The notes under the pieces: model-generated
Database searches by the model: none
Seen by the model: the letters and a program-made list of their open reading frames with translations, nothing else
What the model was told of the DNA's origin: nothing
Position numbers and translations under genes: made by a program
From: Herpetosiphon giganteus
GTDB taxonomy: Bacteria; Chloroflexota; Chloroflexia; Chloroflexales; Herpetosiphonaceae
Assembly (NCBI RefSeq): GCF_016907925.1
Contig: NZ_JAFBCZ010000007.1
Location: 186,001-250,000 of the forward strand
DNA: 64,000 nucleotides
Direction of reading: 5' to 3'
Part shown: in pieces, positions 1 through 64,000 of the stretch
How the letters are laid out: each line of letters opens with the position of its first letter
Position numbering within the stretch: the first letter of the stretch is position 1

Positions 1-552
1 CCAGCGATTGCCGAAATTCCGGTGATTATGCATACGATTGTGGCCGAGCCGAATCAAGGCGTTTCATTTGGGGTGTACGATTATTTGATCAAGCCCGTTG
101 ATCGCGGCCAATTATTGCGAACCCTGCGTAGTTGTATCGACCCGCAAAACGATAAAACCCAATTAGTGCTGGTTGTTGATGACGATCAGGATAGTCGGGC
201 AATGTTGCGGCGCATGCTCGAAGGCGCTGGCTGGAAAGTTTACGAGGCCGCCAATGGCCGCGAAGCCTTGGGCGCATTGCATAGCCGCCCATTTGGGGCC
301 ATGATTCTCGATTTGATGATGCCCGAAATGGATGGCTTTGAAACGATTGCTGCTTTGCAAGAGCTTGAGCAATTCCGCGATTTGCCAATTATTGTGGTTT
401 CGGCCAAAGAGCTAACCGAGGAAGAACGGCAGCAGCTCGAAGCAACCGTTGAACGCGTGGTTAGTAAGGGGAATGTGCGGCGTGAAGAGATTTTGGCCTT
501 GGTTCGCGAGCAAGTTCGGCGGCGGGTGGAGCAACCGCCTACAACCACGTAA
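1..552 (+). CDS. C-terminal part of a multi-receiver response regulator or hybrid histidine kinase (partial)
   Basis: The frame is open from base 1, so the N-terminus lies outside the window. The first segment is the end of a receiver domain, with the YLIKPV motif that carries the conserved Lys-Pro. A second complete receiver domain follows: acidic pocket VVDDDQDS, phospho-acceptor Asp in ILDLMMPEMDG, and Ser/Lys near VVSAK. Tandem receivers are common in hybrid sensor kinases, where they take part in phosphorelays; the upstream kinase part is inferred and not seen. The protein ends in a charged tail (RRRVEQPPTTT) without a DNA-binding domain, which suggests a phosphorelay or protein-interaction output. 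Confidence 0.85.
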   Translation, partial: PAIAEIPVIMHTIVAEPNQGVSFGVYDYLIKPVDRGQLLRTLRSCIDPQNDKTQLVLVVDDDQDSRAMLRRMLEGAGWKVYEAANGREALGALHSRPFGAMILDLMMPEMDGFETIAALQELEQFRDLPIIVVSAKELTEEERQQLEATVERVVSKGNVRREEILALVREQVRRRVEQPPTTT

Positions 553-577
553 ATTGCTGCGCTGGAGCGTGCGTTTA

Positions 578-1228
578 ATGCTTGCGCTGGCAATTGCGTT
601 ATTGCTGGTCAATAGTTGGGTGCGTTGGGCAACTGCCGCTTATCGTTTTGATGATGTGGTGAGCATTCCAAGCCAGCAGGTTGCAATTGTATTTGGGGCT
701 GGTATTCGCAACAATCAACCAAGCGCGGCGCTGCGCGAGCGGCTTGATGGGGCAATTCGTTTATATCAAGCAGGCAAAGTGCAACACTTGTTGATGAGTG
801 GCGATAATAGCCAAGTTAATTATGATGAAGTAAGCGTGATGCGCGAGTATGCGCTGGCCCACGGCGTGCCTGCTAGCGCAATTACCCGCGATTATGCTGG
901 TTTCAGCACCTACGAAACCTGCTATCGGGCCAAGGCAATTTTTGGCCTTGAACAAGCCATCCTCGTGACCCAAGAGTATCATTTGCCGCGCGCAATCTAC
1001 ACCTGTCGCGAGTTGGGTATTAATGCAATTGGCCTGAGCATCCCCGATTGGAGCCATCAGCCAGAACAGGCCACAACCTACTATCCGCCAATGACCCAAG
1101 TGCGCTACACCACTCGCGAATGGTTGGCACGTTGCAAAGCCTTGTTTGAAGTACATATCAGCCAGCCGCAACCAACCTTTTTGGGGCCAACCGTTGGTTT
1201 GGGCGAAACTACCAGCGCCCAACAATAA
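578..1228 (+). CDS. SanA/YdcF-type DUF218 envelope protein
   Basis: One N-terminal membrane helix (LALAIALLLV) is followed by a DUF218 domain. The domain begins with VAIVFGAGI, contains LLMSGDN in mid-domain, and has the YHLPRA segment typical of SanA/YdcF proteins. SanA-like proteins affect the envelope permeability barrier; their exact reaction is unknown. The start is uncertain. I use ATG 578. A TTG at 554, one base after the upstream stop, would add Leu-Arg-Trp and basic residues before the helix and is plausible. An ATG at 449 would overlap the upstream gene by 104 bases and is unlikely. Family assignment is fairly sure, role is not. Confidence 0.8.
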   Translation: MLALAIALLLVNSWVRWATAAYRFDDVVSIPSQQVAIVFGAGIRNNQPSAALRERLDGAIRLYQAGKVQHLLMSGDNSQVNYDEVSVMREYALAHGVPASAITRDYAGFSTYETCYRAKAIFGLEQAILVTQEYHLPRAIYTCRELGINAIGLSIPDWSHQPEQATTYYPPMTQVRYTTREWLARCKALFEVHISQPQPTFLGPTVGLGETTSAQQ

Positions 1229-1275
1229 CGCGCCAACCGCCGAAATTGGCTGCAACTTCGGCGGTTGTGGAATTA

Positions 1276-2265
1276 TTATTCGACGACGGTTGGCTCAGTT
1301 TGGGCGATAAATGGCAACTCGACCACGGTTGCTTGCTGCTCACCAACACTGAGTTGGCTGCCAAGTTCGTGGCCGGTGCGCACATAGCCCAAGCCAATGT
1401 GCTGATTCAAGTCTGGCGACCAAACCACGCTGGTCAATGTGCCAGCATCTTTGCCATTGCTCATCAATTGAGCAGGCACCTCAACTGCGCCGCTTAGTTG
1501 CAAGCCTTGGAGCTTTTTGGCCAAGCGTCCGCGACTATCCATGCGAGCAATAATTTCTTGGCCAATGTAGCAACCTTTGTTGAAGCTGACTGCATCCCAC
1601 AAATTGGCTTCTAGCGGAATGAATTCTTCGTTGAGTTCATTCAAAGCTGGGTAGCCAGCTTCAACCCGCAAAGTATGATAGGTTTCGCGGTCAAGCAAGC
1701 TAGCTTTGGCATCGTCAAAGGCTTCACATAAAGCATCGGCTGCTGCCAGATCAGCAAAAATCGCCCAGCCAGCGCCGCGCATTGGGCGAATGCGGGCCAA
1801 GCGCACCGGACAGCCATCAATTTCCGCGCTGACATGCTGCCACAATCCAACCTGCTCCAAGGCTTGGTTGGTCAATTGTTCTAAGATTGCGGTGGCTTGG
1901 CTGCCATACACCCGCATCTGATGCACGCTCTCGGTGACATCGCGCACCTTAAATTGATCGCCATAAAACTTATTGCGGCCAAAATAGGTGGTTAATTGTG
2001 CGCCACGATTAGCACTGGTAATCGCCCAAATCGTATCATCATCGATCGATAAGATCGTGATTAAATCGATAATTCGCCCAATGTTGGTGGTCAGCACGGT
2101 AATTTGGCCAGTGCCAGGAGCCAAATTGAGCACAGCATTAGTCGAAAGCCGATTAATCAACACCAAACGGTCACGGCCTGTAATTTCCACACACCCAGCC
2201 GACGAGCGATCCAGATAGACTGCTTGCTCGCTGGCAGCTCGATACGCCTGTTCATTCATAACCAA
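1276..2265 (-). CDS. ygfZ: YgfZ/GcvT-like folate-binding protein
   Basis: This 329-residue protein has the YgfZ signature KGCYIGQE around residue 235, including the conserved Cys, on an aminomethyltransferase (GcvT)-like fold. YgfZ family members bind tetrahydrofolate and support assembly or repair of some iron-sulfur enzymes such as MiaB; they are not glycine-cleavage enzymes. Length is normal for the family. It lies 9 bases downstream of the DsbA-like gene on the same strand, so the two are probably co-transcribed, which would fit a shared redox-maintenance role (inference). Confidence 0.85.
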   Translation of the reverse strand: MVMNEQAYRAASEQAVYLDRSSAGCVEITGRDRLVLINRLSTNAVLNLAPGTGQITVLTTNIGRIIDLITILSIDDDTIWAITSANRGAQLTTYFGRNKFYGDQFKVRDVTESVHQMRVYGSQATAILEQLTNQALEQVGLWQHVSAEIDGCPVRLARIRPMRGAGWAIFADLAAADALCEAFDDAKASLLDRETYHTLRVEAGYPALNELNEEFIPLEANLWDAVSFNKGCYIGQEIIARMDSRGRLAKKLQGLQLSGAVEVPAQLMSNGKDAGTLTSVVWSPDLNQHIGLGYVRTGHELGSQLSVGEQQATVVELPFIAQTEPTVVE

Positions 2266-2274
2266 CGACCTCCT

Positions 2275-2883
2275 CTAGTTGCTTGGTTGTTGTGGGTCAA
2301 GGGCTTGTTGCAAAACATCGGCAAACACTTCGTAGGGTTGTGCGCCCACAACCAAGTAGCGTTTAGCAAAAACACTGGCGGGCACGCCACTCAAGCGAAG
2401 TTGCTGGGCCAAGGCAATATCTTCTTCAACTGCTTCATCGTAAAGCGGCTCGGCCAAACTTGCTTGCAAATTGCTGGCATCAAGCCCAACCGATTCGGCG
2501 CACGCGGCCAAAACTTCGATTTGGCTAATATCTTGGCCTTGCAACCAATAGGCGGCCAAGACAGCTTTGGCAAAACCATTGCCAGCGCCTTGTTGTTCGG
2601 CCCATTTGGTCGCCCGATGCGCCCAACGGCTATCAATGCCAAATGGCCCTTGTTGAATATCAACCCCATATTGGGCTTTGGCCATTGCCACCATGGCTGG
2701 CGTTTTTTCGGCAATAAATTGGCGATATTGCGCATCTGGTGGCGGCGAGCCAAATGGTCGCAACTCAAAGGCGTGCCACGTCAATTCAATATCGTGAGTT
2801 TCTTCCAAACGTTTTAAGCTGGTTGAAACGAGAAAACAAAAGGGGCAAACAAAATCTGACCATACATCAACGCTAACTGACAT
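2275..2883 (-). CDS. DsbA-family (FrnE-like) thioredoxin-fold oxidoreductase
   Basis: A 202-residue protein with a CPFC active site at residues 14-17 (VCPFCF) and the FrnE/HCCA-isomerase branch of the DsbA fold: helical insertion, then SGVPASVFAKRY carrying the cis-Pro loop. There is no signal peptide, so a cytoplasmic dithiol oxidoreductase is expected. FrnE homologues act in thiol-disulfide exchange and oxidative stress tolerance. It is first of a two-gene minus-strand unit with the YgfZ-like gene and is divergent from the SbcD-like gene. An inverted repeat lies between the two starts. Confidence 0.85.
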   Translation of the reverse strand: MSVSVDVWSDFVCPFCFLVSTSLKRLEETHDIELTWHAFELRPFGSPPPDAQYRQFIAEKTPAMVAMAKAQYGVDIQQGPFGIDSRWAHRATKWAEQQGAGNGFAKAVLAAYWLQGQDISQIEVLAACAESVGLDASNLQASLAEPLYDEAVEEDIALAQQLRLSGVPASVFAKRYLVVGAQPYEVFADVLQQALDPQQPSN

Positions 2884-2952
2884 ACTAGCTTTCCTTTCCG
2901 CGCAAGAATAGCCGCAAGCAATCGTAAACTTGGATTAACGAGCGGCCTTTTC

Positions 2953-2984
2953 AGTCTACCACGAGCCGCCGATTGTGGTAGACT
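2953..2984. promoter_or_regulatory. Inverted repeat in the divergent promoter region between dsbA-like and sbcD-like genes
   Basis: AGTCTACCAC (2953-2962) and GTGGTAGACT (2975-2984) are perfect 10-base inverted arms with a 12-base spacer. On each strand the outer arm reads TGGTAGACT, resembling an extended -10 element (TGn then TAGACT) pointing toward the adjacent gene. This suggests back-to-back promoters or an operator for a dimeric regulator. No -35 match was found, so the promoter reading is an inference. Confidence 0.4.
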
Positions 2985-3018
2985 AACCAAACACATGAGC
3001 TATTAAAGGGATTGGGCA

Positions 3019-4263
3019 ATGAAAATTCTCCACCTCGCAGATATTCACATTGGCATGGAAAATTATGGTCGCCTCGATAATGTAACCGGCCTCAACACCC
3101 GTTTAATCGATTATCTTGATCGCTTTGCAGAAGCCTTGCAGATTGGCATCGAGCAGGATGTTGATTTGGTGCTGATTGCTGGCGATATTTATAAAAACCG
3201 CACACCCAACCCAACCCATCAACGCGAATTTGCCCGCCGCCTCCGTAGCGTTTTGGATCGGGGAATTCCGGTGTTTATTTTGGTTGGCAATCACGATGTT
3301 TCTGCCGCTGCTGGCAAGGCCCACTCGGTGGAAATTTTCGATACGCTGGCGATTGAAGGCGTGACGATTGCCGATCGGCTTGGGATTCATACGATCGAAA
3401 CCCGCGCTGGCAGTATTCAAATTGTTGCCGTGCCTTGGATTAGCCGCCACGCCATTTTAACCAAAGATGATATTCGTGAATTGCCATTTGCCGAACTCGA
3501 AGCCGAATTGCTGCGCCGAGTTGGGGCTTGGCTCGAACAAGTGCCTGAGCGTTTGCGCGGCGATTTACCAGCCATTTTAACCTTTCATGGCACGGTTTCC
3601 AATGCCACTTATGGCGCTGAACGCTCGGTGATGTTGGGCAATGATCTGATTTTACCACCATCGCTTTTGGCTCAGCCAGGCATTCAATATGTGGCGTTGG
3701 GCCATATTCATCGCTATCAAGTGCTCAGCCAAAATCCCCCGATGATCTACCCAGGCTCGATTGAACGGATCGATTTTAGCGAGGAAACTGAGCAAAAACA
3801 GGTGGTGATTGTTGAAATTGAAAATAATTGGGAAGATGCGACCTTCCAGCCAATTCCGGTCCATCCACGCCCATTCGTTACGATTAAAGTTGATGTAACT
3901 GGCAGCAGCGACCCTATGGAGCGGGTGGCCCAAGCAATGAGCAAACGCGATTTGGAAGGTGCTGTGGTGCGCCTTTTGATTAGTGCTGCCGCTGAGCAAC
4001 GCCCGCAACTTGATGAAGCAGAGCTGCGGCGGTTGCTTGAAGCCGCCGAAACCCATGTGATTGCCAGCATCGCGATTGATGCCAAACGCAGCGAACGCAC
4101 GCGCTATGCAGCTGTGGCCAGCGAATTGAACGAAGGGCTTACGCCCCGCCGCGCGCTTGAAATCTACCTTGAGAGCAGCAACATCAGCACTACGCGCCGC
4201 GAGCACATGCTCAAAGCCGCCGATGCCCTGATCAAAGCCGAGCAAGCCAGCGAGCATGCATAA
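3019..4263 (+). CDS. sbcD: SbcD/Mre11-type metallophosphoesterase DNA exonuclease subunit
   Basis: The N-terminal calcineurin-like phosphoesterase domain shows the metal ligands in order: ADIHIG, IAGDIYKNR, VGNHD, LTFHG and GHIHRYQ, followed by YPGSIERIDF, typical of SbcD/Mre11. At 414 residues the length is normal. SbcD works with the SbcC ATPase to open hairpin and protein-blocked DNA ends. No sbcC follows here; the next gene is an unrelated lipoprotein, so the partner must lie elsewhere. AAAGGG precedes ATG 3019. In a genome with many palindromic repeats such a nuclease is a natural hairpin-processing factor (inference). Confidence 0.85.
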   Translation: MKILHLADIHIGMENYGRLDNVTGLNTRLIDYLDRFAEALQIGIEQDVDLVLIAGDIYKNRTPNPTHQREFARRLRSVLDRGIPVFILVGNHDVSAAAGKAHSVEIFDTLAIEGVTIADRLGIHTIETRAGSIQIVAVPWISRHAILTKDDIRELPFAELEAELLRRVGAWLEQVPERLRGDLPAILTFHGTVSNATYGAERSVMLGNDLILPPSLLAQPGIQYVALGHIHRYQVLSQNPPMIYPGSIERIDFSEETEQKQVVIVEIENNWEDATFQPIPVHPRPFVTIKVDVTGSSDPMERVAQAMSKRDLEGAVVRLLISAAAEQRPQLDEAELRRLLEAAETHVIASIAIDAKRSERTRYAAVASELNEGLTPRRALEIYLESSNISTTRREHMLKAADALIKAEQASEHA

Positions 4264-4596
4264 TGAGAAGGATGAACATAGAACAGAGAACATAGAGCAT
4301 AGGAGTTGGGGTTAGGGTTCAGGGGCTAGGTGTCAGAGATTAGGCTGCCTGATCTAAGTTATGGGCTATCGGAAGTATCATCAGGGAAATCTGTGCCAAT
4401 CTGTGGCTAAAAACTTAACCTTCGTGTTCTTTGTGTCCTTCGTGGTTAAAAATAATCTTCGTGTGCTTCGTGGATCAAAAAACACACTTCATGTGCTTCG
4501 TGCATCAACCAAGGGTAGGAACAAAATCTGCTATCCTAACGTTGATCTCGCAGTGAGGTTGGCACAACGCCAATTTTAATTAAGGAGTTTTATCGA
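4264..4596. repeat. Intergenic low-complexity repeat cluster downstream of sbcD-like gene
   Basis: There is no gene in this stretch. Purine-rich repeats of the GAACATAGAGCATAG type start about 12 bases after the stop codon (4275-4302). Then come GGTTAGGGTTCAGGGG-type sequence and a paired ATCTGTG motif near 4388-4408. From 4420 to 4508 there are several CTTCGTG repeats. The same motifs recur at 23,990-24,320, 26,470-26,600 and 31,950-32,195. Confidence 0.8.
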
Positions 4597-5046
4597 ATGC
4601 GTAAGGGAATTTTGCTGCTCGTATTGACCTCCGTTTTAGCAGCATGCGGCACCGCACAAAGCACACCAACGACTGCGCCAACTGCGACAGTTGCGGTAAC
4701 CCCCACAACCGATAGCGCGAGCTATCCAACTCCTGATTTGGCCCAAAGCGAAATTGGCCTGATGATGATTGAGAGTGTGTCAGTTACGGTCAAAGAATCG
4801 ATGCCGCCCCAAGTAATGGTTGAAATTAACGGCATGCTCAACGATGGTTGCACCGCATTCCACGAAGCGAAGCAAGTGGTTGAAGGCAACACGATTAAAA
4901 TTGAAGTAACCACAATTCGGCCAAAAGATGCAATGTGTACCCAAGAAATCTCACCATTTAGCACCACGATTCAAGTTGATGCGCAGCTCCAACCAGGCGA
5001 ATATACAATTCTGGTTAACGATGTTGCTGAAGCGCTTAAATTGTAA
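4597..5046 (+). CDS. Small secreted lipoprotein of unknown function
   Basis: This 149-residue protein starts with a type II signal peptide: MRKG, a hydrophobic core, then the lipobox LAAC with Cys17. A Thr/Pro-rich linker (STPTTAPTATVAVTPTTD) leads into a compact domain of about 100 residues with two Cys residues (NDGCTAF and AMCTQE) that could form a disulfide. It should be anchored on the outer face of the cytoplasmic membrane. I do not recognise the domain. A GGAG ribosome-binding site lies about 10 bases before the start, and a hairpin terminator follows. Confidence 0.8.
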   Translation: MRKGILLLVLTSVLAACGTAQSTPTTAPTATVAVTPTTDSASYPTPDLAQSEIGLMMIESVSVTVKESMPPQVMVEINGMLNDGCTAFHEAKQVVEGNTIKIEVTTIRPKDAMCTQEISPFSTTIQVDAQLQPGEYTILVNDVAEALKL

Positions 5047-5071
5047 ATTTGCTGCGAGCTTTTGATTTCAG

Positions 5072-5100
5072 CGGGGAGCTTCGGCTCTCCGTTGGTTGTT
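5072..5100 (+). terminator. Rho-independent terminator after the lipoprotein gene
   Basis: An 8-base stem CGGGGAGC/GCTCTCCG (5072-5079 and 5084-5091, one G-T pair) encloses a TTCG tetraloop and is followed by the T-rich TTGGTTGTTT. It lies 26 bases after the lipoprotein stop. Confidence 0.75.
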
Positions 5101-5157
5101 TAATCTAGCATATCAAGCACGAAAATAATTTAATTAATTTCTAAGCACCGCCTAACT

Positions 5158-5193
5158 TTGACAGATTGGCAAGCTGTTCTAAAATATCGAACA
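5158..5193 (+). promoter_or_regulatory. Sigma70-type promoter with overlapping palindrome in front of the R-M genes
   Basis: TTGACA (5158-5163) and TAAAAT (5180-5185) are separated by 16 bases, a near-consensus vegetative promoter. Over the -10 lies an imperfect palindrome, TGTTC (5175-5179), nine bases, GAACA (5189-5193). A dimeric repressor bound there would block RNA polymerase. C5-methyltransferases of R-M systems are often autoregulated in this way, but no separate controller gene is visible and the regulator is unknown. Confidence 0.6.
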
Positions 5194-5218
5194 GACAGTA
5201 CAACCATGAAAGAACGCT

Positions 5219-6517
5219 ATGCAACAATTTCGCTTTATAGATTTATTTGCCGGGATTGGTGGGTTTCGACTTGGGCTTGAGGCAGTTGGTGGTATGTGTG
5301 TTGCCTCGGCTGAGATCGATCAACAGGCACTGAAGGTGTATCGCCAAAACTGGCCTGCTGATAGCGCAGACCACAATTTAGGCGATATTACAACCCTTGC
5401 GCAATTGCCTGCACACGATATATTAGTCGGCGGCGTACCGTGTCAGCCGTGGTCGATTGCAGGTAAAAATCAAGCATTTGATGACCCACGTGGGCAATTG
5501 TGGACTGATGTTATTCGTTTAGTGCGAATTAATCAACCAAAAGCTTTTATCTTTGAAAATGTCAAAGGCTTAGTCGATCCACGTAATCGCTTATGTTTAG
5601 AAAGTATTCTTGATAGTTTTAAAGATCTGGGTTACAACGTTTACTACAAATTATTAAATTCATTTGATTATGGAGTTACTCAGAATCGTGATCGGGTTTT
5701 TATAATTGGTATTCAACAAAAACTTGATCTGATCAGTTTTTCGTTTCCAGAATATGCTGAATCTGAACAACGGCTTTACCATATTTTAGATAATCTTGAA
5801 GTACCAGAAACTAAACTTGAATCAATTCCAATTCAGCGCAATTTATTTGGTGAGCGAATTGATGTTGGCTATAATAAATTAACTCCTCGTGGTGCATTTA
5901 ATGATTTTTTTATTCTTAACGATATTCGCAATGGGCCAACAAGTATTCATAGCTGGGAAATATACCCCACAACCGAGCGCGAAAAACAGATTTGTATGAT
6001 TATTATGCGTAATCGACGTAATTCTCGTTATGGCGACTGCGATGGCAACCCGATGAGCTATCAGGATATAGCTGAATTGGTTGCTGGTTTAGCAGAAAAA
6101 GAATTACAAACCTTAGTAGAAAAACGAATTTTACGTCAATATGCTGATGGTAAGTATGAATTTTTTAATCGGCGTTTATCTGGTGGGATCGATGGAACAT
6201 ACCGAATTTTTTTACCAAATGCGCGCTTTTTTGGTACATTAACCGCACGTGGAATGCACGATGAAATTGCTGAAATTAGTGTTAGTGGTGCTAATGCTGA
6301 GGAATATAAACATAATTTTATTCAGCAAGTGTTAATCCCAAAACGCTATCGGAAAATTACCGTAAGCGAAGCTGCTCGTTTACAAGGCTTTCCTGGATCA
6401 TTCCAATTTCACTCCAACCAATCGGCAAATTTTCGCTTGATTGGTAATAGTGTCGCTCCACCAGTTATTGTTGCTCTTGGTAAAGCTTTGCAAAGTATAA
6501 AATTATTTGAGCCATAA
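5219..6517 (+). CDS. DNA (cytosine-5)-methyltransferase of a type II R-M system
   Basis: All main m5C-methyltransferase motifs are present in order: motif I FIDLFAGIGGFRLGLE (residues 6-21), motif IV with catalytic Cys in GGVPCQPWS (71-79), motif VI ENVKG (113-117), motif VIII QNRDRVFIIG, motif IX EAARLQGFP, and motif X IGNSVAPP. The variable region between VIII and IX (about 165-370) holds the target recognition domain. At 432 residues it is full length. It methylates C in its target to protect host DNA. The gene and its follower are visibly AT-richer than the neighbours, suggesting horizontal transfer. The paired nuclease resembles TdeIII, so GGNCC is a possible target (inference). Confidence 0.95.
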   Translation: MQQFRFIDLFAGIGGFRLGLEAVGGMCVASAEIDQQALKVYRQNWPADSADHNLGDITTLAQLPAHDILVGGVPCQPWSIAGKNQAFDDPRGQLWTDVIRLVRINQPKAFIFENVKGLVDPRNRLCLESILDSFKDLGYNVYYKLLNSFDYGVTQNRDRVFIIGIQQKLDLISFSFPEYAESEQRLYHILDNLEVPETKLESIPIQRNLFGERIDVGYNKLTPRGAFNDFFILNDIRNGPTSIHSWEIYPTTEREKQICMIIMRNRRNSRYGDCDGNPMSYQDIAELVAGLAEKELQTLVEKRILRQYADGKYEFFNRRLSGGIDGTYRIFLPNARFFGTLTARGMHDEIAEISVSGANAEEYKHNFIQQVLIPKRYRKITVSEAARLQGFPGSFQFHSNQSANFRLIGNSVAPPVIVALGKALQSIKLFEP

Positions 6518-6535
6518 TTGTGCGAGGTTTAGGCT

Positions 6536-7359
6536 ATGGCAATTAATCCAATGACTCGCGATAAAATTAAAGCTTATCTCAATAGTTTCATTGAACAGCA
6601 ATTAGCAGTGTATACGCAACGAAACGTGCGTGAATTTCACGATGTTGATAGTTATTTAGCTTCTCTATCAGCAGATGGTGATCTGAAGCCGTTTCACGCA
6701 TCGCTTATTCCAGCAGCAATTATGCGCTTAAATCGGTTTGAACGCAGCTTAAGTACCGGGCTTGGCTCAACCTTTGAGGAATGTGCACGCTTAATTGCGC
6801 TTAATCATCATGCAATTGCGCTCCGTAGCTATGATCTACAGGCCTCGCTTGATCAAGCCCAATGGGCTGCAATCGATCAATTAATTGCTACGCTTGATCG
6901 TAGCCAGCAGCGCCAAATCCCAACACTTTATGCGATGCTTGATCAACTTCAATCAATACAATTAACCGGTATTACAGAAAATCATGTTGTGCGCGCAGAT
7001 TTATACATTCAACGCCATGATGGCAGCGAATTATTCTTTGAAATAAAATCACCCAAACCTAATAAAGGCCAATGCCTTGAGGTTATGCAACGGTTACTCC
7101 GCATTTATGCAATCAAACAGCAATCCGCTGTGCCAATCAAGGCTTTTTATGCAATGGCCTACAATCCTTGGGGGATTAATCGGACTAGCTATCGCTCAAG
7201 TATTACGAAAAATATACCGATTTTACCAATGCTGTGCTCATTGGTCAGGAGTTTTGGTCGTTAATTGGCGAGCCAACAACTTATTCTGAATTGCTGGAAA
7301 TTTATCATGAGATAGGATTAGCAAAATCCGCTGAGATAACCCAAAAACTCCTGCAATAA
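6536..7359 (+). pseudogene. TdeIII-like type II restriction endonuclease, frameshifted near its C-terminus
   Basis: The first 225 residues match my knowledge of the TdeIII endonuclease family: a NRFERSLSTGLG region near the N-terminus, then the catalytic core ADLYI with FEIKSPKPNKGQ, the PD-(D/E)xK-type E-x-K. They end in AYNPWGINRTSYRSS. At about 7190-7201 the frame breaks and the ORF stops at 7264 with an unrelated tail. In the -1 frame the family tail resumes: YYEKYTDF, VLIGQEFWSLIGEP, TYSELLEIYHEIGL, with its stop at 7357-7359. A single-base deletion is the simplest explanation. The active-site motif is before the break, but the lost segment is conserved, so activity is doubtful. It lies 18 bases after the methyltransferase stop. 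Confidence 0.8.
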
Positions 7360-7689
7360 GCTCATAGTGGCTCGCAAAAATGGTAAATGCGGCGCAGTTG
7401 TCCAACGATATTGCGGCTCCACGGCCAGCTGAACCAAACAGGATACAACATATACATTCTCGTTTCATGTAAATTGCAGGGAGCAAGCCCAACGCTTCGA
7501 GGCATAGCGCAACATCCACTGGCGATTTGGGCTTGCTTGAGCTGTATTCTAGCAACTGGCTATGAAAAAGTTGTGGAGAATGTTTGAACAATATTGACAA
7601 AGGCGGCATTTGGGGCTTGCTGCGTAGCATTCAAGGTTGTAAGGTAGAGCTTAGGAGCGATGCTGCTCCACTAGCTAAGGGTTGTTGGT
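7360..7689. other. Intergenic region without recognised content
   Basis: These 330 bases between the frameshifted endonuclease and the next gene show no convincing coding frame, hairpin terminator or shared repeat. They may be residual DNA from insertion of the R-M system, but no boundary repeat is visible. Confidence 0.5.
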
Positions 7690-8142
7690 ATGATTGTTGA
7701 TCTTTCTACGCGCTTGGATTGTGCTGCCAGCACCGCGATTGAGCATGTCACGACATCACGCCTTTTAGAATATGTGGCCAAACCATTGGTTACGTTTGTG
7801 CCCAAACACCCAAGCCAGCTGCCAACGATTTGGCACGATGGCACGTATTGGGTCGAGTTACGCTTATTTGGCCTGATTCCCTGCGGCAAACAAGCCATTG
7901 TGATTTCGCACCCGCAGCAGCATCCTTTTACGTTGCGCGATAATGGTTATAGCCGTTTGATTAAACGCTGGGATCATACGATTGAGGTGGCGGTTGAAGG
8001 CACAAGCACGCGCTATCGTGACCATGTGGTGGTTGAGGCGGGCTGGCTAACCCCAATTATCTGGCTCTTTGCTCAAGTTTTTTATCGCCACCGGCAGCGG
8101 CGTTGGCGACGTTTAGCCGCCAAACGTTTTCGCTATGAGTAG
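7690..8142 (+). CDS. Conserved hypothetical protein, possibly SRPBCC fold
   Basis: This 150-residue protein has no signal peptide. The order LRLFGLIPCGKQ, LRDNG, IKRWDHTIEV, then a C-terminal amphipathic helix rich in Arg (FYRHRQRRWRRLAAKRF), resembles bacterial proteins annotated as SRPBCC-like ligand-binding proteins. I give this as a weak assignment from memory of the pattern, and the ligand is unknown. Its stop overlaps the start of the next gene by eight bases (ATGAGTAG), which indicates translational coupling. Confidence 0.7.
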   Translation: MIVDLSTRLDCAASTAIEHVTTSRLLEYVAKPLVTFVPKHPSQLPTIWHDGTYWVELRLFGLIPCGKQAIVISHPQQHPFTLRDNGYSRLIKRWDHTIEVAVEGTSTRYRDHVVVEAGWLTPIIWLFAQVFYRHRQRRWRRLAAKRFRYE

Positions 8143-8566
8143 TATTTTGCTTGACCAAAATAATCCAGTCGTGCAATTGTGTATTCGCGGGGTGCAGGCC
8201 GAAATGCACGATCAGATTGCTGCTGCCCAAGCCGCCTATCAACAAGCTTGGGTTATGCGCCAAACTGCCTTGGATGGCTGCATCGCGGCCCATTATTGTG
8301 CCCGCCATCAACCCCCAACAACGATGCTCGAATGGAACCGAATTGCGCTTGAACAGGCCCAATTGGTTGAGCACGCAGCAATCAGCGATTTTCTGCCATC
8401 GCTGTATTTGAATTTGGCTTGGTCGTATGAACAAACTGATCAGTGTGCCCTCGCTGTGGAGCATTATCGATTGTGCTTGGCGAGCCTCATTGGCTTGGAA
8501 GCTAGCCCCTATCACACCATGATTCAGGAAAGTGCATTGGCCGCGTTGCAGCGGCTAGATCGGTAG
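8135..8566 (+). CDS. Small helical TPR-like protein
   Basis: This 143-residue all-helical protein opens with NNPVVQLCIRG and AEMHDQ, contains CIAAHYCARHQPP, and ends with YLNLAWSYEQTDQ and SALAALQRL. Those helix pairs resemble TPR repeats in a known but uncharacterised bacterial family. It lacks a membrane segment and is presumably a cytoplasmic adaptor. It is translationally coupled to the upstream SRPBCC-like gene, and its 3' end overlaps the convergent channel gene by 12 bases. Confidence 0.7.
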   Translation: MSSILLDQNNPVVQLCIRGVQAEMHDQIAAAQAAYQQAWVMRQTALDGCIAAHYCARHQPPTTMLEWNRIALEQAQLVEHAAISDFLPSLYLNLAWSYEQTDQCALAVEHYRLCLASLIGLEASPYHTMIQESALAALQRLDR

Positions 8567-9163
8567 CGTCCAATCGTAGCGTACCGCGCCCAAGCGCATC
8601 GCCGCGGTAATGCCAGTACACACTAAAACTGCCAGCGCATCAAAATTAAGATAGGTACACAACAGATAGCCACATGCGCCGACAAAAGCGCAGGTCACAT
8701 ACAATTGGGTGCTGCGCTGAAACACCAAGGGAATTTCATTGCACAAAATATCGCGCAGCATGCCGCCAACCGAGGCCGTAATTACGCCCATCAAGGCGGC
8801 GATGAAGGCTGGCATTGAGGCTTCGAGACCATAGGCCACGCCAACCGCCGTAAACAAGCCCAAGCCAAAGGCATCGGGAATCATAATTGCCTTTTCGGTC
8901 AGCGCAACCCAATCGGCCTTGGCCACAAAAAACGAACCAATTGCCAATGCCAACATCAACATTGGGTAAATCGGTTGTTGCACCCAGTAGAATGGGCGAC
9001 GATCAAGCAAAATATCCCTCACTGTCCCACCGCCAAAGGTGGTCACAAACGCCACCGTATACACGCCAATTAAATCGAATGAACGGCGGCGGGCAGTAAT
9101 AATGCCTGAAATGGCAAAGGCAATCGTGGCACAAATTTCAATAATCGAGAGCAGCGTTTCCAC
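8555..9163 (-). CDS. TRIC-type (UPF0126) trimeric cation channel family membrane protein
   Basis: This 202-residue protein has about seven hydrophobic segments arranged as two related halves. Each half carries a Gly-rich turn followed by Arg-Asp: TFGGGTVRD and ASVGGMLRD, the signature of UPF0126/TRIC channels. Prokaryotic TRIC proteins are homotrimeric K+-conducting channels in the cytoplasmic membrane. The start codon is GTG (bases 9161-9163 on the opposite strand), preceded by AGAGGA four bases upstream. Confidence 0.85.
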   Translation of the reverse strand: METLLSIIEICATIAFAISGIITARRRSFDLIGVYTVAFVTTFGGGTVRDILLDRRPFYWVQQPIYPMLMLALAIGSFFVAKADWVALTEKAIMIPDAFGLGLFTAVGVAYGLEASMPAFIAALMGVITASVGGMLRDILCNEIPLVFQRSTQLYVTCAFVGACGYLLCTYLNFDALAVLVCTGITAAMRLGAVRYDWTLPI

Positions 9164-9192
9164 AACATCCTCTGAGTTTTAAGCTAATACAA

Positions 9193-9219
9193 AACCGCGC
9201 CGAAAAATCAGGCGCGGTT
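9193..9219 (-). terminator. Hairpin terminator after the GNAT gene
   Basis: Stem AACCGCGCC/GGCGCGGTT (9193-9201 and 9211-9219) with a 9-base loop. On the minus strand it lies 55 bases after the acetyltransferase stop and ends in TTTTG. Confidence 0.65.
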
Positions 9220-9273
9220 CATGTCGCGATTGTCTATCACTATACCACGAAGTTGCCATTGGTCTATAGCTAT

Positions 9274-9840
9274 TTAGGGCATGGTTGAGCTAGCTGGATA
9301 GGCTCCATGGGCTGCCAAATATTCGTCCTGCAACAAGTCCATCACAATATCGTCGTGCCAACGCCCATTGCGAAAATTGATTTGGCGCAAACGCCCAGCC
9401 ACTTGGAAGCCAACTTTGCTATAGACGCGCTGGGCACGTTGGTTATAATCGCGCACCGTCAATTGCAAGCGGTGAAAATTAAGCTCAGCAAAGACATAGC
9501 GGACGACCAAGTGCATTGCCTCGGTGCCATAGCCATTATCCCAAAACGCGCGATCAAGCATAATACCCAATTCTGCCGAGCGATTTTTTAATTGCGCGCC
9601 CCAAACATTGGTAAAGCCAATCAATTGACCAGTTGCTGTTAGTTCAATTGAGAAGCCAACATCGCTGCCACCATCGCGAAACCAATGGTCAAACATCATC
9701 ACATTCGTTGGTTCATGGCGCAAACGAATATCACCATCGGTCTGCAAGGCCATAATCTCAGGATCACCCCACCATTGATGAAAGATTGGCAGATCTTCTT
9801 GGCCAACAGAGCGCAGGGTCAAGCGACTTGAGCTAAACAT
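9274..9840 (-). CDS. RimJ/RimL-type GNAT acetyltransferase
   Basis: This 188-residue protein has the GNAT order of strands: LTLRSV at the start, IGFTNVWG, LGIMLDRAFWDNGYGTEAM (acetyl-CoA site region), and RVYSKVGFQ near the C-terminus. It probably acetylates an amine substrate using acetyl-CoA; the substrate is unknown. The longest frame begins at 9990, but its first 50 residues are unlike the family and overlap the divergent gene, so ATG 9840 (MFSSSRLTLRS) is chosen. It is transcribed alone and divergently from the LRV protein. Confidence 0.8.
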   Translation of the reverse strand: MFSSSRLTLRSVGQEDLPIFHQWWGDPEIMALQTDGDIRLRHEPTNVMMFDHWFRDGGSDVGFSIELTATGQLIGFTNVWGAQLKNRSAELGIMLDRAFWDNGYGTEAMHLVVRYVFAELNFHRLQLTVRDYNQRAQRVYSKVGFQVAGRLRQINFRNGRWHDDIVMDLLQDEYLAAHGAYPASSTMP

Positions 9841-9915
9841 GGGGTATACTCCATCGTAATTCAGCAACCCTGATTGTAGCACGTTCTTCGTAAATTTGGC
9901 ACGAGAGGCGCAATA

Positions 9916-11268
9916 ATGCTCGATTTGACCCAGCTTGATCAACCAGCCATGCTCACGCTTGCCCACGATCCTGCTACTGCTTCCGAGCAATTACAGGCGC
10001 TCGCCGAATGGCTTAAGCTCGTTCAAGTATCGCATTCGATTCAACCTAGCACAAGCTTGCATTATCTCACGATGCTTGCACCGCAAGGCCCGCTGGCAAT
10101 TTTCCTAGAGCGGAGCAATGCCTCGCCTGTAGTGGAAGCCTTGGTTGCCAACCCCAATACGCCAGCTACAGTTGCTTTAGAATTTGCTGCCGCTGTGCCT
10201 GCTGCTTTCTTCGCCAATCCCGCGTTGGATTCGTGGCTTTTGGCCAATCCCAACTTGTTTCATCAGATTGAACCGCTGCGCGTATTGCAGTTGCTGCGCT
10301 ACGCCAACATTCCAGCGCCTAGTTTGGCCTTGATTCGCACAATTAGCCCAGCAATTGCGCAAACTGTAGAATTGCATATTGGCTCGAATCCAGCGTTGGC
10401 TGCTGATTGGTATGCTCAGTATCAAAGCCATCAGCAGCAGGTTGCGTTGCCAGCTGTCGAAGCAACTATCCTATTGCAAGAATTGCTGTGTTTGAACGCG
10501 ATCAGCGAGCCAATGTTGGGCTGGTTGCGTCAATCGAGCCTTGAGCAGCATCAACGCCTCTTTATGCAAGTTGCGGCCAGCAGCACGCCAGCATTTGAGC
10601 CACAAACGCTTGATTTCAGCCCAAAATATGCCACCCTGCTTGATGCGCCATTTGCTCAACGCCTGCTAGTTGCCAATTCCAATGATGTTAAAGGCCTCGC
10701 AATTTTGGCCGAAGACGATGAGCCGAAAATTCGGCTTGTCGTAGCGCAGAATCAAGCAACCCCGCGGACTGTTCATCAACTGTTGGAGCTTGATGATTCG
10801 CAGCATGTTCGGGCGGCATTGGCCAGCAATCACAGCATTACGCCAACATTATTGTTGATGCTGGCGCGCGATCATAGCTGGTCGGGGTTGCCAATTCGTT
10901 TGGCCGCAGCCCGTAATCCGGTTGCAACTCCCGAAATTCTAGCGCTTTTGGCCCAAGATCAGGCTTCGCTTGTGCGCCAAACCGTGCTTCAGAGCCAGCA
11001 CATTGCGCCAGAAATTGGCCAACAAGTTCGCCAACGGGCATTAATCGAAGCCTTGTATGCGCTTGATCCATGGTTGCATCTGCTGGCATGCGGCCATCCT
11101 GCTACGCCAATTGAGCATTTGACCAAGGCTGTTCGTTCGCCATGGTGGCTTGGGCGGGCTGCCTTGGCCGAAAACCCGAGTTGCCCAAGCGCTGTGCTTG
11201 AGCAACTCGCCAATGATGGCAATTGCTATGTACGACTGCTTGCCCAACGGCGATTTCAGCACACTTAA
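9916..11268 (+). CDS. Leucine-rich repeat variant (LRV)-like repeat protein
   Basis: This 450-residue protein lacks a signal peptide or membrane segment. It is built from helical repeats with a recurrent pattern of Asn-Pro followed by a helix, for example VANPNTPATVALEFAAA, AARNPVATPEILALLAQD, and LAENPSCPSAVLEQLANDG ending in VRLLAQRR. That pattern matches leucine-rich repeat variant (LRV) repeats, which form a right-handed superhelix used for protein binding. No catalytic motif is visible. It is probably a cytoplasmic scaffold; its partners are unknown. Confidence 0.75.
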   Translation: MLDLTQLDQPAMLTLAHDPATASEQLQALAEWLKLVQVSHSIQPSTSLHYLTMLAPQGPLAIFLERSNASPVVEALVANPNTPATVALEFAAAVPAAFFANPALDSWLLANPNLFHQIEPLRVLQLLRYANIPAPSLALIRTISPAIAQTVELHIGSNPALAADWYAQYQSHQQQVALPAVEATILLQELLCLNAISEPMLGWLRQSSLEQHQRLFMQVAASSTPAFEPQTLDFSPKYATLLDAPFAQRLLVANSNDVKGLAILAEDDEPKIRLVVAQNQATPRTVHQLLELDDSQHVRAALASNHSITPTLLLMLARDHSWSGLPIRLAAARNPVATPEILALLAQDQASLVRQTVLQSQHIAPEIGQQVRQRALIEALYALDPWLHLLACGHPATPIEHLTKAVRSPWWLGRAALAENPSCPSAVLEQLANDGNCYVRLLAQRRFQHT

Positions 11269-11276
11269 ATAGCGGT

Positions 11277-11304
11277 GAGCCACGATCTGTTTTGATTGTG
11301 GCTC
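11277..11304. terminator. Bidirectional terminator between convergent LRV and kinase genes
   Basis: Arms GAGCCACGATC (11277-11287) and GATTGTGGCTC (11294-11304) pair with one mismatch around a short T-rich loop. The hairpin is centred between the stops at 11268 (+) and 11321 (-). Confidence 0.6.
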
Positions 11305-11320
11305 GCTGCGATACGTTTGC

Positions 11321-13648
11321 TTATTGCCAATAGCCTGCCATCAAATCGCCGCCCCGAGTCGGAATCCCGCCGCCACCTGGGACTGCCCCACCTTGGGCAT
11401 TGTAGACCGTGAAGGTCACTTCTTGGCTGGCCGCCAACCCACAGACATTGGTATTGCCAGCGCCGTCGACGTTGCCGCGATTGCCCAGCCCATCGACAGC
11501 AACAAACCAGCCGCCGGTGTTAACGCCGCGAATATGCACTGCAAAACAGGTTGGGTCAACCGCGTTTTCTGCATACTTTTGGAAGTACAAACGTTGGGTT
11601 TTTGCGATAGTTGGCACGGCAGTTGGTGGTGCTGGCCGTGTTGGCGTGGCTGGTACTGCGGTGGGCGAAATTGCGCGTAAACGCGCACGCAAGTCGCCTA
11701 CATCGATATTCGGTGCATCCTGCGCTAACTCCAAGGCCAAACTATACACTTCACGAGCTTTTGCTAGTTGCCCAGTTTCTTCAAAATTCTGGCCCTTCGC
11801 GAGGTAGGCCTTGAGCATTGCATCGATCACCGCTAAATCGTTTTTCAATCGTGCGAATTCCTGCGTCGAATTGATTTGGGCTAAGCTTTGATCTAATTGA
11901 TCGATTGCCGCATCCCATTCTCCATCGCTGAACGCTTGTTTGCCCGCTTGATAACTGCCGAGCAACTGATCAAGCTGTTTGGCCAACGCATGATTAGGCT
12001 CAAAACGAAAGGCCTCGGCGAGATATTGCTTGCTCATGACAACAGCATCTGGATTCGTCAACGTGCTGAGTGCCCAATTAAAATAGGTCGCCGATCCAAT
12101 ACTTGTCAGCTCAAGATAGTTTTTGTCAATCTCCCAGACCCGATTAAACGACTTGGCTGCTTTTGGCCAATCTTGCTGGGCATAGGCTTCTTGGCCAACA
12201 CTATATGCCAAGCGCTTGGCTTCTTGTGGATCGCTTAGTTCTTCAGCGCCAGTTGGGGCCGGCGCTAGGGTTGTAGTTGCTTGGAGCGATGGGGTGATAA
12301 TGATCGCACTTTGATTTGCAGGAGTCGCGGTCGGTTCGACGGTGCTGGTTCCGAAAGCTCGGTTACCAGCCCAAATCAGGCATAACACAATGAAAAAGGC
12401 TCCAGCACCAAGCAAGCGTCGATCGTGGGTAAGCTTTTGCCATGAGTTTGGCTTTGGTGACACATAGCTTGGTGGCGCGAAATTTGGCTGCGAATCTGGG
12501 TTGAAATTGACTTGGCTCGGTTGCTGGTAGGGTTGCTGAATTGCTTGATTTGGCATTGAGTGTGGCCCATGGTTGAAATTGGGCTGGCTGGCTGGCTGGT
12601 AAGGTTGCTGAATTGCTTGGTTTGGCGTTGAATGTGGCCCATGGTTGAAGTTGGGTGTGCTTGTTGGCTGATTAGCAGTACGCTGATTGATTTTTGCTGG
12701 AGTTGAAGCGCTTGGATAGCCTGCTGTTTCAATTGTTGGTTGATGGGCAGCCTGAACCACAGCTGGTAGCGGCTGATTAGGAATTGACCGTGCTTGATGA
12801 TATTTGGATTGTTTGAGTGCTTCAATAAAATCTGCCATGGTTGCAAAGCGTTGTGCTGGTTGGCGTGCTGTTGCTTGGGCAATCACTTCAGCTGTCCGAA
12901 CCGGTACAAGGGGCGCAAGTTGGGGCAACGCTGGCAAATTGGCCTTAAGAATCTTACCAATAATGCTTTGAAGCCCAGCATTTTTATGGTAATAGGGATG
13001 TTCGCCCGCCAAAGCCTCATAAAGGATTAATCCCAGCGCATAAATATCTGCACGAATATCGGGCGTTTCGCCCTCGAAAATTTCTGGAGCTGTATAAGCA
13101 ATGGTGCCTGCAAATCCCCCAGTTTGAGTTAAACGAGATTGATTCGTTACGAGCGCAATGCCAAAATCGGCTAATACGGCATCACCATTGTTGCGAAAGA
13201 GAATATTACTTGGCTTAATATCACGGTGAATAATGTTTTTGCCATGGGCATAATCAAGGGCCGAGCCAATTTGTTCACCAACTTTAATCATAAAATCAAG
13301 TGTTTGTTGCTGATTGAGGCAATCGCCAAGTGTGCCACCATTAATATATTCCATGGCAATAAATGGAATTTCCTGTTGTGTTGCAACAAGCCACAACTTG
13401 CCTGTCTCATAAATTTTAACAATATGCGGATGGTGCAATTTATTGATTGCTGCTGCTTCACGTTGAAAACGCAGCAAACTATCTTGATCATCGGTTGCAT
13501 CTGGATTTAATACTTTGAGGGCAATTGGTGGAAACGCGGGATGTTCCGCATAATAGACCTCGGCCATACCGCCTGCGCCAATTTTATGCCGAATGAAATA
13601 CTCGCCGAATTGTTGGTTGTTAAATTGAGGATGTGCTAAGTTACTCAT
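11321..13648 (-). CDS. Transmembrane Ser/Thr protein kinase with TPR-like ectodomain
   Basis: This 775-residue protein starts with a Hanks-type kinase domain (about 14-280): G-loop IGAGGMAEVYYA, Lys45 in ALKVL, HRDIKPSN, DFGIA and YTAPEIF. A Gln/Pro/Asn-rich linker follows, with NFNHGPHS repeated. One membrane helix lies near residues 413-434 (LGAGAFFIVLCLIWAG). Outside, an Ala-rich helical region contains TPR-like pairs (GQEAYAQQDWPKAAKSFNRV). A C-terminal domain of about 90 residues (RLYFQKYAENAVDPTCF to DLMAGYWQ) is nearly the same as in the next kinase. All catalytic residues are present. The ectodomain probably senses an envelope or extracellular signal. Confidence 0.92.
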   Translation of the reverse strand: MSNLAHPQFNNQQFGEYFIRHKIGAGGMAEVYYAEHPAFPPIALKVLNPDATDDQDSLLRFQREAAAINKLHHPHIVKIYETGKLWLVATQQEIPFIAMEYINGGTLGDCLNQQQTLDFMIKVGEQIGSALDYAHGKNIIHRDIKPSNILFRNNGDAVLADFGIALVTNQSRLTQTGGFAGTIAYTAPEIFEGETPDIRADIYALGLILYEALAGEHPYYHKNAGLQSIIGKILKANLPALPQLAPLVPVRTAEVIAQATARQPAQRFATMADFIEALKQSKYHQARSIPNQPLPAVVQAAHQPTIETAGYPSASTPAKINQRTANQPTSTPNFNHGPHSTPNQAIQQPYQPASQPNFNHGPHSMPNQAIQQPYQQPSQVNFNPDSQPNFAPPSYVSPKPNSWQKLTHDRRLLGAGAFFIVLCLIWAGNRAFGTSTVEPTATPANQSAIIITPSLQATTTLAPAPTGAEELSDPQEAKRLAYSVGQEAYAQQDWPKAAKSFNRVWEIDKNYLELTSIGSATYFNWALSTLTNPDAVVMSKQYLAEAFRFEPNHALAKQLDQLLGSYQAGKQAFSDGEWDAAIDQLDQSLAQINSTQEFARLKNDLAVIDAMLKAYLAKGQNFEETGQLAKAREVYSLALELAQDAPNIDVGDLRARLRAISPTAVPATPTRPAPPTAVPTIAKTQRLYFQKYAENAVDPTCFAVHIRGVNTGGWFVAVDGLGNRGNVDGAGNTNVCGLAASQEVTFTVYNAQGGAVPGGGGIPTRGGDLMAGYWQ

Positions 13649-14068
13649 ACTGGCCCCTTAACCGTAACGCTGAATAACTGGAAATCATCACAAGCAAATA
13701 GCCCTAGAAAACAGCTAACGCCGCTTATAAGTGCTCAAGAACCTGTTCGTTTGAACTATAGACTGATTGAATGATTGAAGTATTATCACATTATTTTGTT
13801 CGCTTCGCAAGTTTGATTTTCATTTTGCTGCGATTACATAGCAATCTATGTTGGCATTACCTTTCTGTTTAGATACATTTTAATGGGAAATTTCGTGCCT
13901 TATCCATACCAATTTGCCAATTTATCTAAATTCGGAACTGGCTTGCTATTGAATAACATGTTATGAATTGTGATGATGATTTGAGACACAAAAATCCCCT
14001 AGGCTATCAACATAGCACTAGGGGATTTTGCAAGGTACTTTTGGTCTATATAAAAGTGGTATAGATGG
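13649..14068. other. Intergenic region between the two kinase genes
   Basis: These 420 bases contain the terminator of the upstream minus-strand kinase (13991-14029) and should hold the promoter of the downstream one in the AT-rich part near 13,740-13,900. No coding frame, repeat family or clear -35/-10 pair was recognised. Confidence 0.5.
13991..14029 (-). terminator. Strong hairpin terminator after the second kinase gene
   Basis: A perfect 12-base stem AAAATCCCCTAG/CTAGGGGATTTT (13991-14002 and 14018-14029) with a 15-base loop. It lies about 40 bases beyond the stop of the 1012-residue kinase and ends in a T run on both strands. Confidence 0.85.
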
Positions 14069-17000
14069 TTATTGCCAATAGCCCGTCATCAAGTCGCCGC
14101 CCCGGGTTGGAATCCCGCCACCACCTGGGACTGCGCTACCTTGGGCATTGTAGACCGTGAAGGTCACTTCTTGGCTAGCTGCCAGCCCACAGACATTGGT
14201 ATTGCCTGCGCCGTCGACGTTGCCGCGATTACCCAAACCATCAACCGCGACAAACCAACCATTGGTACCCACGCCGCGAATGTGGACTGCAAAACAGGTT
14301 GGGTCAACCGCGTTTTCTGCATACTTTTGGAAGTACAAGCGTTGAGCCACTGGCACGGCGGTTGGTGGCGCTGGCCGCGTTGGCGTTGCTGGAACCTCGG
14401 TTGGAGCCGTCGCGCGAATGCGGCTATTGGCGGTGGCTACATCCAAATTGCCATCAAGCTCTTGCAGGCCAGCAGCCTCGCGATAGATCGCATTGGCTCC
14501 CTCGATATTGCCTGCTTCTTCAAGTTGGCGACCACGGCCAAGATAGGCTTCATACAGCTGTTTGACGGTTTGCAGCTTGCCCATCAGATCACCAAATTCG
14601 CCGCTGCCCGCAGTTTGGGCTTCGCGATAGGCGTTGATCGCTGCTTGCCAATCTTGCTGTTCGGCAGCGGTTTGGCCATTCCGATACAGATTCAGCACTT
14701 TGGCCAAATTGGTACCTGGTTGATGGTCGGGCTTGAAGCCAAAGGTTTTATTCAAAATTTCAAGCCCACTAGCCACTTTGTCAGGGCCGGTCAATTCGTT
14801 GATCGTCCAGTTGTAGTAGGTTGCCGAGCCAATATTGCTCAAATCAAGATAGGCTGGGTCGATTGCGAGCACTTTATCGAAGGCGGCGGCAGCTTTTGGC
14901 CAATCTTGTTGGGCATAGGCTTCTTGGCCAACCACATATTCCAAGCGCTTGGCTTCTTGGGGATCGCTAGTTTGCTCGGCAGTTGGCGTTGCCGCAGCAG
15001 TGGTTGTGGTCGTTGCAGTTGGTGTAACATCGCCACCAGCAACGCTGGCATCCGAGGTTGCGGTTACAACGCTCGCAATATTGGGATCGTCTTTGCCACG
15101 GCCAAAGCTCAAAAATGCAATGACGAGCAACGCTAAAAGTGCACTACCCAAAGCCACAAGGACTTTTGGTGAACGGAAGAAATCTTTGGCTTTGCCAACA
15201 GCCGATGCTTTTGGTGGCATTGCATAGGGCGGTGGCGCATCAGCATAATCTGCTTCAAACGATTGGGCAACTGGCGCTGCAGCAGGCCGCGCTAGCTCAA
15301 TCCGTTGGGCATTAATTGGCCGCGCTGGACCTTTTTTCGGCATCGGCTCATTCGATAGCGAAGCCCCACCCATCGCTGGATAGGCTTGATTACCCGTTTG
15401 TGGGTAGGCCTGATTACCCGTTTGTGGGTACGCCTGATTGCCGGTTTGTGGGTAGGCCTGATTACCCGTTTGCGGATATGCTTGATTACCCGTTTGTGGG
15501 TAGGCCTGATTACCCGTTTGTGGGTAGGCCTGATTACCCGTTTGCGGATAGGCTTGATTGCCGGTTACTGGATAGGCCGGATACATGACGGTGCTTTCAT
15601 TATCGACAGGTTGATTGGTTTGACTTGGAATCGGTCGATTGGGCACGCTATGCGGCGTATACATCATCGTGCTTTGATCATCAAGCGGCACGGTTGGCGC
15701 TGCTGGCACAGGCTGATTGGCCTGCGAGGGAGCGCGTGGAATTTCTTGATCTGGCTTGGTGGTTGGGGCTTGGCGCAATGGCGTTTGAGCCGCAGTTGAT
15801 TGTTGATTGACCACCGGATTTGGCTGAGCTGGCGTGTAAATTTGAGTTGCATCAACTGGTGGTTGAGCGACCGGCGCAGCAGGTTGTTGATTGACCACCG
15901 GATTTGGCTGAGCTGGCGTGTAGATTTGGGTCGCCTCAACTGGCGCAGCAGGTTGTTGGTTGACCACCGGATTTGGCTGGGCCGGCGTGTAGATTTGGGT
16001 CGCCTCAACTGGCGCAGCAGGTTGTTGATTGACCACCGGATTGGCCGCTGGCGGCGTATAAATCATGGTGCCTTCGCCTGCATCGGGCAACGCCGAGGCC
16101 GCTGCTGAGGCTGCTACTCCAGCCCCAAAGGCTTGGTTTTGATTATTGCCTGCCTGCGGATTGCGTTGTGGTGGGCGATTTGGCGCACCAGGTCGATTGG
16201 TAATCGGAATCATCGGGCGACCGCTGGCGTTCAATTGTTGCGCTGGGCGATCACTGACCCGATTGAATTTAGCCTGCTTCAACGCCTCAACAAAATCTGA
16301 CATGGTTGCAAAGCGGCGGATTGGATCTTTGGCAGTTGCTTGGGCCAAGATTTCAGCAGTTAATGGTGGCACATGCGGCGCTACATCTTGCAATGGTGGC
16401 AATGGCGTAGTCAGAATCTTGCTCATGGCAATTTGCGCATTGGTGCTGATATTAGCGTAGGGATTATGCCCGGCCAACGATTCATACAAAATCAAGCCAA
16501 GCGCATAAATATCCGAGCGCATATCGGCAGTTTCGCCCTCGAAGATTTCAGGGGCGGTATAAGCAACTGTGCCAGCAAAGCCACCAGCTTTGGTCATGCG
16601 TGCTTCATTATTGGCCAAAGCAATCCCAAAGTCGGCGAGCACGGCATGGCCATTGCTGCGGAACAGAATATTACTTGGTTTAATATCGCGGTGAATAAAG
16701 CCTTTGCCGTGAGCGTAGTCGAGTGCCGAGCCAATTTGCTCGCCCATTTCTAGGGTCAGATTCAGCGGCTGTTGCGGCTGTTGGCGCAATCGATCGGTTA
16801 ATGTCCCACCAGCAATATATTCCATTGCAATATAATGGATTGGCTGGTAGGGATTTTGGGCTTGGGCAATATCGCTCGCTTCGTAGAGCTGCACAATATG
16901 TGGGTGATGCAAGGTGCGATTGGCGCGGGCTTCGCGCATAAAGCGCTGAAGCGTATCGTTGTCGTGAGCAAAATAGGGTGGTAATACTTTGAAGGCAACC

Positions 17001-17107
17001 TGACCATAGGCTTGGTGCTGCGCGCGATAGACTTGCGCCATCCCACCACGGCCAATCTCTTCTTGCAATGTATACTCACCCAGTTGGGTATGTTCAAACG
17101 ATTTCAT
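14069..17107 (-). CDS. Transmembrane Ser/Thr protein kinase with long repeat-rich linker
   Basis: This 1012-residue protein opens with a Hanks kinase domain (about 10-275): IGRGGMAQVYRA, Lys40 in AFKVL, HRDIKPSN, DFGIA and YTAPEIF. A linker of over 350 residues follows. It has repeated units around ATQIYTPAQPNPVVNQQPAA and then one VTGNQAYP plus seven QTGNQAYP units. A membrane helix lies near 646-667 (LVALGSALLALLVIAFL). The ectodomain has TPR-like helices and a C-terminal module (about 920-1012) almost the same as in the neighbouring kinase. The two kinases are tandem paralogues. The repeated Thr-x-Ile/Met-Tyr-Thr-Pro motif could be an autophosphorylation or docking site (inference). Confidence 0.92.
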   Translation of the reverse strand: MKSFEHTQLGEYTLQEEIGRGGMAQVYRAQHQAYGQVAFKVLPPYFAHDNDTLQRFMREARANRTLHHPHIVQLYEASDIAQAQNPYQPIHYIAMEYIAGGTLTDRLRQQPQQPLNLTLEMGEQIGSALDYAHGKGFIHRDIKPSNILFRSNGHAVLADFGIALANNEARMTKAGGFAGTVAYTAPEIFEGETADMRSDIYALGLILYESLAGHNPYANISTNAQIAMSKILTTPLPPLQDVAPHVPPLTAEILAQATAKDPIRRFATMSDFVEALKQAKFNRVSDRPAQQLNASGRPMIPITNRPGAPNRPPQRNPQAGNNQNQAFGAGVAASAAASALPDAGEGTMIYTPPAANPVVNQQPAAPVEATQIYTPAQPNPVVNQQPAAPVEATQIYTPAQPNPVVNQQPAAPVAQPPVDATQIYTPAQPNPVVNQQSTAAQTPLRQAPTTKPDQEIPRAPSQANQPVPAAPTVPLDDQSTMMYTPHSVPNRPIPSQTNQPVDNESTVMYPAYPVTGNQAYPQTGNQAYPQTGNQAYPQTGNQAYPQTGNQAYPQTGNQAYPQTGNQAYPQTGNQAYPAMGGASLSNEPMPKKGPARPINAQRIELARPAAAPVAQSFEADYADAPPPYAMPPKASAVGKAKDFFRSPKVLVALGSALLALLVIAFLSFGRGKDDPNIASVVTATSDASVAGGDVTPTATTTTTAAATPTAEQTSDPQEAKRLEYVVGQEAYAQQDWPKAAAAFDKVLAIDPAYLDLSNIGSATYYNWTINELTGPDKVASGLEILNKTFGFKPDHQPGTNLAKVLNLYRNGQTAAEQQDWQAAINAYREAQTAGSGEFGDLMGKLQTVKQLYEAYLGRGRQLEEAGNIEGANAIYREAAGLQELDGNLDVATANSRIRATAPTEVPATPTRPAPPTAVPVAQRLYFQKYAENAVDPTCFAVHIRGVGTNGWFVAVDGLGNRGNVDGAGNTNVCGLAASQEVTFTVYNAQGSAVPGGGGIPTRGGDLMTGYWQ
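15381..15572 (-). repeat. 24-bp coding tandem repeat (8 units) in the kinase linker
   Basis: Eight head-to-tail 24-base units encode VTGNQAYP once and QTGNQAYP seven times. Units differ from each other at one to five bases, always keeping frame. Such arrays change copy number by slippage, so linker length may vary between strains. Confidence 0.9.
15800..16060 (-). repeat. About 70-bp coding repeats in the kinase linker
   Basis: Four units encode variants of ATQIYTPAQPNPVVNQQ, one longer by three to four residues (APVAQPPVD in place of APVE). Two inner units are almost the same at DNA level. They lie N-terminal to the 24-base array in the same linker. Confidence 0.85.
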
Positions 17108-17510
17108 TGCTGTAATCCTACAACGTCAACTGCGGAGTATCCCGCTTCTAGTATCAAGTGCCAAAAATTGCAGGCTGGGTTGTTGACCCATTATCACATC
17201 ATTCGGCAACATTGACAAGCACGAAATTGAAGATTTAAAAAATTCATTAATTAAGCGCTTGAGCGCTTGCTATCGCGCTAAATTTAATCGGCTTGGCTCC
17301 AAAGGGGTTGCTAGCTATGTGGATACGCTCTGCAAACGATCGTTGATTAGCAGGTTTCGTGCCGCTACGATTAAAAGTTGGTTGTAATTATATGTTAGGA
17401 AAGACGGATTTGCTGTGCCCGCAGGCCTAAAATCCTACTTGCAAGCGGCGGAGAGTGCGGTATGCTAAGGTAACCACAGAGGTTCCCACCTTCATTTTTA
17501 AGGACAATCC
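17108..17510. other. Divergent promoter region between kinase and ATP-grasp operon
   Basis: These 403 bases separate divergent genes and must hold both promoters. A small hairpin AAGCGC-TTGA-GCGCTT is at 17253-17268 in AT-rich surroundings. AAGGA (17500-17504) is the ribosome-binding site of the ATP-grasp gene. No gene or shared repeat was seen. Confidence 0.5.
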
Positions 17511-18371
17511 ATGAACCCGAATATTCGTTTGCTGTCGCTGGCTTGTGAACGGCTCGGTTTGACGTATGAACATTTACATTCGACCGAGAATATCCTGCGG
17601 ATTGTTGGCCCAACCCGTAATTGGCTGTTTGTGAATTGGAAGGCTCCGCTCAACGACAACACGCTGAGCGAAATTTGCCGTGATAAAGATTATTTTTATA
17701 CGCTGACTCACTCATCAATTAAGCAACCGCAAACTGAATCGTATTTTCACCCACTTGGGCCAGAGCGCTTTGCCAAATATCGTGCCTTTGATAGCTTTGA
17801 GGCAATTGCCGATGATGTGTTGGCTAAATTCGCCTTGCCTGTGATGATTAAACGCAATCGTGGCTCTGGCGGACTGAATGTGTTTCGTTGTCACGATCGC
17901 GAGGCTATTATTCGTGCTTTGGGCAAAATTTTCGATGGTGCAAGCAAAGATTTTGATTATATTGCCTTGGCGCAGGGCACAATTGACATTGCCCACGAAT
18001 ATCGGGCGGTTTTTTTGGATGGCCAGTTAATTTTGCTCTACGAAAAAAATATCGACCAAGCCTTGTTTGAAGGCAATCTTAGCCCGCTACACTGGAATGG
18101 TGGCAAGGCGGTGGTGATTGATGATCAAGCATTACACACGACGATCAGCAATTTTGCCGCTTCATTATTTGCAGCGCTACCGTTACGCTGGACGGGCTTG
18201 GATATTGCCCAAGATCGCGCTGGCGAATGGTGGTTGATTGAGGCCAATGCCTCGCCTGGCTTCGAATATATTGCCCGCGATGCTGGCGATGATGTGATTG
18301 TCGAGGTTTATTGCAAAGTCTTAGAAACTTTAGGCATTACCAGCCCCAAGCTAGCAGGAGCACAAGCATGA
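17511..18371 (+). CDS. RimK-like ATP-grasp ligase
   Basis: This 286-residue protein has an ATP-grasp core: PVMIKRNRGSGGLNVFRC (about 114-130) as the Gly-rich nucleotide loop, FDYIALAQG and HEYRAVFLDGQ in mid-domain, and WWLIEANASPGF (about 244-255) with the metal-binding Glu and Asn. ATP-grasp enzymes activate a carboxylate as an acyl phosphate and join it to an amine or thiol. The substrate cannot be told from sequence. It heads an operon with tight overlaps to a DinB-like and a HAD gene, suggesting a small metabolite pathway or repair function (inference). Confidence 0.82.
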   Translation: MNPNIRLLSLACERLGLTYEHLHSTENILRIVGPTRNWLFVNWKAPLNDNTLSEICRDKDYFYTLTHSSIKQPQTESYFHPLGPERFAKYRAFDSFEAIADDVLAKFALPVMIKRNRGSGGLNVFRCHDREAIIRALGKIFDGASKDFDYIALAQGTIDIAHEYRAVFLDGQLILLYEKNIDQALFEGNLSPLHWNGGKAVVIDDQALHTTISNFAASLFAALPLRWTGLDIAQDRAGEWWLIEANASPGFEYIARDAGDDVIVEVYCKVLETLGITSPKLAGAQA

Positions 18372-18841
18372 GCGCCCAACGTGATCAATGGATTGCCCAA
18401 ATTGAGCAATTACCAGCCCAATTAACCGAACTTGTTCGCCCACTCAACTCGAATCAATTGACCACGCCATTTCTCGCCAATGAATGGAGCGTGGCCCAAA
18501 ATATTCATCATCTGGCCGATTCGCATATGAATAGCTACATTCGCTGCAAATTAATCGCCACCGAGCACAATCCAACCCTCAAACCATACGATCAAGAGCT
18601 ATGGGCCAATTTTGGCGATGCGCAGCAAGCTGATGTTGAAATTTCGTTGCAATTGTTGCGTTCGTTGCATGCCCGTTGGGTGCAGTTTTGGCGCGAATTA
18701 CCCGAGGATGCTTGGGAGCGTACTGGCTTTCATCCAGAAAATGGCCCTGTCAGCTTGCTCAATTTGGTTGAAACCTATGCCGACCATGGCCTTGGCCATA
18801 TCGACCAAATTCAACGTACTTTAGCTGCCGAGCCGCAATAA
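18368..18841 (+). CDS. DinB/YfiT-family putative metal-dependent enzyme
   Basis: This 157-residue four-helix protein has the DinB pattern: EWSVAQNIHHLADSH early and YADHGLGHIDQI near the C-terminus, supplying the His residues that bind divalent metal. Family members include thiol transferases such as bacillithiol S-transferase and other metalloenzymes. ATG 18368 overlaps the previous stop as ATGA and is a better start than the longer frame from 18311, which would overlap by 61 bases. Its stop overlaps the next start by one base (TAATG). Confidence 0.82.
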   Translation: MSAQRDQWIAQIEQLPAQLTELVRPLNSNQLTTPFLANEWSVAQNIHHLADSHMNSYIRCKLIATEHNPTLKPYDQELWANFGDAQQADVEISLQLLRSLHARWVQFWRELPEDAWERTGFHPENGPVSLLNLVETYADHGLGHIDQIQRTLAAEPQ

Positions 18842-19443
18842 TGAGCACGCTCCAAGCTGTGTTATTTGATGTTGATGGCGTGTTGTGTGTGCCAACCTTG
18901 CGGTTTGCCGCCTACTTGGAGCGCGAACATGGGATTACCAGCGCCCACACCCGTGAGTTTTTTCAGGGCGTGTTTTTGGAGTGTATCGATGGCAATGCCG
19001 ATCTGCGCGACGTGTTGCCCGCCTATCTTGAGCAATGGCCGTGGCCATATGATCTCGATAGCTTTTTAGCGCATTGGTTTGGCGAAGAAAGCCTAATCGA
19101 TGCTCGCGTATTGAATGCCATGCAACAGCTACGCGATCGCGGAATAAAGTGCTATTTGGCGACCAACCAAGAGCAGCATCGTAGCAACTATCTTTGGCAC
19201 GATTTGGGCATGTGGCGTTGGTGCGATGGCATTTTAGCTTCATCAAGCCTTGGCGCGCGCAAACCAGAGCCTGCCTATTTCGAGCTAGTTACACAACAAT
19301 TAGGGCTAGCGCCTGTGAGCATCGCATTTTGGGATGATACCCAGGCCAATGTTGTTGCGGCCCAAAGCCATGGCTGGCAAGCACAGCATTATCGTGATTA
19401 CAGCGATTTAGCTGTTTGGCTCAACGCTAACTCAATTAACTAA
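18841..19443 (+). CDS. HAD-superfamily hydrolase
   Basis: All four HAD motifs are present in 200 residues: VLFDVDGVLCV (Asp nucleophile, residues 7-17), ATNQEQHR (motif II), GARKPEPAYF (motif III Lys) and FWDDTQANV (motif IV). The cap is of the small alpha-helical C1 type as in phosphoglycolate phosphatase-like enzymes. It should be a cytoplasmic phosphatase of a small substrate. It is the last gene of a translationally coupled three-gene operon and is followed by a hairpin terminator. Confidence 0.87.
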   Translation: MSTLQAVLFDVDGVLCVPTLRFAAYLEREHGITSAHTREFFQGVFLECIDGNADLRDVLPAYLEQWPWPYDLDSFLAHWFGEESLIDARVLNAMQQLRDRGIKCYLATNQEQHRSNYLWHDLGMWRWCDGILASSSLGARKPEPAYFELVTQQLGLAPVSIAFWDDTQANVVAAQSHGWQAQHYRDYSDLAVWLNANSIN

Positions 19444-19819
19444 TTGCCTGAAAAAACAGAGACTGATGAATCACTATTGATTAATCGGTCTCTGTTTATT
19501 TTGGCTCGAAAAATAATATTCTTATGTTTATATTTTGCAAGCGAAATATCAGAATTATATCATTGACATAGTATTTGATTATTTGCTACCATCGCAATGT
19601 AGAGAACGAAGCCGCCACATCACTAAGCACTATCCTCGCCATCTTCAATAATCTGTTTTCATTTTACTGTTAATTATTTGAGGGGGCAGATAAGTGAAGC
19701 CCGAATCATTCGCGAATATTCGCTGCAAGAAGCACCAACAGCACCGCCAGCATTAATTAATTTCTGATACCGTATGGCTTCGTTAATCCACATCTAGGAG
19801 ATTAGTTAAGGAGTGTTAA
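19444..19819. other. Intergenic region: terminator, then promoter of the secreted protein
   Basis: The first 55 bases hold the operon terminator. The rest is AT-rich and should contain the promoter of the secreted-protein gene, which has AAGGAG (19808-19813) seven bases before ATG 19820. No further gene or repeat was seen. Confidence 0.5.
19454..19497 (+). terminator. Terminator of the ATP-grasp/DinB/HAD operon
   Basis: Arms AAACAGAGAC (19454-19463) and GTCTCTGTTT (19488-19497) form a perfect 10-base stem followed by ATTTTGG. It lies 11 bases after the HAD stop. Confidence 0.8.
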
Positions 19820-20557
19820 ATGCGTTTACGTCTGTTCTTATTAGCGATTAGTCTTATAAGTTTAATTGGTTTTGTGGTTGTACAACGCAATGCTAAAGCC
19901 CAAACAATGCTCGAAACGAGCTTTCAAGCGCCAGTGATTAATTGTTTTGCCAATATCGAGCCAATGGCCGATGATCAAACTAGCTCAGAAGTGACCGACT
20001 CTGGTTGCGAGATTATTCCAGCCGTCGATGCAATTTCTGGAGAGAAGCAAGCAATAGGTCATTGCGTTATTAATATCGAGCCAATCGATCCAAGCAAGGC
20101 TGGGCAAAGCTCGAAGGTTAATTCGGCGATATGTTTCGCTACGTTTCAACAAGCCATTGAGCATGCGACTGATGGGTTGGTGAAGCTTTCAGCTGATAGT
20201 TCGCCAGAGTTGCTCGACCAAACAATGCTTGAATCTGCTGCTGCTGCCAAGACCACAATTATTGGCATTCAATGGGCCGATCCGCAATATTCAATCGCCG
20301 ATGGTGGGCTGAGCCAAATTTGGACGACAAGCCAAACTGCTGGCTGCGATGGCTATAACTATGGGTTTGCCACCGTCGAATATGGCTGGAACAAACAGAT
20401 TAGTTCGGCCAAAGCGTTTAGCAACTGCCGCGATTTTGAGCATTACGAACATGCCAATTGGACCGGATTACGTATCGATTGCACCCAAGTATGTCCAGGA
20501 ATGGGAGCGATGAATAATCAAACTTCGTCATGGCGTTTGGATAATGTCCTGCCCTAG
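19820..20557 (+). CDS. Secreted protein of unknown function, possible crystallin/I36-like C-terminus
   Basis: This 245-residue protein has a Sec signal peptide: MRLRLF, hydrophobic core, cleavage expected after AKA near residue 28. Two similar segments, VINCFANIEPMADD and GHCVINIEPIDPS, suggest an internal duplication. The C-terminal half has Gly/Tyr-rich strands ending in EHANWTGLRIDC and NNQTSSWRL, which recalls beta/gamma-crystallin or peptidase-inhibitor I36 folds. That resemblance is weak. Six Cys in the C-terminal half suggest disulfides outside the cell. Ribosome-binding site AAGGAG precedes the start and a terminator follows. Confidence 0.75.
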   Translation: MRLRLFLLAISLISLIGFVVVQRNAKAQTMLETSFQAPVINCFANIEPMADDQTSSEVTDSGCEIIPAVDAISGEKQAIGHCVINIEPIDPSKAGQSSKVNSAICFATFQQAIEHATDGLVKLSADSSPELLDQTMLESAAAAKTTIIGIQWADPQYSIADGGLSQIWTTSQTAGCDGYNYGFATVEYGWNKQISSAKAFSNCRDFEHYEHANWTGLRIDCTQVCPGMGAMNNQTSSWRLDNVLP

Positions 20558-20584
20558 TTCGATCAATCATAGATGGATTAACCA

Positions 20585-20614
20585 AAAGCGCGATCAATTA
20601 ATTGATCGCGCTTT
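20585..20614. terminator. Perfect 30-base palindrome, bidirectional terminator
   Basis: A perfect palindrome (arms AAAGCGCGATCAA and TTGATCGCGCTTT around TTAA) lies between the secreted-protein stop (20557) and the convergent TPR gene stop (20634). It is flanked by A and T runs on both sides. Confidence 0.85.
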
Positions 20615-20633
20615 CTTGAATGGAGCTTGATGC

Positions 20634-21083
20634 TTAATCGAGTTGTTCGCTCCAGCCGCGCTCTTGCAAATCTTCGCGCAGGCGTTCGGTCAATCGCTCG
20701 GCATCGGCGCGCCACGTATGGGTTGCTGGCGCTAGCTTCAAAAATTGATCAAAATCGGCAATTGCTCGTGCTGCCGATTGCAAGCCATGAAAGCTATGCA
20801 AAATGCCGCGTTGCAAATATGGCTCGGCCCACTCAGGATCTTGCTTGATTAAATCGCTGAAATCGCGGACTGCACCTGCATAATCATCAAGCTCGCGGCC
20901 ACGAATGACTGCTCGGCGCAGGACTGGCATTCCCCACCATGGTGCATAGCTTTGGGCGCGGGTATAGGCATTAAACGCCCAACGATAGATTTGCTTGGAA
21001 AGGGTGCGATTGCCCCAATAGGTGCAACTTTGGCCCCAAGCAAACCACAGTTTGGCAGTCAACGGAATTTTTGCTTCGCTCAT
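20634..21083 (-). CDS. TPR-repeat protein
   Basis: This 149-residue helical protein carries TPR-type helix pairs: WAFNAYTRAQSYAPWWGMP, DYAGAVRDFSDLIKQDPEWAEPYLQRG and AARAIADFDQFLKLAP. No signal peptide or membrane segment is present. The start at 21083 forms an ATGA overlap with the stop of the upstream fusion gene, so the two are translationally coupled. It may be an accessory or partner of that enzyme (inference). Confidence 0.8.
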   Translation of the reverse strand: MSEAKIPLTAKLWFAWGQSCTYWGNRTLSKQIYRWAFNAYTRAQSYAPWWGMPVLRRAVIRGRELDDYAGAVRDFSDLIKQDPEWAEPYLQRGILHSFHGLQSAARAIADFDQFLKLAPATHTWRADAERLTERLREDLQERGWSEQLD

Positions 21084-22174
21084 GCATGCTCCTTGCGGGC
21101 AATCGTCCTGACCCACGGCGGATTATTGGGCAAATCGGCATCAACCACCCATTGATCAAGCACGGTTAATCCAACTCCAGCCAAGGCTTTGTTCACCAAT
21201 TCTGGTTGATGAAAGGCAAAAAAGCGGCCATCAGCATGCCATTGTTCGCCGTCGCCAACTTTGAGGCTCAGGTAGCAAACCCCTTGCGGCTGCAAAACCC
21301 GCGCAATCTCGCTTAAGGCCAGCGAGAATTCGAGGTGCGGCAGGTGGAGCAGCGAGGCTTGCGCCCAAACGCCTTGCACACTTGCCGCCGCAATTGGCAA
21401 ACTCCGCGAATCGCCAGCAACTAATGGCACTTCTGCTTGTTTGGCCAGTTGCAACATCGCCCACGTTGGGTCAAGCGCAACCACTTGATAGCCTGTCTCT
21501 CGTAATAAACGGGCATCGCGGCCTGGCCCACAGCCAACTTCGAGAATTTTGGCTGGTGCTGCAAGCTGCTGCTTAAATCGATCAAGCGATTCTAAAACCC
21601 AAGGGCCAACTGCGCCACGGCGTTGCTGATAATCCTCGGCCATTATTTCGTAGGTGGCAACGGTTTGATTAACCTTGCGATCAGTTGGCTTATGCAGGAT
21701 GGCATAAAAATTCCCAGGTGCGCTGGTCATCTCGCGCCGTTCGTAGTAGCGATAGCCCCAGCGCTCGTACATAGCCTGATTTTCGGGCGAAACTTCGAGC
21801 GCACCCAACGAAATGCTTTGATAGCCTTGGGCGCTGGCCCATTGTTCAACTGTTTGGACCAAAAGCTTGCCATAGCCACGGCCTTGAGCTTCAGGCTTGA
21901 CACTCAAACGCCAAAGATGCAAATCGGTGTCGGTTGGTTTGAAGGTTCCAACCCGTACCGCCGCCACAATCTGATCTGCCTCTTCAACGACCAAAATTTG
22001 CCAATTGGGATGCTTGGCCTTCGATGCCTTCAGGCTCTCGACCGTTTCCGTGTAGACATAGGCATAGAGTTCGCTTTTGGCGCGCTGGGCGGCATAGGCG
22101 GCATAGGTTACATCAATAACCGCCGGATAATCTGCTTGGCTGGCCAAACGAACTTGGACTGATTGACGTTCCAT
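21080..22174 (-). CDS. Fusion of GNAT acetyltransferase and SAM-dependent methyltransferase
   Basis: Residues 1-160 form a GNAT domain: LWRLSVKPEAQGRGYGKLL gives the acetyl-CoA binding loop and MYERWGYRYYERREM the last strands. Residues 170-364 form a class I methyltransferase of the Methyltransf_11 type: ILEVGCGPGRDARLL (motif I), VVALDPTWAML (motif II), and FSLALSEIARVLQPQG. The frame runs through both domains without a break. The substrate of either activity is unknown; a sequential acetylation and methylation of one substrate is possible but unproven. Confidence 0.85.
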   Translation of the reverse strand: MERQSVQVRLASQADYPAVIDVTYAAYAAQRAKSELYAYVYTETVESLKASKAKHPNWQILVVEEADQIVAAVRVGTFKPTDTDLHLWRLSVKPEAQGRGYGKLLVQTVEQWASAQGYQSISLGALEVSPENQAMYERWGYRYYERREMTSAPGNFYAILHKPTDRKVNQTVATYEIMAEDYQQRRGAVGPWVLESLDRFKQQLAAPAKILEVGCGPGRDARLLRETGYQVVALDPTWAMLQLAKQAEVPLVAGDSRSLPIAAASVQGVWAQASLLHLPHLEFSLALSEIARVLQPQGVCYLSLKVGDGEQWHADGRFFAFHQPELVNKALAGVGLTVLDQWVVDADLPNNPPWVRTIARKEHA

Positions 22175-22228
22175 TGTGCTCCGACCTTAAACAGCAAAAT
22201 GCTCCGCTTTGTACTATACACCAGAAGT

Positions 22229-23911
22229 TTAATCCTCGGCTTTGCCAACCGCCAACACAACTTTAAGGTGGCTTTCGCCATACGCTGCGGGGTAATCCAA
22301 GGGTGAGGCGGGATAATTGGCTTCAATCACGCCATGCCATCGCCCTTGCTGCATGCCACGCTCGACGTGGCTGCGAAATTGTCGTCGCGACAAGCCAACG
22401 TGGTTACAACAGGCGATTAAATGGCCATTGGCTGGCAATAATTGCACCGCCAAGGCTACCAATTCGGCATAATGTTCTTCGGCCCGCCAACGCTTGCCCC
22501 GATTGCGCGCAAACGAAGGCGGGTCAAGAATCACCAGATCAAATTGGCGACCTTGGCGCACCCAACGGCTGAGCCAATCGAACACATCACCAAACACAAA
22601 CTGGCGATCTTCAACTGCCAAATCGTTCAAACCATAATTAATTTTGCCCCAATCCAACGAGCGGCGCGAAAGATCGAGATTGGTGACGATTGATTGGGGC
22701 GCAGCCGCCACCGCCGCCACGCCAAAGCCACAGGTATAGGCAAAGGTGTTGAGCACCCGCAATTGGCTGTTGGCAACCAAATTGCGCACCCGTTGGCGGG
22801 TCTCGCGCATATCTGCATACAAGCCAACGCTCAGGCCATCGCTTGGCCGTAATTCATAGCGCAAGTCAGCTTCTTGAACCACGACCTGCTCAATCGGCGT
22901 GCCCCAAACTGGTGTAGTTGGGGCTAGCTCGGCCATTGCCGCCTCATCCACATTGGCGGCAGTGCGCGGGCGATATTTGGCATAGATTGCCTGCGGCTGC
23001 CATTGTGCAACCAAGGCATTGATTAAGCTCTGGGGTACTTGGCGCACCTGCTCGTTGTAGCACGACGCAATCAACACCTGATCAAGTTTATCAATCGTCC
23101 AATCTTTCAACCATGGATGGGTTACCCCATCGCTGGGGCCGTGAAAGACCCGAAAAATGGTAGTGGTAGGGTCGGCAACTAATGGTGCTCGCCGTTCAGC
23201 AGCCAATTCGATTAAGCCATTGAGCGCTGCTGGCTCGTTGCTGTGCTGTAATTCGGGCAAGCCTTGGGCAACGCGGGCAAATAAGGCTGGCACTGGCGCT
23301 TGAATGTGCAGTGTTGCTTGGCTAATTGGGTGGGTGAAACGCAAATCGCTTGCGTGCAACATCAGCCGTGGAGCAGCCCGCGCCACATCATACAGCGGGT
23401 CGCCAACAATCGGATGGCCCAATGCTTCGCAATGCACCCGCAGTTGATGGGTGCGGCCAGTTTTGGGGTGCAATTCGAGCACACTAAACCGCCGATCAGG
23501 GCTGCTCGCCACAACGCGATAATGGGTGATTGCTGTTTGGCCCCGCCGATCATGGGCTGGCGCGACCTGCATCAGGCCATCGCCAGCAGGCGCAATCGCC
23601 GCATCGATAACGCCTTGGGCTGGGTTTGGTACGCCATACACTATAGCTTGATAGGTTTTTTCAATCGTGTGTTCAGCAAAAGCTAGGGCCAAATTGGCAT
23701 TGGCGGCGGGATCAATCGCGAACAGCATCACGCCAGAGGTATCGCGATCAAGTCGTTGATGAATTGCCAAATAGTCAAGTTGCAACTGAGCGCGTAATGC
23801 CCGTTCAACATCAGTTAATGCCAAATCGCCTTGGGGCGCGTGGGTTGCCACGCCAGTTGGTTTATTAATCACCACGATCTGCTCGTCGCGGTAGAGAATT
23901 TCGAGTTGCAT
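22229..23911 (-). CDS. Fusion of RluA-type pseudouridine synthase and RlmI-like methyltransferase
   Basis: Residues 1-210 are an RluA-family pseudouridine synthase: VVINKPTGVATHAP, catalytic Asp in HQRLDRDTSGVMLF, TGRTHQLRVH and HPIVGDPLY. After a linker, residues 300-560 are a class I methyltransferase of the RlmI/RlmK type: NTFAYTCGFGVAA (SAM loop), NLDLSRRSLDWG, and LVILDPPSFARN with a catalytic-type Pro-Pro. No PUA domain is seen. Both halves point to RNA targets, so the protein may place two modifications in one rRNA or tRNA region (inference). At 560 residues it is about the sum of both families. Confidence 0.88.
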   Translation of the reverse strand: MQLEILYRDEQIVVINKPTGVATHAPQGDLALTDVERALRAQLQLDYLAIHQRLDRDTSGVMLFAIDPAANANLALAFAEHTIEKTYQAIVYGVPNPAQGVIDAAIAPAGDGLMQVAPAHDRRGQTAITHYRVVASSPDRRFSVLELHPKTGRTHQLRVHCEALGHPIVGDPLYDVARAAPRLMLHASDLRFTHPISQATLHIQAPVPALFARVAQGLPELQHSNEPAALNGLIELAAERRAPLVADPTTTIFRVFHGPSDGVTHPWLKDWTIDKLDQVLIASCYNEQVRQVPQSLINALVAQWQPQAIYAKYRPRTAANVDEAAMAELAPTTPVWGTPIEQVVVQEADLRYELRPSDGLSVGLYADMRETRQRVRNLVANSQLRVLNTFAYTCGFGVAAVAAAPQSIVTNLDLSRRSLDWGKINYGLNDLAVEDRQFVFGDVFDWLSRWVRQGRQFDLVILDPPSFARNRGKRWRAEEHYAELVALAVQLLPANGHLIACCNHVGLSRRQFRSHVERGMQQGRWHGVIEANYPASPLDYPAAYGESHLKVVLAVGKAED

Positions 23912-24322
23912 TGGTTGTTTCCTTCAGTTAATTGCTGCTTAGTGTACCGTATAACCGAAGGATGAATTATGAGGGATGAAGTCAAAAATCAGAAGGCAAA
24001 AAGCTGTTTTAACCACGAAGAGCACGAAGAGCACGAAGAAATGGGGCTATTGGCTATGGCTGATGGCTCTAGGCTATTGGAAACATGATCAAATCAATCT
24101 GTGGAATCTGTGGCGAAAAAACTTAACCTTGGCGCTCTTCGCGTTCTTCGCGGTTTCGTCGCTTCGTGCGCTTCATGTCCTTCGTGGATCAGCACTTAAC
24201 GCAGAGGCGCAGAGAGTAAGGTGAATTCCGAAGGATGCGGGCTACAACCCCAAACCTATAGCCTAGAGCCAATAGCCACAGCACCCTTCGTGTATCTTCG
24301 TGCTCTTCGTGGATCGAGAAGA
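23912..24322. repeat. Intergenic repeat cluster (CACGAAGAG, ATCTGTGG, GCAGAGGCGCAGAG families)
   Basis: There is no gene in these 411 bases. From the carboxyltransferase stop downward on the minus strand there are CACGAAGAGCACGAAG repeats (24288-24320), then GGCTATTGGCTCTAGGCTATAGG-type sequence. Next come the TTAACGCAGAGGCGCAGAGA motif (24198-24217), more CACGAAG and CGCGAAG repeats (24130-24190), and paired ATCTGTGG (24101-24116). Inverted copies, CTTCGTGCTCTTCGTG on the minus strand, lie at 24009-24041. The outer copies could pair in RNA. Confidence 0.8.
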
Positions 24323-25930
24323 TTACATTCGGAATACACCATATTTTACATCGGCTAATGGTGCGTTGGCTGCTGCCGATAAACCCAGCGCCAAACTCAT
24401 GCGCGTATCAACTGGATCGATAATCCCATCATCCCACAAGCGAGCGCTGGAATAATACGGATTGCCCTCGGCTTCGTATTTATCGAGAATTGGCTGCATA
24501 AAGGCTTGTTGCTCGGCCAAACTCAAATCTTGGCCTTTGGCTTGCAACCCGTCGCGGCGCACGGTCAGCAATACATTGGCCGCCTGCGAGCCACCCATCA
24601 CCGAAATTCGGCTATTTGGCCACATCCAAAGTTGGCGCGGGCTATAGGCACGGCCACACATGCCATAGTTGCCAGCCCCAAACGAGCCACCAATCACCAC
24701 CGTAAACTTTGGCACGCGGGCATTCGAAACCGCCATCACCATTTTGGCTCCGTCTTTGGCAATCCCGCGTTGCTCGTATTCGCGGCCAACCATAAAGCCA
24801 GTGATATTTTGCAAAAACAGCAACGGAATCGCCCGTTCGTTGCATAATTCAATAAAATGGGCTGCCTTCAAGGCACTTTCGGAGAATAAAATGCCGTTGT
24901 TGGCCAAAATGCCGACTGGGTGGCCATAGATATGCGAGAATCCCGTCACCAAGGTTGTGCCATAGCGCGCCTTGAATTCATCCAAGCGCGAGCCATCGAC
25001 AATGCGGGCAATAATTTCGCGCACATCAAATTGCTTGCGAGTATCAGCGGGAATAATTCCATACAATTCTTGGGGATCGTAGCGCGGCGCTTCTGGTGTG
25101 CGTAGCGGCCATGGGTTGGCTTTGCGATGCTGCAAATTGGCCACAATCGAGCGTGTGATCGCCAAGGCATGCTCATCGTCTTCGGCAAAATGGTCGGCAA
25201 CGCCCGAAAGGCGGGTATGCACATCGGCTCCGCCTAAATCCTCGGCGCTGACAATCTCGCCGGTTGCTGCTTTGACCAAGGGCGGGCCACCAAGGAAAAT
25301 CGTGCCTTGCTCGCGCACAATCACCACTTCGTCGCTCATGGCTGGTACATACGCGCCGCCAGCGGTACAACTGCCCATCACGACTGCAATTTGCGGAATG
25401 CCCAAGGCCGACATTTGGGCTTGATTGTAGAAGATACGCCCGAAATGCTCGCGGTCGGGAAAAACTTCTGCTTGCAACGGCAAAAATGCCCCGCCGCTAT
25501 CAACCAAATAAATACAGGGTAAATGATTTTGCAGCGCAATTTCTTGGGCGCGCAAGTGTTTTTTGACCGTGAGTGGATAGTAGGTGCCGCCTTTGACCGT
25601 TGCATCGTTGGCAACAATCAGCACCTCAACGCCCGATACGCGCCCAATTCCCGTAATTACGCCTGCCGCTGGCACATCGTCTGCGTAGACTTGCCAAGCA
25701 GCCAAAGTGCCAATTTCGAGCCAAGCGCTACCCGGGTCAAGCAACCGCTCAATCCGATCGCGGACAAGCAATTTGCCGCGACTTTCGTGACGGGCGCGGG
25801 CCTCAGCACTGCCACCTTGGGCAATCTGCTTGGTTTGTTGACGTAATTCTGCCGCCAATTGGCGATGAAAATCGGCGTTTTGGCGAAATTCAGGGCTATG
25901 AATATCGAGCGTACTCTGAATGATCGACAT
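24323..25930 (-). CDS. Acyl-CoA carboxylase carboxyltransferase subunit (methylcrotonyl-CoA type)
   Basis: A full-length 535-residue carboxyltransferase with both crotonase-like halves: [19 protein letters not shown] and [19 protein letters not shown] in the N-half; [15 protein letters not shown] and [19 protein letters not shown] in the C-half. These motifs fit the beta subunit of methylcrotonyl-CoA or geranyl-CoA carboxylases better than the propionyl type. It transfers a carboxyl group from carboxybiotin to acyl-CoA, often in leucine breakdown. The biotin carboxylase subunit is not adjacent, so it must be encoded elsewhere. Confidence 0.88.
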
Positions 25931-25984
25931 TGATCGTTCCTTATCACTAGACGTTCGCTGCGAACATGATACCGATGATTGCGC

Positions 25985-26413
25985 TTAAAACAAACCAACC
26001 CGAATTGTTTGCTCGCCATAGGGAAAATCCGGGTCGTCGGGATACATGCCATAGCGCGAGAAAACCCAAGCTTTCAAGGCATGTTCGTTATCAATCACTG
26101 CCTCATAATGTGGCGGCTGATGGCGCTCGCAGGTGGCAACTTCATACTCAACACAGACATTTGGGCGCTGCATATAAATGCCACAGCGGCTATCGTCCTG
26201 CAAATGCTCGCATGGCAGGCCAATTTCTATTTCCCAAACCGATTGTTTGACCAAGCATTTTACGCCGCGATGCAGCACCAGCCAGCGCAACACATCAAAA
26301 TCTTCGCGGGTTTCGGGGGTATCAATTGGCAAAATAAACGAGCGACAACACAAACCACCACAACCAGCACAACTCGGCTGATTCTGATTAATCACATTGA
26401 GAGCAAGCGACAT
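25985..26413 (-). CDS. YkgJ-like cysteine-cluster protein
   Basis: This 142-residue protein has an N-terminal Cys cluster CAGCGGLCCRSF (residues 16-27) and further Cys in GLPCEHL, SRCGIY and RPNVCVEYEVATC. That arrangement matches the YkgJ/UPF0153 putative zinc- or iron-chelating domain, whose function is unknown. The start at 26413 gives MSLALNVINQNQ; the longer frame adds ten residues with no ribosome-binding site. It lies 54 bases upstream of the carboxyltransferase on the same strand. Confidence 0.78.
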   Translation of the reverse strand: MSLALNVINQNQPSCAGCGGLCCRSFILPIDTPETREDFDVLRWLVLHRGVKCLVKQSVWEIEIGLPCEHLQDDSRCGIYMQRPNVCVEYEVATCERHQPPHYEAVIDNEHALKAWVFSRYGMYPDDPDFPYGEQTIRVGLF

Positions 26414-26625
26414 AGTTCTGTTCCTTGTGGATGAAGTAAACACTGGACGAATCTATTTTAATCCAAAAGTGCTTATTTAACCACGAAGGACACGAAGAGC
26501 CACGAAGAATAATTAGTTGGAGAGGTTTAACGCAGAGGCGCAGAGAGAGAGAGGCTATAGGCTATTGGCTGTGGGCTATCGGAGATTGGTTTGAAATTCC
26601 AAATCATGTTCCGATAGCCAATAGA
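26414..26625. repeat. Intergenic repeats upstream of the YkgJ-like gene
   Basis: CACGAAGGACACGAAGAGCC (26482-26501), TTTAACGCAGAGGCGCAGAG (26526-26545) and GGCTATAGGCTATTGGCTGT (26563-26582) occur in a row. They are members of the families seen at 4,264-4,596 and 23,912-24,322. No gene is present. Confidence 0.75.
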
Positions 26626-26796
26626 TGTAATGGTTTATTGCGTTAACGACGGTTTGCCCCCTCACCCCCTAGCCCCCTCTCCCGTCGAACGGGCGAGGGG
26701 GAACCACGAGACAAGTGCTCCCCTCGCCCGCGTTCAGTGGGAGCGGGGCTGGGGGTGAGGGCATGCACCTGGTTGCCAATCCAATGAACCATTACA
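26626..26796. repeat. Palindromic repeat element, copy 1 (about 171 bp)
   Basis: Terminal arms TGTAATGGTTTATTG (26626-26640) and CAATGAACCATTACA (26782-26796) are inverted repeats with one mismatch. The inside contains two CTCACCCC...GGGTGAGG half-hairpins rich in C and G. It is the same element as 36829-36991 and 51052-51245 but in the opposite orientation, with a different terminal arm sequence. Confidence 0.8.
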
Positions 26797-26835
26797 TTTA
26801 TGCTCCATGTTCTATGTTCTTTGCTCTATGTTCTA
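26797..26835 (-). repeat. TAGAACATAGA-type repeat at the stop codon of the GH3 gene
   Basis: On the minus strand the GH3 stop TAG is the first triplet of TAGAACATAGAGCAAAGAAC and further related words. The repeat therefore begins at the last codon of the gene. Confidence 0.75.
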
Positions 26836-28977
26836 CCTAGTCAATTCAAATGTTGCTTGCAAACCGCCAATGCTGCTTGGTGCAACCCAAACATGAAACT
26901 CGCCTGGCTCAACGATTTTTTGCATGGCGTTATTGTGGAAACTGAGGTCGGCACTGCGTAGCTCAAACGTCACTTCTTGGCTTTGGCCAGGCTCTAATGC
27001 TATTCGTTGAAAACCTTTGAGTTCTTTGATTGGGCGCGTCATGCTGCCGACCAAATCGCGAATATACAGTTGCACAACTTCCGAGCCAGCATACTTGCCG
27101 GTGTTGGTAATGGTGGCGCTGATGCTGAGGGTTTCATCAAAGCCTATTTTTGGGCTGGATAAGCGTAGGTTGCTATACTCGAATGTTGTGTAGCTCAGGC
27201 CATAGCCGAATGCAAACAAGGGCCGATGATCAACATCAAGGTAACTTGACGTAAAGCCGCTGGGGTCAAGCGGTGTGCCAGTTGGAATGCTGGGCGCATC
27301 TTCGCTTGGCGGGCGGCCAGTGTTTTTGCGGTTGTAGTAGACTGGCACTTGGCCAACCGTGCGCGGGAAGCTAATCGGCAAGCGACCCGAGGGATTATCC
27401 AAGCCAAACAATAAATCGGCAATCGCTGGGCCTGCCATTGTACCAGGATGCCAAGCATACAACATGGCTTGCACTTTATCCTGCAATTCGCCCAACACCA
27501 ACGAACGCCCAGCCATTACCACGGCGACTACAGGCTTGCCAGTTGCCACCAAGGCATCGATCAAGGCCAATTGTGCGCCAGGCAAATCGATAAAAGCACG
27601 GCTGTGGGCTTCGCCACTCAGGCCTGCATCTTCACCCAAAAAGGCCAGCACCACATCGGCTGCTTGAGCGGCAGCAACCGCTTCGTCAAACAAGCTGTGA
27701 TCGGTGCTGCGAGCCTCAGCCAAACCTTGGGCAAACACAACCTGTGCGTCGCCAAGCAACGCACGAATCGCTTGCAACGGGGTTTGGCTATCTTCTGGCT
27801 TGCCATCAAATACCCAACAGCCAAGTTGATAAGCGGCATGATTGGCCAATGGGCCAACGATGGCAACCTTGGTTTGGTTTTGGCTAAGCGGCAAGGTTTG
27901 TTTATTGCTCAGTAGCACGCAGCTTTCTTTGGCAATTTGGCGCGCTAAATCCAAATGCTCGGCGGCAAGCAAGCTTTCAGCAGCGGCAGCATTGGCGTAG
28001 GGTTGATTGAATAAGCCCAAGCGAAACTTAATCCGTAGCACCCGCCGCACTGCATCATCAATTAAATCGAGGCTGAGCGTGCTACTTTCGACTAATTCAG
28101 CCAGATATTCGGCGTAGCTGGTGCTGGCCATTTCCATATCAACCCCAGCTTGTACGCCCTTCAAGGCAGCATCACGGGCATCGGCGGCATAGCCATGGGC
28201 AATCATTTCGACAATCGAAGCCCAATCGCTCACGACCATGCCATCGTAGGCCCATTCGCCTTTCAAAATCTGGCGCAAAGTAAATTCGTTGCCCGAGGTT
28301 GGCACGCCATTCAAATCGTTGAAGGCGCTCATAAAGGTGGCTGCGCCAGCTTCAGCAGCAGCATGGAATGGCGCTAAATAGACATCACGCAACAAGACCT
28401 CAGGAATCCAAGCGGTGTTGTAATCGCGGCCATTTTCGCTCGCGCCATAGCCAACATAATGCTTGGCGCAGGCGGCAATCGCCTCGGGAGCAGTCAAATC
28501 GTCGCCCTGAAAACCTTCGACCATCGCCACGCCCATCAAGCTGGCAAGATAAGCATCTTCGCCACAGCTTTCGGCAATTCGGCCCCAACGTGGGTCGCGT
28601 GCAATATCGATCATCGGCGCGAATGTCCAGTTGATGCCAGCGCCTGAGGCCTCGCGGGCGGCAACCCGAGCGGCTTCGCGCACTAAATCTGGGTTAAACG
28701 ATGCTGCTTGGCCAAGCGGAATTGGGAAAATTGTGCGAAAGCCGTGGATTACGTCGCGGCCAATTAACAGTGGAATGCCCAAGCGCGATTCTTCGACTGC
28801 GATGCGCTGAATTTCGTGGGCCTCTGCATCGATCACGTTCAATACTGAGCCTAAGTTGCCTTCACGCACGAGAGTTTTTTGGTTCTCGCCAGTACCATGG
28901 AGTTGGCGCATTTGGCCAATTTTTTCGGCTAGCGTCATTTGGGCCAACAAGGCTTCGATTTGTTGCTCATACTGCAT
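26833..28977 (-). CDS. GH3 family beta-glucosidase (BglX-like)
   Basis: This 714-residue glycoside hydrolase family 3 protein has LTAEKIGQ-like LTLAEKIGQMRQ at the start, KHYVGYGASENGRDYN, and the nucleophile Asp in GMVVSDWASI near residue 245. A C-domain (GEDAGLSGEAHSR) and a C-terminal fibronectin III-like domain (SGFTSSYLDVDHRPLFAFGYGLSYTTFEY region onward) follow. There is no signal peptide, so it should act inside the cell on imported beta-linked oligosaccharides. It is the first enzyme of a plant-polysaccharide cluster and has a LacI-type operator upstream (29145-29158). Confidence 0.92.
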   Translation of the reverse strand: MQYEQQIEALLAQMTLAEKIGQMRQLHGTGENQKTLVREGNLGSVLNVIDAEAHEIQRIAVEESRLGIPLLIGRDVIHGFRTIFPIPLGQAASFNPDLVREAARVAAREASGAGINWTFAPMIDIARDPRWGRIAESCGEDAYLASLMGVAMVEGFQGDDLTAPEAIAACAKHYVGYGASENGRDYNTAWIPEVLLRDVYLAPFHAAAEAGAATFMSAFNDLNGVPTSGNEFTLRQILKGEWAYDGMVVSDWASIVEMIAHGYAADARDAALKGVQAGVDMEMASTSYAEYLAELVESSTLSLDLIDDAVRRVLRIKFRLGLFNQPYANAAAAESLLAAEHLDLARQIAKESCVLLSNKQTLPLSQNQTKVAIVGPLANHAAYQLGCWVFDGKPEDSQTPLQAIRALLGDAQVVFAQGLAEARSTDHSLFDEAVAAAQAADVVLAFLGEDAGLSGEAHSRAFIDLPGAQLALIDALVATGKPVVAVVMAGRSLVLGELQDKVQAMLYAWHPGTMAGPAIADLLFGLDNPSGRLPISFPRTVGQVPVYYNRKNTGRPPSEDAPSIPTGTPLDPSGFTSSYLDVDHRPLFAFGYGLSYTTFEYSNLRLSSPKIGFDETLSISATITNTGKYAGSEVVQLYIRDLVGSMTRPIKELKGFQRIALEPGQSQEVTFELRSADLSFHNNAMQKIVEPGEFHVWVAPSSIGGLQATFELTR

Positions 28978-29266
28978 ATCTGTTTGTCCTCATTGAGCAC
29001 GCTGACTGTCATAGTCAAGTTGGCAATCACCATTCGACAGCCTAGAATCGGCCATTGCCGCCCATGCAGGTTGGATTTTTAGCTGGGGATGTTTTTTGAA
29101 TCAAGTTTCGATTTTTGATTCGGTTGATCGGGTTATTAAATTTCTGCAAGCGCTTGCAATTGTGCGGCTAAGCCTGCGCGCTGTCAAGTTGGGCCAAAAA
29201 TATGAAGAGTGATCCCCTCACCCCAACCTCTCGCCCGCGTTTTCGTGGGAGCGGGGGCTGGCTTAC
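28978..29266. other. Upstream region of the GH3 gene with partial GC-rich repeats
   Basis: This stretch holds the GH3 promoter region, a LacI-type operator, and from 29211 to 29262 one short palindromic repeat with CCTCACCCC and GGGAGCGGGGGCTGG ends. No gene is present. Confidence 0.6.
29145..29158. promoter_or_regulatory. LacI-family-type operator upstream of GH3
   Basis: The perfect palindrome TGCAAGCGCTTGCA with central CG matches the general LacI/GalR operator form TGnAAnCGnTTnCA. It lies 168 bases upstream of the GH3 start codon. No LacI-type gene is in the window. A catabolite- or substrate-responsive repressor is inferred. Confidence 0.6.
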
Positions 29267-29475
29267 AAGGGTAGGTAGTTAAGATCCCATCACCCCAACC
29301 CCTCTCCCGTGGTGCGGGCGAGGGGCTTTTGGTTGGATGGATTTGGCATGAATGGTGGTTGATCGATGATTTTCGGTTCTCCAATCGTGCTCCCCCTCGC
29401 CCGCGTTTTCGTGGGAGCGGGGGCTGGGGGGTGAGGGAATGTTTGATCACCATGCTTTTTAAAAAACCTACCCTT
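29267..29475. repeat. Palindromic repeat element, copy 4 (about 209 bp)
   Basis: Terminal arms AAGGGTAGGT (29267-29276) and ACCTACCCTT (29466-29475) are perfect inverted repeats. The inside has CACCCCAACCCCTCTCCCG and GGGAGCGGGGGCTGGGGGG segments like those in copies 1-3. The terminal arms differ from the other copies and the CATTGG segment is absent, so this may be a diverged or composite member. Confidence 0.6.
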
Positions 29476-29508
29476 GAAAGGGGCTAGGGTTGAGGGAACG
29501 ACCTCTTA

Positions 29509-29549
29509 AAATTGCCAAGGCCGAGGAATTTCCTCGGCCTTGGCAATTT
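29509..29549 (-). terminator. Long perfect hairpin after the PL11 gene
   Basis: Arms of 20 bases (29509-29528 and 29530-29549, core TTGCCAAGGCCGAGG) pair around a one-base centre. It lies 15 bases beyond the stop of the rhamnogalacturonan lyase and should terminate its transcript. Confidence 0.8.
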
Positions 29550-29564
29550 CGAAGCCAAAACAAT

Positions 29565-31886
29565 TTAGCGCAGGTAGATATTTGGTTGCGGTGGATTGCT
29601 CATGCCATCGCCCAAGAAAAAGCTTGGATGTGGTGGCTGATTGTAGGCGGTGTTTTGCCAGGCAATCGCAACCCGATATTGGGCATCGTGCATCAGCGTA
29701 AAGAGCCGGCGGTTGGTTGAGGTGCTGGTTGAATAAATTCGTAGCGCCCGATTATCGCTGGTGCGCCAAATCACTTCTTCGCGCCAATCGCCCAAAATAT
29801 CGCCACTCAACGCAGGAGTTGATTTGGTGCTGTTGTTGGAACTGACGTTGCTGCCAGTCAGCAAGCGCGAATCGCCCGATGAACCATATTTGTCGATGCG
29901 CGTGCCATCGAGCAATTCGCGCACTGGGTCGCCATCCCACCAAATCAAGAAGTTAATCGATGATGGCTTGCGGCCAAGCGTCGCCCCGCTGACGCTGCGC
30001 AAGTTGCCATCCATCGCTGACCACGATTCAGCGCCTGGGCTGCCAGCCCAAATATCGCTCGAAACGCCGCGCCCATTATCGCCACCAGCAGCTGTTTGCC
30101 ACAAGATTTGGCCAGTGCGGGCATCGGCAAACCACGAGCCAGGCTTCGATGAATCTTCGCTGACTTTGAAAATTTCCAAGCCAGGCCGATTTGGATTGAG
30201 ATCGCCAACGTGCATAGCATCGCCGTGGCCGTTGCGGGTGTTCCACAGCGGTTGGCCATTATCATTGATCGTCATGGAACCAAAGATAATCTCATCTTTA
30301 CCATCTTGGTCAACATCGGCAACCGAGAGGCCATGATTGCCTTGGCCAGCATATTGGCCGCCTGCAACGTTGCTATCGAAGGTCCAACGCTTGGTCAGGC
30401 TGCCATTGCGAAAATCCCACGCCGCAATCACGCTGCGGGTGTAGTAGCCACGGCTCATAATCAAGCTTGGGCGTTGGCCATCGAGGTAGGCAATCCCGCC
30501 CAAAAAGCGATCAACCCGATTGCCATAATTATCGCCCCAGCTTGAAACCGTGCCGCGTGGTGGATCATAATTAACGGTTGAGCGAATCGCGCCAGTTTGG
30601 CCATTGAAGACGGTCAGATATTCGGGGCCGGAAAGAATATAGCCGCCCGAATTGCGATGGTCGGCGCTGGCGTTGCCAATCACCGTGCCAGCATTATCGC
30701 GCGTGCCATCGGCGGTTTTGGCAGCCACTTCGGCCTTGCCATCGCCATCCAAATCGTAGACCATAAATTGGGTATAATGTGCGCCAGCCCGAATATTGCG
30801 GCCCAAATCGATGCGCCACAAGCGCGTGCCGTTCAATTTGTAGCCATCAAGATAGACATTGCCAGTATAGCCAGATTGCGAATTATCTTTGGCGTTGCTT
30901 GGGTCCCACTTGAGCACAATTTCATATTGGCCATCGCCGTCGAGGTCGCCCACGCTGGCATCGTTGGCGTTGTAGGTGTAGGCCACGCCATCGGGGGTTG
31001 TGCCACCAGCAGGAATTTGCAACGGCACATCAAGGTAGCCGTTGGCAAAATTGAGCGAGTTTTCCGAGGCGGTTTGCTCAACGCCATCGAGCACAGGCCG
31101 CACGCTGTAGACGCTGTTGGCCGCCGCGCCGCTATCGAGATAGCTGGTGGCGTTGGTAATTGGGCTAGCATTAACTTTGGTTGTGCCGCGATAGAGATTA
31201 AAGCCAATCGAGTTTGGGTCGGTGCCGAGCATGCGCCAGCTCACAAAATTGTTGTTTCCTTGGCGCACGCTGATAATGCCGCGATTGAGTTTTTCCATTT
31301 GGCGGCCTGTGGTTGGGCCAGGCGTGGCGGTTGGCACGCTGGTTGGCATACGGGTGGCGGTTGGCACACTCGTCGGCACGCGCGTAGCCGTTGGCACATT
31401 GGTTGGGCCGTTGGTTGCAGTTGCGATTATTGTTGGTTGGTTCGTGGCTGTGGCAACTGGCACAGTCGCGGTTGGGCTAACCCCGCCCCCACAGACTACG
31501 CCATTCACCGTAAAACTGCTTGGCACAGCCAAACTGCCAGTCGTCGTAGCGGTAAAACCAAAGCCTTGGCTGCCACCAGCGGCGATGCTGGCGTTCCAAT
31601 CGACGTTTGTCGCACTTACTTGGCTGCCATTTTGGCTCACAGTCGCATTCCAGATTTGGCCAATTTGCTGGCCGCTGGGCGCGCTCCAAGCCACTGTCCA
31701 GCCGGTGATCGCACTGGTTCCGGTGTTGTTGATCAGCACATCTGCTTGAAAACCGCCGCTCCACTGATTGGTAATTGCATAATTGACTTGGCAGCTCAGG
31801 CTAGCTTGGGCTTTGGTGTTGGTGTAGCTAAACGTACTTACCAAAATTGCAATTAATAACAGACAAATTCGCCAACGCTTGTTCAT
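29565..31886 (-). CDS. Secreted rhamnogalacturonan lyase (PL11) with N-terminal CBM2
   Basis: The 773-residue preprotein has a signal peptide ending near KAQA, then a CBM2 cellulose-binding module (about 32-135, two Cys bracketing it: SCQVNYAITNQW to GVVCGGG). A Pro/Thr linker with repeated PTSVPTATRMP words follows. From residue 195 a PL11 catalytic domain begins with RQMEKLNRGIISVRQGNN and has DLDGDGQYEIVLKWDPSN and DQDGKDEI calcium-type loops of the beta-propeller. PL11 enzymes cleave the rhamnosyl-galacturonosyl bond of rhamnogalacturonan I by beta-elimination. The CBM2 would hold it on cellulose in plant walls. Confidence 0.92.
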   Translation of the reverse strand: MNKRWRICLLLIAILVSTFSYTNTKAQASLSCQVNYAITNQWSGGFQADVLINNTGTSAITGWTVAWSAPSGQQIGQIWNATVSQNGSQVSATNVDWNASIAAGGSQGFGFTATTTGSLAVPSSFTVNGVVCGGGVSPTATVPVATATNQPTIIATATNGPTNVPTATRVPTSVPTATRMPTSVPTATPGPTTGRQMEKLNRGIISVRQGNNNFVSWRMLGTDPNSIGFNLYRGTTKVNASPITNATSYLDSGAAANSVYSVRPVLDGVEQTASENSLNFANGYLDVPLQIPAGGTTPDGVAYTYNANDASVGDLDGDGQYEIVLKWDPSNAKDNSQSGYTGNVYLDGYKLNGTRLWRIDLGRNIRAGAHYTQFMVYDLDGDGKAEVAAKTADGTRDNAGTVIGNASADHRNSGGYILSGPEYLTVFNGQTGAIRSTVNYDPPRGTVSSWGDNYGNRVDRFLGGIAYLDGQRPSLIMSRGYYTRSVIAAWDFRNGSLTKRWTFDSNVAGGQYAGQGNHGLSVADVDQDGKDEIIFGSMTINDNGQPLWNTRNGHGDAMHVGDLNPNRPGLEIFKVSEDSSKPGSWFADARTGQILWQTAAGGDNGRGVSSDIWAGSPGAESWSAMDGNLRSVSGATLGRKPSSINFLIWWDGDPVRELLDGTRIDKYGSSGDSRLLTGSNVSSNNSTKSTPALSGDILGDWREEVIWRTSDNRALRIYSTSTSTNRRLFTLMHDAQYRVAIAWQNTAYNQPPHPSFFLGDGMSNPPQPNIYLR

Positions 31887-31950
31887 GGTTTGCTACTCCT
31901 TTTTGAGTGTTCAGGGATGAGGGGACAGGGGCCAGCGGTTAGGTGCGATG

Positions 31951-32193
31951 GAAACCACGAAGAACGCGAAGAGCACGAAGAATGAATATATGTTCTATGC
32001 TCTTTGTTCTATGCTCTAACTACCGACCTCTGAATCCTATCCGCTGAACCCTCATCCTTGTAATTTGGGGAATCGGGGATCGGGATGATTGAAACCACGA
32101 AGAACACGAAGAGCACGAAGAATGAATATATGTTCTATGCTCTTTGTTCTATGCGCTAACTACCGACCCCTGAATCCTAGCCGCTGAACCCTA
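31951..32193. repeat. 103-bp direct repeat between PL11 and PL1 genes
   Basis: Copies at 31951-32053 and 32091-32193 are offset by 140 bases and differ at about four positions. Each contains CCACGAAGAACACGAAGAGC, then TATGTTCTATGCTCTTTG, then CCGCTGAACCCT. The high identity points to recent duplication. The surrounding 311-base gap has no gene. Confidence 0.85.
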
Positions 32194-32197
32194 GTGC

Positions 32198-33631
32198 CTA
32201 TTTGGCCCCTGCTCCAGCTTGCACCGAACTATTAACCGAGCTAGCCGATTCGGCGTTATAGCTGTATGGCGGGGTGAACGCTACGCCCGTGCTGATCCGA
32301 TCGCCAGTCGTATTTTGGTAGAGGTTATCGACAGCCTTGAGATCGCCTTCGTGCAATCGGTGTGGCGTGTTGACCCCGATAAAGGCATTCTTTTCGAGCA
32401 ACAATTTGGATTGATAGCCTGAGCTAACACAATAATCGTTGCCAGTGGCGGTATATAAATTATTGAAGACGTGAATTTTGCCAAAGCGCGTGCGTGGCAT
32501 CCGTTGCATTGCGCCTGCAAACCACCAGTTATGATGGAAGGTTACGTTCAATTTGCCGCTATCAGTTGAGCCAGAATCATCAGAGCTGCCAATCAAATTC
32601 GAGAAGCGATGTTCTTTGTTGGTCGTATAACCGAATTTGCTCCACGAAACCGTGATGAAATCCGAGCCATTATTGATGTCGAAGTTGCCATCTTGGCCGT
32701 TGGTGATGGTCAGATGATCGACCCAAACGTGGTGCGAATTGCTAATCCCCAAGGCATCGTTGCCAGCGCGGCATTCGTCGTAGCTAGCACAGCTATTGCC
32801 GTTGATGGTGAAGTTTTGCAAAATGATGTTTTGCGCATTTGAAACTTTTACATTGCCTTGAATCAACGCCTTGTTACTGCCAATGATGGTCTTATTCGAG
32901 GCCACCGTGAGCGTGCCTTGCAGCGTGCCAGAGAATTTAATAATCATCGGTGAGCTTGATTTGGCGTAATTTTGCAATTCGCTGAAGTTAGCTGCCGTGA
33001 CCGTGCTGCCGCCTGCGCCACCAGTCGTTGTGCTCAAGCCAGCCCCCGAAACCGTTGCCCAGCCAATCAGGCCATTGCTGACTGGCGGATTGGTTGGAAC
33101 AACCGTCGCCGTGGCGACAGGGGTACGAGTGGCGGTTGGCGCTGGAGTCCGCGTGGCGGTTGGGCCTGGAGTGCGGGTTGCAGTGGCAACTGGCACAGTC
33201 GCGGTTGGGCTAACCCCGCCCCCACAGACTACGCCATTCACCGTAAAACTGCTTGGCACGGCCAAACTGCCAGTGGTTGTGGCGGTAAAACCAAAGCTTT
33301 GGTTGCCACCAGCGGCAATGCTGGCATTCCAATCGACATTTTTGGCGCTGACTTGGCTGCCATTTTGGCTCACGGTCGCATTCCAGCTTTGGCCAATTTG
33401 CTGGCCGCTGGGTGCGCTCCAAGCCAATGTCCAGCCATTTATTGCGCTGGTTCCAGTGTTGCGCACCACCACATCTGCTTGAAAACCGCTGCCCCATTGA
33501 TTGGTAATTGCATAATTAACTTGGCAGCTGAGGCCAGCTTGGGCATTGGTAATTGGGCTTTTGATTGCACCAATCAGAGCCGTCACTAATCCAGTTGCAA
33601 GCATCCAACGTCGGGCTGTGGTTAATTTCAT
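32198..33631 (-). CDS. Secreted pectate lyase (PL1) with N-terminal CBM2
   Basis: The 477-residue preprotein has a signal peptide ending near TNAQA, a CBM2 (about 33-137) and a Pro/Thr linker (PGPTATRTPAPTATRTP). The PL1 parallel beta-helix begins about residue 190. Catalytic features are visible: GQDGNFDINNGSDFITVSWS, VTFHHNWW and MPRTRFGKIHVFNN with the active Arg. It cleaves polygalacturonate by calcium-dependent beta-elimination. Its CBM2 and the start of its linker are almost the same as in the PL11 neighbour, while the signal peptides differ. It would act together with the pectinesterase, which supplies demethylated substrate. Confidence 0.93.
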   Translation of the reverse strand: MKLTTARRWMLATGLVTALIGAIKSPITNAQAGLSCQVNYAITNQWGSGFQADVVVRNTGTSAINGWTLAWSAPSGQQIGQSWNATVSQNGSQVSAKNVDWNASIAAGGNQSFGFTATTTGSLAVPSSFTVNGVVCGGGVSPTATVPVATATRTPGPTATRTPAPTATRTPVATATVVPTNPPVSNGLIGWATVSGAGLSTTTGGAGGSTVTAANFSELQNYAKSSSPMIIKFSGTLQGTLTVASNKTIIGSNKALIQGNVKVSNAQNIILQNFTINGNSCASYDECRAGNDALGISNSHHVWVDHLTITNGQDGNFDINNGSDFITVSWSKFGYTTNKEHRFSNLIGSSDDSGSTDSGKLNVTFHHNWWFAGAMQRMPRTRFGKIHVFNNLYTATGNDYCVSSGYQSKLLLEKNAFIGVNTPHRLHEGDLKAVDNLYQNTTGDRISTGVAFTPPYSYNAESASSVNSSVQAGAGAK

Positions 33632-33732
33632 TGGTCAAACTCCTTGTTGCGGGATGAGTTGTCAGGGATCAGGGTTCAGTGCATTATTCCTATGTACCTC
33701 ATCCCTGAATCCTAGCTCTTGGTCTCGATCCG

Positions 33733-33873
33733 TATGTTCTATGCTCTTTGTTCTATGCTCTGCCCTCTGACCCCTGACCCCTAGCCCCTACTTAATATGT
33801 TCTATGCTCTTTGTTCTATGTTCTGCCCTCTGACCCCTGATCCCTAGCCCCTACTTATATGTTCTATGCTCTT
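33733..33873. repeat. Tandem repeat of 62-63 bp between PL1 and CE8 genes
   Basis: Units begin at 33733, 33796 and 33858 with TATGTTCTATGCTCTTTGTT and continue with CCCTCTGACCCCTGA and CTAGCCCCTACTTA. The third unit is cut after 15 bases exactly at the stop codon of the pectinesterase gene (33872). Confidence 0.85.
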
Positions 33874-35350
33874 AAATCGCAATCAATTGCCATTGCTGCC
33901 ACGCGCCGCCTGCATAGCCCCATTGCTGCACGTTCGCTCCATCTGCGCCCGAGCCAGCCGCTACATCAAGCGCTTGTTGGCTATTGCGATTGACGACATA
34001 GATATAGCCGCCACCTGCATCGAGCACCTGCCATTGCTGATGCGCCGTGCCGCCATAACTCCATTGCTGCACGTTTGCGCCACTAGCTTTTGAGCCAGCT
34101 GCAACTTCTAGTGCCAAACCACTATGGCGATTAATGATTTTTTTGAAACCGCTCCCAACATCAACGATTTGCCATTGTTGATTTGCGCCACCGTTATCGG
34201 CCCATTGCTGCACATTGCCTCCATTGCTGGTTGATTTGGCGGCCACATCGAGCGCCTTGCCGCTTTGGCGATTGATTAGCTTGAAATAGCCGGTTGGGGC
34301 TGGAGTTGGATTTGGGGTTGTGCCAGGAAAGCCAGTTTGAATCAAGCCACTCAGATATTGCTCAGAGGTGGTTAGCCAGCCATCGTTATTCAGAAATGTG
34401 GCGGTGCTGAAGCTTTGGGCTTGTTGGCTAGTGAGTTTTTTCATCCAACCAACCCGATTGTTGAGGCTTGCGCCACCGCCAGTATTGCCTTGCTCGCCGT
34501 AATAGGCGGTTGCTTCGTTGGCGCTATTGCCCCAATTATCCCAACCTGCTGGCCGAACATGCGAGCCAAGATTGCTGTTGAGGAAAATCACGCGCGCATA
34601 AGGCCGCCACGGTCGGCCAAGGTAGGTTAATGTATTGCTGGAGCCACTAACCGTGCAGTTGGTAAACACATAGCCTGTCGTTTGGTTGCTGGCGGTACGC
34701 GAGTGGGCGGTGATATAGCCTTGACCGTTGCTCACAATTTGGCATGTATCAAACACTGCCGTGGCATTGCCAAAAATAAAATCAACCGCACCTTGAATTA
34801 AGCAGTTGTTGTAATACTGCCGCCCTGCATTTGAATAGAGCGTATCTTGATAGCCTAACAGGCGCACATTGCGAAAATTTAGGCGGTCGCCGCTGGCATA
34901 CAGGGCTACAGCTTGGCCAACATTGCCAGAACTATTTTGAATCGTTAGGTTGGTGGCGTTGCAATCGTTGGCGTAGAAATAGCAACTGGCGCTGCCACTT
35001 GTGCCATAGGTTGTGCCATCGGGCTTGGTTTTGCTGGCATAGTTGTCATACGTCAAAACAGTGCCATCGCGGCTTTGGCCATACAGCGTAATTTTCGGTT
35101 TGTTGTTGGGAATCGTGATGACTTCTTTGTAGGTGCCGTTTTTGATGAAAATCACCACCCGATTGGGGTTGTTGGTTGGCACAGCGTTGATTGCTGCTTG
35201 GACAGTGGTATGTGCGCCGCTACCATCTTTGGCAACAACGATGCTTGTGGTTTGCCCGGCGACGGGCGCAAGATCCAATTGGCTGGCAGCAATGCCGATG
35301 GCAACGAAGCCTAAACGTCGTAAAAAATCACGGCGATTAAATTGATTCAT
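33872..35350 (-). CDS. Secreted pectinesterase (CE8) with C-terminal ricin-type lectin domain
   Basis: The 492-residue protein starts with a twin-Arg signal (NRRDFLRRLGFVAIGI), so export is probably by Tat. The CE8 beta-helix (about 40-335) has all active-site blocks: GYQDTLY with the acid/base Asp, GAVDFIFG with the nucleophile Asp, and LGRPWRPYARV with the catalytic Arg. After a Pro linker, a beta-trefoil ricin/CBM13 domain (about 355-492) has three repeats with NVQQW and QQWQ motifs. It removes methyl groups from homogalacturonan. ATG 35350 is used; the frame could extend ten residues upstream. Confidence 0.92.
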   Translation of the reverse strand: MNQFNRRDFLRRLGFVAIGIAASQLDLAPVAGQTTSIVVAKDGSGAHTTVQAAINAVPTNNPNRVVIFIKNGTYKEVITIPNNKPKITLYGQSRDGTVLTYDNYASKTKPDGTTYGTSGSASCYFYANDCNATNLTIQNSSGNVGQAVALYASGDRLNFRNVRLLGYQDTLYSNAGRQYYNNCLIQGAVDFIFGNATAVFDTCQIVSNGQGYITAHSRTASNQTTGYVFTNCTVSGSSNTLTYLGRPWRPYARVIFLNSNLGSHVRPAGWDNWGNSANEATAYYGEQGNTGGGASLNNRVGWMKKLTSQQAQSFSTATFLNNDGWLTTSEQYLSGLIQTGFPGTTPNPTPAPTGYFKLINRQSGKALDVAAKSTSNGGNVQQWADNGGANQQWQIVDVGSGFKKIINRHSGLALEVAAGSKASGANVQQWSYGGTAHQQWQVLDAGGGYIYVVNRNSQQALDVAAGSGADGANVQQWGYAGGAWQQWQLIAI

Positions 35351-35380
35351 CGGTGAATCCTTAATAAAGATTAAAAACAA

Positions 35381-35954
35381 CGCCTAAAAAAAGAGCCGAT
35401 AGTATAAGCTTGCCGCTACGCAATACTGTAGTGCTATTCTGAATTACAGCAGCTAAAAATATACAGGTTTAGTACATTTCAGTCTATGGGATCGGTCTCA
35501 ATCTGATTAGGCTATAATCATGCATAAACTATTCAATCGAATTACCCGAATGTAAATAAGCACAGCTCGATAAAATTTAATTAAGACTAGGCTCAATTAA
35601 ACATATAAGCAGGCTAAATATTCAATTGTTGTTCGTGCATGATTAAACAAATCACATGCATGGAAAATTACTTCAAACAATGGAATATATCTGCAAACAT
35701 GCAAAATTGTTCATATGATCATGATACTAGCATATTCAGATAATTAAAGCAACTTAATTTTTTAGATTTCTTTAATAAAATGACTAAATTTATATCATAT
35801 TTAACATGCTATTATCGCAAAATGCAGCCTATATGTTGGCTTGAATTTATTGAATTGATAGGTTATTTTCTGTTAAAAATATTCTATTTGGCACTTTATA
35901 AGCGATTGAATTAAGATAATTGCTAGCACATGTTCTAGCTATGAGGAATGATGT
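35381..35954. other. AT-rich divergent promoter region between CE8 and panC
   Basis: These 570 bases have no convincing coding frame and are markedly AT-rich. They should contain promoters for both genes. TTGATA (35855-35860), 17 bases, then AATATT is a weak candidate for panC. None of the dispersed repeats occurs here. Confidence 0.4.
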
Positions 35955-36785
35955 ATGCAGGTTGTAACCACAATTGAGCAAGTTCGGGCAGCTCGTCGCC
36001 AATGGAATACTGTTGGTTTTGTGCCAACCATGGGTTTTTTGCATGCTGGGCATCTGAGCTTGGTGCAACAAGCCAAGGCTGAAAATGGCGTGGCGATTGT
36101 CTCGATTTTCGTTAATCCAACCCAATTTGGTCCCAACGAAGATTTTGCGAGCTACCCGCGGGATACCCAGCGCGACCTTGATTTATTAACCGAAGCTGGC
36201 TGCGATTTGGTTTGGATGCCAAGTGTTGAAGAAATGTATCCTGCTGGATTTAGCAGCTATGTCGATGTTGAAGGCGTGACTGCGCCGCTCGAAGGTGCGC
36301 ACCGACCTGGCCATTTTCGCGGCGTGGCCACGGTTGTAACCAAATTATTTAATGTTGTGCAACCAACCAAGGCTTATTTTGGCCAAAAAGATGCCCAACA
36401 AACTGTGGTTATTCGCCAATTTGTGCGCGATTTGGCCTTGCCAGTTGAAGTGGTGATTGCGCCAACCGTTCGTGAGGCTGATGGCTTGGCGCTGAGCAGC
36501 CGCAATAGTTATCTCACACCTGAGCAACGGGCAGCAGCTCCAGTGCTCTATCGCGCCTTGAGCGCAGCCCAAACCGCCTATGCAGAAGGCCAAACCGATG
36601 CAGAAGCAGTGCGCCAATTAATGCTTGCAACTCTCAACCAAGAACCATTGGCTCAAGTCGATTATGTGAGCATTGCCGATCCGCAAAGCTTGCAGGAATT
36701 GACGACCATCGATCAGCGTGGCGCGTTGGTTTCGTTGGCCGTGCGCATTGGCAAAACTCGACTGATCGATAATTTGATATTGTAG
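35955..36785 (+). CDS. panC: Pantothenate synthetase
   Basis: This 276-residue protein has the family order: PTMGFLHAGHLSLV (ATP-binding HxGH-type, residues 24-37), SIFVNPTQFGPNEDF, GHFRGVATVVTKLFN, YFGQKDAQQ, and LALSSRNSYLT, the KMSKS-equivalent loop. It condenses pantoate and beta-alanine with ATP to pantothenate, the last step of vitamin B5 synthesis. No panB or panD is adjacent. ATG 35955 is in a GAGGAATG context. The stop TAG lies within a GAGCTTGG(G)CTATAG repeat that continues downstream. Confidence 0.95.
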   Translation: MQVVTTIEQVRAARRQWNTVGFVPTMGFLHAGHLSLVQQAKAENGVAIVSIFVNPTQFGPNEDFASYPRDTQRDLDLLTEAGCDLVWMPSVEEMYPAGFSSYVDVEGVTAPLEGAHRPGHFRGVATVVTKLFNVVQPTKAYFGQKDAQQTVVIRQFVRDLALPVEVVIAPTVREADGLALSSRNSYLTPEQRAAAPVLYRALSAAQTAYAEGQTDAEAVRQLMLATLNQEPLAQVDYVSIADPQSLQELTTIDQRGALVSLAVRIGKTRLIDNLIL

Positions 36786-36828
36786 GAGCTTGGGCTATAG
36801 GAGCTTGGCTATAGGCTTTGAGCTATAG
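36783..36828 (+). repeat. GGCTATAGGAGCTTGG-type repeat at the panC stop
   Basis: TAGGAGCTTGGGCTA and TAGGAGCTTGGCTATAGG are consecutive, and the first TAG is the panC stop codon. It runs directly into the palindromic element at 36829. Confidence 0.7.
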
Positions 36829-36991
36829 GTGTAGAGGTACATTGGGTTGGTAAACAGGTGCATGCCCTCACCCCCAGCCCCTCTCCCACTGCACGCGGGC
36901 GAGGGGAGTACCGACTCCCCTCACCCCCTAGCCCGTCGAACGGGCTAGGGGGTGAGGGGAAAATCGTCTTTAACCCAATGAACTTCTACAC
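36829..36991. repeat. Palindromic repeat element, copy 2 (about 163 bp)
   Basis: Terminal arms (36829-36848 starting GTGTAGAGGTACATTGG, and 36972-36991 ending CAATGAACTTCTACAC) are inverted with two mismatches in 20. The inside has CCCTCACCCCCAGCCCC and a GCCCGTCGAACGGGC hairpin with GGGGGTGAGGGG. The inner parts match copies 1 and 3. Confidence 0.85.
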
Positions 36992-37035
36992 TTAGCCTAG
37001 AGCCTCAATGTCTCTGCGCCTCTGCGTTAAATGTT

Positions 37036-37467
37036 CTAAAAGCCGAGCCGTTCAATCCGATCGTTAACCAAACTGCTCACTTCTGGGTGTTGCTCAGCAA
37101 CATCGCGCAACAAGGTGCGCAATTGGCCTGCCTCAAGTTCATCGAGCGTAACCTTGGATGTTGTTGCTTCTGGCAGAACTTGGTCGGAGCAATAGCTCAA
37201 AAAGAGCAGTGCCGCCACGCCATGAGCGCAAAACTCACTGGGCTGGGCATCGCATGTGCATTGAATTGTAATCTGCTGAGCAGAATGAGTTTGGATACTA
37301 ACCAAATAATGGCGATTATTACGATCACCAACCGAGGCCTGAACGCTTGCGCCATGGGCTTGGACAGCTTCGACCATGCCGTGCTCGAAATATTCCAAGC
37401 CCTGTGCAAAGTTCACTACGCCTGCGCTTGCCTGAATCTGCGCCTCAGAAACCACTGGAAACTCCAT
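37036..37467 (-). CDS. SWIM zinc-finger protein
   Basis: This 143-residue protein contains a SWIM motif, C-x-C then C-x-H, in CTCDAQPSEFCAHGVAALL (about residues 74-92). It is preceded by a strand-rich segment GVVNFAQGLEYFEHGMVE typical of SWIM proteins. SWIM fingers bind zinc and mediate DNA or protein contacts; bacterial ones are often linked to SNF2 helicases. No helicase is adjacent. The stop TAG lies in a TAGAACATTT repeat word joined to the ACGCAGAGGCGCAGAGA family (37006-37027). Confidence 0.8.
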   Translation of the reverse strand: MEFPVVSEAQIQASAGVVNFAQGLEYFEHGMVEAVQAHGASVQASVGDRNNRHYLVSIQTHSAQQITIQCTCDAQPSEFCAHGVAALLFLSYCSDQVLPEATTSKVTLDELEAGQLRTLLRDVAEQHPEVSSLVNDRIERLGF

Positions 37468-37492
37468 ACATACCTCGTGTTATGCGGCTAAC

Positions 37493-37981
37493 TTATTCTA
37501 ACCCGAGAATCCATTGCTGAATACTCCCAACCAGCGTGTTTGGTTCAGCATCGACGTTGACGGTTAAGGCATTGCTCGGCATTTCCAAGGTTGCCAATTG
37601 GCTGGTTAACAGGCTGCTGGGCATAAAATGATTGCTGCGTTGTTGTAACCGCGCCTGAATCAAGCTTGGGTCGCCAACCAAATGTACAAAATGCACCTGT
37701 TGATTAATCTGCAAATAGGCCCGATATTCGGCGCGTAAGGCTGAGCATGCCAACACCAAACTCTGGTTTTGGCTACAAGCAGCCTCAATTTGTTGGCGCA
37801 CTAAAGCCAGCCATGGCCAACGATCAGCATCGGTTAATGGCTGGCCGCTGGCCATTTTTTGGCGATTCGCCTCGGGATGCAGATCGTCTGCATCGATAAA
37901 TTGCCAAGCTTGGGCTGCTGCCAATTGCTGACCAATCGTTGTTTTTCCAACTCCGCTCACGCCCATAACCACAATCACCAT
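37493..37981 (-). CDS. gntK: Gluconokinase
   Basis: This 162-residue P-loop kinase has GVSGVGKTTIGQQLA (residues 7-21) and then FIDADDLHPEANRQKMASGQPLTDADRWPWL, which is characteristic of GntK. CSALRAEYRAYL with the conserved SAL-type loop follows. It phosphorylates D-gluconate to 6-phosphogluconate, feeding the pentose phosphate pathway. Length is normal. It is not part of an obvious sugar-acid operon here. Confidence 0.9.
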   Translation of the reverse strand: MVIVVMGVSGVGKTTIGQQLAAAQAWQFIDADDLHPEANRQKMASGQPLTDADRWPWLALVRQQIEAACSQNQSLVLACSALRAEYRAYLQINQQVHFVHLVGDPSLIQARLQQRSNHFMPSSLLTSQLATLEMPSNALTVNVDAEPNTLVGSIQQWILGLE

Positions 37982-38003
37982 AACAACTCCATTTAAGCCA
38001 AAA

Positions 38004-38031
38004 GAGAGAGTTGGTACAAACCAACCCTCTC
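38004..38031 (-). terminator. Terminator of the sigma/anti-sigma operon
   Basis: On the minus strand, GAGGGTTGGT and ACCAACTCTC pair (one wobble) around a 4-base loop and are followed by TCTTTTGG. It lies about 28 bases past the stop of the bactofilin-like gene. Confidence 0.7.
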
Positions 38032-38056
38032 AAATGATAATCGGTTGTTGCTGTAT

Positions 38057-38986
38057 TCAGAACTGGAGGCTATGGCGTTGAACGACTGTCGAGCGTAGCA
38101 AGAACATGCCGCCAATGCCGACCCCAGAACTAAGATAGAACCAAACAAACGCGGCGGGCAAACTGATTGCTGCCAAGCCAATTGCTGGGAGCACAATTGC
38201 TAGGCTGCCAACCAAAACTGCTGCTGGGCCATGTAAGTTGAGCCGTTGGCCAATCACCATGGCGATTGCTGCCAGCCCAATCAAATAGGGGACTTGGGCA
38301 ATCAGCAACAGCACTGGCAAGACCGCTAAGCCAACCAACGAGAAGATCAAGAGCAAGGCAATGCCGCCAACCACCACCACCGAAAGCACCGACCACACCA
38401 ATCCCAAGCCCAAAGCGCGTTGGGTTGCCAAGCGAATAATTTGCGCGCCGCTGGCAAATGAGCGTGGCCAAATCAAGCTCAACAAGCTGGCGATAATTGT
38501 GGCCAAAATTGCCAAAACAACTGCCAGAATGACCCGCGTTGACGTGTTAAGCGTTTGATTGCCTTCGACTGGTAAGAGCGCTGCTGCGCCGCTGTCGCTG
38601 AGATTGCCATTGAAAACGGCTCCAGCTTGGGCAACATCAGCGCCCGATTGCATCTGAACTTCGCCCGTTGCGGCCATCACGTTGCCTTGGGCAATCGAAT
38701 CTGCTTCGAAGGTAACATTGCCAAACAAACTGACTACATCGCCTTCGACTGAGCCACGGACGATAATCGATCCAGTGACTGAAGTTACATCGCCTTCAAC
38801 CACGCCATCGATCACGATTGGTTGGCTGATGGTTGCGATGTCGCCACCTTCGGTTGAGCCAGCGCGAACTACCAACGCATCACCATCGGTTCGCAGTGCT
38901 TGCGCAAACACAAAGGTTGGTGAGGCAATAATAATCAGGGCTAGAATGATCCAGCCAAATAAGAAAGCTCGTGGATTGCGTTTCAT
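38057..38986 (-). CDS. Bactofilin-like beta-repeat membrane protein, sigma-factor operon member
   Basis: This 309-residue protein has a signal peptide or signal anchor (FLFGWIILALIIIASPTFVFA), then short beta-helix repeats of bactofilin/polymer-forming type: VIDGVVEGDVTSVTGSIIVRGSVEGDVVSLFGNV. Next come four or five membrane helices in the second half (VILAVVLAILATIIASLL to FVWFYLSSGVGIGGMFLL). The repeat domain should face outside. It is coupled to the anti-sigma gene by an ATGA overlap, so it may be part of an envelope-stress sensor or target (inference). Confidence 0.8.
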   Translation of the reverse strand: MKRNPRAFLFGWIILALIIIASPTFVFAQALRTDGDALVVRAGSTEGGDIATISQPIVIDGVVEGDVTSVTGSIIVRGSVEGDVVSLFGNVTFEADSIAQGNVMAATGEVQMQSGADVAQAGAVFNGNLSDSGAAALLPVEGNQTLNTSTRVILAVVLAILATIIASLLSLIWPRSFASGAQIIRLATQRALGLGLVWSVLSVVVVGGIALLLIFSLVGLAVLPVLLLIAQVPYLIGLAAIAMVIGQRLNLHGPAAVLVGSLAIVLPAIGLAAISLPAAFVWFYLSSGVGIGGMFLLRSTVVQRHSLQF

Positions 38987-39519
38987 TGTTCTACCTCCAC
39001 AAGCAGCGCCGGTGAAGGGGTCAACAAACGTCGCCAGATCATCAGTGCTGCACCTGCAAGCACAAGCACCCCAAGGAGCAAGGGGATGCCAATTAATCCA
39101 AGGGTTGCCGCCATCGGCTTGCCTGCTAAGGTCAAGGCCATAACCCCACGGCCTGCGCTTGAATCAACCCCGCCAAAGGTGGCGGCAGGCAAAGAACTAT
39201 CGAACAAGACCCCATAACCGCCCCAGAGGACGATTAATGTGACGAAGCCCAGAACCACACCCCACAGCACACGTTGACGTAAGGCACGGCTACGGGCTTG
39301 AGTTGCTGCAAGCGCAGGAGTCGCTGGTAATTTTGCCATTAAGCTGGCGGCAAAATTTGGCGGTGGAATAGCCGATTTGGGAGCGGCTAAGGCGGCGGGC
39401 AATTGCCCAAGTTCATCGAGGCACATTGGGCACTCCTGTACATGGCGAGAAATCAGTTGTTGGTCGTCAGGGTCATCTGGTTGCTGAGCGCGTAGCTCGC
39501 GAATCGAACGGCATGTCAT
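38983..39519 (-). CDS. Anti-sigma factor with zinc-finger (zf-HC2-like) domain
   Basis: This 178-residue protein starts with an anti-sigma zinc-binding module: Cys3, then HVQECPMC with the H-x3-C-x2-C pattern at about residues 27-34. A first membrane helix follows near 90-110 (VLWGVVLGFVTLIVLWGGYGV) and a second near 140-162 (LIGIPLLLGVLVLAGAALMIW). It should hold the upstream ECF sigma factor at the membrane until a signal releases it. ATGA overlaps with both neighbours show tight coupling. Confidence 0.88.
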   Translation of the reverse strand: MTCRSIRELRAQQPDDPDDQQLISRHVQECPMCLDELGQLPAALAAPKSAIPPPNFAASLMAKLPATPALAATQARSRALRQRVLWGVVLGFVTLIVLWGGYGVLFDSSLPAATFGGVDSSAGRGVMALTLAGKPMAATLGLIGIPLLLGVLVLAGAALMIWRRLLTPSPALLVEVEQ

Positions 39520-40073
39520 AGCTCTGCTCCTTGTTTATCCAACGCAGCGGCCACCATGTTGCGAGCACGATGGAGCCGGGTTTTAACCGCACTTTCTGAT
39601 AGCCCCGTAATATTTTCGATCTCTTGATAGGAGAGATCGTTCCAGTAGCGTAGCACTGCCACCAGCCGATAATGATCGGGCAGAGTGGCTAAGGCACGCT
39701 GGACGGCATCGCGCAACTCACCACGCAATGCTGAGCGTTCAGGGCCATCATCGGTACTTGGTAGGGCAAATGCCAAATCATCAAGTGGCACTATCGGTCG
39801 CCGTCGCCGTAAGCGATCAATGCAGTAGTTCGATGCGACTGAAAAGAGCCATGTAGAAAATTTGCGGCTTTGATCGAACGTTTCAAGCTTGGTATAGGCC
39901 CGGATGAAAATTTCTTGGGCTGCATCTTCGGCCTCATGGCCATCGTGCAACATCCGGTAGGCCAAGTTGAAAATTGGCCCCTGGTACAATTCGACAATCC
40001 GTTGAAATGCAATTTGGTCGCCACGAATTGTCGCCCGCACCAGCGTCAATTCTTCACTATTGATCTCTGTCAC
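39516..40073 (-). CDS. ECF sigma factor (RpoE/SigW type)
   Basis: This 185-residue protein has region 2 (FNLAYRMLHDGHEAEDAAQEIFIRA and FSTWLFSVASNYCIDRLRRR) for -10 recognition and core binding, and region 4 (LPDHYRLVAVLRYWNDLSYQEI, then GLSESAVKTRLHRARNM) for -35 binding. It directs RNA polymerase to a stress regulon. It heads a three-gene coupled operon with its anti-sigma factor. A GGAACC hexamer at 40149-40154 (minus strand) is a possible self-recognised -35, but I found no clear -10. Confidence 0.93.
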   Translation of the reverse strand: MTEINSEELTLVRATIRGDQIAFQRIVELYQGPIFNLAYRMLHDGHEAEDAAQEIFIRAYTKLETFDQSRKFSTWLFSVASNYCIDRLRRRRPIVPLDDLAFALPSTDDGPERSALRGELRDAVQRALATLPDHYRLVAVLRYWNDLSYQEIENITGLSESAVKTRLHRARNMVAAALDKQGAEL

Positions 40074-40384
40074 GCGGTTCTACCTCGCACCACTATACTC
40101 GGTACGCGCTGAGCAAGGGTAATGTTTCATTGTCAAGAGGGGATTTTGGGTTCCCATCGGTGTGATGCTCGCTATGGTACCTAAGGATGGCCTAAATGGC
40201 AAAAGTGACGCTTACTAGCGGGGTTGACATCCTAAAGCTCTGTGATAGACTCACTCTCGATGAGCGTGCATGGCGTTGCACAGATGGGATGAGCAAGGGA
40301 TTTCCTCGCCTATAAATCCTAGCTGTTAATTTAAACAAGCTCCTGCCTGCACCACTCAAGGTTTTTATTTGAGTGAGGTGAACT
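40074..40384. other. Divergent promoter region between sigma operon and PD40 gene
   Basis: These 311 bases hold both promoters. A GGAACC on the minus strand (40149-40154) is a candidate ECF -35 for the sigma operon. No gene or repeat is seen. Confidence 0.4.
40353..40381 (+). promoter_or_regulatory. Hairpin next to the ribosome-binding site of the PD40 gene
   Basis: CACTCAA (40353-40359) and TTGAGTG (40369-40375) form a perfect 7-base stem whose right arm ends at the first base of the ribosome-binding site GAGGTGA (40375-40381). ATG is at 40385. The stem could limit ribosome access; this is an inference from position. Confidence 0.4.
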
Positions 40385-41956
40385 ATGCGACGTTGGTCTT
40401 TGCGAGTGATTGCCGTTATGGCAATGCTTAGTTGGCTTTTAAGGGGTGTTGCGGCCCAACAACCCCAACCAAACGGCCTGCAACAGCTTAATCCCGAGAC
40501 TGAAACCGTTTTAACTATGGAATTGAGTTCGCAATTTGGCCGGATCGTCTATGTGAGCGGGATTAAGCCAGGCTATAACAATCAAAGCCTGTATAGTATT
40601 AATGCTGATGGAACTGATCGCATCAAGCTTAACCCAGCCTTATCAAGCGAAGATTTACGGCTTGACTACGCGATGAATATTAGTGCTGATGGCAAAAATG
40701 TGGTCTATATTGCTCGCCATAGCAACGATAGCCAACGCCAATTGTATACAGTGCCAATTACTGGTGGCACTCCTCGCTTGCTCAGCCTCAATTTGCCTGC
40801 AAATAGTCAAATTACCGGGTTTAGCCGCAATCCCCAGTTTGCCACACTCATCTACCATGTAAGCAGCAGAAATGCCCAGAATATGGCAGTCTATTCGGTC
40901 TATTCGGTGAATCTTGATGGCAGCAACCATCAAACGCTGTTTGAAAATGTGCATAGTGTCAATGGTGGCTACTTCGCGAGCGATGGTTCAGCTTTCTTAA
41001 TTGAGATTCAAGCTACCAATGAGGCTGATCGCATCATCTATCGCGTTAATCCGCTAACTGGGGCTAAAGTAGCGCTTGATCAATACGCTCTGAACTCCAG
41101 TATCTATCAATATGCTCAAATCAATCAGACGCATATTCTCTACACGACTACCTTTTCAGAAACCGGCCACCCTGCTGGTTTATATGCAGTAGCCCATACT
41201 AGTGTTACTCCAACCTTGATTTTTGCCTCAAACGCGATGAATTCTTTTTATCTAGGCGACACAATGGCAGCATTTACTGCTGATCATCGGCTGCATTCAG
41301 TGCGCTTGAGTGATGGCCTTGTGACGAATTTGAGCAGCCAATATACTGATCCTGAAGGCCAAGTGCGGAGTTTTCAGATCACGCCCGATGGCCAAAAAGT
41401 GATCTATACATATGCTGCGACCTATACAGGCTTTACGGGTTTATGGAGTATTCCAAGCGCAGGTGGAACTGGAATCCGCTTGGATAATCCACACCCAGAT
41501 TATCCTGTTGATTTGCGATTTTTCATTAGCCCTGATAGCAGTCGAGTGGTGTTTGTCACCAATAACTTATTCAGCGTTCCAGTTGATGGTTCGCAACCAG
41601 AAGTTCAAATTAACAATTATAGCTATGGGCGCGTTAACATTCCTTCGATTGAAATTACTCCCGATAGCTCAAAAGTTGTGTATCGGGCTTGGAGTGGCAA
41701 TAATATGCAACATGCATTGCTTAGCACTCCAATTGATGGATCAGCGCGACCCTTGGCATTGAACGGCCTCGTGCCATTTGTTTCTGGCCATCCAGATTTT
41801 GATGCGCTAAGCGGCCCTGTACCGTTTCGAATCAGCGCTGATAGCTCGTTTGTGGTGTTCCGTGGGGGTACAGTAGCCGATGGTTATCGCAATCTGTATG
41901 CGACGCGAATTAGCGTTGAGCAAGCCCGAGTTTATCTTCCAATCACATCCAAATAA
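40385..41956 (+). CDS. Secreted TolB/PD40-type beta-propeller protein
   Basis: This 523-residue protein has a signal peptide (LRVIAVMAMLSWLLRGVAAQ). It then has repeated beta-propeller blades with PD40/WD40-like words: LYSINADGTDRIKLNPA, NISADGKNVVYIARH, SYSVNLDGSNHQTLF-like YSVNLDGSNH, FQITPDGQKVIYTYA, FFISPDSSRVVFVTNN, IEITPDSSKVVYRAW and FRISADSSFVVFRGG. That gives at least seven blades. Such propellers bind partners outside the cell; no enzyme motif is visible. A strong terminator follows directly. Confidence 0.85.
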   Translation: MRRWSLRVIAVMAMLSWLLRGVAAQQPQPNGLQQLNPETETVLTMELSSQFGRIVYVSGIKPGYNNQSLYSINADGTDRIKLNPALSSEDLRLDYAMNISADGKNVVYIARHSNDSQRQLYTVPITGGTPRLLSLNLPANSQITGFSRNPQFATLIYHVSSRNAQNMAVYSVYSVNLDGSNHQTLFENVHSVNGGYFASDGSAFLIEIQATNEADRIIYRVNPLTGAKVALDQYALNSSIYQYAQINQTHILYTTTFSETGHPAGLYAVAHTSVTPTLIFASNAMNSFYLGDTMAAFTADHRLHSVRLSDGLVTNLSSQYTDPEGQVRSFQITPDGQKVIYTYAATYTGFTGLWSIPSAGGTGIRLDNPHPDYPVDLRFFISPDSSRVVFVTNNLFSVPVDGSQPEVQINNYSYGRVNIPSIEITPDSSKVVYRAWSGNNMQHALLSTPIDGSARPLALNGLVPFVSGHPDFDALSGPVPFRISADSSFVVFRGGTVADGYRNLYATRISVEQARVYLPITSK

Positions 41957-41980
41957 GTAATTAGCTGTATAGAGTGAATT

Positions 41981-42014
41981 CCCCACGCTTGGTAACGCAA
42001 GCGTGGGGTTTTTT
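41981..42014 (+). terminator. Rho-independent terminator after the PD40 gene
   Basis: Perfect stem CCCCACGCTT/AAGCGTGGGG (41981-41990 and 41999-42008), 8-base loop, then TTTTTT. Canonical form, 24 bases after the stop. Confidence 0.92.
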
Positions 42015-42112
42015 GGTTAATTGAATCTAACAGCCTACGAATAGTATTCTGCTGCAACCTCGCGTATAATGCATAGTGGCTTTTAATCGTGTTCGTTGAA
42101 AGGAATCACTCA

Positions 42113-43498
42113 ATGACCAATCCACCACAAGGGCTGGACGAAACCACCCAAGGTGGCCCGCAGCGGCCTGTTGTGCCGCCACAGCGGGTTCAGATTCGCT
42201 GTCAAAATTGCCAAACGCCGTTTGTGGTGGCACTTTGGACATACGTTGATGTTGGGGTGCAGCCCGAATTAAAAGGTGCGATGCTTTCTGGTCAATTAAA
42301 TGTCGCTGTCTGCCCCAATTGTGGCGCTGGCGGCATGTTGGCCTCACCCTTGATTTACCATGATCCTGAAAAGAAATTTTTCTGGACGCTCTTTCCGCAA
42401 GAATTAAACTTGCCACCAGAAGAACAAGAACGCTTCGTTGGCGAGGCTTCCAAAGTGGCCATGCAATTGTTGCCACCAGATGCTCCCCGCGGCTATTTGC
42501 TCACGCCACGGCGCTTTATGACGATGCAAACGCTGATTGAAACGCTGTTGGAAAGCGAAGGCATTACCAAAGAAGCGATGCAAGCTCAACGCCAACGGGT
42601 CGAGTTGCTGAGCCAACTGGCCGAAGCGCTCGAAGCCGATCGGGCCGAGAATTTGCTCGATTCAGCCGAAGGTAAATTGGCCCAAGTGGTGGCCGATAAC
42701 AAAGCTGCACTTGATGGCGAATTCTTCTTGACGCTCAATTCCTACATCGAAGCAGCCTTGCAACAAGGTCGCGAAGATAGCGCCGAAATGATTGGCGAAT
42801 TAAGCCAACGAGTGATGCAATTAAGTGGCTTTGATCCGGTTGCCGCAGGCTTACAAGAGCCAGCGGTCGAAGATGTGGTTGCTGCCTTGCGCGATGCAGA
42901 TGATGCAAACCTCGAAGATGTGATTAGCAATTATCGACCCTTGATTGATGATGAAACCTTCGAAGCGTGGGATGCGCAAATTGCTGCCTTGCCTGAGGCA
43001 GAGCAAGCTGCTGCGCAAGCTCGCCGCGAGCATATTTACAGCACCCTCGAACGCATGGATGCTGAAGCGCAAGCTATTTTTGAAAAAGCTAATGGCCTGT
43101 TGCGCGATGCCTTGCAAGCCGAAGATCCACGGGCCTTGTTGAGCGAGCGGAATAAAGAGCTAAGCGAAGCCTTCTTTGTTGTGATCGATGCCAACTTGAA
43201 TGCAGCGATGCGCACCAATCAGCAAATTATTGCCGAGCAATTGATTCTGTTGCGCCAAACCGCTGCCGAAGTGCTGCAAGAGGCCATGACTCCCCAAGAA
43301 CGCTTGATCAATCAATTGTTGAGTGCTGAAACTGCTGGCGATGCTACCAAGTTGCTGCGCAAAAACATGGCCTTGGTCAACGGCGATTTCGTCAAAGAAG
43401 TCAACGAATTGGCCGAACAAATGGAAAAAGCAGGTCGCAAAGAAGTCGTTGATCGCTTGCGCCAAGTCGCCCGCGAATCGGCAAGCCTCCTGTTTTAA
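42113..43498 (+). CDS. CpXC-domain protein
   Basis: This 461-residue cytoplasmic protein starts with a CpXC zinc-ribbon-like domain: IRCQNCQTPFVVALWTYVD, then AVCPNCGAGGMLASPLIYHD and KKFFWTLFPQ (about 30-105). The rest, about 350 residues, is almost all helical, Glu/Ala/Gln-rich and likely coiled-coil. CpXC proteins are uncharacterised zinc-binding proteins found in Chloroflexota and others. ATG 42113 follows AAAGGAA at a good distance; the frame upstream of it lacks a ribosome-binding site. A GAAGGATGAGGGATGAAG repeat begins 4 bases after the stop. Confidence 0.82.
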   Translation: MTNPPQGLDETTQGGPQRPVVPPQRVQIRCQNCQTPFVVALWTYVDVGVQPELKGAMLSGQLNVAVCPNCGAGGMLASPLIYHDPEKKFFWTLFPQELNLPPEEQERFVGEASKVAMQLLPPDAPRGYLLTPRRFMTMQTLIETLLESEGITKEAMQAQRQRVELLSQLAEALEADRAENLLDSAEGKLAQVVADNKAALDGEFFLTLNSYIEAALQQGREDSAEMIGELSQRVMQLSGFDPVAAGLQEPAVEDVVAALRDADDANLEDVISNYRPLIDDETFEAWDAQIAALPEAEQAAAQARREHIYSTLERMDAEAQAIFEKANGLLRDALQAEDPRALLSERNKELSEAFFVVIDANLNAAMRTNQQIIAEQLILLRQTAAEVLQEAMTPQERLINQLLSAETAGDATKLLRKNMALVNGDFVKEVNELAEQMEKAGRKEVVDRLRQVARESASLLF

Positions 43499-43637
43499 GG
43501 AATGAAGGATGAGGGATGAAGTATGAATATGATCATCGCTCATCCTTCACATTTCTGCATAAAAGTGGCCTATGTTGGGAGCTTTATGATGCTGTGATGG
43601 CGGCTTTCATCCCTCATCCTTCATCCTTCATCCTTCT
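43499..43637. repeat. GATGAAGGATGAGG-type repeats in inverted arrangement
   Basis: AATGAAGGATGAGGGATGAA (43501-43520) after the CpXC stop is matched by inverted CATCCCTCATCCTTCATCC (43608-43626) before the next gene. The two could pair in RNA to form a long stem. A related word is at 23957-23980. Confidence 0.7.
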
Positions 43638-44777
43638 ATGAAAGCTTTGCTTCGTTCGACAATCGTGCGCAGTTTGGCGTTGACCTTGGGTGTTTTTACC
43701 CAGCCAGCGCCAGCTCAACCGCAGCGCATTTTGGTGATTAAGCCCGACCATTTGGGCGATGTTTTATTGTTGACCCCCGCCTTACGTGCTTTGCGCCAAA
43801 GCCAACCGCAAGCCCATATCAGCGTGTTGGTTGGTTCGTGGGCCAAGCGGCTCTTGGCCGATAACCCCGATCTTGATGCAATTGAAATTTGCGAATTTCC
43901 TGGCTTTGTGCGTGGTGCTCAGCCCTCGGCTTTGGCTCCCTATCGCTTGCTCTGGCAGGAAGCTGCTCGTTTGCGCCAAATGAAGTTTGATACAGCCTTG
44001 GTTATGCGCGATGACCATTGGTGGGGTGGCTTGTTGGCTGTGGGAGCTGGCTGTGGCCGCCGGATTGGGTTTGCGCATCCCTTGGTTGCACCAAGCTTAA
44101 CCACGGCCTTGGCTTGGAACCCAAATGCCCATGTAACCCAACAAGCCTTGGATCTGGTTGCTGCACTTGGCTCTGTTGACACGCAAAAGCATAGGTTGCG
44201 CTTTGTGCCAAGTGACGAAGAACATGCTTGGGCAGCTGCTTGGCTGGCCCAGCATCAGATTCAAAAACCATTGGTGGCGATTCAGGCGGGCAGCGGTGGC
44301 GCGGCGAAATTATGGCCAGCTGAACGCTGGGCGCAGGTTGCTGAACAATTGGCTGATCAGGCGCAAATTGTGTTGACTGGCGGGCCTGCCGATGCTGCTG
44401 ATGTGGCAGCAATTAGCCAGCAGCTGACGATTCCGCATCTGAATGCAGTTGGGCAGGCCAATTTAGGCCAATTGGCGGCTTTATTTGGGCGCTGCGCTGT
44501 GGTGTTGGGAGTTGATAACGGCCCATTGCATTTGGCGGTAAGCCAAGCCACGCTCACGATCCACCTCTTTGGGCCTGGCGATAAGCGGCGTTTTGGGCCT
44601 TGGGGCGATCCGCAGCGCCATGTTGTGCTTGATGCAGCAATAGCGTGCTCGCCATGCGGCGTGTTAACCCATTGCCCGCGCCAAACCAAGCCTAGCGAAT
44701 GTATGACCGCAATTGCGGTGCACCAAGTGGTGCAGCAGGCCAAACGCTTGCTGGCACAGGCTGGAACATCGAGCTAG
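43638..44777 (+). CDS. Glycosyltransferase family 9 (heptosyltransferase-like)
   Basis: This 379-residue GT-B protein has the GT9 features ILVIKPDHLGDVLLLTPALR (about 31-50) and the C-terminal GVDNGPLHLAVSQATLTIHLFGP donor-site segment. A basic N-terminal helix precedes (LLRSTIVRSLALTLGVF), which may attach to the membrane. GT9 enzymes move heptose or another sugar from a nucleotide to a surface glycan. Chloroflexota generally lack classical LPS, so another envelope glycan is more likely the acceptor (inference). Confidence 0.88.
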   Translation: MKALLRSTIVRSLALTLGVFTQPAPAQPQRILVIKPDHLGDVLLLTPALRALRQSQPQAHISVLVGSWAKRLLADNPDLDAIEICEFPGFVRGAQPSALAPYRLLWQEAARLRQMKFDTALVMRDDHWWGGLLAVGAGCGRRIGFAHPLVAPSLTTALAWNPNAHVTQQALDLVAALGSVDTQKHRLRFVPSDEEHAWAAAWLAQHQIQKPLVAIQAGSGGAAKLWPAERWAQVAEQLADQAQIVLTGGPADAADVAAISQQLTIPHLNAVGQANLGQLAALFGRCAVVLGVDNGPLHLAVSQATLTIHLFGPGDKRRFGPWGDPQRHVVLDAAIACSPCGVLTHCPRQTKPSECMTAIAVHQVVQQAKRLLAQAGTSS

Positions 44778-44825
44778 CTTGCTGCGTACAAGCCCTTGAA
44801 TAAACTTGTTTTGAGGAACTACATC

Positions 44826-45029
44826 ATGCAACAATGGGAATATCATATTGAACTTGTCGATGTTAGTGGCTTCTGGGGACCCAATGTTGACCCAGCGGCA
44901 ATTAGTTTGATGCTGAATAAAGCTGGCAAAGATGGCTGGGAATTGGTCAATCTCGTTGATCTCAACCATGGCCAAGGCCAGAGTTCACGACTCCTCGTAA
45001 CGTTTAAACGTCAGCTCCGCACGGATTAA
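44826..45029 (+). CDS. Small DUF4177-like protein
   Basis: This 67-residue protein, MQQWEYHIELVDVSG to TFKRQL, has the pattern of DUF4177-type small proteins: QWEY at the start, LNKAGKDGWELVNLV, then LVTFKR. They are of unknown function. The start at 44826 follows TTGAGGAACTACATC with GAGG 10 bases away, which is better than the longer frame from 44796. It is probably monocistronic. Confidence 0.75.
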   Translation: MQQWEYHIELVDVSGFWGPNVDPAAISLMLNKAGKDGWELVNLVDLNHGQGQSSRLLVTFKRQLRTD

Positions 45030-45085
45030 TAATCGGTTTAATGCCTGATTGAGCGCCATGCAGGCTATGCTATAGTAGCCCTATC

Positions 45086-45478
45086 ATGAACGCATTGAAG
45101 CAACAGCACGCGCGGCATTGGCCTCGGCATATTCAAACAGTCAGTTGGATCATTCTGATTCAACTGGCTTTGTTTTGCCCGATTGCCTGTATTGCCCATT
45201 GCTGGTGGTGGGGCATGCAAAGCCAAACTAGCGCTGCTGCGGATCATGCGACGATGTTGGTTTGCGATTTGCACGCACAGCATAGCGATTCTGCACCGCA
45301 GCCAATACCCCCGCTACCTGACGGCTTGGCAGCAGTTTATCCAATGGTGTTGTTGCTGCTTGCGAGCTGGATGCTTGCGCCGCGTGTATGGCGACGCTTG
45401 CTGCAAGCGCAGCGCGTTTGGCCAAACTATCATCCACAAATTATCACGCCCCCGCCAAGAATCCTCGTACTTGGTTGA
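45086..45478 (+). CDS. Membrane protein of unknown function in copper-delivery operon
   Basis: This 130-residue protein has one membrane helix near 20-42 (WIILIQLALFCPIACIA), a His/Met/Cys-bearing loop (HCWWWGMQ, DHATMLVCDLHAQHSD), and a second helix near 85-103 (YPMVLLLLASWMLA). Metal-binding residues in a loop outside the membrane and the adjoining SCO and PCu(A)C genes suggest a role in copper handling (inference). I do not recognise a named family, though the layout resembles DUF2946-type proteins. Confidence 0.72.
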   Translation: MNALKQQHARHWPRHIQTVSWIILIQLALFCPIACIAHCWWWGMQSQTSAAADHATMLVCDLHAQHSDSAPQPIPPLPDGLAAVYPMVLLLLASWMLAPRVWRRLLQAQRVWPNYHPQIITPPPRILVLG

Positions 45479-45528
45479 TAACTGTATCCCTGCAATGTTA
45501 ACTTTCTAAAATCCGAAGGATGGGTGCT

Positions 45529-46134
45529 ATGAAATACGCTCATTGGCTTTTGGCCTGTGTGCTGCTTGGGCTTGGTTTGAGTTTAAGCGGTTGTGGCACG
45601 GCTAGCTATCAGATTATTCGTCCAATTGAAAACCCAACCGCTGCGCCCGATTTTAGCTTGATTGATCAGCATGGCGCTGAATTTCATTTGGCTGAGCAAC
45701 GCGGCAAAATTGTGATTCTCTTTTTTGGTTTTACTGCTTGCCCTGATGTTTGCCCCTTGGCTTTGGGGCTTTCATCACAGGCTCGCAAACAGCTTGGCGC
45801 TGATGGCGACAAGGTGCAAATTGCCTTTGTGACGGTCGATCCTGAACGCGATAATCCGGCGACGATCGATCGCTACGTTTCGTTGTTTGATTCAACGATT
45901 TTGGGCTTAAACGGCGAAACGGCGGCGGTCGAAGCGGTGAAAAAAGAGTATGGTGTGCATGCTCAGCGGCGCGAATTGCCCGACTCGGCCTTGCAATACA
46001 CCATCGATCATACTGCTGGCTTGTATATTATCGATCAACAAGGGCGCTGGTTTGCCATGGCCAACCACGATGTTGATCCAACTCTTTTAGCGACTGATCT
46101 TAAAACGATGTTGAAATACATCGCTGTTGAATAA
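45529..46134 (+). CDS. SCO1/SenC-type copper chaperone lipoprotein
   Basis: This 201-residue thioredoxin-fold lipoprotein has a lipobox LSGC near residue 22, then FGFTACPDVCPLALG with the copper-binding C-x3-C, and the later His in TIDHTAGLYIID. SCO proteins reduce or load the Cu-A site of cytochrome c oxidase. AAGGA is 8 bases before ATG 45529; ATG 45520 is too near it. It lies 15 bases from the next gene, which encodes PCu(A)C, the usual SCO partner. Confidence 0.92.
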   Translation: MKYAHWLLACVLLGLGLSLSGCGTASYQIIRPIENPTAAPDFSLIDQHGAEFHLAEQRGKIVILFFGFTACPDVCPLALGLSSQARKQLGADGDKVQIAFVTVDPERDNPATIDRYVSLFDSTILGLNGETAAVEAVKKEYGVHAQRRELPDSALQYTIDHTAGLYIIDQQGRWFAMANHDVDPTLLATDLKTMLKYIAVE

Positions 46135-46149
46135 GTGGAGTAGCTTTCA

Positions 46150-46710
46150 ATGAAACGTTTAATCTTTGCCGTCTTGCTTCTGGTCTTAGCCGCTTGTGGC
46201 TCGGAAACAACCCCAACCACTGTGCCAAATACAAGCAATAGTGCAGCGAATACGCTTGGTTCATTAACGATCGAAGGTTCATTTGCGCGGCCTGCTTTTG
46301 CTGCGGCAACGCTTATGCAAACTCCAACCATGGAAACTACGCCAATTAGCCCGACGGTGGGCGGTGGCATGGGTGGCGGTGCGATGATGGGCAGCAATAG
46401 CGCCGCGTATATGACGATTCGCAATACTGGCGCTGCCGATACCTTGATTGCTGCTTCAACCGATGTTGCTGGCAAAGTCGAGTTGCATACGGTTACTGCT
46501 GATGGCGAGGTGATGAAGATGGAGCAAGTCGAGAAGATCGAAGTGCCAGCCAATGGTGAAGCAGTATTAAAACCAGGTGGCTTCCATATTATGTTGCTGG
46601 AAATCAAACAGGATCTCAAAGTTGGCGATACGCTTGATCTCACCTTGACCTTTGAAAAGGCTGGCAAGATCACGGTTAAAGTGCCAGTGCAAATGCCAAG
46701 TGCTCAATAA
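46150..46710 (+). CDS. PCu(A)C copper chaperone lipoprotein
   Basis: The 186-residue protein has a lipobox LAAC at residues 14-17. A core of the DUF461/PCu(A)C type follows, with copper ligands in VELHTVTADGEVMKM and FHIMLLEI. An insertion rich in Met and Gly (TLMQTPTMETT, GGGMGGGAMMG) precedes the usual AYMTIRN strand and could bind additional copper. It passes Cu(I) to the oxidase Cu-A site with SCO. It is last in a three-gene operon ended by a hairpin. Confidence 0.9.
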   Translation: MKRLIFAVLLLVLAACGSETTPTTVPNTSNSAANTLGSLTIEGSFARPAFAAATLMQTPTMETTPISPTVGGGMGGGAMMGSNSAAYMTIRNTGAADTLIAASTDVAGKVELHTVTADGEVMKMEQVEKIEVPANGEAVLKPGGFHIMLLEIKQDLKVGDTLDLTLTFEKAGKITVKVPVQMPSAQ

Positions 46711-46727
46711 GATCAGAGAGCAAAGTA

Positions 46728-46745
46728 CATAGAACATAGACAATG
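46728..46745 (+). repeat. AGCAAAGTACATAGAACATAG repeat word after the PCu(A)C gene
   Basis: A short member of the TAGAACATAGA family, in sense orientation, about 17 bases after the stop. Confidence 0.6.
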
Positions 46746-46763
46746 TAGCGAAAACAATAGTTC

Positions 46764-46800
46764 AAATCCCTCGTCTCGTTGCGTGCTGGACGAGGGATTT
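46764..46800. terminator. Bidirectional terminator between PCu(A)C and RecA-like genes
   Basis: Perfect 12-base arms AAATCCCTCGTC (46764-46775) and GACGAGGGATTT (46789-46800) with a 13-base loop, between stops at 46710 (+) and 46815 (-). Confidence 0.85.
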
Positions 46801-46814
46801 TGCTTAGCCTCATT

Positions 46815-47726
46815 TTAGGCGGCCATTGCTTGATCGTTTGGTGCTTGGCGAACTTGTTCGGCGGCGCTGATCCAGCCTTCGATAGTGCTGGGTTTTTTAT
46901 CCTTGCGCCCAAGGTAGCGTTGTACGGCGTTCCAATTGTTGCCACCAACGACCGAGGAATAGCGCGCAAAGAAGCGGCGTTCTGCTTCATTGGCATCAAC
47001 GGGGCGGCCTGTGCGCTCAGGGCTGTTACCAAACGCTTCGTCAAGCGCAAGCTCAGGGTAGAGTGTGCCAAGTTTAGCGGGATAATTTGCGCCCAATTTG
47101 AGGTGCAATGGCCGTGGTGGCTTGATGATTGGCCGCATCTGGCGTTGCTCGCCATCGCGCTCAACCAGAATAATTGCATCGGCCTCGTAGGTAATGTGCT
47201 CGTCGGCCAGCACGCGCAAGCCCACATCGGTATGGTTGCGATCTTCGCTTTGTTCGCTATATTGTTTGGCCAAGTGGCCGATGATAATCACATGGAAACC
47301 ATGTTGTTTTAGCTCGGTCAGGCCAGTATAAATCGCTTGTAGGTTGCGATTGAAAGAGGCATATTCATCAAACTCAATTTGGGTTTTGCGATCGGTTTCT
47401 GCGCCAGCCCGTTGCTGAGCATGAGCGCGCATCGCTTGCAGCACTTTGGAAACTGAGTCGAGCACAACGGTATCGCCAGCCTTGCCAATGCGCAAAATCT
47501 CTTGCATGGCGGCCAAAATTTGTTGGAGTGAAAGCGTTTGAACCGCTTGGATCGATTTATGCACGCCTGGCTTGCCCAAAAGATTCTTGGCAGCGCCCTC
47601 GGTATCCAAAATCCAGACCGTGCCGCTGCGGCGAGTGCTGGCGGCTAAATGCGATTTCCCTGCGCCAGATTGGCCGGTTAATATAAATAAACTGCCTGTT
47701 TCAAGTTGTTCGAGCGACTGAAACAT
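46815..47726 (-). CDS. RecA-like AAA ATPase (phage-type nucleotide-binding protein)
   Basis: This 303-residue protein has a Walker A GQSGAGKSHLA (residues 18-28), WILDTEG, Walker B-like TVVLDSVSKVL, and FHVIIIGHLAKQ. This is a RecA-core ATPase close to the AAA_24/Sak4 group often encoded by phages, where they act in recombination. The C-terminal 100 residues are variable. AAAGGAATAGCACA before ATG 47726 supports this start over the longer frame from 47786. No other phage gene is near. Confidence 0.82.
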   Translation of the reverse strand: MFQSLEQLETGSLFILTGQSGAGKSHLAASTRRSGTVWILDTEGAAKNLLGKPGVHKSIQAVQTLSLQQILAAMQEILRIGKAGDTVVLDSVSKVLQAMRAHAQQRAGAETDRKTQIEFDEYASFNRNLQAIYTGLTELKQHGFHVIIIGHLAKQYSEQSEDRNHTDVGLRVLADEHITYEADAIILVERDGEQRQMRPIIKPPRPLHLKLGANYPAKLGTLYPELALDEAFGNSPERTGRPVDANEAERRFFARYSSVVGGNNWNAVQRYLGRKDKKPSTIEGWISAAEQVRQAPNDQAMAA

Positions 47727-47835
47727 TGTGCTATTCCTTTCGTGAACTCGGTTACCCATAGCCATTGCTGGCCCGTATCCAATCAATATACATAAAAAAT
47801 ATAGAACAAATGTTTCAATGTGTCAAGCAGCAAAA

Positions 47836-47860
47836 AGCCACAGGTTTTCGGCCTGTGGCT
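47836..47860 (-). terminator. Terminator of the min/AI-2E gene group
   Basis: AGCCACAGG and CCTGTGGCT (47836-47844, 47852-47860) with a 7-base loop, ending in TTTTTG on the minus strand. It lies 26 bases past the stop of the permease gene. Confidence 0.8.
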
Positions 47861-47885
47861 AAATCGGTTGTTTTTAATCGGCTAG

Positions 47886-49097
47886 TTATGGTTGAATATC
47901 GCCGCCTTCGATGCGTTTTTTGGCTTCGCGGCGGTTGCGACGGCCTTCGCGGCGCTCGGTAGCTGCTGGTTTCTCAAGCAGCTTCTCCTCTTGCTCGACT
48001 AAATCTGCTTGAGGATTCGGCGAATCGACCAGCTTGCCATGCAGATATGATAGGATGATCCTTGCTACCGCCGCCATTGGAATTGATAAGAGGAGGCCCA
48101 AGCCGCCAGCTACCGCTCCCCCTGCCAGAATTGCAAAGATCACAAAGACTGGGTGCACATTGACGATGTGGCCGACCAAGTTGGGAATGATAAAGTGATC
48201 TTCGAATTGGCGCAGGGCAAAGTAGGTAATGACAATGACCAAGGCTAGCAACCATGGCTCCCAGCCAAATGGGGTTGTGCCTTGGAACAAACCAACCAAG
48301 GCCGCGATTGCGGTGGCCAAGTATGGCCCGATGATTGGAATAATTTCCAACACCCCAGTTGCAATTGCGATGATCAAGGCATATTTGACTTGCAAAATCG
48401 AGAGCGCAATATAGCTGAGCACCGACATAATGATGATCAGCAAAAACTGACCGCGAATGTAGGCCGAGAGCACGCGATCGATTGAGCTAACCAATTGGCG
48501 AATTTCATCGCGATGGCGTTCGGGAATCAAGCGATAGAAATTGTTGGGAATGGTTTCTGCTTGCAGGAGCAAATAGAACGTGACCACAAAATAGACCAAG
48601 GTTAAAATAAAACCTTCGGCAATGCCAAACAAAAACTTGGGTGCAGCACTTGGCAAATCTTTGGCAAAAGCAGCGATTGCGCCAGAGATTTCACGTTCAG
48701 CCTCGCGCAAATTAATAATTTCGACCCCACGAATCGTAAATGATTCATGTTTCTCGACATAATTACTTGCATCCTCAAGCCATTCGGGAATGGCCTTGGC
48801 GAGATCGTTAATTTGGGTTGTAATGATCGGGACGACATTACTCACCAACAACGTTAGCAGCGTAGACCCGATGATATAGAGCACAATCACCCACCAAAAA
48901 CGTGGGGTTTTGGTCCGCCGTTGCATCCATGTAACAACTGGGTTAAAAATATAGGCTGTGATGATTGCCCAGATGAAGGGAATCATAATATGCCAGGCTT
49001 GGTTGACCAAGTACAGGCTAATAATAACAATCGAAAGGACTGTTACAAACTTTGCGCGCGGCGAAAAACGAATCGGGCTAGTAGGCTGAACGTGCAT
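47886..49097 (-). CDS. AI-2E family transporter (PerM-like permease)
   Basis: This 403-residue protein has about eight hydrophobic helices with a cytoplasmic-type charged middle (AKAIPEWLEDASNYVEKHE). It has conserved segments of the family such as GVLEIIPIIGPYLATAIAAL and HIVNVHPVFVIFAILAGGAVAGGLGLLLSIPMAA. AI-2E/PerM proteins export small solutes or act as Na+/H+-linked permeases; the substrate is unknown. A basic C-terminus (RREGRRNRREAKKR) follows. It is 26 bases downstream of minE on the same strand. Confidence 0.87.
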   Translation of the reverse strand: MHVQPTSPIRFSPRAKFVTVLSIVIISLYLVNQAWHIMIPFIWAIITAYIFNPVVTWMQRRTKTPRFWWVIVLYIIGSTLLTLLVSNVVPIITTQINDLAKAIPEWLEDASNYVEKHESFTIRGVEIINLREAEREISGAIAAFAKDLPSAAPKFLFGIAEGFILTLVYFVVTFYLLLQAETIPNNFYRLIPERHRDEIRQLVSSIDRVLSAYIRGQFLLIIIMSVLSYIALSILQVKYALIIAIATGVLEIIPIIGPYLATAIAALVGLFQGTTPFGWEPWLLALVIVITYFALRQFEDHFIIPNLVGHIVNVHPVFVIFAILAGGAVAGGLGLLLSIPMAAVARIILSYLHGKLVDSPNPQADLVEQEEKLLEKPAATERREGRRNRREAKKRIEGGDIQP

Positions 49098-49123
49098 AAA
49101 ATCTCCTCCACATGGCCATAGCG

Positions 49124-49387
49124 TTATTGTTGACGCGAGCGACCAAGGGGAATATCGGCCTTGAGGTGGTCGGTAGCTTCGCCACGGGTCAAGGTTACTT
49201 CAATGGCCTCTGGGTTGGTTACTTCAACGTAACGCTCGATTACTGCAATGATCTCACGTTTCATCTCATCCATATCGTGGGGCGAGAGATGAACCCGATC
49301 ATGGACTAAAACCGTCAACAAACGCTCTTTGGCAACCGACGAACTGGTCGGTTGCTTGCGACCAAAAAGATTATCTAAAAAACCCAT
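49124..49387 (-). CDS. minE: Cell division topological specificity factor MinE
   Basis: This 87-residue protein has the MinE features: an amphipathic N-terminal GFLDNLFGR, the MinD-contact segment AKERLLTVLVHDR, and the beta region LIAVIERYVEV-like EIIAVIERYVEV. MinE stimulates MinD ATPase and drives the Min pattern. It is 45 bases downstream of minD. Confidence 0.92.
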   Translation of the reverse strand: MGFLDNLFGRKQPTSSSVAKERLLTVLVHDRVHLSPHDMDEMKREIIAVIERYVEVTNPEAIEVTLTRGEATDHLKADIPLGRSRQQ

Positions 49388-49432
49388 AGATCCGCTCCAT
49401 GTGGAAGATAAGGTTGGCTAGGTAGCGCCATT

Positions 49433-50233
49433 TTAGCGGCGTGTCCGAAACATATTGACCAATTGGGCCCATAAGCCTTGTTTTTCATCGAGCACAAGGA
49501 AGGGAATATCGTGGCCAAGTAAACGATTGGCGATATTATTATAGGCTTTTCCGGCCATTGAGTCGCGATCTAGCACCGCTACCTCGCCACGGTTGGTCGA
49601 GATCACAATGCTCTCGTCGTCGGGCACAATCCCAACCAAGTCGATTGCCAAAATTTCTACCACATCGGGCGTATCCATCATGTCGCCGCGAGCAACCATG
49701 CGCGCCTTGATCCGATTGATAATGAGCTTTGGATTGCTTTTTTCATACGCTTCGACCAAGCCGACAATCCGGTCGGCATCGCGGACGGCTGACATTTCAG
49801 GAGTTGTGACGATCAAAATGTGGTCTGCGGGTGCAATGGCATTTTTAAAGCCGCCCTCAATGCCTGCTGGCGAATCGATCAGGATAAAATCGAATTCGCG
49901 GCGTAGCTCGTTGCAGAGGGCAATCATATCATCAGGCGTTACCGCATCTTTATCGCGGGTTTGGGCTGCTGGCAACAAGAATAAATTATCAGGAAAGCGC
50001 TTGTCTTTAATCAGCGCTTGGCGTGTCCGACAGCGGCCTTCGACCACATCGACCAAATCGTAGACGATGCGATTTTCGAGGCCCATTACAACATCGAGAT
50101 TCCGCAAGCCAATATCTGCATCGATAGCAACAACGCGTTGGCCTTGCATGGCTAACGAGGTCGCGAGATTAGCGGTGGTGGTGGTTTTGCCAACCCCCCC
50201 TTTACCAGAGGTGATTGTAATTACTTGTGCCAT
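49433..50233 (-). CDS. minD: Septum site-determining ATPase MinD
   Basis: This 266-residue ParA-type ATPase has the deviant Walker A TSGKGGVGKTTTTANLA (residues 8-24), IDADIGLRNLDVVMG, FILIDSPAGIE, and a C-terminal amphipathic membrane-targeting helix (LWAQLVNMFRTRR). It forms the membrane-bound part of the division-site inhibitor with MinC. It lies between minC and minE. Confidence 0.96.
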   Translation of the reverse strand: MAQVITITSGKGGVGKTTTTANLATSLAMQGQRVVAIDADIGLRNLDVVMGLENRIVYDLVDVVEGRCRTRQALIKDKRFPDNLFLLPAAQTRDKDAVTPDDMIALCNELRREFDFILIDSPAGIEGGFKNAIAPADHILIVTTPEMSAVRDADRIVGLVEAYEKSNPKLIINRIKARMVARGDMMDTPDVVEILAIDLVGIVPDDESIVISTNRGEVAVLDRDSMAGKAYNNIANRLLGHDIPFLVLDEKQGLWAQLVNMFRTRR

Positions 50234-50253
50234 ACATGATCCTCAAAGGCCCA

Positions 50254-50928
50254 CTAGCGGCGTGGGGCATCCCATGGTACTACTACAATGTTGTCGCCAT
50301 CAAGGCTGGCTTGTTCAGGGCCAGTTGGGCGATGATTATCGGGTGTGCGGGCAAGGTTCTCGGCAATCCGCAAGAGGGTTGGGCTCAATTCGAGCGCACA
50401 GACAATCGCTTGTTGATTGCCGCCAACTCCTGCATGGACGGAGCCGCGTAAGCGCCCCCAAATGATGATGCTGCCGTGCGCGCTAATTTCGGCCCCAGCA
50501 TTGACATCGCCGACCACAACAACATGGCCTTGATGCTTAATTGCTTGGCCAGAACGCACGGTGCGCCATAAAAACAAGCCTTCGCCTTGCACGACGGGTG
50601 GAGGAGTAGACCGTAGGCTATCGGGGTGGCGGGTTTCCACGCCAGCTTGCCGACCAGTAGTTCGATTGGTTGGTGCGATGGTGATTAATGCAGCTGGCTC
50701 AATATCATGTTCGGCCATGATTGCCAAGATTGCCTGTAGCTCTACATCGGTGATCGACCGTTCGCCAACATCGATCATTAATTTTGCGCCATGATAAAAC
50801 GATGATCCTTGGGCTAGCTGCTTGCGCAGGGCTGCAAGGACTTCTTCCCACGCTGCGGTGGGGTGTAAAATCAAGCGCAGCCCGTCACGGCTGCCTTTTA
50901 ACGTGATGCGCTCTTCCATATCGCGCAT
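50254..50928 (-). CDS. minC: Septum site-determining protein MinC
   Basis: This 224-residue protein has an N-terminal FtsZ-inhibiting domain and a C-terminal beta-helix that binds MinD: HVVVVGDVNAGAEISAHGSIIIWGRLRGSVHAGVGG, with AIVCALELSPTLLRIA. GGAG lies 8 bases before ATG 50928 (MRDMEER), which favours this start over 50979. It heads minCDE with AI-2E following. Confidence 0.92.
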   Translation of the reverse strand: MRDMEERITLKGSRDGLRLILHPTAAWEEVLAALRKQLAQGSSFYHGAKLMIDVGERSITDVELQAILAIMAEHDIEPAALITIAPTNRTTGRQAGVETRHPDSLRSTPPPVVQGEGLFLWRTVRSGQAIKHQGHVVVVGDVNAGAEISAHGSIIIWGRLRGSVHAGVGGNQQAIVCALELSPTLLRIAENLARTPDNHRPTGPEQASLDGDNIVVVPWDAPRR

Positions 50929-51051
50929 TATACCGTCTCCGTCAAGAAAACGAAAATAAGAGCAAAGAGCAAAGAACATAGAGCATAGTAGCCGTAATTG
51001 ATGCCTACTTTGGCAAAAACCACAAGCATAGTGCTTGCATATGTTCTATGT
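50929..51051 (-). repeat. AGAGCAAAGAACATAGAGC-type repeats upstream of minC
   Basis: Related words of the TAGAACATAGA family run from about 50958 to 50990, and inverted TATGTTCTATG lies at 51040-51050. Together with the palindromic element at 51052 they fill the gap to the next gene. No gene was found. Confidence 0.7.
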
Positions 51052-51245
51052 GTACTGATACATTGGATTGACACCCATGTTCCCTCACCCCCCAGCCCCC
51101 TCTCCCACTGAACGCGGGCGAGGGGGAGCCGCCGTTTTGAATGAAGAATTGCGGTAAAACCAGGGTGTTAAAGCCCCTCGCCCGCCACGTAGGAGAGGGG
51201 TTGGGGTGAGGGGATCAAGTCGTGGTTAACCCAATGTATCAGTAC
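51052..51245. repeat. Palindromic repeat element, copy 3 (about 194 bp)
   Basis: Terminal arms GTACTGATACATTGG (51052-51066) and CCAATGTATCAGTAC (51231-51245) are a perfect 15-base inverted repeat. The inside has CCCTCACCCCCCAGCCCCC with GCGGGCGAGGGGGAG and a second CGCCCGCC...GGAGAGGGGTTGGGGTGAGG half. The core matches copies 1 and 2. Confidence 0.88.
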
Positions 51246-51278
51246 TTCTATGTTCTATGCTCTATGTTCTATGTTCTA
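51246..51278 (-). repeat. TAGAACATAGA-type repeat at the stop codon of the nucleotidyltransferase gene
   Basis: On the minus strand the stop TAG is the first triplet of TAGAACATAGAACATAGAGC and further copies, up to the palindromic element. This is the same arrangement as at the GH3 stop. Confidence 0.78.
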
Positions 51279-53783
51279 CTGAAGCCCCATGACTAAACCT
51301 GCATACTTTTCGGTCAAGACGTGCGCTTGATCTTCGTTGACTCCCTCGGCAATTACGTGAATAAACGGGCCATCAGGGTCGGGCAGAATCAGCACCCATT
51401 CTGGCCCAAGCTCAATCTTGATGCCGTCGATATTTTCTTGCGAGCGTTCAGCATATTGTTCGTTGAGAATCCGCATAACTTTGCCTTTGGATTCCCAGCG
51501 ACATGGTACTTTGTGGTTGGCCATGGCCGAGCGCGGCAACGAGCGCCGAATTTCCGAGAGCGGAATATTGGCCCGCGCCAACAATTCCATCAATTTTACG
51601 ATGGCAAACAGGCCGTCGGCCACCGGAAAGAACGATGGGAAAATCAGGCTGCCAGCACCATCGCCCAACACACATAATTCGTTGCATTTGGCTGCTTGCT
51701 GCATCAGCGCGCCCAAGGCAGTTTTGGTGCGCTGAATCCGCCCGCCGTAGCGCTCGGCCAATTTATCGAAGAGGCGCGGTGCAGTAACTGGCACGGCCAC
51801 CGTACCGCCACTGTTGGCTTCCATGGTGAGTGCGGTCACGGCAGCCAGCAACTCAATATCGCTCAAGCGATGGCCGGTATCATCAACAACATACATTCGT
51901 TCGCCGCCAGAATCGAGCCGCACGCCAATATCGGCGTTCATCACTGGCACAATTGCTGCGAGCCGTTGCATGCCAGCATTGAATTGATCAGCGGTTTGGA
52001 ACAAGCGATCTTCATCGATTTGGGCATTCAGCTCAACTAAATCAACATTCAAGCGTCGCATAATCGCGCCAAGAATTTGGGCCGCATTCGACGAAGCATA
52101 ATCGATCACAATGCTCCATGGTTGCTCTAGCTCTGGCAAAATCTTGGGGTCGAGCGATTCCATAAATTTATCGATATAGACCGAGTTGTAATCGCTGTTT
52201 TCAGTGATCCTGCCAATTTCATCGAGATAAACGCGGCGATAATCTTCGCGGAAGTAGGTATTTTCGATCTTGCGTTCCATATCGCTGCCAAGATCCAGCC
52301 CACGATGATCGAAGAATTTAATATCAACAACCCGATTATCGAATGGCGAAAGCCGCACATGCATGCCGCCAGCTGCTTTCAGGGCATAGGTCAAATAGCG
52401 TGCGGTTGGAATTGGCACCGAATGCAAATCAAGCACATCGATACCCGCCGATGGAATGCCAGCAATCAAGCCGCGTTTGAGCATGCGCGGCGTATAATGC
52501 GCATCGCGATTCATTGTAACCATGGTATTTTTGGGCAAAATTGCGCCATAGGCAGCGCCTAATTTCGCGCAAAATTCTGGCGTAAGGTCGATATTGACCA
52601 AGCCGGTAATGCCGTAGCGCCCAAATAAAACCCGCCGCCCTTGCGCGCCCCAAATAATTGAAGCACTGACGGTCGCACCTTCTTCGACTTCTTTTGAGGG
52701 CCAAATTTTGACGTTTGGCTGAATGACTGCGCCAGCGTTGATAATCGTGCTATCGGCGACGACCACACCCTCGAAGAGCAACGAGCGACTTTTGATGTTG
52801 CACTGCTTGCAGACAATCGCCCCACGCAGCTCGGCCCGCTCGCCAACATACGAGTTGCGCCACATCACCGAGCGATCGATTGTCGCTCGCGAATCAATAA
52901 TTGTGTAATCGCGGATGACCGATGGGCCGAAGACCATCGCCCCGCCTTTGATTTTGACCCCATGGCCAAAAAAGACTGGGCCATGAATTTGGGCATCGGG
53001 AGCAATTTCAACTTCGCCTTCGATCCAAACATTATCGCCGCGATCATGGCCTAGGCGCGGCAAATTAACCATGCCCATCAAATAATCCGAGCAAGCTCGC
53101 ATATAGGCATCGATCGTGCCGACATCAGTCCAATAGCCCTCAGCAATATAGCCATAGAGCAATTCGCCGCGGCGCAACAAGGCTGGAAACAAATCTTTGG
53201 AGAAATCGAAGGCATCGCCCAGCGGAATATCATCGAGCACACTGGGATCGATCACATAAATGCCAGTGTTGACGGTATCCGAAAAGACCTCGCCCCAGCT
53301 GGGTTTTTCGAGGAATTGGCGGATTCGGCCTGCATCATCGGTGATCACAACCCCATATTCAAGCGGGTTGGGCACGCGGGTCAGGGTAATTGTGGCTTTG
53401 GCATTCGAGCGTTTATGGGCCTCGATCAACGCTGTCAGGTCGAAATCGGTCAAGGCATCGCCAGAAATCACGATGATAGGCTCGCTATCATCATCGATCA
53501 GGCGCGAGGCATATTTGACGGCTCCTGCTGTGCCAAGTGGCACTTCCTCGACCGAATACGAAATATCAACATCAAACGCCGAGCCATCGCCATAAAAATC
53601 TTGAATAATATTGGCCAGATACTGGACAGTAATAATAATATCGGTAATGCCGTGGCGTTTTAGCAGCTCAATAATATGCCCCATCACTGGTCGATCAACC
53701 AGGGGAACCATTGGTTTTGGCCGACTAATCGTGAGTGGACGGAGCCGAGAGCCTTCACCCCCAGCCATTAAAACTGCTTTCAT
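51276..53783 (-). CDS. Mannose-1-phosphate guanylyltransferase-like / phosphomannomutase-like fusion
   Basis: This 835-residue protein has three parts. Residues 1-230 are a nucleotidyltransferase: [18 protein letters not shown] and [10 protein letters not shown], with [11 protein letters not shown]. Residues 250-380 are left-handed beta-helix hexapeptide repeats. Residues 390-835 are a phosphohexomutase-like region: [17 protein letters not shown] in place of a TxSHNP catalytic loop, [21 protein letters not shown], and [15 protein letters not shown] in place of the metal loop. The mutase active site looks altered. It probably makes GDP-mannose or a related nucleotide sugar. ATG 53783 starts at the conserved motif; the frame to 53936 adds an unrelated stretch. 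Confidence 0.88.
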
Positions 53784-54096
53784 GGTCTGCAACCCTCGCA
53801 GTGTCAACAATGCAGCACTCAGCGCGGTGGCCAGCACGGGCATTCGAGGGCCGCGCCGTTGTTCAGTATACCAGAAGAACCTGGCAGAATTGGAGTGCTT
53901 TGGGGCATCGCTGCACGGATGTGTAGCTGTGGTCAATGCTGATCAACTTAGGCTGATCAGTCGGCTTTTGGTTTGCATAAGTTGTGCCAGTAGTTGCACC
54001 CTAAAAAAGAGCTAGGAATCCCTAGCAGTGAAGTTTGGCAATTAACGCGATCCAGTATGGCTGGATCGCGTATACTTTGGGTAATCCTAAAACTTC
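53784..54096. other. Intergenic region with terminator
   Basis: These 313 bases contain the promoter region of the nucleotidyltransferase gene and, at 54046-54070, the terminator of the VOC gene. No further gene or repeat was seen. Confidence 0.5.
54046..54070 (-). terminator. Hairpin terminator after the VOC gene
   Basis: Perfect stem CGCGATCCAG/CTGGATCGCG (54046-54055 and 54061-54070) with a 5-base loop, 27 bases past the stop on the minus strand, followed by TTAATT. Confidence 0.75.
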
Positions 54097-54468
54097 TTAA
54101 TAAACGTCGCCAAGTTGCACAAACTCTAGCCGATTACCAAACGGGTCGGCAGCGTAAAAGCGCCGCACATGGGGCAAGCTGCTATCTTCAACAATTGTAA
54201 TTCCGGCGGCCTGCAACTCAGCACGGGCTTGCGCAAGGTCGGCGACCCGAAAAGCTGGATGGGCTTTGCGCGCTGGCCGAAAATCGGCTTCGACTCCGAG
54301 GTGGAGTTCGATGTTGGAGCCACGAAACCAGCAGCCGCCGCGGGCTTGCAACGGCGCTGGCTTGGCAACTTCGTCAAGGCCAAGGATTGTGCTATAAAAC
54401 CAACGCGCTTGGGCTTCTTGCTCGGCCGGCATTGCCAGTTGGATGTGGTCAAGTGCGATAAGTTGCAT
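54097..54468 (-). CDS. VOC superfamily (glyoxalase-like) protein
   Basis: This 123-residue protein has the paired beta-alpha-beta-beta-beta halves of the vicinal oxygen chelate fold: LIALDHIQLAMPA at the start, WFRGSNIELHLGVE in the middle with a metal-site Glu/His, and FYAADPFGNRLEFVQ at the end. It is of the catechol-dioxygenase/glyoxalase-like group. The substrate is unknown. It is a single gene. Confidence 0.82.
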   Translation of the reverse strand: MQLIALDHIQLAMPAEQEAQARWFYSTILGLDEVAKPAPLQARGGCWFRGSNIELHLGVEADFRPARKAHPAFRVADLAQARAELQAAGITIVEDSSLPHVRRFYAADPFGNRLEFVQLGDVY

Positions 54469-54697
54469 AACCGCTCCACTACAGAATGATTCTTTTGCTA
54501 TGATACAGTGGATACAGCAAGAATCAATCTAGAAATAGCCTAGGACGTGCATAGATGTGCTCTATAGCTCGGTATATCCTATTGAACATAGGTAACGAAT
54601 TGGCACAACCTAGCCTCTCAACGCTTGAGCACAATGGCGCTGTGCTGCTTAATGGTTGGTGGGGTAGCATCGTACCAAACATCTTGAGGAAACTGCT

Positions 54698-57625
54698 ATG
54701 AGTTTTTATCCGACCTATGTTGAACGCCCACGTTTACTTCGCTTGACCCAACATGAGCCACGGGTAATTTTAATCATTGGCTTGCCGAGTAGTGGCAAGT
54801 CGACCGTATTAGAGGCACTTAAGCATTCCATCAATGCCCCCTATGCTATGCTTCGGCTTGCGTCAGCGCCCAACGATTCCCAGGCAATGCTGCAAGCAAT
54901 TGGCCAGCAACTGGGCTTAGCCAGCGAGCAGCAGCTTGAGCAACTTTTAGCTATCCGCCAGCCAACCTGGATTTTGATCGACGACCTTGACCAGCTTTTG
55001 GATGCTTGGGGCGCGTTTTTGCCTGAGTATGCATGGCTGACCGACTTGTTGGAAAATCCGGCACTGCATGTCGTCGCCACATCGCTGGCAATTCCCCAAC
55101 ACCCCATGATCCAACAATGGATCATTCGGCAGCAACTGCTGGTGATTGGCATGAAAGAGCTGGCATTCAGCAGCGCTGAATTAATCGAATTGGCCCAAAA
55201 ACGCCAACTCAGCCTCAATCAAGCCCAAGCTGATCAGCTGATTGGCTTAACTGAGGGTTGGGTTGCGCCCTGTATTTTTGCGCTCAATCGCTCGGGCACG
55301 CTTCAGCCTGCGTCGCTTGAATGGGTGATGCAAGATGTGATGGGGCGGCTGCCAGCGCAATTGCGCAATCTGCTCGAAGCATGGCTTTGGCTCGCCAGCG
55401 ATTCACTGGAGTTGCTGCAACGTTTGTTGCCCAACGACGATTTAGCGCGTTTATTGCTGAGCTGGGAAGCGGCGGGCTTGGTGTTTGAAGCCAACCTGCG
55501 TTTGCAACCCTTGGCTGAGCTTGGTTTGCGCAAGCGCTCGCATGCTTCGGCTGGCTATTTGACCCCGTTATTTGAACAGGCTGGTGAATGGTATCTTTCG
55601 CAGCAGCAATTACTGCCATTTGTGCACCAGATGCACCGCTTGCAACGCTGGGATGTGATCAACCATACGCTGATCCAACAATTGCCGTTGATTAACAACC
55701 AGCGCTTTTTTGGCGAGCTGGTGAGTGCGTTGCAAGCGGTTCCTGTGCAGCAACTTGCGCCAAAAGTTGGCTGGTTGCTGGTGCGGAGTTACCACCTTGG
55801 CGAGCGCAACGCCGAAAAAGCCTTGATCTTGGTCAATCAGCTTTTGGGTATTCATCAACAGCCAGATGATCAACGCATGTTGCGCTTGCTCAAGGCCGAT
55901 ATGTTGCGGGCGCAAGGGGCGATTCGTGAAGCTGATAGCTTAATTCAGCCCTATCTGAACGATCCTGATTTGGCTCCCGACGACCAAGCGCGGGTTTTGC
56001 GCACCCATGCAATTTATTTGGCCTCGTTGGGCCAAGATGATGCAGCAATTGACAACTTTGAGCGGGCCTACCACTATATTGAAGGATCGGGCATCAACCG
56101 TTTGCTAGGCTTAATTTTGGGCGATTATGCCAATGCTGCGGCCCGCGCCGGACGCTATTCATTGGCTGATCGGCTTTTGCGCCAAGCAACCTCATTATGG
56201 GATGCAATGGCTGCGCCAGCAGGTTTATCGCAAACGCTCAATTTGCGGGCGCTGGTGGCACTGCATCAAGGCCAAATTACGGATGCAGCGCGCTATGCCC
56301 AACAAGCCTATGACAACGGCATGATCGCTGATCAACGGGCGGCAAATGGCGCAATGGTCACGCTTGGCGATGTGGCGCTGGCTGAGCGCAATTGGACGAG
56401 TGCGATTGGTCACTATCGCTTGGCGCGTGAGCAATTACGCAATAGCAATATGGTCGATTATCATATTTTGACCTATGCCTTGGCCTTAGAATCACAAGCA
56501 ACTCGTCATGGCCATAGTTCGCGGGATCAATTGCAGCGCTTGTTGCTTGAAATCGATACCACGACTGCCCAAAATCCGCTTGATCAGGCATGGTTGGCGG
56601 TGGCGCGCAGTGCGGCCAACTTAAGCCTCAAAATCGATGGCACAATTCCGCTGTTGCAACGGGCCTTGGCAGGGCTGGATAACGAAGGATCATTAGCCAA
56701 AGGCTTGCTCTATCTGTTATTGAGTGAAGCATTTTGGCAGCGCCACGAACTTGGCGAGGCTCGTCAGGCTTGGAAATCGCTTGATGAATTGATTATTGAG
56801 GGTCGCAGCGGCCTGCCAATTTTGCTTTCGGCACTTACCAGCCATTTGCCAGAGTTGGTGCACGAAGCCTATACCGAATGGAATTCGCCTTTTGCGGCGC
56901 GGGTGTTGCACGATAATTTGCCTGCAGCGCAAGCCCCAACCTTGGTGGTGCGTTTGATGGGCCAGTTGCGGGTAGAAATTGATGGCAAACTGCAACGCAT
57001 CCCACGCCAAGGGATTTTGCTGATTGCTTTATTGTTGTTGAACCCCAGCGGCATGACTTCTGAGGAATTGCGCGAAAATCTGTGGGGGATTGATGGCAAG
57101 GCTGCTGGCTGGCGCAAAATGCTGGAGCGCACTCGCAAAGTTATTCCTGAATGTGTGGTCTACGATGGTTCGATCTATCGCTTGGGAATTCCCTTGGCGC
57201 TGATTGATGCCGACATCTTAGTCATTAAAAATACCCACTTACAAGGCTCAGAGGCAACGCTCGAGCGCTTACAACTTGCTGCCGATTATGCCAGTCAAGG
57301 GTTTTTGCCCGGCTGTGATGCACCGTGGATCGAACATGAGCGCCAAGTTTTGATCAAGCGTGGCGCGGAGTTATGGGTGGCAACCGGTATTCAAGCCTAC
57401 GACCAAGAATTGTTTGATCGTGCTCAACAGGCTTTCGATCGGGCGCTTCAACTTGAACCTCTCAATGAACGGGCGGTTGCCTTGGCCATGAACTTGGCAA
57501 TTAAGCAAGGTCGGCGTACTGATGCGCTGAAACTCTATGCCGATTATCGCAAAGAATTAGATGATCAATATGGCATTGATCCCTCGGCTGAGTTGCAAGC
57601 CTTACAAAAACGCGCTTTGGACTAA
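54698..57625 (+). CDS. Large BTAD-type transcriptional regulator with STAND ATPase
   Basis: This 975-residue protein has an N-terminal ATPase with Walker A IIGLPSSGKSTVLEAL (about 26-41) and Walker B WILIDDLDQLLDAW. A long TPR-like region follows (about 330-740). Its C-terminal winged helix is VRLMGQLRVEIDGKL with MTSEELRENLWG (about 755-830). A bacterial transcriptional activation domain ends it (AAQAF-like RAQQAFDRALQLEPLNERAV, YRKELDDQYGIDPSAELQAL). It resembles SARP/MalT-like regulators that integrate a signal through the ATPase. Its target genes are unknown; its 3' end overlaps the convergent YbbR gene by four bases. Confidence 0.88.
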   Translation: MSFYPTYVERPRLLRLTQHEPRVILIIGLPSSGKSTVLEALKHSINAPYAMLRLASAPNDSQAMLQAIGQQLGLASEQQLEQLLAIRQPTWILIDDLDQLLDAWGAFLPEYAWLTDLLENPALHVVATSLAIPQHPMIQQWIIRQQLLVIGMKELAFSSAELIELAQKRQLSLNQAQADQLIGLTEGWVAPCIFALNRSGTLQPASLEWVMQDVMGRLPAQLRNLLEAWLWLASDSLELLQRLLPNDDLARLLLSWEAAGLVFEANLRLQPLAELGLRKRSHASAGYLTPLFEQAGEWYLSQQQLLPFVHQMHRLQRWDVINHTLIQQLPLINNQRFFGELVSALQAVPVQQLAPKVGWLLVRSYHLGERNAEKALILVNQLLGIHQQPDDQRMLRLLKADMLRAQGAIREADSLIQPYLNDPDLAPDDQARVLRTHAIYLASLGQDDAAIDNFERAYHYIEGSGINRLLGLILGDYANAAARAGRYSLADRLLRQATSLWDAMAAPAGLSQTLNLRALVALHQGQITDAARYAQQAYDNGMIADQRAANGAMVTLGDVALAERNWTSAIGHYRLAREQLRNSNMVDYHILTYALALESQATRHGHSSRDQLQRLLLEIDTTTAQNPLDQAWLAVARSAANLSLKIDGTIPLLQRALAGLDNEGSLAKGLLYLLLSEAFWQRHELGEARQAWKSLDELIIEGRSGLPILLSALTSHLPELVHEAYTEWNSPFAARVLHDNLPAAQAPTLVVRLMGQLRVEIDGKLQRIPRQGILLIALLLLNPSGMTSEELRENLWGIDGKAAGWRKMLERTRKVIPECVVYDGSIYRLGIPLALIDADILVIKNTHLQGSEATLERLQLAADYASQGFLPGCDAPWIEHERQVLIKRGAELWVATGIQAYDQELFDRAQQAFDRALQLEPLNERAVALAMNLAIKQGRRTDALKLYADYRKELDDQYGIDPSAELQALQKRALD

Positions 57626-59019
57626 GGAGTTAATGTTGGCGAAATCGGCTCGGTCGGGCTAATTGGCTCGGTCGGGCTGATTGGCTCGGTCACGGTTGGC
57701 GTGCTGACTGGCGTTGCTTCTGGTGCACTTGGCTCGGTTGGATTGATCGGGTTGGTTGGGCTAGCTGGCTCGTTGGTTGGAATGCTAATCGTGCTCAGCG
57801 TGACCTGAATCACGCTCAGCGGTTTGGCCAAACTTACGCCGCTTGGGAGATTGAGGCTTGGTTGAATGCTATAGCTGCCAGCAGTCCGCCCAGCCAGATC
57901 AAGCACTAAGGCCAAATCGGTGAGGTTTTGTAAATTTTGGGCATTGCCCCGCAACGTTACCTCAAGTTGGCGTGGTTGGTAACTTAATTCTAAGCCACCA
58001 GCCAGATTGCGCGGCACTAACGGCAGCGTCAACACAATTTCGGTATTAATTGGCACGAAGCGCACCGTCGCAATGGTGCTATCGGCGGCTTGGGCATCGC
58101 GCGGTGTAACCCCAATTGGAAAGCGCAATTTGATGGTTGCGGTGTAACTTTGGGTTGCATTTGGCAGGTTAAGCGGTTGGGTTTCGACAAATTCGACCTC
58201 AGTTAAGCGCTGAGCACTGCCAATTAATGTGACGAAAGCTGGCTCAAGCACCACATCGGCGCGATAGCCTGCTGGTGGCCCATTCAGCGTTGTATAGATA
58301 ATTGGCACCCGTTTGATGCCGCTGCTCGATAAAATCCGCACTTCAATATCTGCAAGTTCAGGGCTAACCGTCACGCCTTCAACATCGCGCCCAGCAATAT
58401 CCACCGCCGTAATATTGCGCCGCGTGCGCAAATTGCTGGTTTGCGATGAAAGATCAAGCGTAATTTCGCCACCAACGACCTTATTCACTTGGCTGGCTGG
58501 CCCAGTAATGGTGACTTGCTTGATCATCTCGCCATTGACGCTGGCAATGGGCAAACTGGCCTCGTAGCTGGTTGGCGGCTGGCCCTCGGTGGTAATCGTG
58601 AGCGGCAGCGAGGCAGTAATAATTTGCTCGATTTGCACCAATACCGTCGCCGGCTGAAAGCTTTGGAAATCGAGATCGGAGCGGCTGGGAATGCTGCGCG
58701 CTTGGACGGCAACTTCATGCGAGCCAGGCTCTAGGCCTGCAACATTAATAAAGGGCTGCACATTTTGCTTGGTAATGCGGGTAATCGTATCTTGCGGCCC
58801 TGAAACACTCAAATTGACCACAGCATCGGGCACAGGAACTGGCCTGCCTTCGCCATCGACCAAGGTTAAGGCGCTGCTCAGGCCCTCGGCGCGAATTGGC
58901 AAATTGGTAAATGGCGTAACCTGTTGCGGATTCTCGGTGAAACTCACGAAAACCCAAATAATGCTGGCCAACACTGCGGCCACGAAGGCGCGTAATGGAC
59001 TGCCTGCAAGCTTATTCAT
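57622..59019 (-). CDS. cdaR: YbbR-domain protein, CdaR-like regulator of c-di-AMP synthesis
   Basis: This 465-residue protein starts with an N-terminal membrane helix (LRAFVAAVLASIIWVFVSF), then repeated YbbR domains of about 80 residues, for example QVTPFTNLPIRAEGLSSAL, LPLTITTEGQPPTSYE and VPIIYTTLNGPPAGYRADV, to about residue 410. A Pro/Thr/Glu tail repeats PTEPIS. The domains should be outside. CdaR proteins bind and control the membrane cyclase CdaA. It overlaps cdaA by four bases (ATGA). Confidence 0.9.
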   Translation of the reverse strand: MNKLAGSPLRAFVAAVLASIIWVFVSFTENPQQVTPFTNLPIRAEGLSSALTLVDGEGRPVPVPDAVVNLSVSGPQDTITRITKQNVQPFINVAGLEPGSHEVAVQARSIPSRSDLDFQSFQPATVLVQIEQIITASLPLTITTEGQPPTSYEASLPIASVNGEMIKQVTITGPASQVNKVVGGEITLDLSSQTSNLRTRRNITAVDIAGRDVEGVTVSPELADIEVRILSSSGIKRVPIIYTTLNGPPAGYRADVVLEPAFVTLIGSAQRLTEVEFVETQPLNLPNATQSYTATIKLRFPIGVTPRDAQAADSTIATVRFVPINTEIVLTLPLVPRNLAGGLELSYQPRQLEVTLRGNAQNLQNLTDLALVLDLAGRTAGSYSIQPSLNLPSGVSLAKPLSVIQVTLSTISIPTNEPASPTNPINPTEPSAPEATPVSTPTVTEPISPTEPISPTEPISPTLTP

Positions 59020-59825
59020 GCCTCTTCCTCCTCGCTTAGTTCGACGCGCAATAAGCCAGCTAGCAGTTTGCGTAAGCGGCCTTCGGTTAAATGGCGCACC
59101 ATACGGCCATCGTGGGTAATCGAAATGCTGCCGGTCTCTTCTGAAACGATCACCGAAATGGCATCGGATTGTTCGCTGATGCCCAAGGCGGCGCGGTGGC
59201 GCGTGCCATAGCGGGTGCTACCAACCACATTTTCGCTTAGCGGCAACACACAGTTGGCGGCCAAAATTCGGTTGCGACGAAAGAGCACCGCCATATCGTG
59301 GAGCGGCGCGTTGGGAAAGAAAATATTGACCAGCAAGGGCACCGAAATCCGCGAATCGACGATCACGCCCCGGTCGGCGTATTCTTGCAAGCCCGTGTCG
59401 CGCTCAATCACCATCAATGCGCCAATGCCCTGTTGGGATAATTGCTTGGCTGCACGCGAAATCGTGTTGATCATCTCCTCGACTTCGGAGCGATTGGTGC
59501 TGCCAAAGCGATTAAACCATTCGCCAGTGCGGCCTAATGATTCTAAAGCGCGGCGTAATTCAGGTTGGAATAAAATTGGAATTGCCACAAAAAGAGCGGG
59601 GCTGAGGGCTTCGCGAATAATCCAACGCAAGGTGGTGAGCGGTAAAGTCGAGCCTGCAAGCAGGGCAACCACCACCAAAATGCCAACCCCGCGCAACAAT
59701 TGCACCGCCCGTGTGCCTCGAATCACCCCGAGCAGCCAAAAAATCAAGGCAGCAACAAGCAGAATATCGAGTACAGCTAAGAAAGAAACACGTTCCCAAA
59801 TCTGCTGGAAGCTTGGCACGATCAT
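59016..59825 (-). CDS. cdaA: Membrane diadenylate cyclase CdaA
   Basis: This 269-residue protein has N-terminal membrane helices (LAVLDILLVAALIFWLLG and LRGVGILVVVALLAG) and a DAC domain. In the DAC domain the RHR motif is intact (GTRHRAALGISE), but the usual DGA motif reads DMA (NAPLHDMAVLF). The catalytic Asp remains and Gly is replaced by Met. It makes cyclic di-AMP from two ATP. ATG 59825 gives the normal length (B. subtilis CdaA is about 270 residues); the frame extends to 60011. It is the first gene of the cdaA-cdaR pair. Confidence 0.92.
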   Translation of the reverse strand: MIVPSFQQIWERVSFLAVLDILLVAALIFWLLGVIRGTRAVQLLRGVGILVVVALLAGSTLPLTTLRWIIREALSPALFVAIPILFQPELRRALESLGRTGEWFNRFGSTNRSEVEEMINTISRAAKQLSQQGIGALMVIERDTGLQEYADRGVIVDSRISVPLLVNIFFPNAPLHDMAVLFRRNRILAANCVLPLSENVVGSTRYGTRHRAALGISEQSDAISVIVSEETGSISITHDGRMVRHLTEGRLRKLLAGLLRVELSEEEEA

Positions 59826-60012
59826 ACCCTCGAAACTGCCAGCCTCCCACTCGTGCTGGACATCGCGCCTGTACCTTACACCGATCAGGCTATCTATGCA
59901 AGTTTTAATCTTCGTTGCATAAGGCTTCAGCAACCCGCTTAACCAAGGCCCTAGCTGGCTCGCTGCTTGACGAAATAACGCGAGATTCGGTACTATCTGC
60001 AAGGAGCACACT

Positions 60013-60207
60013 ATGCCCGCTGTCGCCCTTTTTCGTCAGGATCAGCTCGAAACTGCTTACGCTGGGTTGTTGCTTAGCCCAAACAGGCCGCGCCCATACT
60101 ATCGCTTGCTTGCGCAACGCTTGCGCGAGTTGCCGCCCGATGCGTTAGCTCATAATCGATTGCCTAATCCAATTAAAGTCCTGTACAGCATTCGAAGCCT
60201 ATTGTAA
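60013..60207 (+). CDS. Small ORF of unknown function or remnant
   Basis: A 64-residue frame starting MPAVALFRQDQLETAYAGLL and containing RPYYRLLAQRLRELPPDAL. It has no recognised domain and no clear ribosome-binding site. It lies between cdaA and an alpha-E remnant in a region that looks like decaying sequence. It may be part of an older, broken gene. Confidence 0.3.
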   Translation: MPAVALFRQDQLETAYAGLLLSPNRPRPYYRLLAQRLRELPPDALAHNRLPNPIKVLYSIRSLL

Positions 60208-60402
60208 TGTATACACTGCTGATATTCGGCCAGAACGAATTGCTGAGTTCTTGTTGTTGAATGCCGAATCACTGCGATCGCTGAGATGATGGCTGATGGA
60301 CTGAGCGGCTATTTGGCGAGCATTCAACAACAATGCCAACAAATTCATGCCAACGTCTATCAGACCTTTATTCGTTATTCGGTTGAGACAGCATTGGTAT
60401 AA
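60182..60402 (+). pseudogene. Alpha-E (DUF403) domain remnant
   Basis: In frame with 60182, the translation gives AFEAYCNVYTADIRPERIAE and FLLLNAESLRSLR before a stop at 60287-60289. In the +2 shifted frame from 60283 it gives EMMADGLSGYLASIQQQ, QIHANVYQTF and a stop at 60400-60402. Both segments match, in order, the C-terminal half of alpha-E domain proteins, with the middle deleted. The N-terminal half is absent. Alpha-E proteins usually sit beside circularly permuted ATP-grasp and transglutaminase genes, none of which is here. Confidence 0.6.
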
Positions 60403-60410
60403 GGATGATC

Positions 60411-61331
60411 ATGACAGCAGCACAACAGCGCATGCTGGCGGCACTCAAAGGCTTATCGGTTGGTGAAGCCTATGGCCAGCAACTTTGGCAACAGGTGCAA
60501 ACCGGCCTTGCCGTCGCCGAGCAACCAAGCCTTTTGCCAGCACCATGGCTGTGGACAGATGCAACCCTGATGGCTTGTTCGTTGGTTGATCACTTGTGGC
60601 ATTATGGCACAGTGCATAGCGCGGCCTTGGCTGCCGATTTTGCCCTGCGCTACACGCCAATTCGCGATTATGGCACCGCCATGCACAATCTTTTGGCCAA
60701 ACCGCGCGATGGTGCGGCGGTAATGAGCGATGCCCAAAATTTGTTTGATGGCCAAGGCTCGTTTGGCGTAGGCGCGGCGATGCGGGCGGCTCCGTTGGGC
60801 CTGTTTTTTGCCGAAGCGCCGCTTAGCCAAGTTGCCCAACAAGCGCAACTTTCGGCCCTGACCACCCACACCAATCCAGAAGCAGTGGCGGGCGCGGTGG
60901 CGGTGGCAGTGGCTGGGGCAATTCTTTGGCGCGAGCGTGATCAACCGTTGCGCCAGCCCTCGGCAATCTTAAATGAAATTGTGCAGTATCTGCCAAGCAG
61001 CAGCCTTGAGCATCGCGTGGCTTTAGCTGCCGCCATGAACGATCGCCAAATGTGGCATCATATTGCCTTGCGTTTGAGTAATGGCTACCAACATAGCGCC
61101 CAAGCAATTGTGCCATGGTGTTTGTGGTGTGCTGTGCATTATCGTGATGATTATGCGGCGGCGATCGAGCAAGTGTGTGCTGCTGGCGGCAACTTTACCT
61201 CAATGGCGGCAATTGTTGGCGGGCTTTTGGCCGGAACTTTAGGCCGCGATTGTATTCCGCCGCCTTGGTTGCGCGCCCGCGAACCTTTGCCTCACTGGTT
61301 TTTGGCCAGCCTTGGGATTGAAACCGATTGA
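60411..61331 (+). CDS. ADP-ribosylglycohydrolase homologue with lost metal ligands
   Basis: This 306-residue protein follows the ARH/DraG fold from start to end, but several key positions differ from the family. WTDAT stands where WTDDT is usual. The C-terminal metal loop is AAGGNFTSMAAIVGG instead of GGDTDT-AAI-G. GEAYG stands for GDALG and FGVGAAMRAAP for GNG-AMR-AP. It is therefore probably catalytically inactive. It aligns over its whole length with the intact paralogue at 62285. AAGG fits ATG 60411 better than ATG 60405. It may bind ADP-ribose or regulate its paralogue (inference). Confidence 0.85.
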   Translation: MTAAQQRMLAALKGLSVGEAYGQQLWQQVQTGLAVAEQPSLLPAPWLWTDATLMACSLVDHLWHYGTVHSAALAADFALRYTPIRDYGTAMHNLLAKPRDGAAVMSDAQNLFDGQGSFGVGAAMRAAPLGLFFAEAPLSQVAQQAQLSALTTHTNPEAVAGAVAVAVAGAILWRERDQPLRQPSAILNEIVQYLPSSSLEHRVALAAAMNDRQMWHHIALRLSNGYQHSAQAIVPWCLWCAVHYRDDYAAAIEQVCAAGGNFTSMAAIVGGLLAGTLGRDCIPPPWLRAREPLPHWFLASLGIETD

Positions 61332-61430
61332 TTGCTTGAATGGTGGCAGTTGCTACACACTCCACCATTCGCCACGTTCCTCGCTTTCGCCGCAAATCAA
61401 CAAATGCAGCAGCAATCCATTTAATTCAAA

Positions 61431-61461
61431 AAAAGCATGGGTGATTTTTGCCCATGCTTTT
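61431..61461. terminator. Bidirectional terminator between ADP-ribosylglycohydrolase homologue and PIN-like gene
   Basis: Perfect 11-base arms AAAAGCATGGG/CCCATGCTTTT with a 9-base loop between convergent stops at 61331 (+) and 61465 (-). Confidence 0.85.
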
Positions 61462-61464
61462 GCT

Positions 61465-62187
61465 TTAATTTGGCAGTTTGTACGTAACTTTTGTATTCTC
61501 GACCTGAATAATTCCACGATTTTTTAGCTGGTTAATCAGCGCTGCTAGTTCTGGCTCGGATAGCTTATTGGCAAAGATTGTCTTGATTGTGTTACTCAGC
61601 GTTTTAATCGTTCGCGGCTTGGTATGGTTATCAGCTTGAAGGTATTTAATAATCACCTCAATCTTTTTCGGCGCGGCTGTTGGCTGAGCTTGCTTCTGTT
61701 TTGGCGGGTTTAGCGCTGGGGATGCTTTTACAGTCGGAATGTCGCTAAGCTCAATCTGTTTCGGCGAGGTTGGCGTTGGGGATGCCTGCTGTTTCGGTGG
61801 GGTTGGCTCTTGAGCTACTTTTACGGTGGCAATCTCGCTAACAGCTCGAACCCGCTTGGCTATAATCTTTTTCGTTTTGAGGTGCTGAATCAAAGGGTCG
61901 AAGCCAGTATCTTTAGAAACAATATGAAAATAGGCGTTCGGCTCTTGAGCAGCTAATTGACCAATATAAAAGGCAATATGAAAATCAAGCGCATTGTTGC
62001 CGTTGCTCGATATTTTTACGTAGCTGGCACGTTCGCCGAGCTGCTGTAACGCCACCGCAATTTCAATCGGCACTTTTGTCTGATTCGCGCCCACGAAGAT
62101 CAGCAGTCTAACATGCTCGAGATTAAGCATTTCGATCGTGGCTGGTTGCACATTTTCGTAGTCGATCAGCACGAAATTGGTTCTCAA
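61465..62187 (-). CDS. PIN-like (PIN_7/NYN-type) nuclease-domain protein with C-terminal winged-helix
   Basis: This 240-residue protein has a PIN-like domain (about 1-125): FVLIDYENVQ with the first acidic residues, LLIFVGANQTKVP, NALDFHIAFYIGQLA, and HIVSKDTGFDPLIQHL with the last acidic residues. It is most like PF18475-type PIN domains, which are predicted RNA or DNA nucleases. A Pro/Lys/Gln linker with TVKVAQEPTPPK and TVKASPALNPPK leads to a C-terminal helical domain (LSNTIKTIFANKLSEPEL, LINQLKNRGIIQV) of winged-helix type. It lies between two ADP-ribosylglycohydrolase homologues. Confidence 0.82.
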   Translation of the reverse strand: MRTNFVLIDYENVQPATIEMLNLEHVRLLIFVGANQTKVPIEIAVALQQLGERASYVKISSNGNNALDFHIAFYIGQLAAQEPNAYFHIVSKDTGFDPLIQHLKTKKIIAKRVRAVSEIATVKVAQEPTPPKQQASPTPTSPKQIELSDIPTVKASPALNPPKQKQAQPTAAPKKIEVIIKYLQADNHTKPRTIKTLSNTIKTIFANKLSEPELAALINQLKNRGIIQVENTKVTYKLPN

Positions 62188-62284
62188 ATATGCCCCCTTA
62201 GATGATCAGCAACGCTCCATGCCACGCTTGTTGCTCATTCACGTTGAAACTAGCTGCATCCTCATGATAATCGATTTGAGGCAT

Positions 62285-63211
62285 TTAACCAATGGGTTTG
62301 GCTAATTCTTCAGCAAATGCCCAGGCTGGCAAGGGTTCTCTGGCTGCGCGCCACGCGCTAGGGATGCCCTCAAGGCCCACATAACTGGCCACGATTCCCC
62401 CAACGATTGCGCAAGTTGTATCGCAATCGCCCAAGCCTTCCAACGTCAGCCAAATTGCTTGCTCAAAATTGCTTAGGCGTTGGGCGGCACACCACAAAGC
62501 AAATGGCACGGTATCTTGGGCCGAAATTTTGCTGCCATTGCCCAAATGTGTGGCAACTGTGGCAATTGGCATAGTCGAATCAAGTTGAATTGCCATGACC
62601 AAGCCCTCGGCTACTTGGCTTGCTGGAACCCATGGCTGAATCAATTGTAAAAATCTGTTTGGGCTTGGTAGCGTGGTTTGGCGCGCTTGCCATGCCAACG
62701 CCGCTGCAATCGCCACCGCAATCGCTCCGGCAATTGCTTCAGGATGTGCATGAGTAATTTCGGCTGAAGCGGCTGCTTGCTGGACAACGCTTGACAGATC
62801 AGCCGCCCAAAATGCGCCAATTGGCGCAACTCGCATTGCCCCGCCATTGCCAAACGAGCCTTGGCCTTGATGCAAACTTAGGGCTTCCTCGCGCCAATTT
62901 TTGCCGCGCTGAATACGCCCCAAAATCGCTCTGGTAGCTGGGCCATAGCCGCGCGAACGTTCATAGTGCAGGGCAAAACTTTGGGCCAACAAATCTTGAT
63001 CGATGGTTGCGGTTTGGCGTAGCACCGAAAAAACCGAAGCCGCCATTTGGCTGTCATCAGTCCAATGCCATGGGCTTTGGGGCACTTGGCGCAAATGCAC
63101 GCGTGCAGGCACTTTCGTATGGGCAAATTCAAAAAAACCACCCAATGCATCGCCTACCGATAAACCTTCGAGCGCAATTTGAGCACGATTTAGGGCGCTA
63201 TCAGAGTTCAT
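62285..63211 (-). CDS. ADP-ribosylglycohydrolase (DraG/ARH family)
   Basis: This 308-residue protein has a complete set of family motifs: GDALGGFFEF, WTDDSQMAAS, GNGGAMRVAPIG, THAHPEAIAGA, and GLGDCDTTCAIVGG, supplying the acidic residues that bind two magnesium ions. It should remove ADP-ribose from a protein, nucleic acid or small molecule. It is a paralogue of the inactive-looking protein at 60411. A PIN-like gene lies directly downstream on the same strand with a 97-base gap. Confidence 0.9.
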   Translation of the reverse strand: MNSDSALNRAQIALEGLSVGDALGGFFEFAHTKVPARVHLRQVPQSPWHWTDDSQMAASVFSVLRQTATIDQDLLAQSFALHYERSRGYGPATRAILGRIQRGKNWREEALSLHQGQGSFGNGGAMRVAPIGAFWAADLSSVVQQAAASAEITHAHPEAIAGAIAVAIAAALAWQARQTTLPSPNRFLQLIQPWVPASQVAEGLVMAIQLDSTMPIATVATHLGNGSKISAQDTVPFALWCAAQRLSNFEQAIWLTLEGLGDCDTTCAIVGGIVASYVGLEGIPSAWRAAREPLPAWAFAEELAKPIG

Positions 63212-63393
63212 TCAATCAACCTCAACTCGCTGATGCGTTTTATTTTAACCCAGGTATGGCAAATGAAAAGCATCAGTTTGGGCTGTTTTAGCTGTGACTG
63301 CGAATGTCACAGGCGCTTGCTATGCTAGGCTTGCGCTTGAATTAAGAGTTGATACAGTATTAAGCGAGTGTTTCATAGCGCAAAGGAGGCTTG

Positions 63394-63873
63394 ATGATTC
63401 CATCATCGCTTAACTCACCCCAAGTTTTCCAAAAATCCGCGAAGCGCGATGTCAAGGAAGTGCCGTTTGTCGAGCTAGCCGATGGTCGGTTGCAAGGCGT
63501 TATTTCCAGCGGCTCGGATATTCAGCGGGTCTATGTGGCCTACTTCGAGGCTCGCAGCCTCAACTTCTACTGTAGCACCAACAACAATCGCCCGTGTGGT
63601 GGCTTGCGGGGCAGCCCATGCAACCATCTGATCAATTTGCTTGGCGAGGGCATCAAGCAATTTGGCATCCCTGGCATTTTGAAATATCTGCAATCTGCCC
63701 ACGACCCAACTACCATCACCACGATTGGCGATTTTCTCAAGATCGCTGGCCATATAACCCACCAAGCGCATGGCGCAATTTTCAGCCGCTTTCTTGGCTC
63801 GCTCCAGTTGCTTGAACTTCCGCTCAGTGCATTGCCATTGCCAGAGATGGATTGGTTTGCAGGGGGCGTGTGA
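63394..63873 (+). CDS. SWIM-like zinc-finger protein
   Basis: This 159-residue protein has a Cys cluster CSTNNNRPC, then SPCNHL (about residues 52-72), giving C-x8-C-x7-C-x-H. The closing C-x-H matches a SWIM finger, though the first spacing is unusual. GISSGSDIQ-like GVISSGSDIQRVYV precedes it. AAAGGAGG four bases before ATG 63394 is the strongest ribosome-binding site in the window. A following gene overlaps by one base (TGATG), so this starts an operon that continues beyond the window. Confidence 0.65.
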   Translation: MIPSSLNSPQVFQKSAKRDVKEVPFVELADGRLQGVISSGSDIQRVYVAYFEARSLNFYCSTNNNRPCGGLRGSPCNHLINLLGEGIKQFGIPGILKYLQSAHDPTTITTIGDFLKIAGHITHQAHGAIFSRFLGSLQLLELPLSALPLPEMDWFAGGV

Positions 63874-64000
63874 TGCTTGCAGCGGAATTTCATGCCAGCA
63901 ATGAATTAATTCAAGCCATCGATCAGCTGTTGCTGACGGGCTTTACCAATCTTAATCATAGCCATCAAACCAGCTTACAACGGCTGGCTCAAGTTTATCA
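63873..64000 (+). CDS. Start of a gene coupled to the SWIM-like protein (partial)
   Basis: ATG 63873 overlaps the previous stop as TGATG. The visible 42 codons (MLAAEFHASNELIQAIDQLL, then TNLNHSHQTSLQRLAQVY) form an open helical frame that runs off the window end. The product cannot be named. Tight coupling implies a shared role with the SWIM-like protein. Confidence 0.5.
   Translation, partial: MLAAEFHASNELIQAIDQLLLTGFTNLNHSHQTSLQRLAQVY

Follow-up and report, generated by a model that had tools for sequence, protein, structure and literature searches.

The window analyzed here, a stretch of 64,000 nucleotides from Herpetosiphon giganteus, carries on its plus strand (positions 60411-61331) an intact gene for a pseudo-ADP-ribosylglycohydrolase of 306 aa, termed pARH, which has lost its metal centre and is a pseudoenzyme under purifying selection. 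We consider it probable that pARH originated as a pseudoenzyme in the stem of the genus Herpetosiphon, within a peptide-ligase operon, and that it acts by binding or scaffolding, in part independently of its operon partners.

The ATG of pARH is preceded, 5 bases upstream, by AAGGA, and a second in-frame ATG is found at position 60405. The protein scored 134.4 bits against Pfam entry PF03747 (cut-off of 26.2), over positions 2-286 of the 287 of the profile, and is thus a member of the ADP-ribosylglycohydrolase (ARH) superfamily by homology. ARH enzymes hold two metal ions by means of four aspartates (PMC7390403; PMC7050489). This four-aspartate, two-metal centre, present in the catalytic ARH1, ARH3, and DraG, is incomplete in pARH, where alanine, asparagine, and threonine replace three aspartates in all six species analyzed (D78>A, D314>N, and D316>T in the numbering of human ARH3), accompanied by T317>S and by replacement of the asparagine of the GNG motif with valine. 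The site motifs of pARH read GEAYGQQLW, WTDAT, GSFGVGAAMR, TTHTN, and GGNFTS, with the first metal aspartate and the TH motif retained. A preliminary description had reported pARH as degenerate at WTDAT, GGNFTS, GDALG, and GNG-AMR, and this was confirmed, with three of the four metal-binding aspartates missing. Judging from its sequence, pARH would have lost hydrolysis, and no catalysis is expected. The predicted structure of pARH, a model of middling confidence (pLDDT of 67.5), adopts an all-helical ARH fold that matched human ARH3 (7l9f) with a Z score of 27.0 and an rmsd of 3.1 over 280 residues at 22% identity. Hence, pARH shares with the class of human ARH3 and PF03747 the whole-length fold, the family HMM, the TH motif, and the first aspartate, but, unlike the ARH3-class enzymes, has lost the asparagine of GNG as well as three metal aspartates.

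As the preliminary description had stated, pARH faces a second ARH homologue of nearly equal length across a PIN-like protein, and the three ORFs are as described. The minus-strand ARH (positions 62285-63211; 308 aa) is of the catalytic type, with all site motifs (GDALGGFFE, WTDDS, GSFGNGGAMR, ITHAH, and GDCDT), and these bore out the claim that this copy keeps all metal residues. It scored 190 bits on PF03747 and is 39% identical to pARH. Neither protein reached the more than 337 bits needed for the DraG equivalog TIGR02662 (22.6 bits for pARH and 54.2 bits for the minus-strand ARH). We also considered that the two ARHs might be a local duplicate pair. In our tree, pARH paired with a catalytic ARH from another genus of the family, G007a (98/98), outside the clade of the minus-strand copy, which rules out a local duplication. 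The gene for G007a (L097 8422-9883) adjoins a NADAR-domain gene; NADAR proteins are tied to ADP-ribose chemistry.

We then compared six Herpetosiphon genomes, the 6.16-Mb genome containing the window and those of five congeners, using mechanical gene calls and pairwise dN/dS values calculated by the Nei-Gojobori method. pARH is present in all six species, free of stop codons and with identical altered motifs, the sole change being F/V inside GGNFTS; the metal aspartates are intact in all 27 other aligned homologues, which come from Chloroflexota and one deltaproteobacterial MAG. The dN/dS values were 0.012-0.075 for pARH, 0.05-0.07 for Alpha-E, 0.08-0.10 for the transglutaminase (see below for both genes), 0.08-0.16 for the catalytic ARH, and 0.12-0.22 for the PIN protein. 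Since the residue losses are fixed in 6/6 species and dN/dS is this low, pARH is a pseudoenzyme under selection and not a decaying gene: its catalytic residues are lost and purifying selection is kept. These values support the earlier suggestion of selection for a non-catalytic role; relaxed selection on the degenerate copy was not found, and it is instead the catalytic copy that is less constrained. The pARH branch of the tree has a long stem of 1.84 changes per column followed by short tips, as expected from one episode of change and then strong constraint. The pocket motifs showed no significant excess of conservation over the remainder of pARH (7/93 positions variable in the motifs and 25/215 elsewhere; p = 0.32). 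The catalytic ARH is the copy being lost and the dead pARH the copy retained, the former being found in four of the six species (G000, G002, G005, and G004). It is missing from G001 and G003, and in G004 (L094 10804-11730) it is interrupted by an in-frame stop. A wider search of contigs for relatives retrieved no more than three Herpetosiphon genomes plus one homologue of the catalytic type from a deltaproteobacterium, and a search of viral sequences yielded one partial relative.

In the five other Herpetosiphon species, pARH is the third of four genes, in the order circularly permuted ATP-grasp, Alpha-E, pARH, and transglutaminase, and the CP_ATPgrasp, Alpha-E, and Bact_transglu_N genes are intact in one run on the same strand. 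The spacing is tight; in G004, 2 nt separate Alpha-E from pARH, and about 12 nt separate pARH from the transglutaminase. ATP-grasp/Alpha-E/transglutaminase systems are widespread. In the statements of PMC5666114 and PMC3597751 that cite Iyer et al. 2009, this operon is a predicted system for peptide synthesis or modification, accompanied in some bacteria by Anbu. The Herpetosiphon operon shares all three core genes, their order, and their strand with the known operon but differs from it by the addition of pARH between Alpha-E and the transglutaminase. Our literature search, which did not extend to Iyer et al. 2009, retrieved no paper naming ADP-ribosylglycohydrolase, ATP-grasp, and transglutaminase together. 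Across an even sample of 400 Chloroflexota genomes, in which ARHs were found with the pARH profile, Alpha-E occurred in 114 genomes and Alpha-E together with an ARH in 31; the two were at most 10 kb apart only in the six Herpetosiphon genomes, and none of 30 other Chloroflexota loci had an ARH beside ATP-grasp, Alpha-E, or transglutaminase.

The operon is not visible in the window because it has been deleted there, its three core genes persisting only as plus-strand relics. The ATP-grasp relic (positions 60013..60150) consists of 46 codons from the start of the circularly permuted gene (78% identity in tblastn to the G004 protein over residues 1-46) and now continues into a 64-aa ORF that ends at 60207; the former promoter of the operon would lie near 59967-59996. 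Alpha-E (DUF403) is reduced to two frame-shifted fragments (60155..60399; 84-85% in tblastn), one covering residues about 192-235 and the other about 276-316, with a loss of about 125 bp in between; its former stop codon lies at 60400-60402. On the other side of pARH, blastn against the G004 region revealed 79 bp of the transglutaminase (61343..61421), comprising both gene ends, with an 888-bp deletion that joins G004 positions 9123 and 10012 at 61389/61390 of the window. As reconstructed by sequence comparison, three deletions removed the operon partners of pARH and left relics on either side of the intact gene. A search of the whole genome found no further copy of ATP-grasp or Alpha-E beyond these relics, the Alpha-E trace containing a stop, and the transglutaminase had no close copy elsewhere.

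We counted by parsimony the changes specific to the window's lineage at codons where two relatives, G004 and G005, agree. In the 120 codons of the relics, 21 changes were counted, of which 14 were nonsynonymous and 7 synonymous, a ratio in keeping with neutral drift (p = 0.31); pARH accumulated 0 nonsynonymous and 25 synonymous changes (Fisher p = 5e-7 versus the relics). Had pARH been neutral for as long as the relics appear to have been (about 44% of the branch), it should have gained about 36 nonsynonymous changes. The comparison of 14/7 with 0/25 therefore suggests that selection on pARH outlasted its partners, within the limits of small relic counts and of parsimony. The dS of pARH to the nearest species (0.32-0.36) is within the range of the flanking genes (0.20-0.42), so there is no sign, among the sampled genomes, that the intact gene was acquired by recombination, an unsampled donor being possible. 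Since selection appears to have continued after the operon was lost, at least part of the job of pARH would need none of the three partners, and we infer a function that is independent of them.

We propose that a catalytic hydrolase of the ARH family gave rise to pARH in the Herpetosiphon stem with loss of the two-metal centre, and that pARH was inserted between Alpha-E and the transglutaminase of the operon. The ARH fold would have been kept, and the former ADP-ribose cleft would hold a ligand or a protein partner, so that pARH would serve as a scaffold or sensor, with binding instead of catalysis. In the window's species, the three deletions would have taken the operon and spared pARH, and purifying selection would have gone on. 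A binding or scaffold role is the most likely one for pARH, which would work like the vertebrate pseudoenzyme ADPRHL1 (ARH2). ADPRHL1 lost the same three aspartates and its cleft is still essential (PMC7390403); like pARH, it is conserved and keeps the first aspartate, but ADPRHL1 is a heart protein, whereas pARH is bacterial, operon-borne, and of independent origin. pARH is thus a bacterial case of an ARH pseudoenzyme that repeats the residue pattern of ADPRHL1. The pARH model also gave fold matches (Z scores of 17-25) in the chloroplast Ycf2-FtsHi motor (8xks/8xqw) and in a trypanosome mitoribosome assembly (6sga/9hny); these are unrelated complexes, but ARH-fold parts in solved assemblies indicate that the fold can serve structurally. 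More tentatively, it is possible that this ARH pseudoenzyme, added to the Alpha-E peptide-ligase system and having an extra binding role independent of its partners, has a ligand through which the sensing of ADP-ribose or a nucleotide would be coupled to the modification of peptides; the extra role would explain how one lineage could shed the entire ligase operon and still retain pARH. A non-catalytic fourth member that survives alone would provide a handle on what the ATP-grasp/Alpha-E/transglutaminase system handles, and the loss of the operon with retention of pARH is a natural experiment, testable in cultured species.

A rather doubtful alternative is that pARH works solely as a structural or regulatory subunit of the machine formed by ATP-grasp, Alpha-E, and transglutaminase, and that it survives in the window's genome as a short-lived leftover or by virtue of an unseen partner. 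Its tight placement in the operon and a level of selection like that of Alpha-E in five species would fit this role, but the drifted relics, the lack of any nonsynonymous change in pARH, and a genome without other Alpha-E or ATP-grasp copies or a close transglutaminase copy argue against it. It is less likely still that pARH is an enzyme with altered chemistry, metal-free or using one metal, built on the new polar residues N261, T263, and S264: the replacement residues, some of them polar, are kept in all six species (GGN-F/V-TS) and the TH motif and first aspartate are retained, but three metal aspartates are missing and the new motif itself varies between F and V. That pARH is simply a functionless gene in decay is barely credible, because the loss of catalytic residues and the wrecked operon, which would suggest it, are met by the low dN/dS, by the lack of stops in six species, and by lineage-specific changes that are all synonymous.

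The preliminary description had instead thought it conceivable that pARH, the PIN-like nuclease, and the catalytic ARH form an ADP-ribose-linked system of RNA or DNA control, which we consider very unlikely. The three genes are adjacent in G000, G002, and G004 (where the ARH is broken), but the PIN gene is missing from two of the six species and the catalytic ARH from two, with a further one interrupted. The PIN gene (positions 61465..62187, minus strand; 240 aa; PIN7 family, PF18475) is found in G000, G001, G002, and G004 and lies outside the pARH unit, and this gene content rules it out as a conserved partner of pARH. The combinations in which PIN and the catalytic ARH occur differ, so the three genes do not form a stable set. 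pARH and PIN are moreover convergent and belong to separate transcription units, split by a 14-bp, terminator-like stem-loop (61431..61461) that is a consensus match only, such sites not being enriched in the region. Outside the genus, PIN7 and ARH genes are on different contigs or far apart. Hence, the observation of the two ARHs and the selection for a non-catalytic role stood, the nuclease context did not, and the conserved context of pARH is the ATP-grasp/Alpha-E/transglutaminase operon.

The position of the PIN gene is an exchangeable slot, occupied in G003 and G005 by an unrelated ORF of 873-880 aa. These slot ORFs (L095 8069-10690 and L093 10549-13191) are 68% identical to each other and contain domains resembling the RNA polymerase alpha-CTD and sigma-70 region 4, and their sigma-like part gives a weak, MzaA-like match in PADLOC. 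The PADLOC anti-phage models gave no match for pARH, PIN, the catalytic ARH, or P0004, and a defence system was rejected on this basis for the first three genes. Beyond the catalytic ARH, the genes for P0004, a 452-aa protein, VWA/CoxE, an AAA_5 ATPase, and DUF5682 are clustered on the same strand (window positions 63391-64000 onward; L090 9392-16408), and the first four genes of this cluster are conserved beside the locus in all six species.
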